A stretch of DNA of 37,113 nucleotides. Source: a virus. Below are positions 1-37,113 of the stretch, one piece after another. Each line of letters starts with the position of its first letter. Position 1 is the stretch's first letter. The stretch spans positions 1 through 37,113 of IMG/VR virus record IMGVR_UViG_3300042377_000343; one strand, 5' to 3'. Position numbers and translations under genes: made by a program. The notes under the pieces were generated by a model. The model did not search any database, was not told where the DNA came from, and saw nothing but the letters and a program-made list of their open reading frames with translations.

Positions 1-354
1 ATTACTGGACCTTGGTCTGGACTTTGACGATGACCCAGGCGGAGGGGGTGCGGTCCGTCACGGTCATAATGCGGAACTCCTGACCCCCATAGGCCACCAC
101 ATTCCCGAAGGCGATCAGACCCGGGTGGGCGGCGGCGTCCGTCCGCAGGAACTTCATGTCGAACGAGGTCTGGTTCATAAAGCCCCCCGTTTCCAAGTCC
201 TGCATGATGGCCGGCTGCGACATCAGCGCGTTTAAGGGTACTGGCGTCCCGCCTGGGACGTTTTTAACGGTCACGGCCTTAGGGATCTCGGAAAGGATTT
301 CCGAGGCGTCTACAGCCCATTCGTCCGTGATTCCCGACATGGGTTTAGCCCATT
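1..354. repeat. Left copy of the 354-bp terminal overlap
   Basis: Bases 1-354 match 36760-37113 with six mismatches, at left-copy positions 8, 92, 119, 127, 152 and 227. The repeat holds the whole 112-codon head-completion-like gene plus its upstream bases. Five mismatches are synonymous and one changes His to Asn. This is best read as a circular genome whose contig ends overlap, with the two ends drawn from slightly different strains. A true terminal repeat should be identical after replication. Confidence 0.9.
2..340 (-). CDS. Head-completion / head-tail joining-like protein (left-end copy)
   Basis: This 112-residue protein is the first gene after the major capsid gene and lies just upstream of the neck genes once the map is closed. 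That is where lambda-like phages place head-tail joining proteins such as gpFII. It is small, soluble and beta-rich, with a Gly/Pro turn near residues 30-33 and no membrane segment. A terminator-like hairpin and a copy of the late motif sit directly upstream. It is the same gene as the one at 36761-37099, differing by one residue (His here, Asn there). The function rests on position and size, not on a recognised motif. Confidence 0.6.
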   Translation of the reverse strand: MSGITDEWAVDASEILSEIPKAVTVKNVPGGTPVPLNALMSQPAIMQDLETGGFMNQTSFDMKFLRTDAAAHPGLIAFGNVVAYGGQEFRIMTVTDRTPSAWVIVKVQTKVQ

Positions 355-359
355 GTCAA
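344..359 (-). promoter_or_regulatory. Late-gene motif TTGACA-N3-GGCTAAA, copy 1
   Basis: Read on the minus strand this is TTGACAATGGGCTAAA, ending 3 nt before the ATG at 340. The same 16-bp arrangement occurs before the genes starting at 1850, 30240 and 35338, and with TTTACA before 4813. The small, variable distance to the ATG argues against a classical -35/-10 promoter unless transcripts are leaderless. It also cannot be an ordinary Shine-Dalgarno site. Confidence 0.6.
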
Positions 360-395
360 AATAAGAAACCCTCCCCCCGTGGCGCGGGGAGAGGG
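358..395 (-). terminator. Rho-independent terminator after the major capsid gene
   Basis: Bases 369-395 form an 11-position stem with one mismatch and a 5-nt loop (CCCTC paired with GAGGG, then CCCCG with CGGGG). On the minus strand it is followed by the T-rich tract TTTCTTATTTT. It lies 44 bases beyond the capsid stop codon, so it would trim capsid mRNA or attenuate read-through into the tail genes. Confidence 0.75.
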
Positions 396-438
396 CTTCG
401 CATTGTCGCTTTGGGGGATTTTAAACTCCCCCGAAAGG

Positions 439-1353
439 TTACGAGCTGAACTTGATACGCTGGAGGGCGTTCGGGTTACCGACAGCCGAACCGACGAGCC
501 AGAGGGCAGACATATTGTGCTGACCGGCCTGCCAGTTGTACCAGTAGCGGAGAGCGAAGGAGAACTTGCTGTCCGGGTCCTGAACGACCATCTGTTCGCC
601 ACCGCCGGTGGTCGGGGTAGCAGGAACACGGGTCACGATGACGAGACCTTCCTTGCAGGAGGCGACGCCGTTGAGACCTTCGGTGAAGGCGGTGCCGGAG
701 GTCGGGAAACCGTTGTACTCGGAGACGCTGAAACCGTGGAGGTTCTTGCTGATCGAGTTGTTCTGGATGACATCGCTGTTGCCGTAGGAGAACGTCTGGG
801 CGACGGAGGCATCCTGAACGAGCTGGCCCATAGCGTCAGGGCTAAGGAGCAACTTACGACCGATGTGAGGCAGGTTAGCCTTGGTCAGGTTCTTGGCGGC
901 GTTCGCAACGGCGATGCGGTTGAAACCAGAGGTAGCACCCGAGTAGGCTTCGGAGGCGAAGTTAGCGGCGGTCACCTTGGAGAGGACTTCGTCGAAGAGG
1001 GACTTCTGGACGGCGTTGGCGATCGGAGCGAAGAAGAGGCGACGGAGGCGTTCCAGGCTGAGGGTGGACGCTTCGTAGTCGGTGAAGGCGACGTCGACAT
1101 ACTTCAGGTCGGCGATGGTCACGGGGACATCGGTCGAGGTGGCAGAAGCAGGGACGAATCCGTTAGCCGGGTTGAAGGTCGTGGCCGTGAAGGCGTCGGC
1201 GTAACGGGTGTGAACCGTGGTGCCGCGCTCGGCGACGTAGTTGCCGAAGTCGGTGACGGCGATTTCCGTCAGGGGAACGAGTTCGGGGACGAGGGTGCGG
1301 AGGGACTCTTCGGCGACGAGCTGGAGGGTCAATCCACCAATGCTGTTAGACAT
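439..1353 (-). CDS. Major capsid protein
   Basis: This 304-residue protein would form the icosahedral shell. It has a typical coat-protein layout: a helical N-terminal region with Leu-Val-Pro segments, a basic/aromatic central part (the LERLRRLFFAPIANAVQ region, about residues 99-116), and a beta-rich C-terminus with a Trp-Tyr-Asn-Trp cluster near residue 273. The order portal, S49 protease, coiled-coil scaffold, this gene, terminator is that of HK97-fold phages. The N-terminal pattern recalls P22-coat-like relatives, but I cannot settle the subfamily. No cleavage site is obvious. The ATG has no Shine-Dalgarno site. Confidence 0.85.
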   Translation of the reverse strand: MSNSIGGLTLQLVAEESLRTLVPELVPLTEIAVTDFGNYVAERGTTVHTRYADAFTATTFNPANGFVPASATSTDVPVTIADLKYVDVAFTDYEASTLSLERLRRLFFAPIANAVQKSLFDEVLSKVTAANFASEAYSGATSGFNRIAVANAAKNLTKANLPHIGRKLLLSPDAMGQLVQDASVAQTFSYGNSDVIQNNSISKNLHGFSVSEYNGFPTSGTAFTEGLNGVASCKEGLVIVTRVPATPTTGGGEQMVVQDPDSKFSFALRYWYNWQAGQHNMSALWLVGSAVGNPNALQRIKFSS

Positions 1354-1388
1354 AGTAGGGAGTTAGGTTGGGTTGGAGAGGGAAAGGA

Positions 1389-1850
1389 TCAGCGAAGGCC
1401 GGCGGCGCGGAGGATGGCCGGACGGTTCTTGCTGTAGAAATCAGAGGCGGCTTTGCCGTCCTTCTGTTTGAGGGCCACCCACTCGGCGGAGATATCCTCG
1501 TCGCTCTTGGAGGTAGCGGCGACTTCGGCGGGGGTGACTTCAAGGGGGGTGACGCCGACGGAGGCGGCGATTGCAGCGGCCTTCTTGCCGGCGGTTTCCT
1601 GCGAGGCGGTGATTTCCTTCGCCTGGGCTTCGGCCTTGGCGCGGATTTCATCAGCGGCGGCGAGCTTGGCGGTCAGGTCATCGACCTTGGCGGCGAACTC
1701 GGCGAGCGAGGCGTCCTTAGCGGACATCGCAGCCGTCAGGTCATCGACCTTGGCGGACAGGGAGGCAACTTCGCTGGCCTTGGCTTCGACCTCAGCGGTC
1801 TTGCCGGTGAAAGCTTCCTTCAGCGAGTTAAGGCGTTCTTCGAGCGTCAT
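1389..1850 (-). CDS. Capsid scaffolding protein
   Basis: This protein has 153 residues if it starts at the ATG at 1850. A TTG five codons upstream (1865) is possible but lies inside the late motif, so I prefer the ATG. Residues about 10-95 are an Ala/Glu/Lys/Asp-rich coiled coil with two similar KVDDLTA segments. A short linker and a basic C-terminal helix follow (KNRPAILRAAGLR), the usual capsid-binding end of scaffolds. It sits between the head protease and the major capsid gene, as expected. It would guide procapsid assembly and then be removed, probably by the upstream protease. Confidence 0.75.
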   Translation of the reverse strand: MTLEERLNSLKEAFTGKTAEVEAKASEVASLSAKVDDLTAAMSAKDASLAEFAAKVDDLTAKLAAADEIRAKAEAQAKEITASQETAGKKAAAIAASVGVTPLEVTPAEVAATSKSDEDISAEWVALKQKDGKAASDFYSKNRPAILRAAGLR

Positions 1851-1856
1851 CTTGGA

Positions 1857-1872
1857 TTTAGCCAAGTGTCAA
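1857..1872 (-). promoter_or_regulatory. Late-gene motif TTGACA-N3-GGCTAAA, copy 2
   Basis: The minus-strand reading is TTGACACTTGGCTAAA, overlapping the stop codon of the protease gene and ending 6 nt before the scaffold ATG at 1850. It is identical over all 16 bases to the copy before the gene at 35338. Confidence 0.65.
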
Positions 1873-2948
1873 GCCTTGGGCTTGCAGTCGGTGTCCACGG
1901 GGGGGCATCCGTCATCGGGAATGTCGGCTTCGTCCTCGTCTTCATCCTCATCCGAGTCCGTGCCGTCGGGCTTCTTCTTTTTCTTCTTTTTCTTCTTCTT
2001 GTCGTCGGAGATCGGGGGGACGCCGTCTTTGTCGTCACCCTGCTCGGGCGAGACGTCAGCAGCCTTGGCGTAGCCGGCGGGGCCGGTGGAAGGCACCTGC
2101 TTTTCGGCGCGTTCGTAAATGGCGTACTCCTCGGGGTCGATGGCCATGAGGAGGTCGTCGAAGGTGTTCATCAGGCCGGAGACCAGGCTCTTCTCCGCGC
2201 CCTTTTTGCCGGACCAGCATTGACCCTGCATATCGGCTTCGTCGGCGTAGGTACGGACGGCCTTGATGTCCATGATGAACCACTTGTGCATCTCGTCGAC
2301 GTCGTCTTGGAAGAGTTTACGCTGCTCGGGGGTCATCGACGTACCCGTGTAGCCAGCACCCTTGGCCCAGCCGGCCTTGATCAGGTCGACGGTGATGCCT
2401 TCCTCGGCGTAAGCGGCCTTCATGTCGTAAATCGGGATGTAGACACCGATGGAGCCGACGACGGAAGACGGGGACACGAAGACCTCGTCGCATTGGCTCA
2501 TCAGCCACATCCCGGCGGAGCAGGACTGCTTGCAGGTCCAGCCGATGGTCCGCTTCTTGCAGGCGCGGATGCGAGCAGCCATCTCGGGGACGCCGGTGAC
2601 GGTGCCACCAGGCGTGTCGAAGTCTAAGATGATGGTCTCGACGCCCGGGTCACGCTCGGCGTCTTCCAGCATCTCTTGGATGTCTTCGATGTCCGTGGCA
2701 CCCATCATCTTTTCCAGCTCGGTGAGGCCGGAGCCAATCACGCCCTTGACGGGGATGATGGCCAAGTCGCCGCTCTTCACCATCATCGGCTTCGGGCCGA
2801 AGAGCATCTCCATCATGTCCTCAAGGTCGTCGCCAGCCTTCAGGTCGGCAGGGGACAGGCTGGCCACCTTCTCAAGGTATGCCTTGGCCTTCGCCGGCTC
2901 GATGAGCATCGGCGAGAAGGTCTTGAAAGCGTTAGAAAGGGAATACAT
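1869..2948 (-). CDS. S49-family (SppA / lambda gpC-like) head maturation protease
   Basis: This 359-residue serine protease would cleave scaffold and head proteins during prohead maturation. The S49 core covers residues about 60-240. The nucleophile is probably S144 in CSAGMWL and the general base K196 in the AGWAKGAG segment; this 52-residue spacing fits bacterial SppA. The oxyanion segment DTPGGTVTG lies near residues 111-119. The tail is unusual: ten consecutive lysines (317-326), then a nearly pure Asp/Glu stretch (331-345), then a Cys-containing end. The gene lies between portal and scaffold, four bases after the portal stop. Confidence 0.9.
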   Translation of the reverse strand: MYSLSNAFKTFSPMLIEPAKAKAYLEKVASLSPADLKAGDDLEDMMEMLFGPKPMMVKSGDLAIIPVKGVIGSGLTELEKMMGATDIEDIQEMLEDAERDPGVETIILDFDTPGGTVTGVPEMAARIRACKKRTIGWTCKQSCSAGMWLMSQCDEVFVSPSSVVGSIGVYIPIYDMKAAYAEEGITVDLIKAGWAKGAGYTGTSMTPEQRKLFQDDVDEMHKWFIMDIKAVRTYADEADMQGQCWSGKKGAEKSLVSGLMNTFDDLLMAIDPEEYAIYERAEKQVPSTGPAGYAKAADVSPEQGDDKDGVPPISDDKKKKKKKKKKPDGTDSDEDEDEDEADIPDDGCPPVDTDCKPKA

Positions 2949-2951
2949 GGA

Positions 2952-4547
2952 TTATTTGTTGAAGGTTTTTTCGTCGTCCGGGTCGACGTCGTCTTCGACG
3001 ATCTTGTCGCCATCGTCCATCTTGTCAGGCTCGTCGTCGGCGACGGAGGCGTTGATATCGGAGGGTGCGACGTTCTGCGGCTTGTAGAGCATCGACAGCG
3101 GCACATCGAATTCCTTGGCGAGGTCGAGCAGGTACCGCTTCTCGGCGGCGTTCTCGCGCATCTTTTCCTTGGGGTCGCTACCCTCTTCAAGGTAGTTGTC
3201 CGTAAGGCTCTTGAGGCCGGACTCGATGTCCATGCGGTTCTGCTGCGCGTCACGACCGGCGTCGACGGTGACACGGCGGGGAGTCGTCCAAGTGACGTTA
3301 GTCCAATACTCGGTCGAACGGAGGAAGCCGTCCTTGATGGCACAGCCGATGATGTAGCCCCAGACGGGGGTAAGGAAACGCTGGATCATCACCTGCTGAC
3401 GGTGAGAGAATTTGCGGTCGGCCTTGGCCACCACGAAACGCATGACCGCGCCGCCGGCCTTGGTCGGGTTCGCGCTGAATTCGTAGGGGAGCATTCCTGC
3501 GAGGGAGTCACGCTCAAGGTGTTCGATGAATCCGTCGAAGGTCTTGTTCGGGCGGTTCGACTCAAAGGACTCCAGGCGTTCGCCGGGGGCTAGGGCCAGC
3601 ACCTTGCCGCCGAGGAAGGTCGAAGCCTCGCTCGGGTCGGTCATTCCGTCGCCGTAGTCCTGCGGCTTCATGCCGAAGGCTTCAAAGTCGGACTGAGTGC
3701 CGTCGAAATTCGGATTTTCACGGGTGATCGTGCGAGTGATATCACCCCCCGTTTTTACTGCGAGTTTTTCGAGGGACAGGATTTCCAGCATATCGACCAG
3801 ATTATTGATCGAGTGCTGGAGGGGGCTGTAGGCTCGCGCACCCGAGGCCAGCTCGGGTTCGTAGAGGTGCATCACGGCGTTGGCCGGCACCAGGCGGCTG
3901 GAGCCGTCCGAACGGATGACGTTGTAGGAAATGGGCTGGCCGTAAGGACCAAATAGGATGCCGTCCACCATGCCCGGAGGCACTTCGTTATTGGACGAGT
4001 TGCCGACACGGTGGCTTTCGATGACCTGAAGGCGGGGTTCGCCGCCTGGTCCACGGGTCTTGATGATGAAGCACTCGCCGTCTCGGTCCATCAGGCGGCA
4101 GCAGATGTGCTGGAGTTCAAAGAACGAGAATCGGCCCGTGATGTCGCAGGAACGGGATGCCCATTGCTTGAAGTACATTTCGGCGGCGTCGTCCCACATC
4201 TCGTCGCCCGACTGGGACTGGGGCTTGATGCCAGCCCCGACCGTGTAGAGGGCCATGTCCGACAGCACCTGACGGATCAGGCCGGCGTTCAACTCCAGCC
4301 AGCGCATCTTGCGCGTGGTCTCCATGCGGTCGAAGACCGTCATGGTCTTCTTGAAGTCCTGCGGCCAAGACGACCAAATCCATGAACGCTTGTTGCTGAA
4401 TTTCGCCGACTCGAAATTGGAGAAGATGCCCGGGCCAGAGCCTCCGCCAGACGCCTGCTTCTGCGGGACCGTCATATCGGCTCGCTTAGGCATCTTGGGT
4501 TTCTTGGCCTGCGGGATAGCAGGCTTGCTCGGCTTTTTGGGTCGCAT
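2952..4547 (-). CDS. Portal protein (lambda-type)
   Basis: This 531-residue protein would form the twelve-fold ring through which DNA enters and leaves the head. The N-terminus is basic and Pro/Lys-rich (residues 1-35). The body has hallmarks of lambda-type portals: an early Arg-rich helix followed by LNAGLIRQVLSD, the RDGECF segment near residue 155, RLQVIESHRVG, and a late AGGAVMRFVVAKADRKFSHRQ-like region. The C-terminal 50 residues are acidic. The start shares one base with the stop of the gpW-like gene (TGATG) and has one of the few credible ribosome sites here (GAGGA). Confidence 0.9.
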   Translation of the reverse strand: MRPKKPSKPAIPQAKKPKMPKRADMTVPQKQASGGGSGPGIFSNFESAKFSNKRSWIWSSWPQDFKKTMTVFDRMETTRKMRWLELNAGLIRQVLSDMALYTVGAGIKPQSQSGDEMWDDAAEMYFKQWASRSCDITGRFSFFELQHICCRLMDRDGECFIIKTRGPGGEPRLQVIESHRVGNSSNNEVPPGMVDGILFGPYGQPISYNVIRSDGSSRLVPANAVMHLYEPELASGARAYSPLQHSINNLVDMLEILSLEKLAVKTGGDITRTITRENPNFDGTQSDFEAFGMKPQDYGDGMTDPSEASTFLGGKVLALAPGERLESFESNRPNKTFDGFIEHLERDSLAGMLPYEFSANPTKAGGAVMRFVVAKADRKFSHRQQVMIQRFLTPVWGYIIGCAIKDGFLRSTEYWTNVTWTTPRRVTVDAGRDAQQNRMDIESGLKSLTDNYLEEGSDPKEKMRENAAEKRYLLDLAKEFDVPLSMLYKPQNVAPSDINASVADDEPDKMDDGDKIVEDDVDPDDEKTFNK

Positions 4548-4813
4548 CAGAGTCCTCGGAAATTATTGAGCATATTGATGACCCGGACACGGTCGATGGA
4601 GCCGTAGGTCTGGGGGTCTTTGACCATCAGCGCGTAGCGGCATTCCACCAAGACGGTGGAGATATCCATCGGGAACTCCTTCACGACATTCGTGCCGGAA
4701 TCGGAGTATTCCATCATGGTCTTACCCTGCTTCAGGAGTTCCTTCGCCTTGGCGACAATCTCAAGAATGTCGCAAATGTCGAAAATAAGGAAGATACCTT
4801 GGGGTCGTGCCAT
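4547..4813 (-). CDS. gpW-like head-tail connector
   Basis: This 88-residue protein sits between the large terminase and the portal, the position of gpW in lambda. From residue 20 the pattern is a short amphipathic helix, a Lys-Gln-Gly turn, a two-strand hairpin, then a second helix (DISTVLVECRYAL). That matches the helix-hairpin-helix order of gpW, which plugs the portal and prepares it for tail joining. The assignment rests on position, size and secondary-structure pattern. A TTTACA variant of the late motif precedes the ATG. Confidence 0.6.
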   Translation of the reverse strand: MARPQGIFLIFDICDILEIVAKAKELLKQGKTMMEYSDSGTNVVKEFPMDISTVLVECRYALMVKDPQTYGSIDRVRVINMLNNFRGL

Positions 4814-4818
4814 TTGCG

Positions 4819-4834
4819 TTTAGCCCCGTGTAAA
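4819..4834 (-). promoter_or_regulatory. Late-gene motif variant TTTACA-N3-GGCTAAA, copy 3
   Basis: The minus-strand reading is TTTACACGGGGCTAAA, ending 5 nt before the ATG at 4813. It differs from the consensus only by T for G at the third base. It lies in the 125-bp gap between the large terminase and the gpW-like gene. Confidence 0.5.
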
Positions 4835-4837
4835 AGG

Positions 4838-4905
4838 GCCGGCTGACCCCACCCCATGAACGATCCACAAGAGCCACCCGTGGTATGTATGTCGAGCCAG
4901 CCGGC
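4838..4905. repeat. Inverted repeat in the terminase / gpW gap
   Basis: GCCGGCTG (4838-4845) and CAGCCGGC (4898-4905) are perfect 8-bp complements enclosing 52 nt, which contain a small CCAC/GTGG hairpin. In the minus-strand transcript this would fold the leader just upstream of the late motif. No coding frame fits the gap. It could be an RNA processing or regulatory structure. Confidence 0.4.
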
Positions 4906-4938
4906 TTGGGATGTAAGATGCCATCAGGGGTCGTGGCG

Positions 4939-6804
4939 TCAAGCGGTTTCTTCCTCGGTCTGCTTTTCGTCAGGCTTACGGTCCTCGGGCTTGCCGTGGC
5001 GGTTCTTGCCGCGCCCGATGAGCTTGGCCATCAGGGCGGGTACCATGCCAATGACCTCGACGTCCCAAAGGTGGTTTGCCCGTTCGCCGATGGGAAGCCA
5101 GATGGCTTGCCCGTTCGCCTGCCTGGTGCGGTGTTCCGACTGCATCTGCTTGCGGTACTCGTCGCCGGCGTCTTCGGGGTAGGTGTGATGGCCAGCGCGG
5201 CGAAGTCGGGAGATGGAGTCCTTGAAGTAAAGGTTGGAGAACAGGTACAACTTGCAGGACGTCTGGCCGACTTGGATCACCTTGGCTCGGGCGTAGGGTC
5301 GATAGGCCACCTTGATGCCGTAGGGCGTCTGGATACGCCAAGGGAACTCGTTCTGGCCGGACCCCTTCGTGGCGTTCCAGGCGTACTTCGCACACATACG
5401 GTAGACGGTGTCGGTATTCGGTCCGTCACCCGAGTCGACGAAGACGAAGAAGTCGGAGACCTCCAGGCGTTTCTGGGCTTCCCGCAGTTCCTCCTCGGTG
5501 TCGCAGTATCCCCATTGCACCATGCGTGACTTTCCGTCCAAGGCCCACGCCCGGACGATCCAGTAGAAGCCCTTGCGCTGCACGTCGACGCCCATGAAGC
5601 GGAGTCGGGCGAACTGCTTGGCCTTTTTGTACTCGTCCTTGAAGGGCGGTTCGGCGAGCTTGCTATCGACCATGAACGCTTCGTCGTCCCATTGGTCGAG
5701 CATCTTGTAGCCCTGCGGCATGACTTCGCCTCCGCCGTCATCGGGATCGTCAGACCAACTCAGGGCCAGCCGCTTCTGCTTGAATTCACGACGGGCGACA
5801 TCGTCACCGTGTTCCTCGAAAGCCTGCTTTGCTCGGATGGCCATCTCCGCCAGTTTGCCCCAGTCTAAGCCCCATTGAGCGCAGAGGGAATTCCAATGGA
5901 ATCCGACGACGCCCTTGGGAGCGTTCTGATTCATGGGGATGTACTCGCCGGTCAGGTTCAGCTCGGCGCGGACTTCAAACGAATCACGGTAGCGGTGCTT
6001 GCACGACTTGCACTCGTAGGTGCAGCCGGCCTTGACCTTGTCCAAGTTCCAACCGTTCGGCTCCCGTGCGTCCTCGGGATAGATCAACTGCTCCCACTCC
6101 CATGCTTGGCGGGTTCCGCATTGCGTACACTTGAAAGTCCACTCCCGGCGGTCGGACTGGTTCCAGAGGTCGGTGATGTCGTCGCCTTCGACGCCGCCCT
6201 GCGAGACGAGCAGCGACTTGCCCTGCCAGATGAAAGCCGTGCGACGCGCCAAGGCTTCGTTCAGGTGACCCTTGGGCCAGAGCCAGACTTCGTCACCGCC
6301 GAGGAATCGGATGGAACGACGCTGAAGGTTCTTCTTGTTATTCGCACCCAGCACCCAGACGGTGTTACGCTCGAAACGGGTCTTCTTCCATTGGTTGCGT
6401 TCGGAGTCTTCCATCTTGGCCAGCGTCGCCGGCGTGGCTTCCCACATCGGACGAAGGCGGTCCTTCTGCCAGTCCTGTGCGTTGTCGTCGACGTCCTGCA
6501 AGAGCAGCGTAGGCCCAGGCGAACGGGCAGGGATGAAGGTGGACCAAAGTTCCAGCAGGGACGACTTGCCCATCTGGACGGCACCCAAGACGACGACCGT
6601 GGTGATCTCCGGGTCGCTCAAGGCGCGGAGGATGGGAGCGAGGAACGGCGTGGACTCGACTCGGAACGGACCGGGCTGCGGCGAGCCGGGTACTTCGCGC
6701 ACGTTGGCTTCCAGCCAAGCGACGATATCTCCCTCAGGGTCGGGCGTCATCATCGCACGGATGTGAGCCTCGAAAGTATCGACTGTCTTCGGGTCGATGA
6801 TCAT
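4939..6804 (-). CDS. Terminase large subunit (gpA-like)
   Basis: This 621-residue DNA-packaging motor and nuclease is close to lambda gpA in length. The ATPase has a Walker A at 74-81 (GAVQMGKS) and a Walker B with the catalytic acid at 168-174 (LGGDEVW). A Cys cluster follows (C226, C229, C261, C265, C268), a likely zinc ribbon. The nuclease domain shows acidic residues D407 (MGVDVQ), D457/D460 (FVDSGDG) and the late HLWDVE segment at 578-583, typical of gpA relatives. The gpA type suggests cohesive-end packaging. ATG and upstream TGA overlap (ATGA), showing coupling with the small subunit. Confidence 0.95.
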   Translation of the reverse strand: MIIDPKTVDTFEAHIRAMMTPDPEGDIVAWLEANVREVPGSPQPGPFRVESTPFLAPILRALSDPEITTVVVLGAVQMGKSSLLELWSTFIPARSPGPTLLLQDVDDNAQDWQKDRLRPMWEATPATLAKMEDSERNQWKKTRFERNTVWVLGANNKKNLQRRSIRFLGGDEVWLWPKGHLNEALARRTAFIWQGKSLLVSQGGVEGDDITDLWNQSDRREWTFKCTQCGTRQAWEWEQLIYPEDAREPNGWNLDKVKAGCTYECKSCKHRYRDSFEVRAELNLTGEYIPMNQNAPKGVVGFHWNSLCAQWGLDWGKLAEMAIRAKQAFEEHGDDVARREFKQKRLALSWSDDPDDGGGEVMPQGYKMLDQWDDEAFMVDSKLAEPPFKDEYKKAKQFARLRFMGVDVQRKGFYWIVRAWALDGKSRMVQWGYCDTEEELREAQKRLEVSDFFVFVDSGDGPNTDTVYRMCAKYAWNATKGSGQNEFPWRIQTPYGIKVAYRPYARAKVIQVGQTSCKLYLFSNLYFKDSISRLRRAGHHTYPEDAGDEYRKQMQSEHRTRQANGQAIWLPIGERANHLWDVEVIGMVPALMAKLIGRGKNRHGKPEDRKPDEKQTEEETA

Positions 6805-7424
6805 TCGACTTCGTCGACGGAATCCTCGTCTTCGACCTCGATGGGTTCTTCTGGGTCGACTTCCTTGACCACGGCCTGCTCGGCGTAGCCGGCGGCTGCT
6901 GATAGACGCTCAAGCATCTTCTTCACCTCGTCGTCGATGGCCTTCATCGCACGGCCCGGATTGTCGGGGTTTACCCTCGACGCCAGTTTCGTGCCGAGTT
7001 GCGTAACCTCTTCACGCACTTGCGCGAACACTCGCCCGAACCTTTCAATGGCGGTCTGGGTGCGGATGTACTCCCGGCTGGCGATCTGCCGAGCCTGGAG
7101 TTCCTTCTCCAGCGTCACCAAGGTCTTCACCAACTTGTCGTAGGTCGCATAGGACTTGCTGGCGTCGGGCGAGTTACTGCCGAGGTCGTCAAGGTACTGC
7201 TGATACGCCAGAGCCTTCAGTTCGCGCTGACGCTCGACGGTCTCGGTGAAGTCCTTGTCTGGGCGAACGGATGAACCCATGCGTCCGGCACCTCGGGCCA
7301 TGTACCAGGCTTCCGCAGACTCTACTGAGTCAATCGGCATCCCCTGCGTGATAAACTTGTTGATCGCCTGCTTGGTGACTCCGAAGCGTCCGGCTAGGTC
7401 GATGGGTCGAACCTTGTCGCTCAT
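6801..7424 (-). CDS. Terminase small subunit (Nu1-like)
   Basis: This 207-residue protein would recognise the phage DNA end and recruit the large subunit. Residues 7-30 form a helix-turn-helix (DLAGRFGVTKQAINKFITQG) followed by GMPIDSVESAEAWY, the arrangement seen in Nu1-type subunits. Residues about 75-175 are long helices for oligomerisation. The last 20 residues are very acidic, possibly contacting the large subunit. It overlaps both neighbours by four bases, so the three genes from 7963 to 4939 form one translationally coupled block. Confidence 0.85.
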   Translation of the reverse strand: MSDKVRPIDLAGRFGVTKQAINKFITQGMPIDSVESAEAWYMARGAGRMGSSVRPDKDFTETVERQRELKALAYQQYLDDLGSNSPDASKSYATYDKLVKTLVTLEKELQARQIASREYIRTQTAIERFGRVFAQVREEVTQLGTKLASRVNPDNPGRAMKAIDDEVKKMLERLSAAAGYAEQAVVKEVDPEEPIEVEDEDSVDEVE

Positions 7425-7963
7425 CGGAGTTTCTTCCTACGCGCCACGGAAAGTTTCTTACACGCCGCTTCAGACTTCATGTACATCGACGGCGGCAGGC
7501 TGAGGTTCCGCTGGATGGTCTTCACCCGGGCGGAGATGGCGGCGCGGGTAAGTTTGTGCTGATTGGCCAAAGCCGTCATGGTCGGCTGGTCGGGCATCCC
7601 GAGGGCGAGCTTGATGCACGTCCCGTGCAGCCGGACTTCGGCGTGGGTCGAAAGGTCGATGACGGCGATCACCTTGCGGAGGATGTCCAGCACCATCTCC
7701 TCCGTGAACATACGGTCGCTCATTTCCGTGTACGTCCTTTCGCGCATCTGCCATTGCACCGCTTGCAACTGGTTGATGTCGTACCCTTCGCTCCTCGTTT
7801 CGTCTTCGTGGTCCGACACGGGTTCTCCGCCGAAGTAACGGTGAGCGTGAGGCACCCCGGCGTCATCGGGGTTGCTAGGATTGAATCCAGACGCCGCCAG
7901 CGTCGCCCGTTCCATTTTGGACAGGCGTTTCCAGAACCTTTGGTATTCGTCATAGATTGGCAT
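7421..7963 (-). CDS. Helix-turn-helix protein upstream of terminase
   Basis: This 180-residue protein belongs to no family I can name. The N-terminal 60 residues are charged and include an MERATLAASGFNPSNPDDAG stretch. The middle is helical. Residues 128-152 read as a helix-turn-helix with a sigma-region-4-like spacing (MTALANQHKLTRAAISARVK). The C-terminus is strongly basic (ARRKKLR). It overlaps the small terminase by four bases and probably binds DNA as an accessory packaging factor or late regulator. The domain is reasonably clear; the role is a guess from position. Confidence 0.6.
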   Translation of the reverse strand: MPIYDEYQRFWKRLSKMERATLAASGFNPSNPDDAGVPHAHRYFGGEPVSDHEDETRSEGYDINQLQAVQWQMRERTYTEMSDRMFTEEMVLDILRKVIAVIDLSTHAEVRLHGTCIKLALGMPDQPTMTALANQHKLTRAAISARVKTIQRNLSLPPSMYMKSEAACKKLSVARRKKLR

Positions 7964-8222
7964 CTTCGCTGGGAGGACAGAGCAAGTCCTCTATCTGGCT
8001 GGCCACCGATAACATGACCGCCGCCTCGGAGATGAGGAGTTGGGACACCTCTTGGTCGCCGCCATGTTCGGAGATGTGCGCGGCCCGGATGATGTTCAAT
8101 GCCCCGATGCGTCGCAGGTGCTTGGCGTCCTCCACGATGGTTTCGCAGGCCGCTCGGAAGTCTTCTCCGTCTATGTCGTTGTTTCGTACCACGGCGTCAT
8201 GGTTACGCCCGACATCGGCCAA
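7950..8222 (-). CDS. Small hypothetical protein with non-ATG start, in frame with its neighbour
   Basis: This 90-residue acidic helical protein is of unknown function, and its reading frame has no ATG before about residue 70. The best start is TTG at 8222 (GTG eleven codons in is also possible). It is in the same frame as the upstream gene, separated only by a TAG and three sense codons, so amber read-through giving a fusion of about 216 residues is an alternative. The 3' end overlaps the HTH gene by 14 bases. The amino-acid pattern (EDAKHLRRIGALNIIRAAHISEH) looks like a genuine protein rather than a shadow. Confidence 0.55.
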   Translation of the reverse strand: MADVGRNHDAVVRNNDIDGEDFRAACETIVEDAKHLRRIGALNIIRAAHISEHGGDQEVSQLLISEAAVMLSVASQIEDLLCPPSEDANL

Positions 8223-8231
8223 GTCAATCTG

Positions 8232-8600
8232 CTACCCGTGTCGTGGAAATATCAAACCGTTGTCATGCCGACCGAGCATCCCGTGACGCATGGCCTTGCG
8301 AATCTTGTTCCAGGCGTCCTTCTTGGTCAGCGGCTCGTCGTAGCACCGACCCCACTCGGCTGCGAACAGGTCTCGGAGTTCGTGGGCACGGTAGCCCCGG
8401 TCATCGGGGATCAGGTTCAGGACCGCCTGGACGAGCTGGGCGGCTTCCTCCGACTTGGCCGTCCGCGCTTCGTTCAGATGCTCGATGTGCTGCCGCATCC
8501 GTTCGGGCGAAAGACGCCATGCCCTCGCCCACGGCGACTCGGGACGACGGGTGATCGGCGCGGTGGCTCGCCGGCGGAAGGGGCGGAAGGGTTGGCTCAT
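8232..8600 (-). CDS. Winged-helix-like protein, first gene of the minus-strand operon
   Basis: This 122-residue basic protein starts with an Arg-rich tail (RPFRRRATAPITRR). From about residue 60 it has a probable winged helix: RAHELRDLFAAEWG, a loop, then KKDAWNKIRKAMRHGMLGRHDNGLIFP, where the last segment looks like the wing. It is the first gene leftward of the large divergent region, a common place for a regulator acting on the divergent promoters. A degenerate late motif and a small hairpin lie just upstream. No family name can be assigned. Confidence 0.6.
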   Translation of the reverse strand: MSQPFRPFRRRATAPITRRPESPWARAWRLSPERMRQHIEHLNEARTAKSEEAAQLVQAVLNLIPDDRGYRAHELRDLFAAEWGRCYDEPLTKKDAWNKIRKAMRHGMLGRHDNGLIFPRHG

Positions 8601-8610
8601 CGGCCAGACA

Positions 8611-8628
8611 TTTAGCCTACGCCCTCAA
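8611..8628 (-). promoter_or_regulatory. Degenerate copy of the late-gene motif
   Basis: On the minus strand TTGA-N7-GGCTAAA ends 10 nt before the ATG at 8600. It keeps GGCTAAA exactly, but the TTGA half is shifted by two bases relative to the other copies. It overlaps an imperfect hairpin (8614-8641, core TACGCC/GGCGTA). This is a weaker member of the set. Confidence 0.35.
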
Positions 8629-8641
8629 AGGCGTAAAGGCT

Positions 8642-8660
8642 ATAATGGCTTGGCCATTAT
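8642..8660. repeat. Operator-like inverted repeat
   Basis: ATAATGGC (8642-8649) and GCCATTAT (8653-8660) are perfect complements around a 3-nt loop. The repeat overlaps the TATAAT-like hexamer at 8641-8646, so a bound repressor would block a rightward promoter. This is the usual size of an operator dyad. Confidence 0.55.
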
Positions 8661-8661
8661 T

Positions 8662-8700
8662 TACTTTGTTTAATCTCCCTGTAAAGGGAGATACAAAGTA
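8662..8700. repeat. Long 16-bp hairpin
   Basis: TACTTTGT (8662-8669) pairs with ACAAAGTA (8693-8700), and ATCTCCCT (8673-8680) pairs with AGGGAGAT (8685-8692). The loop is GTAA and a 3-nt bulge (8670-8672) is the only interruption. There is no T-run after it on either strand, so a terminator is unlikely. A protein-binding site, transcript-stability element or replication/packaging structure fits better. Confidence 0.65.
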
Positions 8701-8719
8701 AATGAATTGTCTATATGTA

Positions 8720-8767
8720 TTGCTACTGTGGTTGCTACTGTGGTTGCCTAGACCAACATAGTAGCAA
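8720..8767. repeat. Iteron-like array of TTGCTACTGTGG
   Basis: Two perfect tandem 12-bp copies (8720-8731, 8732-8743) are followed by a partial third (TTGCCTA, 8744-8750) and an inverted relative (8753-8767, reading TTGCTACTATGTTGG on the minus strand). Direct plus inverted copies in a divergent region suggest binding sites for a phage regulator, or terminase-binding sites like the R sites of lambda cosB. Confidence 0.6.
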
Positions 8768-8870
8768 AACATATGGTTTTCGTTGGTTTACCCCCGGGTT
8801 TTTAGCGGGGTCGGGTGGGCTTCGCCCCCCCCGCTGGCGGAGGGGGGAATAGATTTCTTAGTGGGGAGTC

Positions 8871-8894
8871 TATACATGAGTAAGTTATACATGA
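8871..8894. repeat. Direct repeat TATACATGA
   Basis: TATACATGA occurs at 8871-8879 and 8886-8894, 15 bp apart, each followed by a TAA after one base. The spacing of 1.5 helical turns is compatible with a protein-binding site or overlapping -10-like elements. Confidence 0.4.
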
Positions 8895-8896
8895 TT

Positions 8897-8930
8897 AAAC
8901 AGGTCATCTTTCCGAAATCATGACTTGTTT
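8897..8930. repeat. Inverted repeat AAACAGGTCAT / ATGACTTGTTT
   Basis: AAACAGGTCAT (8897-8907) and ATGACTTGTTT (8920-8930) are complementary over 11 positions with one mismatch, separated by 12 nt. It is a probable regulator-binding site at the left edge of the compositional island. Confidence 0.5.
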
Positions 8931-9348
8931 ACCTTTCTTTCGGTCGTTCAATTTCCTTTGAACATTGCCGCCCGCGCTGTCGAGCTTGCCGCCCTTGCCG
9001 GCCATTGCCGCCGCCTAAGCGGGGCCGCTTGCCGATCGTTTGCCGTTGCCGGCGGACGTTGCCGCCCGTTGCCGTGCCTATGCCGTTGCCGTGCCGGTGG
9101 GGTAGGGGTAGGGGAAGACGTGCCGCCGCCCCGCCTATGCCGTTGCCGTGCCGCCGGTGATCCATGCGCGGCCCCATGCCGCCCCGCCCATGCCGCCCAG
9201 GGCCGGCGGACGGGGTAGGGAAGGGGTAACCCCGCCGGCCCCATAAAGGGAAGCCCCGCGCAACCGCCGGCGGACGTTGCCCCATGCCGCCCCGCCTGGG
9301 GTTGCCGTCCGTCCGTGATCAGCTCAAAAGCCCCGCCCTTTTCTTTAT

Positions 9349-9362
9349 GTCAAATTATTTGC
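9349..9362. repeat. Half-degenerate palindrome upstream of the 9424 gene
   Basis: GTCAAAT-T-ATTTGC is nearly the same as the perfect palindrome just after the 9424 gene (9818-9832). An AAGCCCCGCC word lies 11 nt to its left. A paired operator flanking one gene is possible. Confidence 0.4.
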
Positions 9363-9423
9363 TTTTGCCGTTGACGTGCCGCCGGCCGTGCCTTTGTCTT
9401 ATCCCGTAACCACTAACTAACAC

Positions 9424-9831
9424 ATGAAAACGCTTGCTCAACTCCGCAACCACCCCGCCGTTGAAGAGATTATCCAGGAAAGTGACTTCGGTTACCGCAC
9501 ATATGTGATCAATCTCAAAGCCGGCTTTGCTACTGATAACGGCGGCGGTCAACAATCCGGCACGGAAAGCACCCTTGCCGGGGTTGCCGCTTTCCTCCGA
9601 TCGGTTGCGCCTATGCCGGTTGAAATTGAAAGCCCGGTTGAAAACGTAAACCTTGCCGCCGCCCGTGTTTACGTTGCCAAGGAAAACGACTTTGCCGCCG
9701 GCAATGTTAACCTGAAAGAATTGATTGAAACTTTTAATGAGCTTTCGCCCGCCGCCCGTGCTTACCTTTCGCAAGCTCATGCCGAGGCAAAGGCCGCTTG
9801 GCTTGGATCAATCCGCCGTCAAATAATTTGA
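9424..9831 (+). CDS. Hypothetical protein, first gene of the plus-strand island
   Basis: This 135-residue soluble protein is of unknown function. It begins with MKTLAQLRNHPAVEEI, contains a Gly/Gln-rich turn near residues 40-45, an Ala-rich helical middle and a C-terminal helix (SPAARAYLSQAHAEAKAAWLGSI). Its stop codon lies inside a perfect palindrome. It opens a string of small genes sharing strong GCC and CTTGCC word bias, clearly different from the rest of the phage. No Shine-Dalgarno site is present; the start context is CTAACTAACACATG. No domain is recognised. Confidence 0.65.
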   Translation: MKTLAQLRNHPAVEEIIQESDFGYRTYVINLKAGFATDNGGGQQSGTESTLAGVAAFLRSVAPMPVEIESPVENVNLAAARVYVAKENDFAAGNVNLKELIETFNELSPAARAYLSQAHAEAKAAWLGSIRRQII

Positions 9832-9832
9832 C
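9818..9832. repeat. Perfect palindrome overlapping the stop codon of the 9424 gene
   Basis: GTCAAAT-A-ATTTGAC is a perfect 15-bp palindrome. A near copy sits 62 bp upstream of the same gene (9349-9362), so the gene is bracketed by related dyads. AAGCCCCGCC follows directly (9833-9842). Confidence 0.5.
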
Positions 9833-9867
9833 AAGCCCCGCCGCTTAACCCCTTCCCTTCCCTACCC

Positions 9868-9951
9868 ATGCAAAACCTAAAAGACGCATTGACCGCCGCC
9901 GCCCTGACTTTTCTCGCCTGGTTAACGGCCGTTGCCTTCCTTTCCCTTTAA
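9868..9951 (+). CDS. 27-residue single-span membrane peptide
   Basis: This very small ORF encodes a 27-residue peptide with one hydrophobic segment (residues about 8-27, ALTAAALTFLAWLTAVAF). The start is preceded by a pyrimidine-rich leader (CCCTTCCCTACCC) like those of its neighbours, and the gene fits neatly between 9831 and 9966, which supports its being real. It could be a small membrane protein acting on the host envelope. The function is unknown. Confidence 0.45.
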   Translation: MQNLKDALTAAALTFLAWLTAVAFLSL

Positions 9952-9965
9952 TCTCTTTCCCTAAC

Positions 9966-10103
9966 ATGAAACCTAAGCACCCCGTATTAGTCCCGTCTTA
10001 TCTACCTGAAACCGAATTATGGTATGTATATACCCCGGCCGGTGAATGGGAGATCTTTAAAACGCAATCCGCCGCTGAAAACTTTTGCGAGTCTCATGCC
10101 TAA
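9966..10103 (+). CDS. 45-residue hypothetical protein
   Basis: This small ORF encodes a 45-residue protein rich in Pro, Tyr and Trp, with the segment TELWYVYTPAGEWEIFKT. That pattern resembles the compact beta-hairpin modules found in many small phage proteins. The CTTTCCCTAAC leader directly precedes the ATG, as in two other genes of this island, and one base separates its stop from the next start. No family is recognised. Packing and leader support that it is translated. Confidence 0.5.
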   Translation: MKPKHPVLVPSYLPETELWYVYTPAGEWEIFKTQSAAENFCESHA

Positions 10104-10104
10104 C

Positions 10105-10434
10105 ATGAAAACCCCGCTCCCTCCCTCCCTCCAATCCGCCCTTGCCGAGGTCGCCGCTATTGCTGACGGCTTGGCTGAAACGTCATGCGTCATGCCGTCC
10201 GCAAAAATGGGCGGCATGAATGTCTCCGGCGTTTTAGACAACTTGGATCAGGTCGCCGCTTGCCTGACCTTGGATGAGCTGGAAAACGCCCCGGCCATGT
10301 TGAACGGCGCGGCCCTTGCTTTCCGGCAAACCTTTGATGGCATGACCGAGGGCTATGCCGCCGCCGGTAGACTCCAATCAATTGCCTATCAAATTGAATT
10401 AGAGCAAACCGCCGCCGCCGCCGCCCAGGCTTAA
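10105..10434 (+). CDS. Hypothetical Ala-rich helical protein
   Basis: This 109-residue protein starts at the ATG at 10105. The frame is open further upstream, but that would overlap the preceding gene. It is mostly helical and Ala/Glu/Leu-rich, with a short Gly-Met turn near residues 34-38, and ends in an Ala run encoded by GCC repeats. There are no membrane spans or known motifs. It belongs to the densely packed island and probably shares its transcript. The function is unknown. Confidence 0.6.
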   Translation: MKTPLPPSLQSALAEVAAIADGLAETSCVMPSAKMGGMNVSGVLDNLDQVAACLTLDELENAPAMLNGAALAFRQTFDGMTEGYAAAGRLQSIAYQIELEQTAAAAAQA

Positions 10435-10454
10435 CCCCTTTGCCTTTCCCTAAC

Positions 10455-10694
10455 ATGAGCCAACCCATAAACAACCCCTTGCAAATTGAGCTTTGCAATG
10501 GATCGACCTATTACCTGCCCGCCCTGGGCGGAGACCTGCCCCACGGAAAAGACATGGCGCCCGCCGCCCGTGCTTACATTGCCGACATGACGGCGGACGG
10601 CGGGCCTGAGCTTGCCGCTTGTCATGTTTCCATTTGGGCGGAGTTTGCCGCCGCCCTTGCTATTGCCGCCGCCGAAACCTTGCCCCGCAAATAA
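10455..10694 (+). CDS. Hypothetical protein
   Basis: This 79-residue protein begins with MSQPINNPLQIELCNGSTYYLPALGG, a beta-rich N-terminus, and continues with an Ala-rich helical half (ARAYIADMTADGG, then AAALAIAAAETL). The preferred ATG at 10455 directly follows CTTTCCCTAAC, the leader word also seen at 9955. The ARAYI stretch resembles the AARAYLSQA stretch of the 9424 protein, which may be chance given the Ala bias. The function is unknown. Confidence 0.6.
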   Translation: MSQPINNPLQIELCNGSTYYLPALGGDLPHGKDMAPAARAYIADMTADGGPELAACHVSIWAEFAAALAIAAAETLPRK

Positions 10695-10711
10695 CCCTTT
10701 CCCTAAAACCC

Positions 10712-11047
10712 ATGAAGCCCAAGAACAACCCCGTGCCGGCGGCAACCCCGGCAAACCTGGAAAACGTGCCGGTGCATAATCTCATTATGGAATTGCACCG
10801 CCGCAAATCCGAAGTGGCCTTTATTGCCGTCACCCCGTCCGACCTAGATGACTATTGGGGCACGGATAATAACGGAGACCCCTTGCCGTCCAACGTGCCG
10901 CCCACGCCGGAAGAATGGACCGCCGCTTGCCGTGCCTTTAATAGGTGGCAAGACAGCGGGGCATTTACTGAGGCAATGGAATACATGGGTGACGCATGGA
11001 TTGAAGAACAACTCCGCCGAAAGGCCGGAAAGGGGGAAAGCAAATGA
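10712..11047 (+). CDS. Hypothetical acidic protein upstream of the GP88-like gene
   Basis: This 111-residue protein starts at the ATG at 10712, after a CTTTCCCTAA leader. The N-terminal 20 residues are Pro/Asn-rich. Then come a helical segment (HNLIMELHRRKSEVAFIAV), an acidic loop (SDLDDYWGTDNNGDPL) and a C-terminal helical part with two Trp residues. It overlaps the GP88-like gene by four bases (ATGA), so the two are translationally coupled and may cooperate. No named family is recognised. Confidence 0.6.
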   Translation: MKPKNNPVPAATPANLENVPVHNLIMELHRRKSEVAFIAVTPSDLDDYWGTDNNGDPLPSNVPPTPEEWTAACRAFNRWQDSGAFTEAMEYMGDAWIEEQLRRKAGKGESK

Positions 11048-11943
11048 AGCCGGCAAACCTATGCCCTCCCACAAGCCCCGGCTTACCCCGTGGCCAGGTG
11101 GGCGACTACGCAAGCCCCGGCAAGCTTGCTTTCCTACGCCCCGCCGCCGCGCCGGTGATCCACCCCGCCGCTTCCCTTCCCTTCTATATGCCGTCATATT
11201 TGCTTTCCGTAGAAGCGGACGCAAAAACGGATAAGGGAACCGCAAGCGGATACCTTACCGGCATTCTATACCTTGCACCGGGCCAGCTTGCCGGGGTTGG
11301 CAACTTGTGCCCCCATGCGTCCGCCGGTTGCCTTGCCGCTTGTCTCTTTACCGCCGGACGCGCCGGCATATTTGAGGCGGTCAACGCCGCCCGTGTCATG
11401 AGGACACGTTTCCTTCATGACAACCGCCAGGCGTTTATTGCCGCCCTAAAAGGGGAAATTGCCGCTTTGATCCGCAAGGCCAAGCGGCGCGGACTAAAGC
11501 CGGTTGTCAGGCTTAACGGCACGTCCGACTTGCCCTGGGAAAAGTTAGCCCCGGAGCTATTCGCCGAATTCCCCCGCCTGACTTTTTATGACTACTCAAA
11601 GTCTCTCCGCCGTGCCGTTGCCTTTGCCAAGGGCGAACTTCCCCGAAATTATCACCTCACCTTTTCTTATTCCGAAACAAACGCCGCCGCCGCCGGGATT
11701 GCCCTTGCCGCCGGCGTTAACGTTGCCGCCGTGGCCGATGGGGTTAAGCCGGGGCAAAGGTTTGCTTTGCCTAGCTTGCCGGAGGCCCGTCCCACCTTTT
11801 CCGCCGACCGCCATGACTTGCGGTTTTTAGATAGAAAGGCAACGGACGGCAAAGGCCGCATCGGTATCTTAAAAGCGAAAGGCAAAGCACGGGGCGACAC
11901 GTCCGGCTTTGTAATCCGTGCAACCGCCGCTTCCCATGCGTAA
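11044..11943 (+). CDS. GP88-like / DUF7227-like phage protein with Cys cluster
   Basis: This 299-residue protein carries the signature of a phage- and plasmid-borne family of unknown biochemistry: a LTGILYLAPG start, NLCPHASAGCLAAC (C-x7-C-x3-C), AGRAGIFEAVNAARVMRTRFL, and VRLNGTSDLPWE. The three close cysteines and conserved Arg/Asn residues suggest metal or Fe-S binding. The middle and C-terminal parts alternate strands and helices like a barrel. The family match is from memory of the motif order, not from a search. It is coupled by ATGA to the gene before it and overlaps the next gene by 8 bases. Confidence 0.7.
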   Translation: MKPANLCPPTSPGLPRGQVGDYASPGKLAFLRPAAAPVIHPAASLPFYMPSYLLSVEADAKTDKGTASGYLTGILYLAPGQLAGVGNLCPHASAGCLAACLFTAGRAGIFEAVNAARVMRTRFLHDNRQAFIAALKGEIAALIRKAKRRGLKPVVRLNGTSDLPWEKLAPELFAEFPRLTFYDYSKSLRRAVAFAKGELPRNYHLTFSYSETNAAAAGIALAAGVNVAAVADGVKPGQRFALPSLPEARPTFSADRHDLRFLDRKATDGKGRIGILKAKGKARGDTSGFVIRATAASHA

Positions 11944-12454
11944 TCCTTCCGGCTTTGAATTCTACCACGGGCGGCGGTTGCCGGTTGTTTGCCGGGATGG
12001 GGTAATCCGTAGCGCGGTAATCACCGGCCAGGCGGACACTTGGTTTTCTATCCCCGCCGCCGTGCAAGTTACCGCCGCCGGCAAGCGGCGGACGGTTGCC
12101 GGTTTCCTTTCGCATGACATGGCCGGCAAGGTTTGCTTTAGGGCTTACCTTTACCGGGCCAATCATTCTCTCATCCCGTGGACATCCCACAAGCCCCGCC
12201 TGGCCAAGCTTGCGCGGAAACTAATTGCGGCAACCGCATATAGTAAAACGGCGGAAGGTTTGCCTAGTGATCACGCCGCCGCCCTTGCGGACGTTTGCCG
12301 GACGGAAGCGGCGGGGCTGACTGAGCCAAGCGGCCAGGAAAGCCCCGGTTGGATTGCACGCCGGCTTTTGCGGCGGTTGTGGGAGGAAGATGTGAACCGG
12401 CTTGCACGGTTTTTCGATACCTTGGGAAGGTTACAATCCTCCGCCGGTGAATAA
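11936..12454 (+). CDS. Hypothetical protein, last gene of the island
   Basis: This 172-residue protein starts at the ATG at 11936, overlapping the GP88-like gene. The first 90 residues are predicted strands (FEFYHGRRLPVVCRDGVIRSAVI, VQVTAAGKRRTVAGF). The remainder is helical and basic, ending RRLWEEDVNRLARFFDTLGRLQSS. It is followed by a strong terminator, so it closes the island transcript. No motif is recognised. It may act with the GP88-like protein because the genes overlap. Confidence 0.6.
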   Translation: MRNPSGFEFYHGRRLPVVCRDGVIRSAVITGQADTWFSIPAAVQVTAAGKRRTVAGFLSHDMAGKVCFRAYLYRANHSLIPWTSHKPRLAKLARKLIAATAYSKTAEGLPSDHAAALADVCRTEAAGLTEPSGQESPGWIARRLLRRLWEEDVNRLARFFDTLGRLQSSAGE

Positions 12455-12479
12455 AGCCGGCACAAGCCCCGCCCTTACA

Positions 12480-12508
12480 AGCCCCGCCGCAAGCGGGGTT
12501 TTTCTTTT
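12480..12508 (+). terminator. Rho-independent terminator of the island operon
   Basis: CCCCGC (12482-12487), loop CGCAA, GCGGGG (12493-12498), then TTTTTCTTTT. The left arm contains the recurrent AAGCCCCGC word of this region. It ends the 9424-12454 transcription unit. Confidence 0.85.
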
Positions 12509-12911
12509 GCCTAATGCTTTGCCGTGCAACCGTGCCGCACAAGCCCCGCGCCGCCCCGCTGATGGCCGCTTGCCGTCCGCCCTTCCCCTTTCCCCTTTCC
12601 GCCCCGTGCCGCCCCGCCTGGGGCAAGCTAGGCAGGTTTGCCGCCCCGTCCGCCTTTGCCGTCCGTCCGCCGCCCTTGCCGCCGCTTGTGATCCATGCGC
12701 GGCAAGCCCCGTCCGCCGGCTTACCTTGCCCCGTGCCGCCCTTTGCCGCCGCTTGCGGGGCTTTCCCTTCCCTTGCCCCGTTGCCGGCCTTGCCGCCGGC
12801 ACGGTCAAACCCCTTTTGCCGGCTTGCCGCCGGCACCGTGCCTCCCCGGAAGGGCGGCAACCGCCGCCGCGCCGCTCATTTAAAGCCCCACCTTTGCCCC
12901 ACCTTTAAACC

Positions 12912-12926
12912 TAGGTCGCCGACCTA
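12912..12926. repeat. Perfect palindrome TAGGTCG-C-CGACCTA
   Basis: This is a 7-bp perfect dyad with one central base, right where GC-rich low-complexity sequence gives way to AT-rich sequence. A related AGGTCGG word recurs near 12996. It is a probable protein-binding site. Confidence 0.55.
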
Positions 12927-12935
12927 AGATTGGCT

Positions 12936-12960
12936 AATCCTGATAACCTGACTCAGGATT
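12936..12960. repeat. Inverted repeat AATCCTGA / TCAGGATT
   Basis: Perfect 8-bp arms at 12936-12943 and 12953-12960 are separated by 9 nt. The right arm is followed by ACAGGATT, a further partial copy. It is part of the dyad cluster in the putative origin. Confidence 0.5.
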
Positions 12961-13172
12961 ACAGGATTCAAATTTTCAAAATCCTAGGGGTCGCCAGGTC
13001 GGACTCAGACTGACCCCCCCCCAGAAAACCGAAAATTTTCAAATTCCCCATAAAAAATTCATTTTGAGGGGGTGCAACCCCGATTTTTCTGGGATTTTCC
13101 TATGCATTTTTGCGGGGATTAATAGGCCATAATCTCCGCGCCGCCGACACGTCGACACGCATTGGTCGATTG

Positions 13173-13201
13173 GCTTTAATAGCACATTTGCCAATTAAAG
13201 C
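13173..13201. repeat. Inverted repeat GCTTTAA / TTAAAGC
   Basis: 7-bp arms (13173-13179, 13195-13201) are separated by 15 nt; an overlapping alternative pairing is TTGGC/GCCAA (13170-13174 with 13190-13194). The competing pairings may indicate a regulatory or origin structure. Confidence 0.4.
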
Positions 13202-13349
13202 GGACGTCTATTGGCGATAATAACGCCGGCTACGCATGGCCGACGTGCATGATCTGAAAACGTCGACCCCCTAAAATATTGCGACCCCTTTTATTTTTCG
13301 GAAGGATTTCCCCCCCCTGGGGTATAAGTATTTCGTTGCCTTTGTTTTT

Positions 13350-13365
13350 TAGGGGGCTACCCCTA
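13350..13365 (+). promoter_or_regulatory. Hairpin directly upstream of the lysozyme-like gene
   Basis: TAGGGG-GCTA-CCCCTA forms a 6-bp stem ending 6 nt before the ATG at 13372. The right arm can also pair with the following AGGGGG, so alternative folds could hide or expose the start. That would be a simple way to delay endolysin translation. This is inferred from sequence only. Confidence 0.4.
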
Positions 13366-13371
13366 GGGGGT

Positions 13372-13845
13372 ATGACTAATCCCCTATTGATGACGCTGGC
13401 TGCGACCCTTGCGGCCATGCCTGCGGAGGCCCGTGAGAAGGCCGAGCTGCTTATCCTGACGAACGCCATCGGCGCGGTCGAGAGCGGCATGAACTACGCC
13501 GCCGTGGGCGACGGCACGAAAGCGGTGGGGGCTTGGCAGGTCCACGTCGCCGCCTGGATTACGGCGAACCAATGGCGTGAGCGGCACGGCCTGCCGAAGA
13601 TTAGCCGGCGGGAATGGCGGGTGCCCGAGAACCAGCGGAACATCGCCTTGGCCTATGTGACGTGGTGCCGGGAGCGGCTCGTCGACGACGGCATCGTGAA
13701 GCCGACGCCGGAGCAAATCTATCTGGCCTTCAGCATGGGCTTCAGCGGAGCAAAGGCGGTAGGGCATAGTCTGGTCACCGCGCCGAAGGCGAAGGCCGAA
13801 GCGGCGGAGCGGGTGGGCAACATCTACCGGGAACTGACCAAATGA
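13372..13845 (+). CDS. Lysozyme / lytic transglycosylase-like endolysin
   Basis: This 157-residue protein starts at ATG 13372. The motif around residues 34-57, AIGAVESGMNYAAVGDGT then GAWQVHVAAW, matches the catalytic pattern of lysozyme-fold lytic transglycosylases, with E37 the probable catalytic acid. It would cut peptidoglycan glycan strands. The N-terminus is mildly hydrophobic but lacks a clear signal peptide, so it probably needs the holin at 26690-27052, which is on the other strand. It opens the plus-strand operon running to 17996, which is unusual for an endolysin. A virion-independent early muralytic role cannot be excluded. Confidence 0.7.
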   Translation: MTNPLLMTLAATLAAMPAEAREKAELLILTNAIGAVESGMNYAAVGDGTKAVGAWQVHVAAWITANQWRERHGLPKISRREWRVPENQRNIALAYVTWCRERLVDDGIVKPTPEQIYLAFSMGFSGAKAVGHSLVTAPKAKAEAAERVGNIYRELTK

Positions 13846-14057
13846 AAAACCGATACGAATTTCAACTGAATGAACATGGATGCCTAATCATTTGGGACGA
13901 CCTATTGAAAAAGCGTGTCAATTATTTACCAGGCGACGTTGTCGACCTTTTAAACCGAGTCCATGAACTTGAGAAACAGGTCGAATGTTTGACCGTCTGT
14001 TACGGCGTCGAACAAAGAGCTGGAATGGAACTGGCTCGCAAACTTGCAAACCTATGA
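13842..14057 (+). CDS. Hypothetical small protein
   Basis: This 71-residue protein is overlapped by four bases with the lysozyme-like gene. The N-terminal half is beta-like (YEFQLNEHGCLIIWDD) and the C-terminal half a helix with coiled-coil character (VDLLNRVHELEKQVECLTV). Base composition is more AT-rich than its neighbours, as for the next gene, hinting at a separate origin. No family is recognised. Coupling to the lysozyme gene suggests co-expression only. Confidence 0.6.
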   Translation: MKNRYEFQLNEHGCLIIWDDLLKKRVNYLPGDVVDLLNRVHELEKQVECLTVCYGVEQRAGMELARKLANL

Positions 14058-14359
14058 ACCACCTACGAATGGACGACAGGGTCACCACGTTGACCGTGAC
14101 TGCATATCAGAATGCTGACAGCAAACTTCCCGAACCTTCTGACGTCATCAACTACAAGCATCGTAAGACAATCGGGATCACCTACGAAGCAGACGCCCGT
14201 GGTTACGCTATGATTCATACTGCTCGCCCTATGCTCGGCCAAGAACTGATATCCGAATGCAAAGTGAATTCTGTCGAAGAATATATGCCTGGCCCTTTTG
14301 CTTGCGGCTTTCGGCAAGTGACCATCAAGACCACCATCCTTAACACCCGAGAAGCATGA
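14054..14359 (+). CDS. Hypothetical protein
   Basis: This 101-residue protein is assigned the ATG at 14054, which overlaps the previous stop as ATGA; ATG 14069 is an alternative. It is predicted mainly beta (RVTTLTVTAYQNAD, KTIGITYEAD, FRQVTIKTTIL), with no membrane span or catalytic motif. The gene is short, lower in GC and embedded in an overlapping cluster. It might be a small accessory or anti-host factor, but nothing in the sequence proves this. Confidence 0.6.
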   Translation: MNHLRMDDRVTTLTVTAYQNADSKLPEPSDVINYKHRKTIGITYEADARGYAMIHTARPMLGQELISECKVNSVEEYMPGPFACGFRQVTIKTTILNTREA

Positions 14360-14691
14360 ACCTGATTCTTTCCGACCATACGGTCATCCCGTTGACCGTC
14401 AAAACCATCAAAGCGGTCACAAGGGTTGCCGACCCCAACCATGACAATGAGAACATCTGGAAGGCACTCTTTCCTTTCGAGTTCACGCCCCCCGACGCGC
14501 TTCTTTTGGAGGTCGAGTGCATAGTCCGCAAGGAGTCGATGAAGTCCATCCGCAAGATGGGCATCGGCTCGACGCTGTGCCATGAGAATGAGAGCTACAT
14601 CGTCGAAGCCGTAGACGAGATGTGGCACAAGAAGAGCGACAAGTTTCGCATGATCACCCTTCACGCAATCTGCTACTTCCCCGTCGCATGA
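14356..14691 (+). CDS. Hypothetical protein
   Basis: This 111-residue protein overlaps both neighbours by four bases. The N-terminus is beta-like (MNLILSDHTVIPLTVKTIKAV). The centre has an acidic turn (ADPNHDNENIW) and a charged helix (RKESMKSIRKMG). The C-terminus contains two His and several Met residues. No known motif is visible. Its place directly before the RuvC-like nuclease gene suggests it is co-translated with the recombination block. Confidence 0.6.
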   Translation: MNLILSDHTVIPLTVKTIKAVTRVADPNHDNENIWKALFPFEFTPPDALLLEVECIVRKESMKSIRKMGIGSTLCHENESYIVEAVDEMWHKKSDKFRMITLHAICYFPVA

Positions 14692-15125
14692 AGTCCTACC
14701 TATGCATCGACCCCGGTGCGAACGGCGGCTGGGTACTTCAATACGGCGAAGGCTTGATTATGATGGGCGATAACGACGACCTCGTCGAACTGTGTCCCCC
14801 TATCAACACGACGGTGGTCATCGAGAAGGTGCCGGCGTTCGTCGGCCCTATCCCGGCGTCGGCGTCGTTTAAGCTTGGCTACTCCTACGGCTGGATCGTC
14901 GGCTTGTGGCAGGGGCGCGGATTCAAGGTCGTGCTGGTGACGCCGCAGGAGTGGCAGAAGACCATGGGCGTCGGCACGAAGAAGGGCGGCGGTCACTCGA
15001 CGACGGAATGGAAGAACGTGTTGAAGCGGGAGGCCCAGCGTCGCTTCCCCAGCGTGGAAAAAATCACGCTCAAAACTGCTGACGCTTTTTGCTTGCTCTC
15101 TCACGCGCAGCAATTCAACCTCTGA
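14688..15125 (+). CDS. RuvC-like Holliday junction resolvase
   Basis: This 145-residue protein of the RNase H fold is like phage and bacterial RuvC resolvases (usually 150-175 residues). Acidic residues sit where expected: D8 in LCIDPGANGG, E46 in VVIEKVPAF, and D132 in KTADAFCL near the end. The region TTEWKNVLKREAQRRFP is the basic helix that contacts DNA. It would resolve branched replication or recombination intermediates before packaging. It lies next to RecT- and RecE-like genes, supporting a recombination module. The start at 14688 overlaps the previous stop. Confidence 0.8.
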   Translation: MKSYLCIDPGANGGWVLQYGEGLIMMGDNDDLVELCPPINTTVVIEKVPAFVGPIPASASFKLGYSYGWIVGLWQGRGFKVVLVTPQEWQKTMGVGTKKGGGHSTTEWKNVLKREAQRRFPSVEKITLKTADAFCLLSHAQQFNL

Positions 15126-15136
15126 CTTCTCCTCCC

Positions 15137-15346
15137 ATGATCACGAAACTAATCAAGACCCCGCCAGCTCGCCTGCTGGCCTCCATCCCTGACACCGAGT
15201 ACGTCGTCCTTTCGGACGGCACCGTGGCGCGTCGGCTCAAGCCCTACGTCGTCAACACGAAGGTGTCCTATAACATGATGCTGGACGGTGTCCTCCGCCG
15301 GGTATCCAGCCGCAAACTCCTCGCCGCCGCCAAGGCCGCTGCCTGA
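15137..15346 (+). CDS. Hypothetical small basic protein
   Basis: This 69-residue basic protein starts at ATG 15137. The segment YVVLSDGTVARRLKPYVVNTKVSYNMMLDGVLRRVSSRKLLAAA looks like a compact beta unit followed by a basic helix. Similar short modules occur in phage and HNH-associated proteins and often bind DNA. There are no cysteines and no catalytic motif. It sits between the RuvC-like gene and a membrane protein gene in the same operon. The DNA-binding idea is inference from charge and layout. Confidence 0.55.
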   Translation: MITKLIKTPPARLLASIPDTEYVVLSDGTVARRLKPYVVNTKVSYNMMLDGVLRRVSSRKLLAAAKAAA

Positions 15347-15347
15347 T

Positions 15348-15626
15348 ATGAAAGACAGAACCTTCGTCATTCTTGCAATCGTCTGTGCCGTCGCCTGCAT
15401 TGGCCTTTGGTCTACCATGAATAGCACCAGGCAGACGCTCAAGGGCATCACCTCAAGGGTCAGCGGACTGGAGCGCAAGGTGACCTTATTCGATTCCAGC
15501 GGGAAGCCGATCCGCTCTTGGGATATCAACAGCACCTACAGGGCTGACGGAACTGGCATCGACTTCATCGACAAAAACGAGAAGTTCGTCGCCATCAATG
15601 GAACCTTCATCGTCGAAGAAAAATAA
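15348..15626 (+). CDS. Single-span membrane protein
   Basis: This 92-residue protein has a short basic N-terminus (MKDR) and one hydrophobic segment at residues about 5-22 (TFVILAIVCAVACIGLWS). A predicted periplasmic part follows, with a short heptad-like stretch (LKGITSRVSGLERKVTLFD) and a beta-rich end. This N-in, C-out layout resembles small superinfection-exclusion or envelope proteins, but no family is recognised. Being encoded between recombination genes, it is expressed with the plus-strand operon rather than the lysis cassette. Confidence 0.6.
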   Translation: MKDRTFVILAIVCAVACIGLWSTMNSTRQTLKGITSRVSGLERKVTLFDSSGKPIRSWDINSTYRADGTGIDFIDKNEKFVAINGTFIVEEK

Positions 15627-15627
15627 C

Positions 15628-16386
15628 ATGGAAAACAATGAACTAGTCCCCGTGACGCAGCCCGCGCACGACCTCGCCGTCTCCGGCGTCTACGACCGCA
15701 TCTCCGACCCCATGTCGGCAATCAAGACCCTTGGCTTGGCCATCTTCAAGTCCGGCATCTTCGGCCTGGATAAGCCCGAGCAGGGCGAAATCTTGGCCAT
15801 GCAATGCATGGTCGAAAAGAAGTCCCCGCTGGAACTGGCGCGGACTTACCACTTCATCCAAGGGCAGCTCGCCATCCGCTCCGACGCCTTGCTGGCCAAG
15901 TTCCAGCAGGCCGGCGGCACCGTCGTCTGGACCGAGCGATCCGACGAGAAGGTGAAGGCCACCTTCCGCAAGGGGACGTCGTCCGCCGATATCGTCGCCG
16001 ACATGAAGGAGTACGTCGGCAACGGCACCGCCCTAGGCAAGGACGGCAAACTCAAGGACAACTGGAAGAAGTGGCCCCGTCGGATGCTGACCGCCCGTGC
16101 GATCAGCGAGGGCGTCCGCCTCATCGCCCCGGAGTGCTGCTTTGGCACCTACACCGTCGAAGAACTCGACGCCACGCCCTCCAAGCCCTTTGCCCGACAG
16201 AATACCCTCACCCTCGACGAACTCGTCCCTGAAGCCAAGCGGGACGCCGCCGTCGCCGTGCTACGGCAGGTCGGCCACTTGACTCCCGAGCAGGGCTGGG
16301 CAGACATCTCGCAGGACTTGGCCGACACCCTCTGCAAGAAGCCTGGTCCGTTCCTCACCGCCGTCGACTCGCACCTTTCCCTATGA
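15628..16386 (+). CDS. RecT-family single-strand annealing protein
   Basis: This 252-residue protein is near the usual RecT size. Diagnostic parts are the GLAIFKSGIFGLDKPEQGEILAMQ-like helix near residue 40-60, the YHFIQGQLAIRSDALLAKF region, and WPRRMLTARAISEGVRLIAPE followed by GTYTVEEL near residues 150-185, the classic RecT core. It would coat exposed single strands and anneal them to complementary DNA. With the RecE-like exonuclease at 16720 and the RuvC-like resolvase it forms a complete recombination set. The ATG at 15628 has the TAACATG context common here. Confidence 0.85.
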   Translation: MENNELVPVTQPAHDLAVSGVYDRISDPMSAIKTLGLAIFKSGIFGLDKPEQGEILAMQCMVEKKSPLELARTYHFIQGQLAIRSDALLAKFQQAGGTVVWTERSDEKVKATFRKGTSSADIVADMKEYVGNGTALGKDGKLKDNWKKWPRRMLTARAISEGVRLIAPECCFGTYTVEELDATPSKPFARQNTLTLDELVPEAKRDAAVAVLRQVGHLTPEQGWADISQDLADTLCKKPGPFLTAVDSHLSL

Positions 16387-16625
16387 GCCACCCCAACGAA
16401 GAAATCGTCCACGAATTCAAGCCCCTGCCAGACCGCTCGCCGGAAGAGCAGGTGAAGGCGTTGACCCAGATCGTCCACCAGATGAGCCAGAACTGTTTCG
16501 AGGTCCGCCTTGAGCTGAACGACCTGCGCGAGCAGAACGTCGACCTGATGAAGGAGGTCGCCTACCTCCGCAGCATCGTCAGCGTCGAGTCTGTCGCCAA
16601 CTACCGCAACCTCACCAAGAACTAA
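16383..16625 (+). CDS. Small coiled-coil protein between RecT- and RecE-like genes
   Basis: This 80-residue protein overlaps the RecT-like gene by four bases. Residues about 20-70 are one long helix with leucine heptads (VRLELNDLREQNVDLMKEVAYLR). It has no catalytic residues. It may dimerise and tether the annealing protein and exonuclease, but that is only suggested by its position between them. The leader CTTTCCCT directly before the ATG resembles the leaders of the 9.9-10.7 kb island genes. Confidence 0.6.
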   Translation: MSHPNEEIVHEFKPLPDRSPEEQVKALTQIVHQMSQNCFEVRLELNDLREQNVDLMKEVAYLRSIVSVESVANYRNLTKN

Positions 16626-16626
16626 C

Positions 16627-16713
16627 ATGGACGAAACCAAACTCCTCATCATCCTCAACATCCTCCTGACGACCCTCACGATGGTCCTCATCGATTACAA
16701 ATCCAAAAAATAA
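16627..16713 (+). CDS. 28-residue single-span membrane peptide
   Basis: This tiny ORF encodes 28 residues: acidic start MDETK, hydrophobic stretch LLIILNILLTTLTMVLI, basic end KSKK. It begins one base after the previous stop with TAACATG and ends six bases before the RecE-like start, filling the gap exactly. The charge pattern would place the C-terminus in the cytoplasm. The role is unknown; it could modulate host membrane enzymes as other phage micro-proteins do. Confidence 0.45.
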   Translation: MDETKLLIILNILLTTLTMVLIDYKSKK

Positions 16714-16719
16714 CATCCT

Positions 16720-17508
16720 ATGAGCAACACGATCCCCGACGACGCCTACCTCAACAATCCCGGTCTTTCGCAGAGCGGCGCGAAGGAACTGCTGCGGTCC
16801 CCCGCGCATTACCTCGCCTACCTCAACCGTGACCGCACGGAGCAGACGCCGGCCCAGCGGCTCGGCACTCTCATCCACCTCGCTTCGCTCCAGCCGAAGG
16901 TCTTCGACTCGACCGTCGTCGTCGCCCCGGACTGTGACAAACGCACCAAAGAGGGAAAAGAAATCTGGGCTGCGTTCCAGTCCACGCTCAAGCCTGGTCA
17001 AGAGGCTATTAGCCAGAAGGACGGGGAGCTGGTCACCAACGTGTCCATCGCTGCCCGTGCCGGCCTCGATAAGTTGATGAAGGACTTCGACGGCGAGTAC
17101 ATGATCACCGAAGTTCCGATGGTCGGACGCATCAATGGCATCGACATCAAAGGCAGGCTTGACGCCATCATTACGACCAAGGAGGGCAAGCGTATCGTCG
17201 TAGACGTCAAAACCACAATGGACGCCGGCGCGAATTCGTTCGGTCGTGATATCGCCAACTATATGTACTTCTTGCAATCCGCATGGTATATGACGCTGGC
17301 CCATGCCGACCAGTTCGTCTTCCTCGCCGTGGAAAAGGACGCCCCGAATTGCTGGGCCTGCTATACGCTCGACGAGGCCGCACACCAGAAGGGTCTCGCC
17401 ATGATGAACTCGGCCATCGACCTGTTCCGTTCCTGCAATACGTTCAAGCAGTTCCCGGGCTACCCGCAGGAAGTCCAGACGCTCTCGCTCCCCAAGTGGG
17501 TTCAGTAA
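16720..17508 (+). CDS. RecE-like 5'-3' exonuclease (PDDEXK superfamily)
   Basis: This 262-residue protein corresponds to the catalytic domain of RecE/exonuclease VIII and related phage PDDEXK nucleases. It has LSQSGAKELLRSPAHY at the start, LGTLIHLASL with H53, E131, GRLDAI with D148, VVDVKTT with D162 and K164, and Q186/Y190 after it, the expected order H, E, D, D-x-K, Q-x3-Y. It would chew one strand of linear DNA to make single strands for the RecT-like protein. The start has no Shine-Dalgarno site. Confidence 0.85.
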   Translation: MSNTIPDDAYLNNPGLSQSGAKELLRSPAHYLAYLNRDRTEQTPAQRLGTLIHLASLQPKVFDSTVVVAPDCDKRTKEGKEIWAAFQSTLKPGQEAISQKDGELVTNVSIAARAGLDKLMKDFDGEYMITEVPMVGRINGIDIKGRLDAIITTKEGKRIVVDVKTTMDAGANSFGRDIANYMYFLQSAWYMTLAHADQFVFLAVEKDAPNCWACYTLDEAAHQKGLAMMNSAIDLFRSCNTFKQFPGYPQEVQTLSLPKWVQ

Positions 17509-17546
17509 CTCTCCCCCAACCACAACCCATAACCCAACACCATAAC

Positions 17547-17996
17547 ATGGCATTCAAGTTCAACCCCAACGCCGCCGAGGATCGCAAGTATGTGACCAAG
17601 GCCGGCACCTACACGGCAACTGTGCAGGGTGCGAAGCAGGACTACCTCCCGCCCCGCGCCGACCTGTACGCCCGCATCACCTTCGTCACCAGCGAGGGCG
17701 AGACCGTCTTCGGCGATCTCTTCGCCAAGCCGGATAAGAGCGGCGGTCACGAACGCCTGGAGCAGTTCCTTGCTGCCTCGGCCACGGACGACGAGGTTAA
17801 GGAGTACGTCGCCGGCGGCGAGCTGGAGGTCGACGAGACCTTCCTTGAGAAGATTCTGGCCCGTGCCAAGGGTCGCAGCCTGAAGGTGCGCGTGACCGAG
17901 CGTAAGTACACCAAGAAGGACGGGACGGAGGGGGTGGCCTACCAGGCGTCCTTCTTCACCCGCCTGCCCGGTGGCCCCGCCCAGAACCCCTTCTAA
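17547..17996 (+). CDS. Single-strand DNA-binding-like protein (DUF669-type)
   Basis: This 149-residue protein starts at ATG 17547. It alternates strands in an OB-fold-like way (GTYTATVQGAKQD, LYARITFVTSEGETVFGDLF, KSLKVRVTERKYTKKDGTEGV-like), then has a Pro/Gly tail ending NPF. Many phage recombination cassettes carry such a protein (often labelled DUF669) after RecE/RecT, where it serves as or replaces SSB. The short Pro-Phe end resembles SSB tails that recruit partners but lacks their acidic run. It is the last gene before a terminator. Confidence 0.6.
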   Translation: MAFKFNPNAAEDRKYVTKAGTYTATVQGAKQDYLPPRADLYARITFVTSEGETVFGDLFAKPDKSGGHERLEQFLAASATDDEVKEYVAGGELEVDETFLEKILARAKGRSLKVRVTERKYTKKDGTEGVAYQASFFTRLPGGPAQNPF

Positions 17997-18017
17997 AGGG
18001 GGGTAAAGGCGATACCG

Positions 18018-18045
18018 AAGGGGGAACGAAAGTTCCTCCTTTTTT
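18018..18045 (+). terminator. Rho-independent terminator after the recombination block
   Basis: AGGGGGAAC (18019-18027), loop GAAA, GTTCCTCCT (18032-18040), with one G-T pair, then a T-run to 18045. It has a stable tetraloop and a clear T tract. The next unit must start between here and 18103, where TTGTGT/ACACAA arms flank 18050-18075. Confidence 0.9.
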
Positions 18046-18102
18046 GTGCTTGTGTTGCCGACGCCGATGCACACAACAAAGGACGCCACCCGCATAACAC
18101 CC

Positions 18103-18432
18103 ATGAAACTCACCAAAAAACAGGAACTCGCCCTCGCCCTCGCCGAATACAAGGAGTGCATCAACATCAGCCTGCTCAAGCCGGAGTTCGCCAACGAATG
18201 GGCTTACTCCATCTGGACTTGCAAATGGCCCTACGACGCCGGTCAGGTCACCAACTGCCACGGCGGCGAGCCTACCCGCTACTGGTTCGACAAGCGTATC
18301 TCCGCTTCCGAACTGCGCGGCTGCGTCCAGCTCGACCCGACCTGCGAGCATATCGTCCTTGTTCGTGGCGGCAAGCGTCCGCAGTATACGATCCTCGACG
18401 CCAACAAGTACCGCAACCTTGTCGCCGCCTAA
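18103..18432 (+). CDS. Hypothetical protein upstream of the helicase
   Basis: This 109-residue protein is assigned the ATG at 18103; an in-frame ATG at 18067 lies close to the terminator and is less likely. The N-terminus is a helix (KLTKKQELALALAEYKECIN). The centre has Trp and Cys residues (EWAYSIWTCKWPYDAG, TNCHGG), and the end is a short basic domain (VRGGKRPQYTILDANKYRNLV). Four Cys and two His residues might bind a metal, but the spacing fits no zinc finger I know. It precedes the SF2 helicase by one base. Confidence 0.6.
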   Translation: MKLTKKQELALALAEYKECINISLLKPEFANEWAYSIWTCKWPYDAGQVTNCHGGEPTRYWFDKRISASELRGCVQLDPTCEHIVLVRGGKRPQYTILDANKYRNLVAA

Positions 18433-18433
18433 C

Positions 18434-19921
18434 ATGGAACTGAAACTCCGAGACTATCAGGAAGCCGCCGTCACCGCCGCGCTGTCGCACCTCGCCAAGG
18501 GCATCAACCCTCTGGTGATCGCTCCGACGGGTGCCGGCAAGACCGTCATCGCCTCCAGCATCATGCACCGCTGGCAGGTCGGCACGAACCGCAAGTGTTT
18601 CTTCGTGGCCCACCGCAAGGAACTGATTGACCAGGCGGCTGCGACGATGACCCGTGCCGGCGTCGTCGGCGAAGCCCTGTCCGTCTTCTCCGCCGACTTC
18701 GACCATATCTCCGCCGAAGATAAGGCCACCGCGCTGGTCGTCTTCGACGAAGCCCACCATGCCGTCGCCTCGTCTTGGGCTAAGTTCAATGCAGCGTTCA
18801 CCGGGCCGAAGGTCGCCGTGACCGCCACGCCTGATCGCCTCGACCGCCAGCGTCTGGAGACGGTTGGCTTTGAGACCGCCTACGAGATTGCCATCCGCAC
18901 CCTTATCGAGCAGGGTCACCTCGTCCGCCCGATGGCCCAGAAGATGCCCGTCGAGATGAGCCTGATCCGCTTGCGCGGTTACGAGGACGCCTTGGAAGCG
19001 GTCGCCGACAGCATCGTCGCCGAGCTGAACCGCTGGGACCGCAAGAAGGCCATTGCCTTCCTGCCGGACGTCGACTCTTCGCTCCGCCTGGTCGCCCACC
19101 TCCGCCAGCGCGGCATCGAAGCCGGCCACGCCGACGGCAGCACGGGCAAGTTCCGTGCCGGCACCGTCGAAGCCTTCAAGAGCGGCGACCTGCGTGTCCT
19201 TTGCAATGTGAACCTGTTCACCGAGGGCTTCGACGCCCCCGAGACCGATTGCGTCATCCTGCTGCGTCCTACCCAGTCCCGTGCCCTCTGGTGTCAGATG
19301 ATCGGGCGTGGACTCCGCACGGCTCCGGGCAAGACCGATTGCCTCATCCTCGACCCGATGTGGATCAGCGGTGAGAATTCCTTCACGCCGGCGGACGCCT
19401 TCACGGTTCACCCGCAGGCCAAGTCCGCCCAGATTCAGGGGTCGCATGACCCGCTCGACGCCGCGCAGGGTTGCGACCGCCAGGCGGAGGAAGCCATGCT
19501 CCGCCGTATCGCCGCTGAAGAGCAGCGGTCGGCCACCAAGGAAGCCAAGGAACTGGGGCTGGTCGACCTGTCCGTCGCCTGTGCCGTCTTCGGCTTCGTC
19601 CTGCCGGCGTCGACGTCTGACTCATCCATGTTCCATTACCAGTCCACCGAGCTGGCCCGCTACGGCGTTTACGCCCGTGGCATGACGTCTGACCAAGCCG
19701 AGTGGATGATTGCCCGCCTGAAGGCACGGGAAGCCCTTAATCTGGCCACCATCAAGCAGGTCCGCAAACTCCAACAGTTCGGGGTGCGCGGTGCCGAGCG
19801 TCTGAGCAAGGACTCGGCGTCGAAGGCCATCTCCTCCGATTGGCGGATGCAAAAGGGCGGGAGCCGCCAGTCCCCCCTCCAAAAAATTTACGGTCGAATC
19901 TTCGATAACTATGATGCCTAA
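18434..19921 (+). CDS. SF2 DEAH-type helicase
   Basis: This 495-residue helicase is of the UvsW/ComFA-like phage type. It has a Q-like RDYQ motif at residues 6-9, Walker A PTGAGKT (31-37), motif Ia region VAHRKEL, DEAH (105-108), motif III TATP (130-133), motif V near LFTEGFDAPE (261-270) and motif VI QMIGRGLR (288-295). The last 170 residues are unique and helical. It would use ATP to unwind or reshape replication and recombination intermediates. The start TAACATG lies right after the stop of the previous gene, and the stop overlaps the kinase gene by 11 bases. Confidence 0.9.
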   Translation: MELKLRDYQEAAVTAALSHLAKGINPLVIAPTGAGKTVIASSIMHRWQVGTNRKCFFVAHRKELIDQAAATMTRAGVVGEALSVFSADFDHISAEDKATALVVFDEAHHAVASSWAKFNAAFTGPKVAVTATPDRLDRQRLETVGFETAYEIAIRTLIEQGHLVRPMAQKMPVEMSLIRLRGYEDALEAVADSIVAELNRWDRKKAIAFLPDVDSSLRLVAHLRQRGIEAGHADGSTGKFRAGTVEAFKSGDLRVLCNVNLFTEGFDAPETDCVILLRPTQSRALWCQMIGRGLRTAPGKTDCLILDPMWISGENSFTPADAFTVHPQAKSAQIQGSHDPLDAAQGCDRQAEEAMLRRIAAEEQRSATKEAKELGLVDLSVACAVFGFVLPASTSDSSMFHYQSTELARYGVYARGMTSDQAEWMIARLKAREALNLATIKQVRKLQQFGVRGAERLSKDSASKAISSDWRMQKGGSRQSPLQKIYGRIFDNYDA

Positions 19922-20501
19922 AAACAACAAGCCGCTGGTCTTTATGATCACCGGCGTCGCTCGCGCGGGGAAGGACACCTTCGCCGCTTGTCTGATGGAA
20001 CATTTCAACGGCAACGGCTCCCGGGCCGAGGTCTTCAAGTTCGCCGACGTCCTGAAGGACCGGGCGAACGACGTGCTTCGGGCTATGGGAGTCTTCAAGG
20101 CTGGGGAGCGGGACTTCCACGCCGAAGACTTCAAGGTTCGCCATAGGGGGCTGCTGGTCGAATTAGGCCGTACCCTCCGGGGGGTGGATAAAGACATCTT
20201 CGCTCGGCACCTGAACGCTCAAATCCATATGTTCTTAGACTACGCGCCGCTCGATGTCCGCCCCGTGGCCTTGGTCTCGGACTGGCGTTACCTTAACGAG
20301 TACCTGTTTTTGGCCAAGCATCTGGACGCCCAGATTGTCACGGTCGAGATGCAGCGGCCTGGCTACGGGCCGGCGAACGACGAGGAGGCGGGCAGCTTGG
20401 CGGACATGATGGCGTCCATGCAGATACTGCATACTCGATTGGCGGTTGACCCCGCCGGCGTCCGCGCCGTAGCGTCCGAAGTGTACCACATCTACCGATG
20501 A
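19911..20501 (+). CDS. Deoxynucleoside monophosphate kinase-like P-loop protein
   Basis: This 196-residue protein has the P-loop GVARAGKDT at residues 15-23. GxxxxGKDT is typical of phage dNMP kinases such as T4 gene 1 and of adenylate-kinase relatives. Later RHRGLLVELGRTLRGVDKDIFARHL and the SDWRYLNE segment with conserved Asp-Arg fit the substrate-binding part. It would phosphorylate dNMPs to dNDPs and help supply DNA precursors, perhaps including those recovered from host DNA. Tandem ATGATG starts make M1 or M2 possible. Confidence 0.75.
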   Translation: MMPKNNKPLVFMITGVARAGKDTFAACLMEHFNGNGSRAEVFKFADVLKDRANDVLRAMGVFKAGERDFHAEDFKVRHRGLLVELGRTLRGVDKDIFARHLNAQIHMFLDYAPLDVRPVALVSDWRYLNEYLFLAKHLDAQIVTVEMQRPGYGPANDEEAGSLADMMASMQILHTRLAVDPAGVRAVASEVYHIYR

Positions 20502-20740
20502 AACCTGACAGAGATCAAATCGACCGCATGGGCTTTGAGGTCTGGGCTGACAACGCCATCGTGAACATGATGGAAAACCTGCCGCCTGACTGCACGGGGT
20601 TGAGTTGCCACGACGACGATATGAGCGTCCAGATCACCTTGGTCGGCAAGGACGTCATCGGTCGAGTCCGCGCTTACGTTCCGGGCTACGGCTGGAAGCA
20701 TCACGAACGCACGATTCGTCGTGCCTGCTACGACAACTGA
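20498..20740 (+). CDS. Hypothetical small protein
   Basis: This 80-residue protein overlaps the kinase stop by four bases. It has an acidic helix (DRMGFEVWADNAIVNMMENL), a CTGLSCHDDD turn, a beta segment (VQITLVGKDVIGRVRAYV) and a basic end with Trp, Lys and His. No catalytic pattern is recognised. Similar short alpha-beta proteins downstream of nucleotide-metabolism genes in phages mostly lack known roles. Its stop shares a base with the next start. Confidence 0.55.
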   Translation: MKPDRDQIDRMGFEVWADNAIVNMMENLPPDCTGLSCHDDDMSVQITLVGKDVIGRVRAYVPGYGWKHHERTIRRACYDN

Positions 20741-21015
20741 TGAGCAAGTATATCCCAGTTGACCCCGATAAGTGGGCGGCGATGGTCAAGGCTCAGTCCG
20801 ACCTAGTCCGCTATAAGGAAATCTGCGACGAGCTGGACGCCGAATGCACCCGAGTGAAAGACGAGAACGCACGGTTGCGTTCGTTTTCCACGCGCACGAT
20901 TATTCCAAACATAGACTTGGAGAAAGAGGTCGCCCGCCTCAAGGCCGAGGTCGAGCGGCTGACAGACTTAATCACCCGTGGGGCATCTACTCCCGACGCA
21001 AAGCCCCATGACTAA
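20740..21015 (+). CDS. Small coiled-coil protein
   Basis: This 91-residue protein starts at ATG 20740, sharing a base with the previous stop. Two heptad-rich helices (residues about 12-45, YKEICDELDAECTRVKDENARL, and 58-80, LEKEVARLKAEVERLTDLI) are separated by a Ser/Thr-Ile stretch. The C-terminus is polar. It probably oligomerises, resembling many small phage coiled-coil proteins without assigned function. No DNA-binding motif is visible. Confidence 0.55.
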   Translation: MSKYIPVDPDKWAAMVKAQSDLVRYKEICDELDAECTRVKDENARLRSFSTRTIIPNIDLEKEVARLKAEVERLTDLITRGASTPDAKPHD

Positions 21016-21220
21016 GCGGAAGCGTCGACCTGAGATTATGCTACCAGGCTTGAAGCAACTTACCCCCCATGAGAAACGACTGGCAGCACGGGTGAACAAG
21101 GCCGACCGTGATCGCTGGAACGAACTGATGGCCAAACCTTGGAACAAATGGCAACCTCAAGAAGAGACAACTACGGCAAAATCAAGCAAGCGGTCATCGA
21201 AGCCCACGCAGCCGGCCTGA
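21008..21220 (+). CDS. Small basic hypothetical protein
   Basis: This 70-residue, strongly basic protein begins MTKRKRRPEIMLPGLKQL and ends in a Lys/Ser/Thr-rich disordered tail. The middle (KADRDRWNELMAKPWNKW) has two Trp residues. It is overlapped over 73 bases by the following HTH gene in another frame, so one of the two might have a different true boundary. The charge suggests nucleic-acid binding. No family is recognised. Confidence 0.45.
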   Translation: MTKRKRRPEIMLPGLKQLTPHEKRLAARVNKADRDRWNELMAKPWNKWQPQEETTTAKSSKRSSKPTQPA

Positions 21221-21324
21221 CCTACGCCGACGTCCAGGCCAAGTACGGCTACCGCCGCGCCAGCCTTTACGAAGCCGCTCGACACCTTAAACTTAACCTT
21301 AAACCCTCCAAACATCGAACATGA
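21148..21324 (+). CDS. Small helix-turn-helix protein A
   Basis: This 58-residue protein starts at ATG 21148. Residues about 10-45 read IKQAVIEAHAAGLTYADVQ then RRASLYEAARHLKL, a helix-turn-helix like those of resolvases and small phage regulators. It resembles the protein at 22282-22503 (VLEGIKHGLTAKETAYSYEY then LRAVQEAAARMKV), so the two look paralogous. Each lies one or two genes upstream of a Mom-like gene. It overlaps the preceding gene extensively in another frame. Confidence 0.55.
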   Translation: MATSRRDNYGKIKQAVIEAHAAGLTYADVQAKYGYRRASLYEAARHLKLNLKPSKHRT

Positions 21325-21569
21325 GAAAAGCCCCCATTAACCTGACCGAGTACACCCATAAGATGCCCCGCCGCTGCCACGCCCTGCTCGTCATCCTCGA
21401 CGGGGGCAAGGTCGAGCATCCCGAGTTCGTGGCCTACAGCCGGGACGAGTTCGCCACCGAGCTGGCCAAGTGGAAACGCACCGTGCTGCCTACCCTCCGC
21501 CGCTCTAACGTCGAGTTCTGGGAACTGCACAATGGCGATCACCAGGCGGTCAATCTGCTCAACCGATGA
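21321..21569 (+). CDS. Hypothetical protein upstream of the first Mom-like gene
   Basis: This 82-residue protein overlaps the HTH gene by four bases and the Mom-like gene by four bases. The sequence contains a beta segment (RCHALLVILDGG), an acidic and aromatic middle, and a charged helix (FATELAKWKRTVLPTLRR). There is no catalytic signature. Its tight coupling means it is made together with the first Mom-like protein and might assist it, for example in regulation. That link is inferred from overlap only. Confidence 0.55.
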   Translation: MRKAPINLTEYTHKMPRRCHALLVILDGGKVEHPEFVAYSRDEFATELAKWKRTVLPTLRRSNVEFWELHNGDHQAVNLLNR

Positions 21570-22282
21570 GCCTTCAACTGCCAGAAAACAAGTTGGATAA
21601 AAATAGATGCAAAATCTATTCATGCGAATTTAAGCACATTCGCCATATTTTTGAGGAGTTTCATTACAAAAAAGGTAACATGGGGGGGGGTATCAGCATT
21701 TGCTTCGCTATGTTTATTGACGGAAAAATCGCCGGAGGAAGTGTGCTTGGTAAGCCAAGACATGAGAAAAAATACAAAAGTTGCATAGACATCAGAAGGA
21801 TGGCCTGCCTAGACGACGCACCTTTTAACAGCGAGTCATGGTTCCTTGGTAAGATTATCAAATGGATTTCCTGCAATACGGATTACCAGAGCGTACTTTC
21901 ATACAGCGACATGACCGTCGGACATAAGGGTACGATATATAAAGCCTCTAACTTCAAGGAAATCGGCACTACAACCCCATCTAAATATGTAGAATGGGAG
22001 GGCCGCACTTACCATCCGCGCAGCCTTTCAATTGAAAGAGACTACTCTTACAGGCTTCGTGAGGCGGTAAAGGCCGGGGAAGCTTTGGTGAAGACCGGCC
22101 TGCCAAAGAAAATCTGGATGTATGAAATCAAAAGAAAGTCCTTGAGGTCTTCTTTTATTGTGAACAACATTTCCCAGTCCAACGACCTATTTGCGGAACA
22201 AGTGTCGAAAAAGACACGCACCGATTCCATCGGTGAGAGCGAGGTGAAAGTCCTCGGTTCCGCTCCAATTTCACAAAACTAA
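21566..22282 (+). CDS. Mom-like DNA hypermodification protein 1
   Basis: This 238-residue protein is almost the length of Mu Mom (241), whose family modifies adenines to block host restriction. Family-like features are EFHYKKGNMGGGISICFAMF near residues 31-50, the GKIAGGSVLGKP strand, and VLSYSDMTVGHKGTIYKAS at 110-128, the most diagnostic part. The extra 65-residue C-terminus is basic and Ser-rich. Base composition is clearly more AT-rich than neighbouring genes, suggesting recent acquisition. Substrate and chemistry cannot be read from sequence, so acetyltransferase-fold relatives with other targets remain possible. Confidence 0.7.
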   Translation: MSLQLPENKLDKNRCKIYSCEFKHIRHIFEEFHYKKGNMGGGISICFAMFIDGKIAGGSVLGKPRHEKKYKSCIDIRRMACLDDAPFNSESWFLGKIIKWISCNTDYQSVLSYSDMTVGHKGTIYKASNFKEIGTTTPSKYVEWEGRTYHPRSLSIERDYSYRLREAVKAGEALVKTGLPKKIWMYEIKRKSLRSSFIVNNISQSNDLFAEQVSKKTRTDSIGESEVKVLGSAPISQN

Positions 22283-22503
22283 TGAGCCGCCAGAAAATCA
22301 ATTGCTACGGGCGTCCGCCGGCAAGGCTGGCCGTCCTAGAGGGCATCAAGCATGGCCTGACGGCCAAGGAAACCGCCTACTCCTACGAGTATAGCCTCCG
22401 TGCCGTGCAGGAAGCCGCCGCCCGCATGAAGGTCTCCTTCATCTGGTCCGGCATCGGTCGCCCCCCTAAACACCTGCCTAATAATAACAATGAACATCAA
22501 TAA
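22282..22503 (+). CDS. Small helix-turn-helix protein B
   Basis: This 73-residue protein starts within the stop of the Mom-like gene (TAATG). The region ARLAVLEGIKHGLTAKETA then LRAVQEAAARMKVSFIW is a helix-turn-helix similar to that at 21148-21324. The C-terminus is Pro/Asn-rich and disordered. It may act as a repressor or coupler for the Mom-like genes, comparable in idea to the separate regulation of mom in Mu, although I see no Com-type zinc finger. It overlaps the phosphoesterase gene by 14 bases. Confidence 0.6.
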   Translation: MSRQKINCYGRPPARLAVLEGIKHGLTAKETAYSYEYSLRAVQEAAARMKVSFIWSGIGRPPKHLPNNNNEHQ

Positions 22504-23212
22504 AGGCTGGAAGCGGTTCATGGCGGTCGGCTGCTCCCACGGGATGTACGCCGATCCGAAGGCCATCTCGGGCGTCCTCAAGTTCAAGGAACGGTGGAAA
22601 CCCCATATGACCGTCCACCTAGGCGACTTCGTGGATATGACCCCCTTCATGTCGTCGGCGCGGGGTAAGGGCGACGCCGTCGAACCCGATATCGGGGGGG
22701 GGCTTAAATTTCTAGACCAGCTCCGCCCGAACGTCGTTCTGGCCGGCAACCATGAGGTACGCCTGTGGCGCGAAGCCGCCTCGGACGACGAAATCTATTC
22801 CGGCTACGCCCTCCGCCTGATCAACGACATCACCGAGCATTGCCGTAAGCGTAAAGCCCTGTTCATCGAGTACACGGGTATCTGGCAGGCGTTCCAGTTG
22901 GCCAACTACAAGTTCACCCACGGAACCGTCTACGGCGAGAACGCCCCCCGTGATATGGCTGAGATGTACGGCAATGTAATCTTCGCCCATACGCACAAGG
23001 TCGGTCGCATGACCGGGCGACGGGACGATACTCCGACGGGCATCAGCGTCGGCACCCTGACCCGTAGGGGGGCTATGGATTATGCCAATACGCGCAGGGC
23101 CACGTTCGCCTGGTCGCAGGGCATGGTCTTCGGCTACTATACCGACGAGAAACTCATCCCGTGGGTGCATGAGCAGCCGCACGGCCAAGACGAGTGGATT
23201 TTACCCGTATGA
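22490..23212 (+). CDS. Calcineurin-like metallophosphoesterase
   Basis: This 240-residue protein shows the metallophosphoesterase motif order: GCSHG (residues 14-18, with Ser-x-His where Asp-x-His is usual), HLGDFVDM, LAGNHE, a THG region and IFAHTHKVG, where Ala replaces the first Gly of GHTH. It would hydrolyse phosphomono- or diesters using two metal ions; phage relatives often act on nucleic acids or nucleotides. The odd first motif may weaken or alter one metal site. It lies between the two Mom-like genes, so a DNA-modification link is possible. Confidence 0.75.
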   Translation: MNINKGWKRFMAVGCSHGMYADPKAISGVLKFKERWKPHMTVHLGDFVDMTPFMSSARGKGDAVEPDIGGGLKFLDQLRPNVVLAGNHEVRLWREAASDDEIYSGYALRLINDITEHCRKRKALFIEYTGIWQAFQLANYKFTHGTVYGENAPRDMAEMYGNVIFAHTHKVGRMTGRRDDTPTGISVGTLTRRGAMDYANTRRATFAWSQGMVFGYYTDEKLIPWVHEQPHGQDEWILPV

Positions 23213-23436
23213 AGACCGATGATGTCCTGAAAAAACTTTGGAAAATAAAGTCCAAGGGGGCCGAAGAGATTCCTAAAGGCTTCAAGGACTTGGATCAGTT
23301 GACCAAGGACTGGAAGGTTCACCGCACGACGGCACGGGTATGGGCATTGGACTTGGTCAAGGCCGGTGAGATGAAGCAAATCAGGCTTCGCTTCTTCGAC
23401 GGTAAGCGTATCCAGATGAAATACTTTTACGGTTGA
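23209..23436 (+). CDS. Small winged-helix-like protein
   Basis: This 75-residue basic protein overlaps the phosphoesterase stop by four bases. The pattern is a helix (DDVLKKLWKIKSKG), a loop, LDQLTKDWKVHRTTARVWALDLVKAG and then KQIRLRFFDGKRIQMKYFYG, the helix-turn-helix and wing of a winged-helix fold. It is likely DNA binding. It lies upstream of the second Mom-like gene, as the HTH proteins do upstream of and after the first. A short GGTGGC/GCCACC inverted repeat follows its stop. Confidence 0.6.
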   Translation: MKTDDVLKKLWKIKSKGAEEIPKGFKDLDQLTKDWKVHRTTARVWALDLVKAGEMKQIRLRFFDGKRIQMKYFYG

Positions 23437-23474
23437 CGCCGTAGGGTGGCGGGGGGATAAAGATTTTGCCACCT

Positions 23475-23696
23475 ATGAAACAACCAATCCAACTGGAGCC
23501 GCACTCGGCTTTCGAGAAGGCCATCGTTAAGACGGACGACAAGGGCTTCATCACCTACAATTATTTTAAGCTCATCGACGTCTGCATGGAACTGCATGAT
23601 TGGGACGGAGAGACCGCCCAGGAATGGGTCGACTACAACATCGTCGGCCTTGCCGTGAACGGTTTCAAAATCTCCTACGCCTCGCTGCGTCGATGA
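23475..23696 (+). CDS. Hypothetical small acidic protein
   Basis: This 73-residue protein starts at ATG 23475. It contains KTDDKGFITYNYFKLIDVCMELHDWDGETAQEWVDYNIVG-like content, with many acidic and aromatic residues; the end is basic (ISYASLRR). There is no catalytic motif. Its stop overlaps the start of the second Mom-like gene (ATGA), so the two are co-translated. An acidic small partner of a DNA-modifying enzyme would be plausible, but this is inference only. Confidence 0.55.
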   Translation: MKQPIQLEPHSAFEKAIVKTDDKGFITYNYFKLIDVCMELHDWDGETAQEWVDYNIVGLAVNGFKISYASLRR

Positions 23697-24379
23697 CCAC
23701 CGACGATCGTATTTCCGTCAAAAGGGTAGACCCTGCCGACGTTCATCCTTGGTTACTGAATAAGCATTACGCCAAAAGGCTTTGCCCTATCTCCCATGCC
23801 TTTGCGGCTTTTGAAGGAGAGAATATGATTGGTGTGGTTACTTACGGTTGCCCTTCATCTTCTCCTTTAAGAGAGGGGGTCTGTGGCCTAGAATGGGCTG
23901 GTCATGTTCTTGAGCTTAACAGGCTTTGCTGCGAAAGCCGCAAGAACTTGGCTTCCATGATCGTAGGAAATTCTCTATCAAAGTTACCAAAGCCAAGCAT
24001 CGTCGTGTCATATGCAGACACAAACCAAGGCCATGTGGGATATGTGTATCAGGCTACTAACTTCCTCTATACTGGTCTTTCCGCAAAAAGGACAGACTGG
24101 AAGGTAAAGGGCATGGAGCATCTTCATGGCCAGACGATTGCCGACATGAGCAAGGGGCATGAGAACCGGGCTGACTTCATGCGCGAAAAATTCGGCGACG
24201 ATTTTTATCTGGAAGACCGTCCCAGAAAACACCGCTACATTTATATCGTAGCAAGCAAGACCCAGAAGAAATTAATTATTTCTGCCTTAAAGTATCCTAT
24301 TGAGATTTATCCCAAAGGTGAGTCTAAGAGATACGACGCAACTGAAGGTCACACCGACCAGACATATTTTAACATTTAA
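23693..24379 (+). CDS. Mom-like DNA hypermodification protein 2
   Basis: This 228-residue protein has a clear Mom-family pattern: NKHYAKRLCPISHAFAAF (residues 23-40), MIGVVTYGCPSSS, LELNRLCCESRKNLASMIVG, and VVSYADTNQGHVGYVYQAT (104-122) followed by NFLYTGLS. It would modify bases, probably adenine, to protect phage DNA. It is only distantly similar to the first Mom-like protein, so two separate acquisitions are likely. GC content is lower than in its neighbours. The first 24 bases nearly equal the first 24 of the next gene, suggesting insertion at that start. Confidence 0.75.
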   Translation: MTTDDRISVKRVDPADVHPWLLNKHYAKRLCPISHAFAAFEGENMIGVVTYGCPSSSPLREGVCGLEWAGHVLELNRLCCESRKNLASMIVGNSLSKLPKPSIVVSYADTNQGHVGYVYQATNFLYTGLSAKRTDWKVKGMEHLHGQTIADMSKGHENRADFMREKFGDDFYLEDRPRKHRYIYIVASKTQKKLIISALKYPIEIYPKGESKRYDATEGHTDQTYFNI

Positions 24380-24386
24380 AGCCACC

Positions 24387-26384
24387 ATGACCACCGAAGA
24401 TCGCATTTCCGGGGCGAGAGCCTATCTCGCCAAACTGCCTGCCGCCGTCGCCGGCCAAGGCGGACACCCCGCCACCTACCGCGCCGCCAGCATTCTGGCC
24501 AATGGCTTCGACCTGCCGTGGTCGGACGCCTGGTCGCTGCTTCAGGAATTCAACGCCCGTTGCTCGCCGCCGTGGTCGGAGAAAGACCTGCGGCACAAGT
24601 TGAACGACGCCTACGTCAAGCCGCACGAACGCCAGAAGGGCTGGTTGTCGAAGGGCAAGGACAACGAACGCCGGGTCGGCGCGAACGGTCGCTTCGTCTT
24701 CGACCCGAACCGGGTGGCCGAACTGGTCGATGTGCAGACGCCGTTCTCGACCGCCGACGTCCTGCTCAACTGCTTCAAGGACGAGGATATCATCTGCATC
24801 ACGAACGAGGCCGGCCAGACCGAAGACGGCAAGTGGTTTCCGGCGTCGAAGGGCATCTTTCTGACCCGTGCCGAATGGATCACCAAGTTCTTCGGCCCCG
24901 GAGCCGTGGGGGCTGCGAAGTTCGCCGGCACGGAGTCGGGGGCTTGGATTCGTATCAACCCCTTTACGAAGGACGACTTCACGGGTACGGACGGCTCGGT
25001 GTCGGCCTACCGCCACGTCTTGGTCGAGTTCGACAAGAAGGCCAAGGACGAGCAGATTGCCATCTTCCAGCAGTCAAACCTGCCCATCAGCCTGCTCGTC
25101 GACTCGGGCGGCAAGTCCGTCCACGCCTGGGTGAGGGTCGACGCCCAGACCAAGGAGCAATGGGAGGAACGCCGTAATACGGTGTATGACTACCTTTCGG
25201 ACCACGAACCAGACCCGCAGAACAAGAACCCTTCCCGCTGGAGCCGGCTGGGGGGTATCATGCGCGGCGAGAACGAGCAGAAGATTGTGGCCTTCAAGAT
25301 TGGTTCGCTGGACTGGGACGAGTTCATGGCGTGGCGGGAGGGTCAGGACTTCCCCGAGGAGGTTACGACGGACATCCTTGAGAATTACGATGTCCTGAAC
25401 GACCCTAACACGGTCATCGGCCACGGACGCTGGTTGCAGAAGGGCGGCTCGCTGCTGATCACCGCGCAGTCCGGCATCGGCAAGTCTTCCTTCGCCATGC
25501 AGATGGCCATGTCATGGGCTTGCGGACGGGAGTTGTTCGGCATCCCAGCGAAGCACCCGCTGAAGATGGGCGTCCTCCAGGCGGAGGGCGACGTCGGCGA
25601 CATGGCCCAGTCCTTCCAAGGGGTGATGTCGGGCATGAGGTTGAACAACGACGAGAAGGCGATGGTCAGGCAGCACCTGCATTTCTTTAACGAGTCGTCG
25701 AAGCGCGGTTCGGATATCATCCAGCTCGCCCGTAAGATCATCGTCCGGCATAAACTGGACGTCATAATCCTCGACCCGCTGATGGCCTACATCGGCGGCA
25801 ACATCAACGACAACGTCGATGTGACGAACTTCTGCCGTGGCCTGCTGGAGCCGATGCTCAAGGAGACGGGGTGCATCGCCATCCTGATCCACCATGAAGG
25901 CAAGCCGAAGGCCAAGGAGGTAACGGATGGCCAGACCTTCTCGGACATGATGTACAGCGGTACGGGCGGGGCGGAACTTGTGAACTATGTCCGTGCCGTC
26001 CTGAACATCCGTCGTGAGTCGAAGGACTTGCCGGTGTTCTCATTCAACCTATCGAAGCGCGGCAAGGAAGCCGGGATGCGGACGCCCGACGGCAAGCCTA
26101 CCCTTGTCCTGAAACTGAAACACGCCGATGACCGGGTCTTCTGGGAGGTCGCCCCCTTGGCCGGCGGTTTCGAGCTGCTCAAGGTCGGGCAGCAGTATCG
26201 GCACTTTGAGTCCAAGCCCCGCCTTAGCCGGGGGGCTTTGATTGAGGAACTAATCTCCGACCACAAGTTGAACCGAGACCAGGCGGAGTCCCTCATCAAG
26301 GCCATGGTGACCAACGGCATCATGGAGCCTCGGAAGGTCGGCGCGGCCCTGTACTACCAAGGCACCAAGTACGAGGCGTCCTGA
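24387..26384 (+). CDS. Primase-helicase fusion (AEP-like primase plus RepA-like ATPase)
   Basis: This 665-residue protein primes and unwinds DNA for replication. Residues 1-80 resemble a PriCT-type helical domain (LQEFNARCSPPWSEKDLRHK). Residues about 205-295 look like an archaeo-eukaryotic primase core: VEFD (213-216), SGGKSVH (240-246), and Arg-rich SRWSRLGG (283-290). A RecA-like ATPase follows: Walker A QSGIGKS (361-367), Walker B VIILDPL (459-465), and ILIHHEGK near 499. The C-terminal 80 residues form a winged-helix-like domain. With no phage polymerase present, it would load host replication enzymes. Confidence 0.85.
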   Translation: MTTEDRISGARAYLAKLPAAVAGQGGHPATYRAASILANGFDLPWSDAWSLLQEFNARCSPPWSEKDLRHKLNDAYVKPHERQKGWLSKGKDNERRVGANGRFVFDPNRVAELVDVQTPFSTADVLLNCFKDEDIICITNEAGQTEDGKWFPASKGIFLTRAEWITKFFGPGAVGAAKFAGTESGAWIRINPFTKDDFTGTDGSVSAYRHVLVEFDKKAKDEQIAIFQQSNLPISLLVDSGGKSVHAWVRVDAQTKEQWEERRNTVYDYLSDHEPDPQNKNPSRWSRLGGIMRGENEQKIVAFKIGSLDWDEFMAWREGQDFPEEVTTDILENYDVLNDPNTVIGHGRWLQKGGSLLITAQSGIGKSSFAMQMAMSWACGRELFGIPAKHPLKMGVLQAEGDVGDMAQSFQGVMSGMRLNNDEKAMVRQHLHFFNESSKRGSDIIQLARKIIVRHKLDVIILDPLMAYIGGNINDNVDVTNFCRGLLEPMLKETGCIAILIHHEGKPKAKEVTDGQTFSDMMYSGTGGAELVNYVRAVLNIRRESKDLPVFSFNLSKRGKEAGMRTPDGKPTLVLKLKHADDRVFWEVAPLAGGFELLKVGQQYRHFESKPRLSRGALIEELISDHKLNRDQAESLIKAMVTNGIMEPRKVGAALYYQGTKYEAS

Positions 26385-26388
26385 CCCC

Positions 26389-26727
26389 CTAGGAAGCCCG
26401 TGGCGGGCTTTTCTTCCTCAGTCTGAGTACTGCTGCCACCCCGACCCCCAAACAGCCTACGCCCAAGGCCCAGCCTAAATCTCGGCAGGTCTGTAGGGCT
26501 AGGGTGGCGGTGGACATATTTCGTTCCAAATCCTTGGAGTCCGACTTTAGCCCCCCGTCGGTCACCAGCATGACGAGGGCGTCCGTATTCTGGAGCTGGT
26601 CTAGGACGAAGCCTGCGATCCAAGCCGACATGGCGGCGGCTAGGCCAGATGCGATGACCAGGCCGATGACGGCGAAGAGCAGGTTGCTCTCACTTGCGTC
26701 GCTTGGAGACAGGTCTTTTTTTGGCAT
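26389..26727 (-). CDS. Two-span membrane protein beside the holin
   Basis: This 112-residue protein has two hydrophobic spans, about residues 15-41 (LLFAVIGLVIASGLAAAMSAW start) and 84-101 (LGWALGVGCLGVGVAAVL), with basic ends and a 40-residue loop probably on the periplasmic side. It overlaps the holin-like gene by 38 bases and ends the minus-strand operon. A second membrane protein next to a holin is often an antiholin or a second holin, so it may set lysis timing. Its codons overlap the plus-strand terminator at 26395. Confidence 0.6.
   Translation of the reverse strand: MPKKDLSPSDASESNLLFAVIGLVIASGLAAAMSAWIAGFVLDQLQNTDALVMLVTDGGLKSDSKDLERNMSTATLALQTCRDLGWALGVGCLGVGVAAVLRLRKKSPPRAS
26395..26416 (+). 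terminator. Terminator at the convergence point
   Basis: AGCCCG (26395-26400), loop TGG, CGGGCT (26404-26409), then TTTCTTCC. It ends the plus-strand operon 11 bases after the primase-helicase stop and lies inside the last codons of the opposing membrane-protein gene. The minus-strand side lacks a T-run, so it works mainly rightward. Confidence 0.85.
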
Positions 26728-27052
26728 CTTTTTTCGGGACGCCTACCTCGGCGTCGCCCTTGGCTTTGATATACCTCATCAGGTAATCCAGACATTCTGG
26801 CGCGGCATAGCCGCTGGCACCGACGACGCCCATTTTTAGGCCGGCGTTTTGAATATGGTCTTGGATGCAATAACCGACCAAGGCTGCGGTGATTGCAGCG
26901 GCAAGGACACGGCGGATCACCCAGCCCAGCGAGACCGGCTCGGTACTGAGGAGAAGGCGGGCTACCATCGCTAGGCCACCTAGGACGCCCGCTATGACGC
27001 CGTCTTTGACTTCCCTAGGGATGTCGTCGGGGTTGATGGGGGCGGCACTCAC
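26690..27052 (-). CDS. LydA-type holin
   Basis: This 120-residue protein has two to three hydrophobic segments: GVIAGVLGGLAMVARLLL (residues 18-35), VIRRVLAAAITAALVGYCI (45-63) and a weaker GVVGASGYAAPECLDYLMRYIK (75-96). The GVLGGLA start, Arg before the second span, and GASGY-x-A-P-E-x-LD end are typical of LydA-like phage holins. It would make the membrane lesion that releases the muralytic enzyme. The C-terminus is Lys/Arg-rich. It starts with GTG overlapping the upstream TGA (GTGA). Confidence 0.75.
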   Translation of the reverse strand: MSAAPINPDDIPREVKDGVIAGVLGGLAMVARLLLSTEPVSLGWVIRRVLAAAITAALVGYCIQDHIQNAGLKMGVVGASGYAAPECLDYLMRYIKAKGDAEVGVPKKDAKKRPVSKRRK

Positions 27053-27333
27053 GAAATCTTGGGCGGCTTGGCGTTGGGGGTGAGCAGGACTTGGCGGTAG
27101 CTCTGATCCCAGAGGACGGCGGCGAGGTCTTTGCCGGCGCGGTCGACTTGGGCTTCGGACATTTCCGGGAAGGTCAGATGGACCTGCTCATGGCATAGTA
27201 CCTCCAGGCGACGCTTGGCACCGAGGCGGGGGTCAATCTCGATGAGACCTTCGCCGATGGTCGCCTGACCCCATGCCTTCTGCCGGCCTAACTTCACATA
27301 GACCACCTTACTCTTTTGGCGTCGTTTCGTCAT
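27049..27333 (-). CDS. HExxH-motif small metallopeptidase-like protein in the lysis cassette
   Basis: This 94-residue protein starts at ATG 27333; a GTG nine codons upstream (27360) is also possible. The motif LEVLCHEQVHLTFPEM, about residues 43-58, is a zinc-protease HExxH, followed by a helix (EAQVDRAGKDLAAVLW). The N-terminus is basic, the centre beta-rich (ATIGEGLIEIDPR). Comparable short HExxH proteins occur in phages near lysis genes without an assigned role. It could cut peptide bonds in the envelope or a host protein. It lacks a visible third zinc ligand motif. Confidence 0.6.
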   Translation of the reverse strand: MTKRRQKSKVVYVKLGRQKAWGQATIGEGLIEIDPRLGAKRRLEVLCHEQVHLTFPEMSEAQVDRAGKDLAAVLWDQSYRQVLLTPNAKPPKIS

Positions 27334-28045
27334 GGGAGGAAGGTTTGTTGATGGAGTCACGCACCTTGTCGGCGAGCCACCAGAGACCGAGGCCGGAGGA
27401 GATGAGGAGGGTGCCGCCGGCGATGTACTCGAAATACGGGCTTTCGATAATGAACGGCACCGCGCCGCAGAAGGCCCCGCAGAGGAGGAGGGGCAGTCCG
27501 ATTTTCGGACCGAGGAAGGCGGTGGTCAACGCACCAATCACGGCGAGGCCGGCACCGACCCAAGTCCACGTCTGCTCGGCATGGTCCTTCTTGACCCGGT
27601 CAATCTCGGCGACGAGTTCCTTGATGCGGGTATCCTTCAGGTCGGAGACCCGCTTGGCTTCCGCCTGGTCGGCCTCCAGACGCTCCCACGCCTTGTTGAC
27701 TGCGGTGGCGAGCTTGCGTCCGAACTCCATCTGCTTGGCGTAGTCGATGGGGTCTTGCTTGGCGGCGCGGGCGACGGCGAAGGCCACATCCGCATCGGGG
27801 GGCGGGGGGAGGTATGACTGGGCTAGTCTGGACTCGGCGACGACGACCTTGGGCTTGTCGGCGTTCTTCTCGATGGCCACTAGTGCCGAGGCGACCCTGT
27901 GATCGGCCTTGTCGAGGTCTTTGCCGAGCGTGGCGACGGACGACTCCTTGGTCGGGGCGTCCGGCTGCTTAGGCAGCGGCTCGTCGATTGGCTTGCGGGT
28001 GCAACCAGCCAGAGCCACTAAGGCGATGACCAGAAGCACTCGCAC
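27308..28045 (-). CDS. Lipoprotein with C-terminal membrane spans (unimolecular-spanin-like)
   Basis: This 245-residue protein begins with a lipoprotein signal, MRVLLVIALVALAGC, with lipobox cysteine C15. A Pro-rich linker and a helical periplasmic domain follow, with a coiled coil at about residues 116-155 (RLEADQAEAKRVSDLKDTRI). Two to three spans come next, at 160-180, 183-200 and 206-224. An outer-membrane lipid anchor plus inner-membrane spans is the layout of u-spanins such as T1 gp11 (134 residues), which fuse the two membranes at lysis. The extra spans and length are unusual. The likely start is GTG at 28045. Confidence 0.6.
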   Translation of the reverse strand: MRVLLVIALVALAGCTRKPIDEPLPKQPDAPTKESSVATLGKDLDKADHRVASALVAIEKNADKPKVVVAESRLAQSYLPPPPDADVAFAVARAAKQDPIDYAKQMEFGRKLATAVNKAWERLEADQAEAKRVSDLKDTRIKELVAEIDRVKKDHAEQTWTWVGAGLAVIGALTTAFLGPKIGLPLLLCGAFCGAVPFIIESPYFEYIAGGTLLISSGLGLWWLADKVRDSINKPSSHDETTPKE

Positions 28046-28048
28046 GTC

Positions 28049-28180
28049 TTACTTGCCCTTGAGGGCGTCGAGGAGCGAGCGGCCTTTGGACTCGGCGGAC
28101 TCCAGCTTCGCACGATGCTTGCGCGAGACGAGGAGACCCGTGACCAGGCCGAGGATAAAGGAGACGATGGCGGTGATCAT
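28049..28180 (-). CDS. 43-residue single-span membrane protein in the lysis cassette
   Basis: This 43-residue protein's ATG overlaps the stop of the previous gene (ATGA). Residues 2-19 are one span ([18 protein letters not shown]), followed by SRKHRAKLESAESKGRSLLDALKGK, a basic helix facing the cytoplasm. Small single-span proteins like this in lysis clusters may act as pinholins, antiholins or spanin partners. Its position immediately before the lipoprotein gene favours a lysis role. Only the membrane topology is visible in sequence. Confidence 0.55.
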   Translation of the reverse strand: MITAIVSFILGLVTGLLVSRKHRAKLESAESKGRSLLDALKGK

Positions 28181-28380
28181 TTGCGTTCGATGAGTTTGGC
28201 TTCGGCGATGGCGACCTTGAGGGCTTCGTCATTATCGGCTACGATAACGGGCATCCCCGTGATGATGTTTCCCTTGGTGGGGAATTTGGCGTAGTGGCTG
28301 ATGACCTTGCTTGCCGCATCATAGAAGACGCCGACTTTGCCGGCCTCGACCGGGATTGAGATCTTAGAAGGAGAGGACAT
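28177..28380 (-). CDS. Small hypothetical protein after the tail fibre
   Basis: This 67-residue protein is assigned the ATG at 28380, overlapping the fibre gene end by 17 bases; the frame is open further up but would lie inside the fibre gene. It reads as beta strands ([22 protein letters not shown]) then a turn and a final charged helix ([16 protein letters not shown]). Such proteins behind fibre genes may be fibre chaperones or part of the adsorption apparatus. No known family is recognised. Confidence 0.5.
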
Positions 28381-29905
28381 TGATGTAATTGTAGCCCACG
28401 TCGTAGACGGTGGAAACATTGGCAGAATACCAATTCCCGTTGTACCAGACGGCGTTGTAATAAGGAGAAGCTGTCCCACCTGCGGCGGTGGTCTGGGTCG
28501 TGCCGTCGCTGAAGGTCAATCCGCCAAGGCCAAAGGTCGCTGGGCTTGAAGGGTAAGAAGGGGAAGAAAAGGTGATGTATCCGGGAGTGATATACATGGC
28601 CCCCGATGGGCTACCCATATTGGTCGAGGTATAGGTAATGCTTCCGGGCGTGGTATAGCCGACATCAAATGTGTAACCGTCCGAGCTACTTGACCGGGAT
28701 GAGCTAAACCCCTTGTAGTTATACAAGGCCGCATCGGTACGGGTCACCCCATAGTCGTCATACTGATAGGAAACGATCAGCCGATCTCCGTCGATGTTGG
28801 TGGTCCTGAACGGAAGTCCAGCCGATGCGGCCGTCTTGGTTACGTCGATTAGAGTCGAAGCAAAGGTCGAAGTATTGTCTCCCGAAGCGTAGGTGATCGG
28901 GCTGGTGATCGCACCGCCAGACCAGCTCGCCGACGGCGTGGCCCATTCGGTATTGTAGTCCGTTCCGTTAATCTTCGACAGCACCTGACCCGCCGTACCG
29001 CCGACTGGGACGCCGACGCCTGCGACGCCCTGCGCTCCCGCATCACCCTCAGGTCCGGGGACGCCTTGCTCGCCCTGAATGCCCTGCGGGCCTTCGATGC
29101 CTTGAATGCCTTGCGGACCTTGATCGCCTTGCGGACCTTGAGGGCCAGTCGCCCCCGCATCTCCCTGAGGGCCAGTCGCCCCCGTGGCTCCAGTAGCACC
29201 CGTCGGACCCTGCGGGCCAGTCGGGCCGGCGGGGCCAGTCTCGCCTGCCACACCTTGGATACCCTGCGGCCCTTGGATGCCCGCCGCGCCTTCAAGATTT
29301 ACCGACCAGGCTGCGTACGTTCCCGCGCCCGTGTGATTCTTGATATCGACTACCATCACGCCGGTGACCGAGTCATAACTCGTCACGTCGCCGTGCATAT
29401 GGTTGGAGTTGTCGTAAGCGACGATGATGCTCTGCTGCGTGGAGTAGGCCAGTCCCGTGGCGACAGTCAGAGTCTTAATCCCGTTGCCGATTAGAAGGCT
29501 CGTTGTCGAGGTCGTAGCGTACTTGTCGCCGTTGATACCTTGGATACCTTGGATGCCCTGCGGGCCGGTCGGGCCGATAGGACCAGTCTCGCCTTGCGGG
29601 CCTTGCGGGCCGGTCGCGCCGTTCTCGCCGGCGACGCCTTGCGGACCCTGCGGGCCGGTGGCTCCAATCGGACCCTGAATCCCAGCTTGCCCTTCGTCGC
29701 CCTTATCACCCTTGACCCCTTGGATACCTTGGATGCCTTGGACGCCCTGAATGCCGTGGTTGCCCTGCTCGCCTTGGATGCCCTGAGGGCCAATCAAGCC
29801 TTGGGGTCCAGCGGGGCCGGCGGGTCCGACCGGGCCTTGCGGGCCGGGGACATTGATGTCGACCGTGAAGGAAGCCGCCTGGTTGATGCTGATGGTAAGG
29901 GCCAT
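28364..29905 (-). CDS. Collagen-like tail fibre
   Basis: This 513-residue protein has two Gly-X-Y blocks, residues about 21-126 and 207-296, with many GPQG, GIQG and GATG triplets. They frame a globular module (about 127-206) containing [20 protein letters not shown] and TYAAWSVNL, common in phage fibres. A C-terminal region (297-513) has Ser/Tyr-rich strands ([34 protein letters not shown]) and would be the trimeric tip binding the host surface. It likely forms trimeric triple-helical rods. The start shares a base with the preceding stop (TAATG). Confidence 0.85.
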
Positions 29906-30240
29906 TAGTTGGTAGCCCCGGCGGGAACCGGGTTAGGGGTGACGTTGGGTAGGATGGCGATACGGATCGTCTCGGAGTAGAAGGTCACGTCGCCTTGAAT
30001 GAACTGGATGTCCCAGTAGGCCGTCCCATGGTTCCAGTCCTGCGTATTCTCGTAGGACATGGTGAACTGGGTCGGGCTGTTCAGGGTGACCGTGAAATAA
30101 TGCTTCTTATTGCGGGCATCCAGCAGCGCGGAGTGGATGGTGACGCCGGTCAGGTTGGCAGGCCACCCCGCTTCGGGGGTGTAGTTGGCCACTCCTGAAA
30201 AGGTTTGGCCCTGCTTAAACTCATGGGTGGTGCAGGACAT
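29905..30240 (-). CDS. Small fibre-associated structural protein
   Basis: This 111-residue protein starts at ATG 30240. A later-motif copy ends 16 nt upstream and supports this start over an upstream in-frame ATG at 30327 that would overlap the previous gene. It reads as a beta sandwich: [56 protein letters not shown] and [14 protein letters not shown]. This spacing fits a common phage-fibre-linked family, in which G-x-TF, DLTG-like and SET-x-x-I elements recur. It likely sits at the fibre base. Confidence 0.65.
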
Positions 30241-30256
30241 AGGTTCGCCGTTTGGG

Positions 30257-30272
30257 TTTAGCCGTATGTCAA
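30257..30272 (-). promoter_or_regulatory. Late-gene motif TTGACA-N3-GGCTAAA, copy 4
   Basis: The minus-strand reading is TTGACATACGGCTAAA, followed by CCCAA as in other copies, ending 16 nt before the ATG at 30240. It overlaps the end of the 30269-31618 gene, so the motif is not confined to empty gaps. Confidence 0.65.
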
Positions 30273-31618
30273 TCCAGCCAGAAGAACCAATCTGAGACGG
30301 GTTTTGCCGGGTTAGACCCGCCAGCAATGCCCTTGGTGATGACCTTGATCAGGATAGGTCGGTACGACGGAGGTTGTTCCGGGCCGTCTGGGTAGTACTG
30401 TTCGTTCTGCTGGAAAAAGTCACGGGAAATATAGTTCAGAGAACCTTCTCCAAGATTGTTCCTTGAATAAGTGCTTGGGGTGGGGAATCCCACCAGTTCG
30501 CCGTTGACGTAAAAGGCACCAGCACCCGGCGTGTAGTTGGCCGTATCGGATGGGTTAAAGTCAGCGTCGCTGAACGTATAATCTACCTCCAATGGGGAAC
30601 TGGAGTTTTCCGTGACCGTCACATAAGTCGGCTCACCTTGGCTGTCATAGGTAATCGTCGTGGTTTCGGTATTCGTCTCCATTGCCCAACTGCTTCTTAC
30701 CTTTCTTTTTAGATAAGGTCGGTTGGTTGCGTATTCGTCCTCCATTACGGAAGCAGCTCCCTTTACGGACTTCTCGGTGTAATTAGAGATGATATATGGA
30801 GGGTTTGAAGTATCGACAAACTGGCTGGTGCTTTGACCTTGAAAAGCCTCAAAGATCGCGCCGTAGATTCCTCCAAATAGACCGTCAGTAGACGGACCCG
30901 TTGAAGCCTCGTAGGCGGAGAGGTTCTCGTTTCTGACATAGTTGAAAGCCCTGTTCCATTGGGGGAAGATGGTCCAATCGTTATAGGTGCCGGAACCGCC
31001 CGCCTGGTAGGCCGTGACATTGATGATAGGATGCAGCGGGTCCGTCGTCAGGTCCACCGAGTTCACCCTTGCGAGCATATAGTCGGTGCTGATCGCTTCG
31101 TTGCCCGTGACGGTGATATCCCACAGGTCAATCGGACCAATCGGGTAGGAACCAGTCCCGTTGAACGAAGTCACGTCCAGCACCATTACGCCAGTCTGAT
31201 TGTTGTAAGTCCTTACGACCCCTTGCATATTCTTTTGGGAGTCTGACCGAAGCACTAGGCTGATTGTTTGGTCGGCCCTGAATGTCCGGCCAGTCTGGAT
31301 GTTGATATTGAGTGCTTCCTGAATCTTCAGCTCGATCACCGTATTGGAAGTCGCCGTCTGATTCCCACCGTAGATATAGACAATCCAGCCGACCTCAAGG
31401 TTGTTACCGAAAGTAATCGGGTTAAGCGTGATATTGCGCGTCAGGTTTTCGCTGATCGTGAACTGTTCCGTAGACTTAGATGTGAACGGGCCGGAGGTAA
31501 ACTCTCCGTAAATGATGATGGGACGGTTTTTCGGCGGCTCGTCAGGTACGGAAGGAATCGACTGAAGGCCGTAAAACCTCCCGCGCATATATACAGGACT
31601 ACCATTGACAAAAATCAT
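30269..31618 (-). CDS. Tail / baseplate protein sharing a module with the fibre
   Basis: This 449-residue protein is of unknown detailed role. Residues 117-171 (NMQGVVRTYNNQTGVMVLDV then NGTGSYPIGPIDLWDITV) match the globular module of the collagen-like fibre, so the two likely share a fold and a common origin. The remainder is beta-rich, Thr/Asn/Tyr-rich and lacks coiled coils. The gene starts overlapping the preceding stop by ATGA. It probably forms part of the distal tail or receptor-binding apparatus. Base composition is a little lower in GC than the head genes. Confidence 0.6.
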   Translation of the reverse strand: MIFVNGSPVYMRGRFYGLQSIPSVPDEPPKNRPIIIYGEFTSGPFTSKSTEQFTISENLTRNITLNPITFGNNLEVGWIVYIYGGNQTATSNTVIELKIQEALNINIQTGRTFRADQTISLVLRSDSQKNMQGVVRTYNNQTGVMVLDVTSFNGTGSYPIGPIDLWDITVTGNEAISTDYMLARVNSVDLTTDPLHPIINVTAYQAGGSGTYNDWTIFPQWNRAFNYVRNENLSAYEASTGPSTDGLFGGIYGAIFEAFQGQSTSQFVDTSNPPYIISNYTEKSVKGAASVMEDEYATNRPYLKRKVRSSWAMETNTETTTITYDSQGEPTYVTVTENSSSPLEVDYTFSDADFNPSDTANYTPGAGAFYVNGELVGFPTPSTYSRNNLGEGSLNYISRDFFQQNEQYYPDGPEQPPSYRPILIKVITKGIAGGSNPAKPVSDWFFWLD

Positions 31619-32274
31619 ACTCGGTAGAAGTAATAAAACGCAGAGTTCGGTTGGGAGAATTTATGTCTTTCAGACCAGACCGGGTTTGAAATGAACTGGA
31701 TGAATGAGACGGCAGGCGGAGGCGTCGTGGGTGCGTTCTTGTCCTTCTGGGCCATTGCAATCAGGATATGTCCGAAACTATCGCTGTCATTCTGCTTCGC
31801 ATTATACCCCTTGATGGTGGGGTATTGTGTGGTAGTGAAATCAGAGGAGGGCCAGATGGCGAGCTGCCCATCCATCTGCGGGCCGGCCTTGAGGTAGATG
31901 TAGCATTCGCCTTCAGAGTTCCAGACGTAGGCGGCGCGGGGGGTCGGGTCCGACCGGGACGTCAGAAGGTTCTGCGAACCGATATTACCGATGCAAGGGA
32001 TGATGCTATTGATGGTCGACGGGTATACCGAAAAGGTATCGTCTCCGTTGTCCTTCAACTGCCAAGGGAATACAGTCGGTGCGTCGACCGTCTCTTGGCC
32101 TAATCCAAAAGACACACCACCCATGCCTGACATGAACTGGATGTCATTAGACATCATCGGCCTGGACTTGTCAGCCGATCCGGCGAGCTGGTTCAGCGCG
32201 TTGGCCGAGATGGGCTGTCCGGCAGCGAATGAGCCGTCGAGCGATCCGCTGTTAAATCCAGAGATGGAACGCAT
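31615..32274 (-). CDS. Hypothetical tail protein
   Basis: This 219-residue protein begins MRSISGFNSGSLDGSFAAGQPISANALNQLA, a Ser/Gly/Asn-rich flexible N-terminus like those linking to other tail parts, and continues with beta-rich content (DDTFSVYPSTINSIIP, CYIYLKAGPQMDGQLAIW). Cys and Trp residues are few. It overlaps neighbours by TAATG and ATGA junctions in the tail operon. A distal tail or fibre-adaptor function is likely from position, not motif. Confidence 0.6.
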   Translation of the reverse strand: MRSISGFNSGSLDGSFAAGQPISANALNQLAGSADKSRPMMSNDIQFMSGMGGVSFGLGQETVDAPTVFPWQLKDNGDDTFSVYPSTINSIIPCIGNIGSQNLLTSRSDPTPRAAYVWNSEGECYIYLKAGPQMDGQLAIWPSSDFTTTQYPTIKGYNAKQNDSDSFGHILIAMAQKDKNAPTTPPPAVSFIQFISNPVWSERHKFSQPNSAFYYFYRV

Positions 32275-33212
32275 TACTGGTTTCCGATTGCAGGATAGAC
32301 GTCCTTGTCCCAGCCGGAGATACCAGAAAGCATCAGGTCAGCAGTCACCTTCCAGATGCCGCCGAACTGCTCGACGGAGCAAGCCGTGACTAGGAATCCA
32401 CGGTTAATCTTAGCGAGGAATTCAGCCGTGTAGATGAAAGAGCCGCCGTACTGGCCCGTGGCAAGTCCAATGTAGGCAGAAGGGAGACTATACAATCCTC
32501 CATTCGTATTCCAACCAACATAGGAGGCATATGTTACTGCAACCGTCTCATCGCTCACATAAAACAAACAGCGCAGGGTGTTCGACGGCTTGTAGTAGTT
32601 CTTGATGCCGGCCTTGATGTTGATTCCTCCTTGGGCCAGTTCCGCCTCTTTTTGATTGGGCAAGAAACCGACGAACTGGAACGCCTGGGTGGCACCACCT
32701 GCGGCAACAGCCGGACGCCAAAGGGCGCGGTTCGGATTGGTGACAGGATTTGGATCCCATCCAGATGCGGAAGGAAATCCTGCAAGTACTTTGCTAAGAA
32801 CTGGTGAACCAGTAGGGCAGAAGACTTTAAGGAAGTTAGGATGATGCTCGATAGGCTCGGAAGCCGTAGAACCAGACATGATGACCTGAGTAATCGTCTT
32901 GGTGCCTCCGCTGATGTCAGGATCGATGCCGCAGAAGTCGGCGGTCACGGTAAGGACATTGGCCTTATCGTATACCATGTTCGACTTCCATACTTTCAGG
33001 TTGGAGAATTTGGAAGGTGCCCCCGGAACAAGGCTTTGAAAAGTAGTACCCTTGGCGAAGGTAGTCGTGAAGTTGTTCGCCTGGGCGGCATCCCACTTGA
33101 ACTTGACCTGAGCTTGGAGCAGACCGAATCCATCGGCCTCGATTTGCCAACCCGGCTGTGGGATTGGACTTACGAGGTTATTGCCGAAAGGCTTTACTGT
33201 TAGGGAAGGCAT
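32274..33212 (-). CDS. Hypothetical tail protein downstream of the tape measure
   Basis: This 312-residue protein directly follows the tape-measure gene (TAATG), where distal tail proteins are encoded. It is beta-rich, with aromatic segments (FKWDAAQANNFTTTF, NIKAGIKNYYKPSNTLRCLFYV) and Gly/Ser loops near residues 105-125. It has no lysozyme, peptidase or coiled-coil signature. It could form the tail-tip ring to which fibres attach, like lambda gpM/gpL or Dit in role, but the sequence alone does not show the family. Confidence 0.6.
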   Translation of the reverse strand: MPSLTVKPFGNNLVSPIPQPGWQIEADGFGLLQAQVKFKWDAAQANNFTTTFAKGTTFQSLVPGAPSKFSNLKVWKSNMVYDKANVLTVTADFCGIDPDISGGTKTITQVIMSGSTASEPIEHHPNFLKVFCPTGSPVLSKVLAGFPSASGWDPNPVTNPNRALWRPAVAAGGATQAFQFVGFLPNQKEAELAQGGINIKAGIKNYYKPSNTLRCLFYVSDETVAVTYASYVGWNTNGGLYSLPSAYIGLATGQYGGSFIYTAEFLAKINRGFLVTACSVEQFGGIWKVTADLMLSGISGWDKDVYPAIGNQ

Positions 33213-34387
33213 TATCGTAGAAGTACGTCAGGGGTGCGCGGACTAGATTCCGCTCCAGGCTTGGTATTCTGGGCGGTCTCTTCGGTCGCAGTTGCGATTC
33301 GCTCAAGGGGGGTGAAGGCCAAGGCTCCGAAGATGTCGCCTCCGCCCATCTGCTGCATCTGGGACGCCGCGCCGGCTTCGGCCATACCGAAGGGGGAGAG
33401 AACCTTGCCCTTACCCTTTAGTTGTTCGTCGATTTCCGCCGCCGCCGCATCGCGCAGATTCTTGGGGTAGAACTTCAAGACTCGCTCCTTGAGTTCCTCG
33501 TTAGTCATGTATTCAGGAGAGTTCCTGATTTGACGGGCAATCTTATCTTTAAAATTTTCAAAAGGATTCCAGAAACCCGGGTCCATGATTTCTTTTAACA
33601 TTTGTGCCAAGTCTTCCATGATTGCATGGAATCCTCCGACCAAATCAATTAGCATATTCTTGAAGGACCGTCCAATATTTACCAAAAAGTCTCCGAGTCT
33701 GGCGGCAGCGGATGTTTCTTCTTTCCCGGCGTTATAATAACTACGAGCAGCCTCATCGATGGCCTTTGAGCCAGCCTTGATGATCGGAAGAAGTTCCTTG
33801 AAGGAGTCTCCGAACATCTTCGTGCCGTAGTAAAGCAGCGTGGCTTCGTCCGTTCCAGCGGCGTAAGAGTCGGCCAGCATCTTCATTGCTTTTTGATGAT
33901 TAAAAGTACCATCAGCGACCTCGTCCATTCCGACGCCCATCTTGGCGAGGATGTTGGTCAGCTCGCCGCCCTTTATGCGAGCCTCGCCCATGCGGCGCGT
34001 GAACTCGACCGCAGACTTTACCATTGTTTGTAGACTGACTCCGAACGCCTGACCGACGGCCTCGACCTGACGAATCTGATCGATGGAAAGGCCGGTGGAA
34101 ATTGAGGCCAGGCGAATCTGCTTTGCGTAGTCTACGATTTCCTTGATCTTAGAAAGCGCGGCAGAAAGCATTCCACCGAAGGCGTCGAAGAACGCACCGA
34201 CCAATCCGCCGATAGGTCCGGCAATCATTGTTCCGATTCCTTGCATGGTGCTGAACTCCTTGGCGGTGGCGGCAAAAGGATTCTGCATACCTCCCTTTCC
34301 CATGTTCCCGATGGATTTGCCGGCTCCAGCCAAGCCCTTCTCCAGCTCAGTCTGGTCTAGTCCAATTGTTACTGATAGGTCGGCCAT
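33212..34387 (-). CDS. Tape measure protein (short)
   Basis: This 391-residue, largely helical protein has a hydrophobic central stretch (residues about 50-75, GIGTMIAGPIGGLVGAFFDAF) and the C-terminal pattern FGALAFTPLERIATATEETAQNT, typical of tape-measure ends that bind the tail initiator. Length sets tail length at roughly 0.15 nm per residue, giving about 59 nm, short next to lambda (853 residues, about 135 nm). It starts five bases after the chaperone-like gene. Order chaperone, tape measure, distal proteins supports the call. Confidence 0.85.
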   Translation of the reverse strand: MADLSVTIGLDQTELEKGLAGAGKSIGNMGKGGMQNPFAATAKEFSTMQGIGTMIAGPIGGLVGAFFDAFGGMLSAALSKIKEIVDYAKQIRLASISTGLSIDQIRQVEAVGQAFGVSLQTMVKSAVEFTRRMGEARIKGGELTNILAKMGVGMDEVADGTFNHQKAMKMLADSYAAGTDEATLLYYGTKMFGDSFKELLPIIKAGSKAIDEAARSYYNAGKEETSAAARLGDFLVNIGRSFKNMLIDLVGGFHAIMEDLAQMLKEIMDPGFWNPFENFKDKIARQIRNSPEYMTNEELKERVLKFYPKNLRDAAAAEIDEQLKGKGKVLSPFGMAEAGAASQMQQMGGGDIFGALAFTPLERIATATEETAQNTKPGAESSPRTPDVLLR

Positions 34388-34392
34388 CGGTG

Positions 34393-34989
34393 TTAGGGTA
34401 GGTTGTTCGCCTTTTTGTAGGCTTCAATACGTTCGTCGAAATTCTCTAAATCTTTCTCCTGCTCAGAGGAAAGGATATCAATCTTAGCTCCGTTGTAGAT
34501 TGCGCTGGCGACGGACATCCAGACGGCCTCGCCCTCCGGCATCGTCCATGCTTCCTCCAGGCTGACGCCGTTACGGCAGAGGTTGGATACGCAGGAGAGC
34601 GGGAACGGGATATCTTCGTACTTCTTATTCTCCTTATTCTTATCATCCTTCTTCCAGAACTTGGGGTAAGACAGGGAGACTTTGATGCAGCCTAGGATGA
34701 CACCAATGCAGCGCGAGTAGTACTTCTTGCTGATCGCCATGCGGGCGATGTACATTTTCTCGATGTATGAAAGGGGACGTCCCATCTCATGTTTGTCGTA
34801 GGTCGACAGAATCCGCGCAGCCATGACGACCTGCACCGGGTTAAACTCGTACTTCTCCGGGTCGAGGAACGGCGACTCGATGGCCTCAAGGGCGATGCGG
34901 TGACGCAGGCAGAAAGGACGAAGCGTCCTGCCGCACACCTTATCTTGGCGGGGCAGGACGGTCGTAGCCTGTAGGTAGCGAGCATCCAT
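34393..34989 (-). CDS. Tail assembly chaperone-like protein
   Basis: This 198-residue protein starts at ATG 34989; the frame is open upstream but would overlap the previous gene. It is helical and basic in the first half (VVMAARILSTYDKHEMGR) with a KKDDKNKENKKYED loop, and ends in an acidic then basic helix. The gene sits immediately before the tape measure, where lambda gpG/gpGT-like chaperones are encoded. I see no second overlapping frame and no clear slippery heptamer, so a G/GT-style frameshift is not supported. Function is from position. Confidence 0.55.
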   Translation of the reverse strand: MDARYLQATTVLPRQDKVCGRTLRPFCLRHRIALEAIESPFLDPEKYEFNPVQVVMAARILSTYDKHEMGRPLSYIEKMYIARMAISKKYYSRCIGVILGCIKVSLSYPKFWKKDDKNKENKKYEDIPFPLSCVSNLCRNGVSLEEAWTMPEGEAVWMSVASAIYNGAKIDILSSEQEKDLENFDERIEAYKKANNLP

Positions 34990-35005
34990 CGTGGATGCTG
35001 CCCTA

Positions 35006-35338
35006 TTAGGCGATTTCCTGATACTTGACGCCCTTGATGCTGACCTTGCGGAAATCCTTGTTCGTACCCTTGTCTTCAAGGGACTTCAGAATCCAAGAGA
35101 TACCGAGATAGGTGAAGCGCGAACCGGGTTCCGGGGTGGTGCCAGTCTTCAGGACGCCTTCAAGGGTGATTTCCTGAAAGAGGTCATCCAGGCGGTCCGT
35201 GATCACACGGCCTTCTTCGTCGGCGACTTCAACGTCGAGCTTGAAGGTCTGGGAAAGGGAGTCGGACTGGAGGGTCGCATAGGAGACCGTGCCATAAAGT
35301 CCGTAAAAGTGTGCTACGCCGAAGTCGATTGCTGCCAT
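35006..35338 (-). CDS. Putative tail tube protein
   Basis: This 110-residue beta-rich protein contains SYATLQSDSLSQTFKLDVEV, a DDLFQEITLEGVLK region with charged loops, and YLGISWILKSLED. The pattern of long strands and one helix near residue 45 fits the tail tube/Hcp fold, though it is short for the class (lambda gpV is 246). It lies after the tail-terminator-like gene and before the chaperone, where the tube gene is expected. A strong late motif precedes it, fitting high expression. Two stop codons in tandem (TAATAG) end it. Confidence 0.5.
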   Translation of the reverse strand: MAAIDFGVAHFYGLYGTVSYATLQSDSLSQTFKLDVEVADEEGRVITDRLDDLFQEITLEGVLKTGTTPEPGSRFTYLGISWILKSLEDKGTNKDFRKVSIKGVKYQEIA

Positions 35339-35349
35339 AGTCGTATGGG

Positions 35350-35365
35350 TTTAGCCAAGTGTCAA
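35350..35365 (-). promoter_or_regulatory. Late-gene motif TTGACA-N3-GGCTAAA, copy 5
   Basis: The minus-strand reading is TTGACACTTGGCTAAA, ending 11 nt before the ATG at 35338 and overlapping the stop of the tail-terminator-like gene. It is identical in all 16 bases to the scaffold copy at 1857. Confidence 0.65.
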
Positions 35366-35808
35366 GGGGACGGGGGCATTACGCCCCAGACGGTGAATTC
35401 CAGCACATTGCCGTAGCGTCGCTGGCTCATGCCTTCCTCGTCGTTTTCAATCCACAGGTCGTACAGTTGGCCGTCGGTAACGGGGTTCCAGAGGGCTTTC
35501 AGGGCCGGCACGTCGCGCATGGCCCCAATCACCTCGACGACCCTAGCCCGGTGGGTATCCAGCGTCTCGTCGTCGGCGGACGAGTAGACATAGATTTTTA
35601 GGGTCGCTTTGTAATTTCCGAGGGTCTGGGAGCCGAGGTCTTCGATGTTGCTGCTGGACTCGGCGTGGGCGATGATGATCGGGATGACCCGGATGTCGTC
35701 GGTCACGCCCTTATGGACGGCGACGCCTGGAAACAGCGGTGCGAGGTAGCCGGCCACCCTGTTCTCAAGGACGGTACGGAAACTGAAGAAGGTAGGGTTG
35801 GACATCAT
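35362..35808 (-). CDS. Tail terminator-like protein
   Basis: This 148-residue protein (tandem ATGATG, so 147 is equally possible) has the layout of gpU-like tail terminators: an N-terminal helix (FRTVLENRVAGYLAPLFPG), a strand with VIPIIIAHAESS, the LGNYKATLKIYVYSSADDETLDTHR block and a final YGNVLEFTVWGVMP strand. It would cap the tail tube and join it to the head. It lies in the neck block between the Z-like protein and the putative tube. It overlaps the previous gene's stop. Confidence 0.65.
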   Translation of the reverse strand: MMSNPTFFSFRTVLENRVAGYLAPLFPGVAVHKGVTDDIRVIPIIIAHAESSSNIEDLGSQTLGNYKATLKIYVYSSADDETLDTHRARVVEVIGAMRDVPALKALWNPVTDGQLYDLWIENDEEGMSQRRYGNVLEFTVWGVMPPSP

Positions 35809-36761
35809 GGTGTGTTGGTAAGGGTGAAGCCTTGGAGTCGGTTGACCACGTCGATGAGTTTACCGTGGTTGCGCGGGGCTTGCAAATGCTTGAGGATGGC
35901 CACACGCATGGCAAAGGCCCGGTGGTTCATGGCCATCCGCATGAAGTGGTAGCCTTGGCTGTAGTTGCGGCCTACGGTCGAGCCGAGCTTGATTGTTGGG
36001 TCTGGGCGTCCGAGCCTAGGCTGGTAAATTGAGGTTCCGGCACCTTGGTTCATAATCCAGGCGGAGGTGGGCATACGGCCTAGTTTCAGGCCAGCGTAGT
36101 ACCAGCCAGACTTGAGCCTGCCGACGCGCTGCTGGACCCGTTTGATGTAGGACTCAACTGGCTTCCAGTTGTCCACATATACCTTTTCGGTCTTTGCGGT
36201 CTCGTAGACCTTATAGGAAGGTTTGCCGCGCCGGCGTTCGTGGATGGACTTGATGGCGGCTTCATTTGTCCCCATCATAAAGCGAGTCTTAGGCGTTCCC
36301 TTCTTGGACTCAACTTGCTTGAAATAATCGAATTCGCCTTGGCCTAAGACTCGTCCCTGTGCGACCATCTTGAAGATATAGTCAGGATAATGGGGAGGGG
36401 GAAGTTTAGCCTTGGCACCTACCCATGCGGATAGAATGCCTACATTGCCGGCAGCGGCCACCCCTGCTGCGGGAGCTTGGGCCAATGGCGCGAAAATCTT
36501 GCGGACATCCCGGCTGACAGAGTTCCTTCCCTTCGTTCGTGCCTTATTTCCGAAGCCGCCTTCTCCGCCCTTGCTGATCGATGGCTGGGAGCCTGAGAAC
36601 GGAGGCGTGAAGTCGCACATATCCTTGGCGAATAGGCGCGACTGCTGCTTCACGATTTCCTCGGAAGACTTACGCATGACCATCGCATACAGGGCTAGGT
36701 GCTTGGCGAACTGAGTGTAGTCCACCTTGACGCCCTTGGCGACTGTGACCACTTGGGCCAT
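35805..36761 (-). CDS. Neck / tail completion protein (gpZ- or HK97-gp10-like)
   Basis: This 318-residue basic protein contains VKQQSRLFAKDMCDFTPPFSG near residues 38-58, a helix-Pro pattern of HK97-gp10 and gpZ-like neck proteins. Later regions (RLKSGWYYAGLKLGRMPTSA, near 220-240) fit as well. The protein is longer than gp10-type members, with extra Gly/Lys-rich segments in the first third. Its start shares a base with the head-completion gene (TAATG). It probably links the head to the tail in the connector stack. Position gives most of the evidence. Confidence 0.6.
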   Translation of the reverse strand: MAQVVTVAKGVKVDYTQFAKHLALYAMVMRKSSEEIVKQQSRLFAKDMCDFTPPFSGSQPSISKGGEGGFGNKARTKGRNSVSRDVRKIFAPLAQAPAAGVAAAGNVGILSAWVGAKAKLPPPHYPDYIFKMVAQGRVLGQGEFDYFKQVESKKGTPKTRFMMGTNEAAIKSIHERRRGKPSYKVYETAKTEKVYVDNWKPVESYIKRVQQRVGRLKSGWYYAGLKLGRMPTSAWIMNQGAGTSIYQPRLGRPDPTIKLGSTVGRNYSQGYHFMRMAMNHRAFAMRVAILKHLQAPRNHGKLIDVVNRLQGFTLTNTP

Positions 36762-37113
36762 TACTGAACCTTGGTCTGGACTTTGACGATGACCCAGGCG
36801 GAGGGGGTGCGGTCCGTCACGGTCATAATGCGGAACTCCTGACCCCCATAAGCCACCACATTCCCGAAGGCGATCAGCCCCGGGTTGGCGGCGGCGTCCG
36901 TCCGCAGGAATTTCATGTCGAACGAGGTCTGGTTCATAAAGCCCCCCGTTTCCAAGTCCTGCATGATGGCCGGCTGCGACATCAGGGCGTTTAAGGGTAC
37001 TGGCGTCCCGCCTGGGACGTTTTTAACGGTCACGGCCTTAGGGATCTCGGAAAGGATTTCCGAGGCGTCTACAGCCCATTCGTCCGTGATTCCCGACATG
37101 GGTTTAGCCCATT
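36760..37113. repeat. Right copy of the 354-bp terminal overlap
   Basis: Same sequence as 1-354 with six mismatches. Joining it to the left copy closes the map to about 36,759 bp and reunites the capsid and neck gene blocks into one minus-strand operon. It ends 11 bases into the late motif seen complete at 344-359. Confidence 0.9.
36761..37099 (-). CDS. Head-completion / head-tail joining-like protein (right-end copy)
   Basis: This is the 112-residue protein identical to the left-end copy except for Asn in place of His in the DAAA-x-PGL segment. The gene is complete here and joined to the neck operon by a TAATG overlap with the gpZ-like gene, showing its true neighbours. Only one gene exists on the closed map. 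Synonymous differences between the copies indicate two natural variants under purifying selection. The function rests on order (after the capsid gene, before neck genes) and size. Confidence 0.6.
   Translation of the reverse strand: MSGITDEWAVDASEILSEIPKAVTVKNVPGGTPVPLNALMSQPAIMQDLETGGFMNQTSFDMKFLRTDAAANPGLIAFGNVVAYGGQEFRIMTVTDRTPSAWVIVKVQTKVQ

Follow-up and report, generated by a model that had tools for sequence, protein, structure and literature searches.

A family-conserved, exchangeable block of small phage genes written in a lineage-private vocabulary beside a candidate cos site

The window, by which we mean the whole 37,113-nucleotide stretch of viral DNA analysed here (IMG/VR record IMGVR_UViG_3300042377_000343), carries at positions 8930 to 12905 a block of approximately seven small, co-directional plus-strand ORFs that are followed by a terminator-like hairpin. 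Downstream of a 5' non-coding part (8930..9423) the ORFs encode products of 135 aa (9424..9831; no confident family match), 45 aa (9966..10103; read from the sequence), 109 aa (10105..10434; start chosen at 10105), 79 aa (10455..10694) and 111 aa (10712..11047; start chosen at 10712), a GP88 family protein of 299 aa (11044..11943), and a 172 aa protein (11936..12454) that is 54% identical to its homologue in the relative L169. The hairpin (12479..12501, plus strand), detected as a pattern match, has a 9-pair stem and is followed by a T-run; beyond it lie the 3' non-coding part of the block (12502..12905) and a right flank (12906..13371) that is non-coding, conserved and rich in inverted repeats. 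The content of small unknown genes plus a GP88-like gene, ending with its own terminator-like hairpin, is as described in the initial annotation. Searches of the small block genes against Pfam, PHROGs, NCBIfam and PADLOC families gave no function, and the 172 aa gene found matches among IMG/VR loci in this phage family only. Likewise, no integrase or packaging genes of its own were recognised among the block proteins searched, which argues against the satellite-like unit that had been suggested.

The GP88 protein matched profile PF17338 with 148.3 bits (curated cut-off 24.4; E 4.1e-43) and contains conserved cysteines arranged as Cys89-x6-Cys96-x3-Cys100, with the canonical radical SAM CX3CX2C motif being absent. 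In a structural comparison of the predicted model (pLDDT 83) the top 12 rows were all radical SAM enzymes, with Z scores of only 4.7-6.1, and Foldseek returned no match at E <= 0.001; the model may weakly suggest a radical-SAM-like fold.

An island of TTGCCG, GCCGCC and CAAGCCCCG words had been reported for this block, and the counts show that it is real. TTGCCG occurs 46 times in 8930-12905 against 3 expected, and 108 times in the whole window, where shuffles give 28 (sd 4), with forward/reverse counts of 46/12 in the block and 27/23 in the other 33 kb, while for GCCGCC these are 52/5 and 33/41, respectively. There are ten copies of CAAGCCCCG in the window against 0.71 (sd 0.82) in shuffles, and the eight in the block (9832, 11072, 11111, 12190, 12463, 12478, 12540 and 12703) account for all eight sites listed by the initial annotation, seven of which were placed to within 2 bases and one 11 bases away; a further word, TTGCCGCCG, is present in the block in 11 copies, or ~3/kb. 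Tetranucleotide usage in 1-kb windows is far from smooth, with L1 distances of 0.53-0.70 in windows wholly or partly in the block and 0.26-0.46 elsewhere, and 5-mer entropy falls to 8.88 in the block, where the lowest value elsewhere in the genome is 9.25. GC content, at 0.54-0.64 in block windows and 0.48-0.66 over the window, does not distinguish the block, which differs in vocabulary and not in GC content, a point missed previously. A likelihood profile of block dialect versus core is positive from 9.0 to 12.9 kb, negative in core genes and approximately zero in the conserved non-coding flanks at 8.6-8.93 and 12.9-13.37 kb; the edges are sharp on both sides, including the abrupt change proposed near 12905.

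Genes and spacers of the block are alike written in this lineage-private and nearly strand-symmetric vocabulary, with words of ~4-6 bases. Models trained on both strands of the block genes (orders 3-5) predicted the 5' non-coding part at 1.65-1.73 bits/base, compared with 1.96-2.10 for core-genome models, and the 3' non-coding part at 1.49-1.61 compared with 1.94-2.07. When block-gene models were applied to their own non-coding ends they gave 1.58-1.88 bits/base, with ~1.9-2.0 for the core model and 1.9-2.9 for other dialects, and the reverse complement of the block-gene model performed nearly as well on these ends. Depletion is also strand-symmetric in coding and non-coding DNA, with CAGA/TCTG at 0/0 versus 14 each and CGAC/GTCG at 8/4 versus 36 each, and is present in every one of the three codon frames. 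The depleted words include CGAC, ACGA, CAGA and CTGC in the window, and CATC, AGCC and CAC in L169. This extra depletion falls mostly at 3-4 bases and is graded, with no clean set of absent 5-7-bp sites. Given the near strand symmetry of the vocabulary, selection at the RNA level was rejected as its cause.

Comparison with relatives shows the block to be a module of small genes that is both conserved in a family of uncultured phages and exchangeable. Its position and its bias are the same in thirteen relatives, and none of the relatives found to span this location has an empty site, so that the previously proposed inserted cassette holds for exchange but not for a recent insertion. Exchange is seen in L169 (96% terminase identity), which has the same flanks and a nearly identical backbone, its core genes having 91-97% amino acid identity to the window, but a GP88 with 63% identity and a diverged block in a different vocabulary. 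Relatives at 67% terminase identity likewise combine the same flanks with a block in a different private vocabulary, and L169, L161 and L156 each have a different dialect between these flanks; there are at least three clear dialects. The right flank (12906..13371) is alignable in most close relatives. In 4-mer signature the blocks of L161 and L156 are nearer to their own cores (Spearman 0.62 and 0.49, respectively) than that of the window (0.22). The words are also numerous in L051 and L031, where they stem from low-complexity repeats that we interpret as Gly/Pro-rich fibre-like genes and do not consider related. No terminase relative was found in bacterial genomes, and a tblastn match to Verrucomicrobia phage P8625 is too distant to fix the host.

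To the left of the block, a GpA-type terminase large subunit is encoded on the minus strand (4939..6804; PF05876, E 1e-37; PF20454, E 2e-17), and a small minus-strand gene (8232..8600) with no Pfam match lies between it and a candidate cos site, where a small terminase subunit is usually encoded. Next comes a candidate cosB-like element (8713..8774), with TTGCTACTGTGG twice in tandem and 18-nt inverted arms, its function being suggested by its position. Three right-side contigs share a start at exactly 8810, and of the left-side contigs five end at 8824 and four more at 8827-8829, giving ~12 contig ends within 20 bp (8810-8829) and an overlap of 15 nt, perhaps up to 19 nt, although a strong G/C hairpin there could also break assemblies. 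Together with the lambda-type GpA terminase this pile-up points to a candidate cos site (8810..8824) directly beside the block, and the dialect affects only one side of it. A lambda-family portal (PF05136) is also matched in the window. From the lambda-like gene order and GpA terminase, and by analogy with lambda, the block, ~11% of the genome, would probably enter the host cell ahead of all other phage DNA, as T5 pre-early or T7 class I genes do; GP88, its main gene, is a left-end gene in T7-like phages as well. We consider it fairly likely that the block is the end of a lambda-type chromosome that is packaged last and ejected first, and that it serves as a host-takeover and anti-defence module, like T5 pre-early DNA.

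Our preferred explanation, to which we assign a probability of roughly 0.45, is that of an exchangeable, first-entering takeover module whose dialect consists of the words left after purging by host surveillance. The block would be exposed in the cell before its own anti-defence genes can act and, because of this exposure, words recognised by Type I, III or IIG restriction, BREX-like systems or CRISPR PAMs would be purged from it; dialects would then differ because hosts differ, and a block would pass as a whole from one backbone to another through recombination at the conserved flanks. These phages are under strong restriction pressure: outside the block, L161 has observed/expected counts of 0/72 for CCGG, 0/63 for ACGT, 0/55 for GCGC and 0/53 for CGCG, and its block obeys the same bans (0 banned 4-mers versus 79 expected). 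Since blocks keep the bans of their own backbones, they would have long shared the same hosts. There is a precedent in a T5-like phage, whose pre-early region lacks EcoRI sites (PMC13250531). However, that the vocabulary itself is what remains after selection against words seen by host DNA surveillance is a rather doubtful proposition. The block does not avoid 6-bp palindromes more strongly than the backbone does (observed/expected 0.59 versus 0.53 in the window, 0.87 versus 0.51 in L169 and 1.07 versus 0.71 in L188), and a plain Type II restriction purge was rejected on this ground. Also against surveillance stand the graded depletion at 3-4 bases, a dialect strength that shows no trend along the likelihood profile with increasing distance from the candidate cos site, the 31 copies of CGGCCG in the L169 block when its backbone avoids this word (1/11), and a 2018 survey in which Type I and III sites were not systematically avoided in viruses (PMC6286503). 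The proximity of the L161 and L156 blocks to their own cores and the possibility that the contig ends are an assembly artefact also count against the preferred explanation.

The main rival to surveillance purging is regional turnover, in which DNA beside the cos end would be rebuilt again and again as short stretches are copied from a template (by slippage, microhomology or RecT/exonuclease annealing) and local words would spread by drift as in 'cryptic simplicity', making dialects arbitrary and neutral. Long direct repeats do exceed order-4 Markov simulations (12-mer pairs: 142 versus 79 in the window, 257 versus 71 in L173 and 113 versus 35 in L169), with a smaller excess of inverted ones, and the phage has genes for RecT-like and exonuclease VIII-like proteins. 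GP88 also diverges more at 4-fold sites than core genes do (0.34-0.40 versus 0.16-0.26, window versus L173, L170 and L010), but this may reflect block exchange alone. As slippage copies one direction only whereas the vocabulary is nearly strand-symmetric, and as the vocabulary forces synonymous choices on a conserved protein, we regard turnover as unlikely. More improbable is the origin favoured in the initial annotation, a foreign cassette from another genome or satellite with its own word bias, perhaps acquired repeatedly via recombination. The exchange seen in L169, and the enrichment there of a word that its backbone avoids, would fit such a source, but the block DNA matches no phage record, GP88 has no close counterpart in bacterial or plasmid genomes (47% identity at best in bacterial genomes, and one weak plasmid match), and blocks keep the bans of their own backbones. 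In addition, none of 152 bacterial genomes, drawn from one phylum with a few further genomes added, approaches the word density of the block, with TTGCCGCCG at <= ~0.24/kb against ~3/kb; a donor genome is thus disfavoured.

The recurrence of enriched words of 6-9 bases, and a vocabulary that acts at the double-strand level, are what would be expected if the words were positively selected as binding or modification sites of a DNA-binding protein, from phage or host, that changes its specificity between lineages. Such selection seems quite improbable, as a whole word family rather than one motif is enriched, and Mom, the sole DNA-modification enzyme recognised here, does not follow the dialect: L171 has the dialect of the window but an L161-type Mom (81% identity), which likewise speaks against avoidance of Mom targets as the cause. 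Codon choice in the block departs sharply from that of the core (Val GTT 22/GTC 8 in the block, 11/191 in core genes), as translation-driven usage in highly expressed early genes would predict, yet this explanation is contradicted by the dialect in the non-coding ends and by depletion in all three codon frames, and is very improbable. More broadly, and still tentatively, the block might be a genome compartment with its own evolving dialect, where a region-limited process, selective or mutational, would rewrite all entry-module genes and spacers in a lineage-specific, strand-symmetric manner, with the result inherited and exchanged as a unit; to our knowledge, no such process has been described.

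If the dialect is a record of what host surveillance meets first, one could read from its missing words which defence specificities uncultured hosts have, and blocks of this kind would flag the entry end in genomes of uncultured phages. A mutational origin would mean that a hitherto unknown regional rewriting process acts on coding and non-coding DNA alike. Either way, a compositional island is no proof of foreign origin, and here it is an old, syntenic module.

Among known systems, the host-takeover module of SPO1 resembles the block in that small early genes are clustered, in that case in the terminal redundancy, and we know of no word dialect in it. T5 first-step-transfer DNA is the first-entering end, comprises ~8-9% of the genome and carries host-takeover genes, whereas here the order of ejection is deduced for a block beside a candidate end. 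Unlike the block, the T5 pre-early region is carried in terminal repeats, and we know of no lineage-specific vocabulary covering its genes and spacers. GP88 homologues in the T7-like phages HTVC120P and Lo5R7ANS are gene 2-3 from the left end, in the class I early region, and upstream of the RNA polymerase in HTVC120P, much as GP88 here lies beside a candidate end; however, packaging differs in T7-like phages, and in the other phages retrieved GP88 was not surrounded by a dialect block. Avoidance of restriction sites and depletion of PAMs in phage genomes also act on words at the double-strand level (PMC6286503, PMC4246573). Such cases, including strict ones within this phage family, are genome-wide and concern defined sites, whereas here a broad change of vocabulary is limited to one module.

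The block at 8930-12905 of the window, which comprises small genes, a GP88 gene and non-coding ends, has a private short-word vocabulary, here termed its dialect. The + strand of the block has 46 copies of TTGCCG where the remainder of the window would predict 3.1, and CAAGCCCCG is present in eight copies within the block and two elsewhere in the window. Tetranucleotide distance, 5-mer entropy and the dialect likelihood profile all shift abruptly near 8.93 and 12.9 kb, which shows that the compositional island proposed in the initial annotation is a real feature; the block is not visible by GC content alone.

Using GP88-based searching of IMG/VR we found 13 close relatives, all of which have the block with the same bias, located between the terminase-side genes and the lysozyme-like gene wherever the contig extends far enough. 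The same bias was absent from the surroundings of GP88 in other phages (GP88 identity ≤62%), and a ranking of windows by their 4-mer structure, across all loci retrieved by that stage, placed members of this phage family at the top. The bias is therefore no local accident of the window. The contigs L128-L131 have terminases 87–89% identical to that of the window, yet a GC content of only 43–45% compared with ~60% in the window's clade.

Different lineages have different dialects. In phages at 67% terminase identity a block lies between the same flanks but TTGCCG-type words are nearly absent, with GACGCCAGG and CACCACC used instead in the locus L161, and GAGGCC and CCAGC in L156. The sharpest case is L169, where the terminase and lysozyme-like protein are both 96% identical to those of the window, but the block words are GTCGACG, GACGTC and CGGCCG, GP88 is only 62–63% identical, and the difference at 4-fold sites is 0.65 in GP88 compared with 0.15–0.29 in core genes. 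This combination indicates that blocks are exchanged as units. Top words differ again in L174, L185, L188, L189 and L192, although some of these blocks are partial or weaker. The L189 block is AT-rich (36% GC), possibly another dialect, and has a GCGCCCAACGTCATCCGGA tandem repeat near its right end (L189:5400-5510).

Outside the block, strict, lineage-specific and genome-wide absence of restriction-type sites was observed in L161/L181, L189, L185, L156 and the window, with sets that differ among relatives and from which the restriction systems of the hosts can be read. Observed versus expected counts were 0/72 for CCGG, 0/63 for ACGT, 0/55 for GCGC, 0/53 for CGCG and 1/42 for AGCT in L161, 0/31 for CATG in L189, 0/28 for CGCG in L185 and 0/24 for GCGCGC in the window; GGACC and GCAGC are also absent from L161, and GTAC and CTAG from L189. 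Blocks follow the avoidance list of their own backbone (0 versus 79 expected in the L161 block), which shows that block and backbone have long shared their hosts and, together with the 13 of 13 relatives, argues against a recent foreign origin. The exception, CGGCCG in the L169 block, fits a recent block swap. No bacterial genome among those examined had a comparable density of the window's block words. The block is an old, exchangeable module.

With regard to the nature of the dialect, a Markov model from a block's genes alone was far better at predicting the non-coding ends of that block than were models of the core genome or of other dialects. A model trained on the reverse complement was nearly as good, and both strands together performed best. 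Depleted words and their reverse complements are scarce together, in coding and non-coding parts alike and in all three codon frames, which excludes an effect on mRNA or codons alone and shows that the process acts on double-stranded DNA. Words of 4 to 6 bases capture most of the effect, with some longer direct repeats in excess; the novel part is a lineage-specific vocabulary common to genes and spacers. A Mom-family DNA modification gene is present at 21566-22282 (+) (PF25680, E 9e-22), and L161 and L171 have another Mom type (81% alike mutually, about 27–38% to the window's), but Mom type does not track dialect and was rejected as its basis. A simple Type II purge was likewise rejected, since 6-bp palindromes are no more strongly avoided in blocks than outside. 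Host surveillance is for this reason proposed as the cause with low confidence, and would have to work through other systems, whose targets are short or non-palindromic, or through PAMs.

The best interpretation of the block is a host-takeover module at the entry end, adjacent to a probable genome end. Family contigs start exactly at 8810 (n=3) or stop exactly at 8824 (n=5) or at 8827-8829 (n=4), where the sequence is GTCGGGTGGGCTTCG followed by a C-run, and the 15-nt overlap is as expected from filled-in 5' overhangs. This is likely a cos site, although the G/C hairpin there could also break assemblies. The terminase is of GpA type and the portal of the lambda family, and repeats lie between the candidate cos and the small gene adjoining terL, where lambda has cosB. 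In lambda, packaging starts from the side of the terminase genes, and the end packaged last leaves first; by this rule the block would enter the cell ahead of the rest of the genome. The position of GP88 homologues as gene 2 or 3 from the left end in T7-like phages of Pelagibacter and Mesorhizobium supports this idea. The GP88 structural model (pLDDT 83) best matches radical SAM enzymes, at low Z and with a non-canonical cysteine triad, a hint rather than an assignment. Next to the block, the conserved non-coding flank at 12906-13371 is rich in inverted and direct repeats, GCGACCCC arms among them, and is possibly an origin, promoter or entry-pause element. Positions 1-354 and 36760-37113 repeat each other inexactly (354 bases, 98.3%), and the window probably represents a single complete circular map (~36.76 kb) whose assembly drew on a mixed population.
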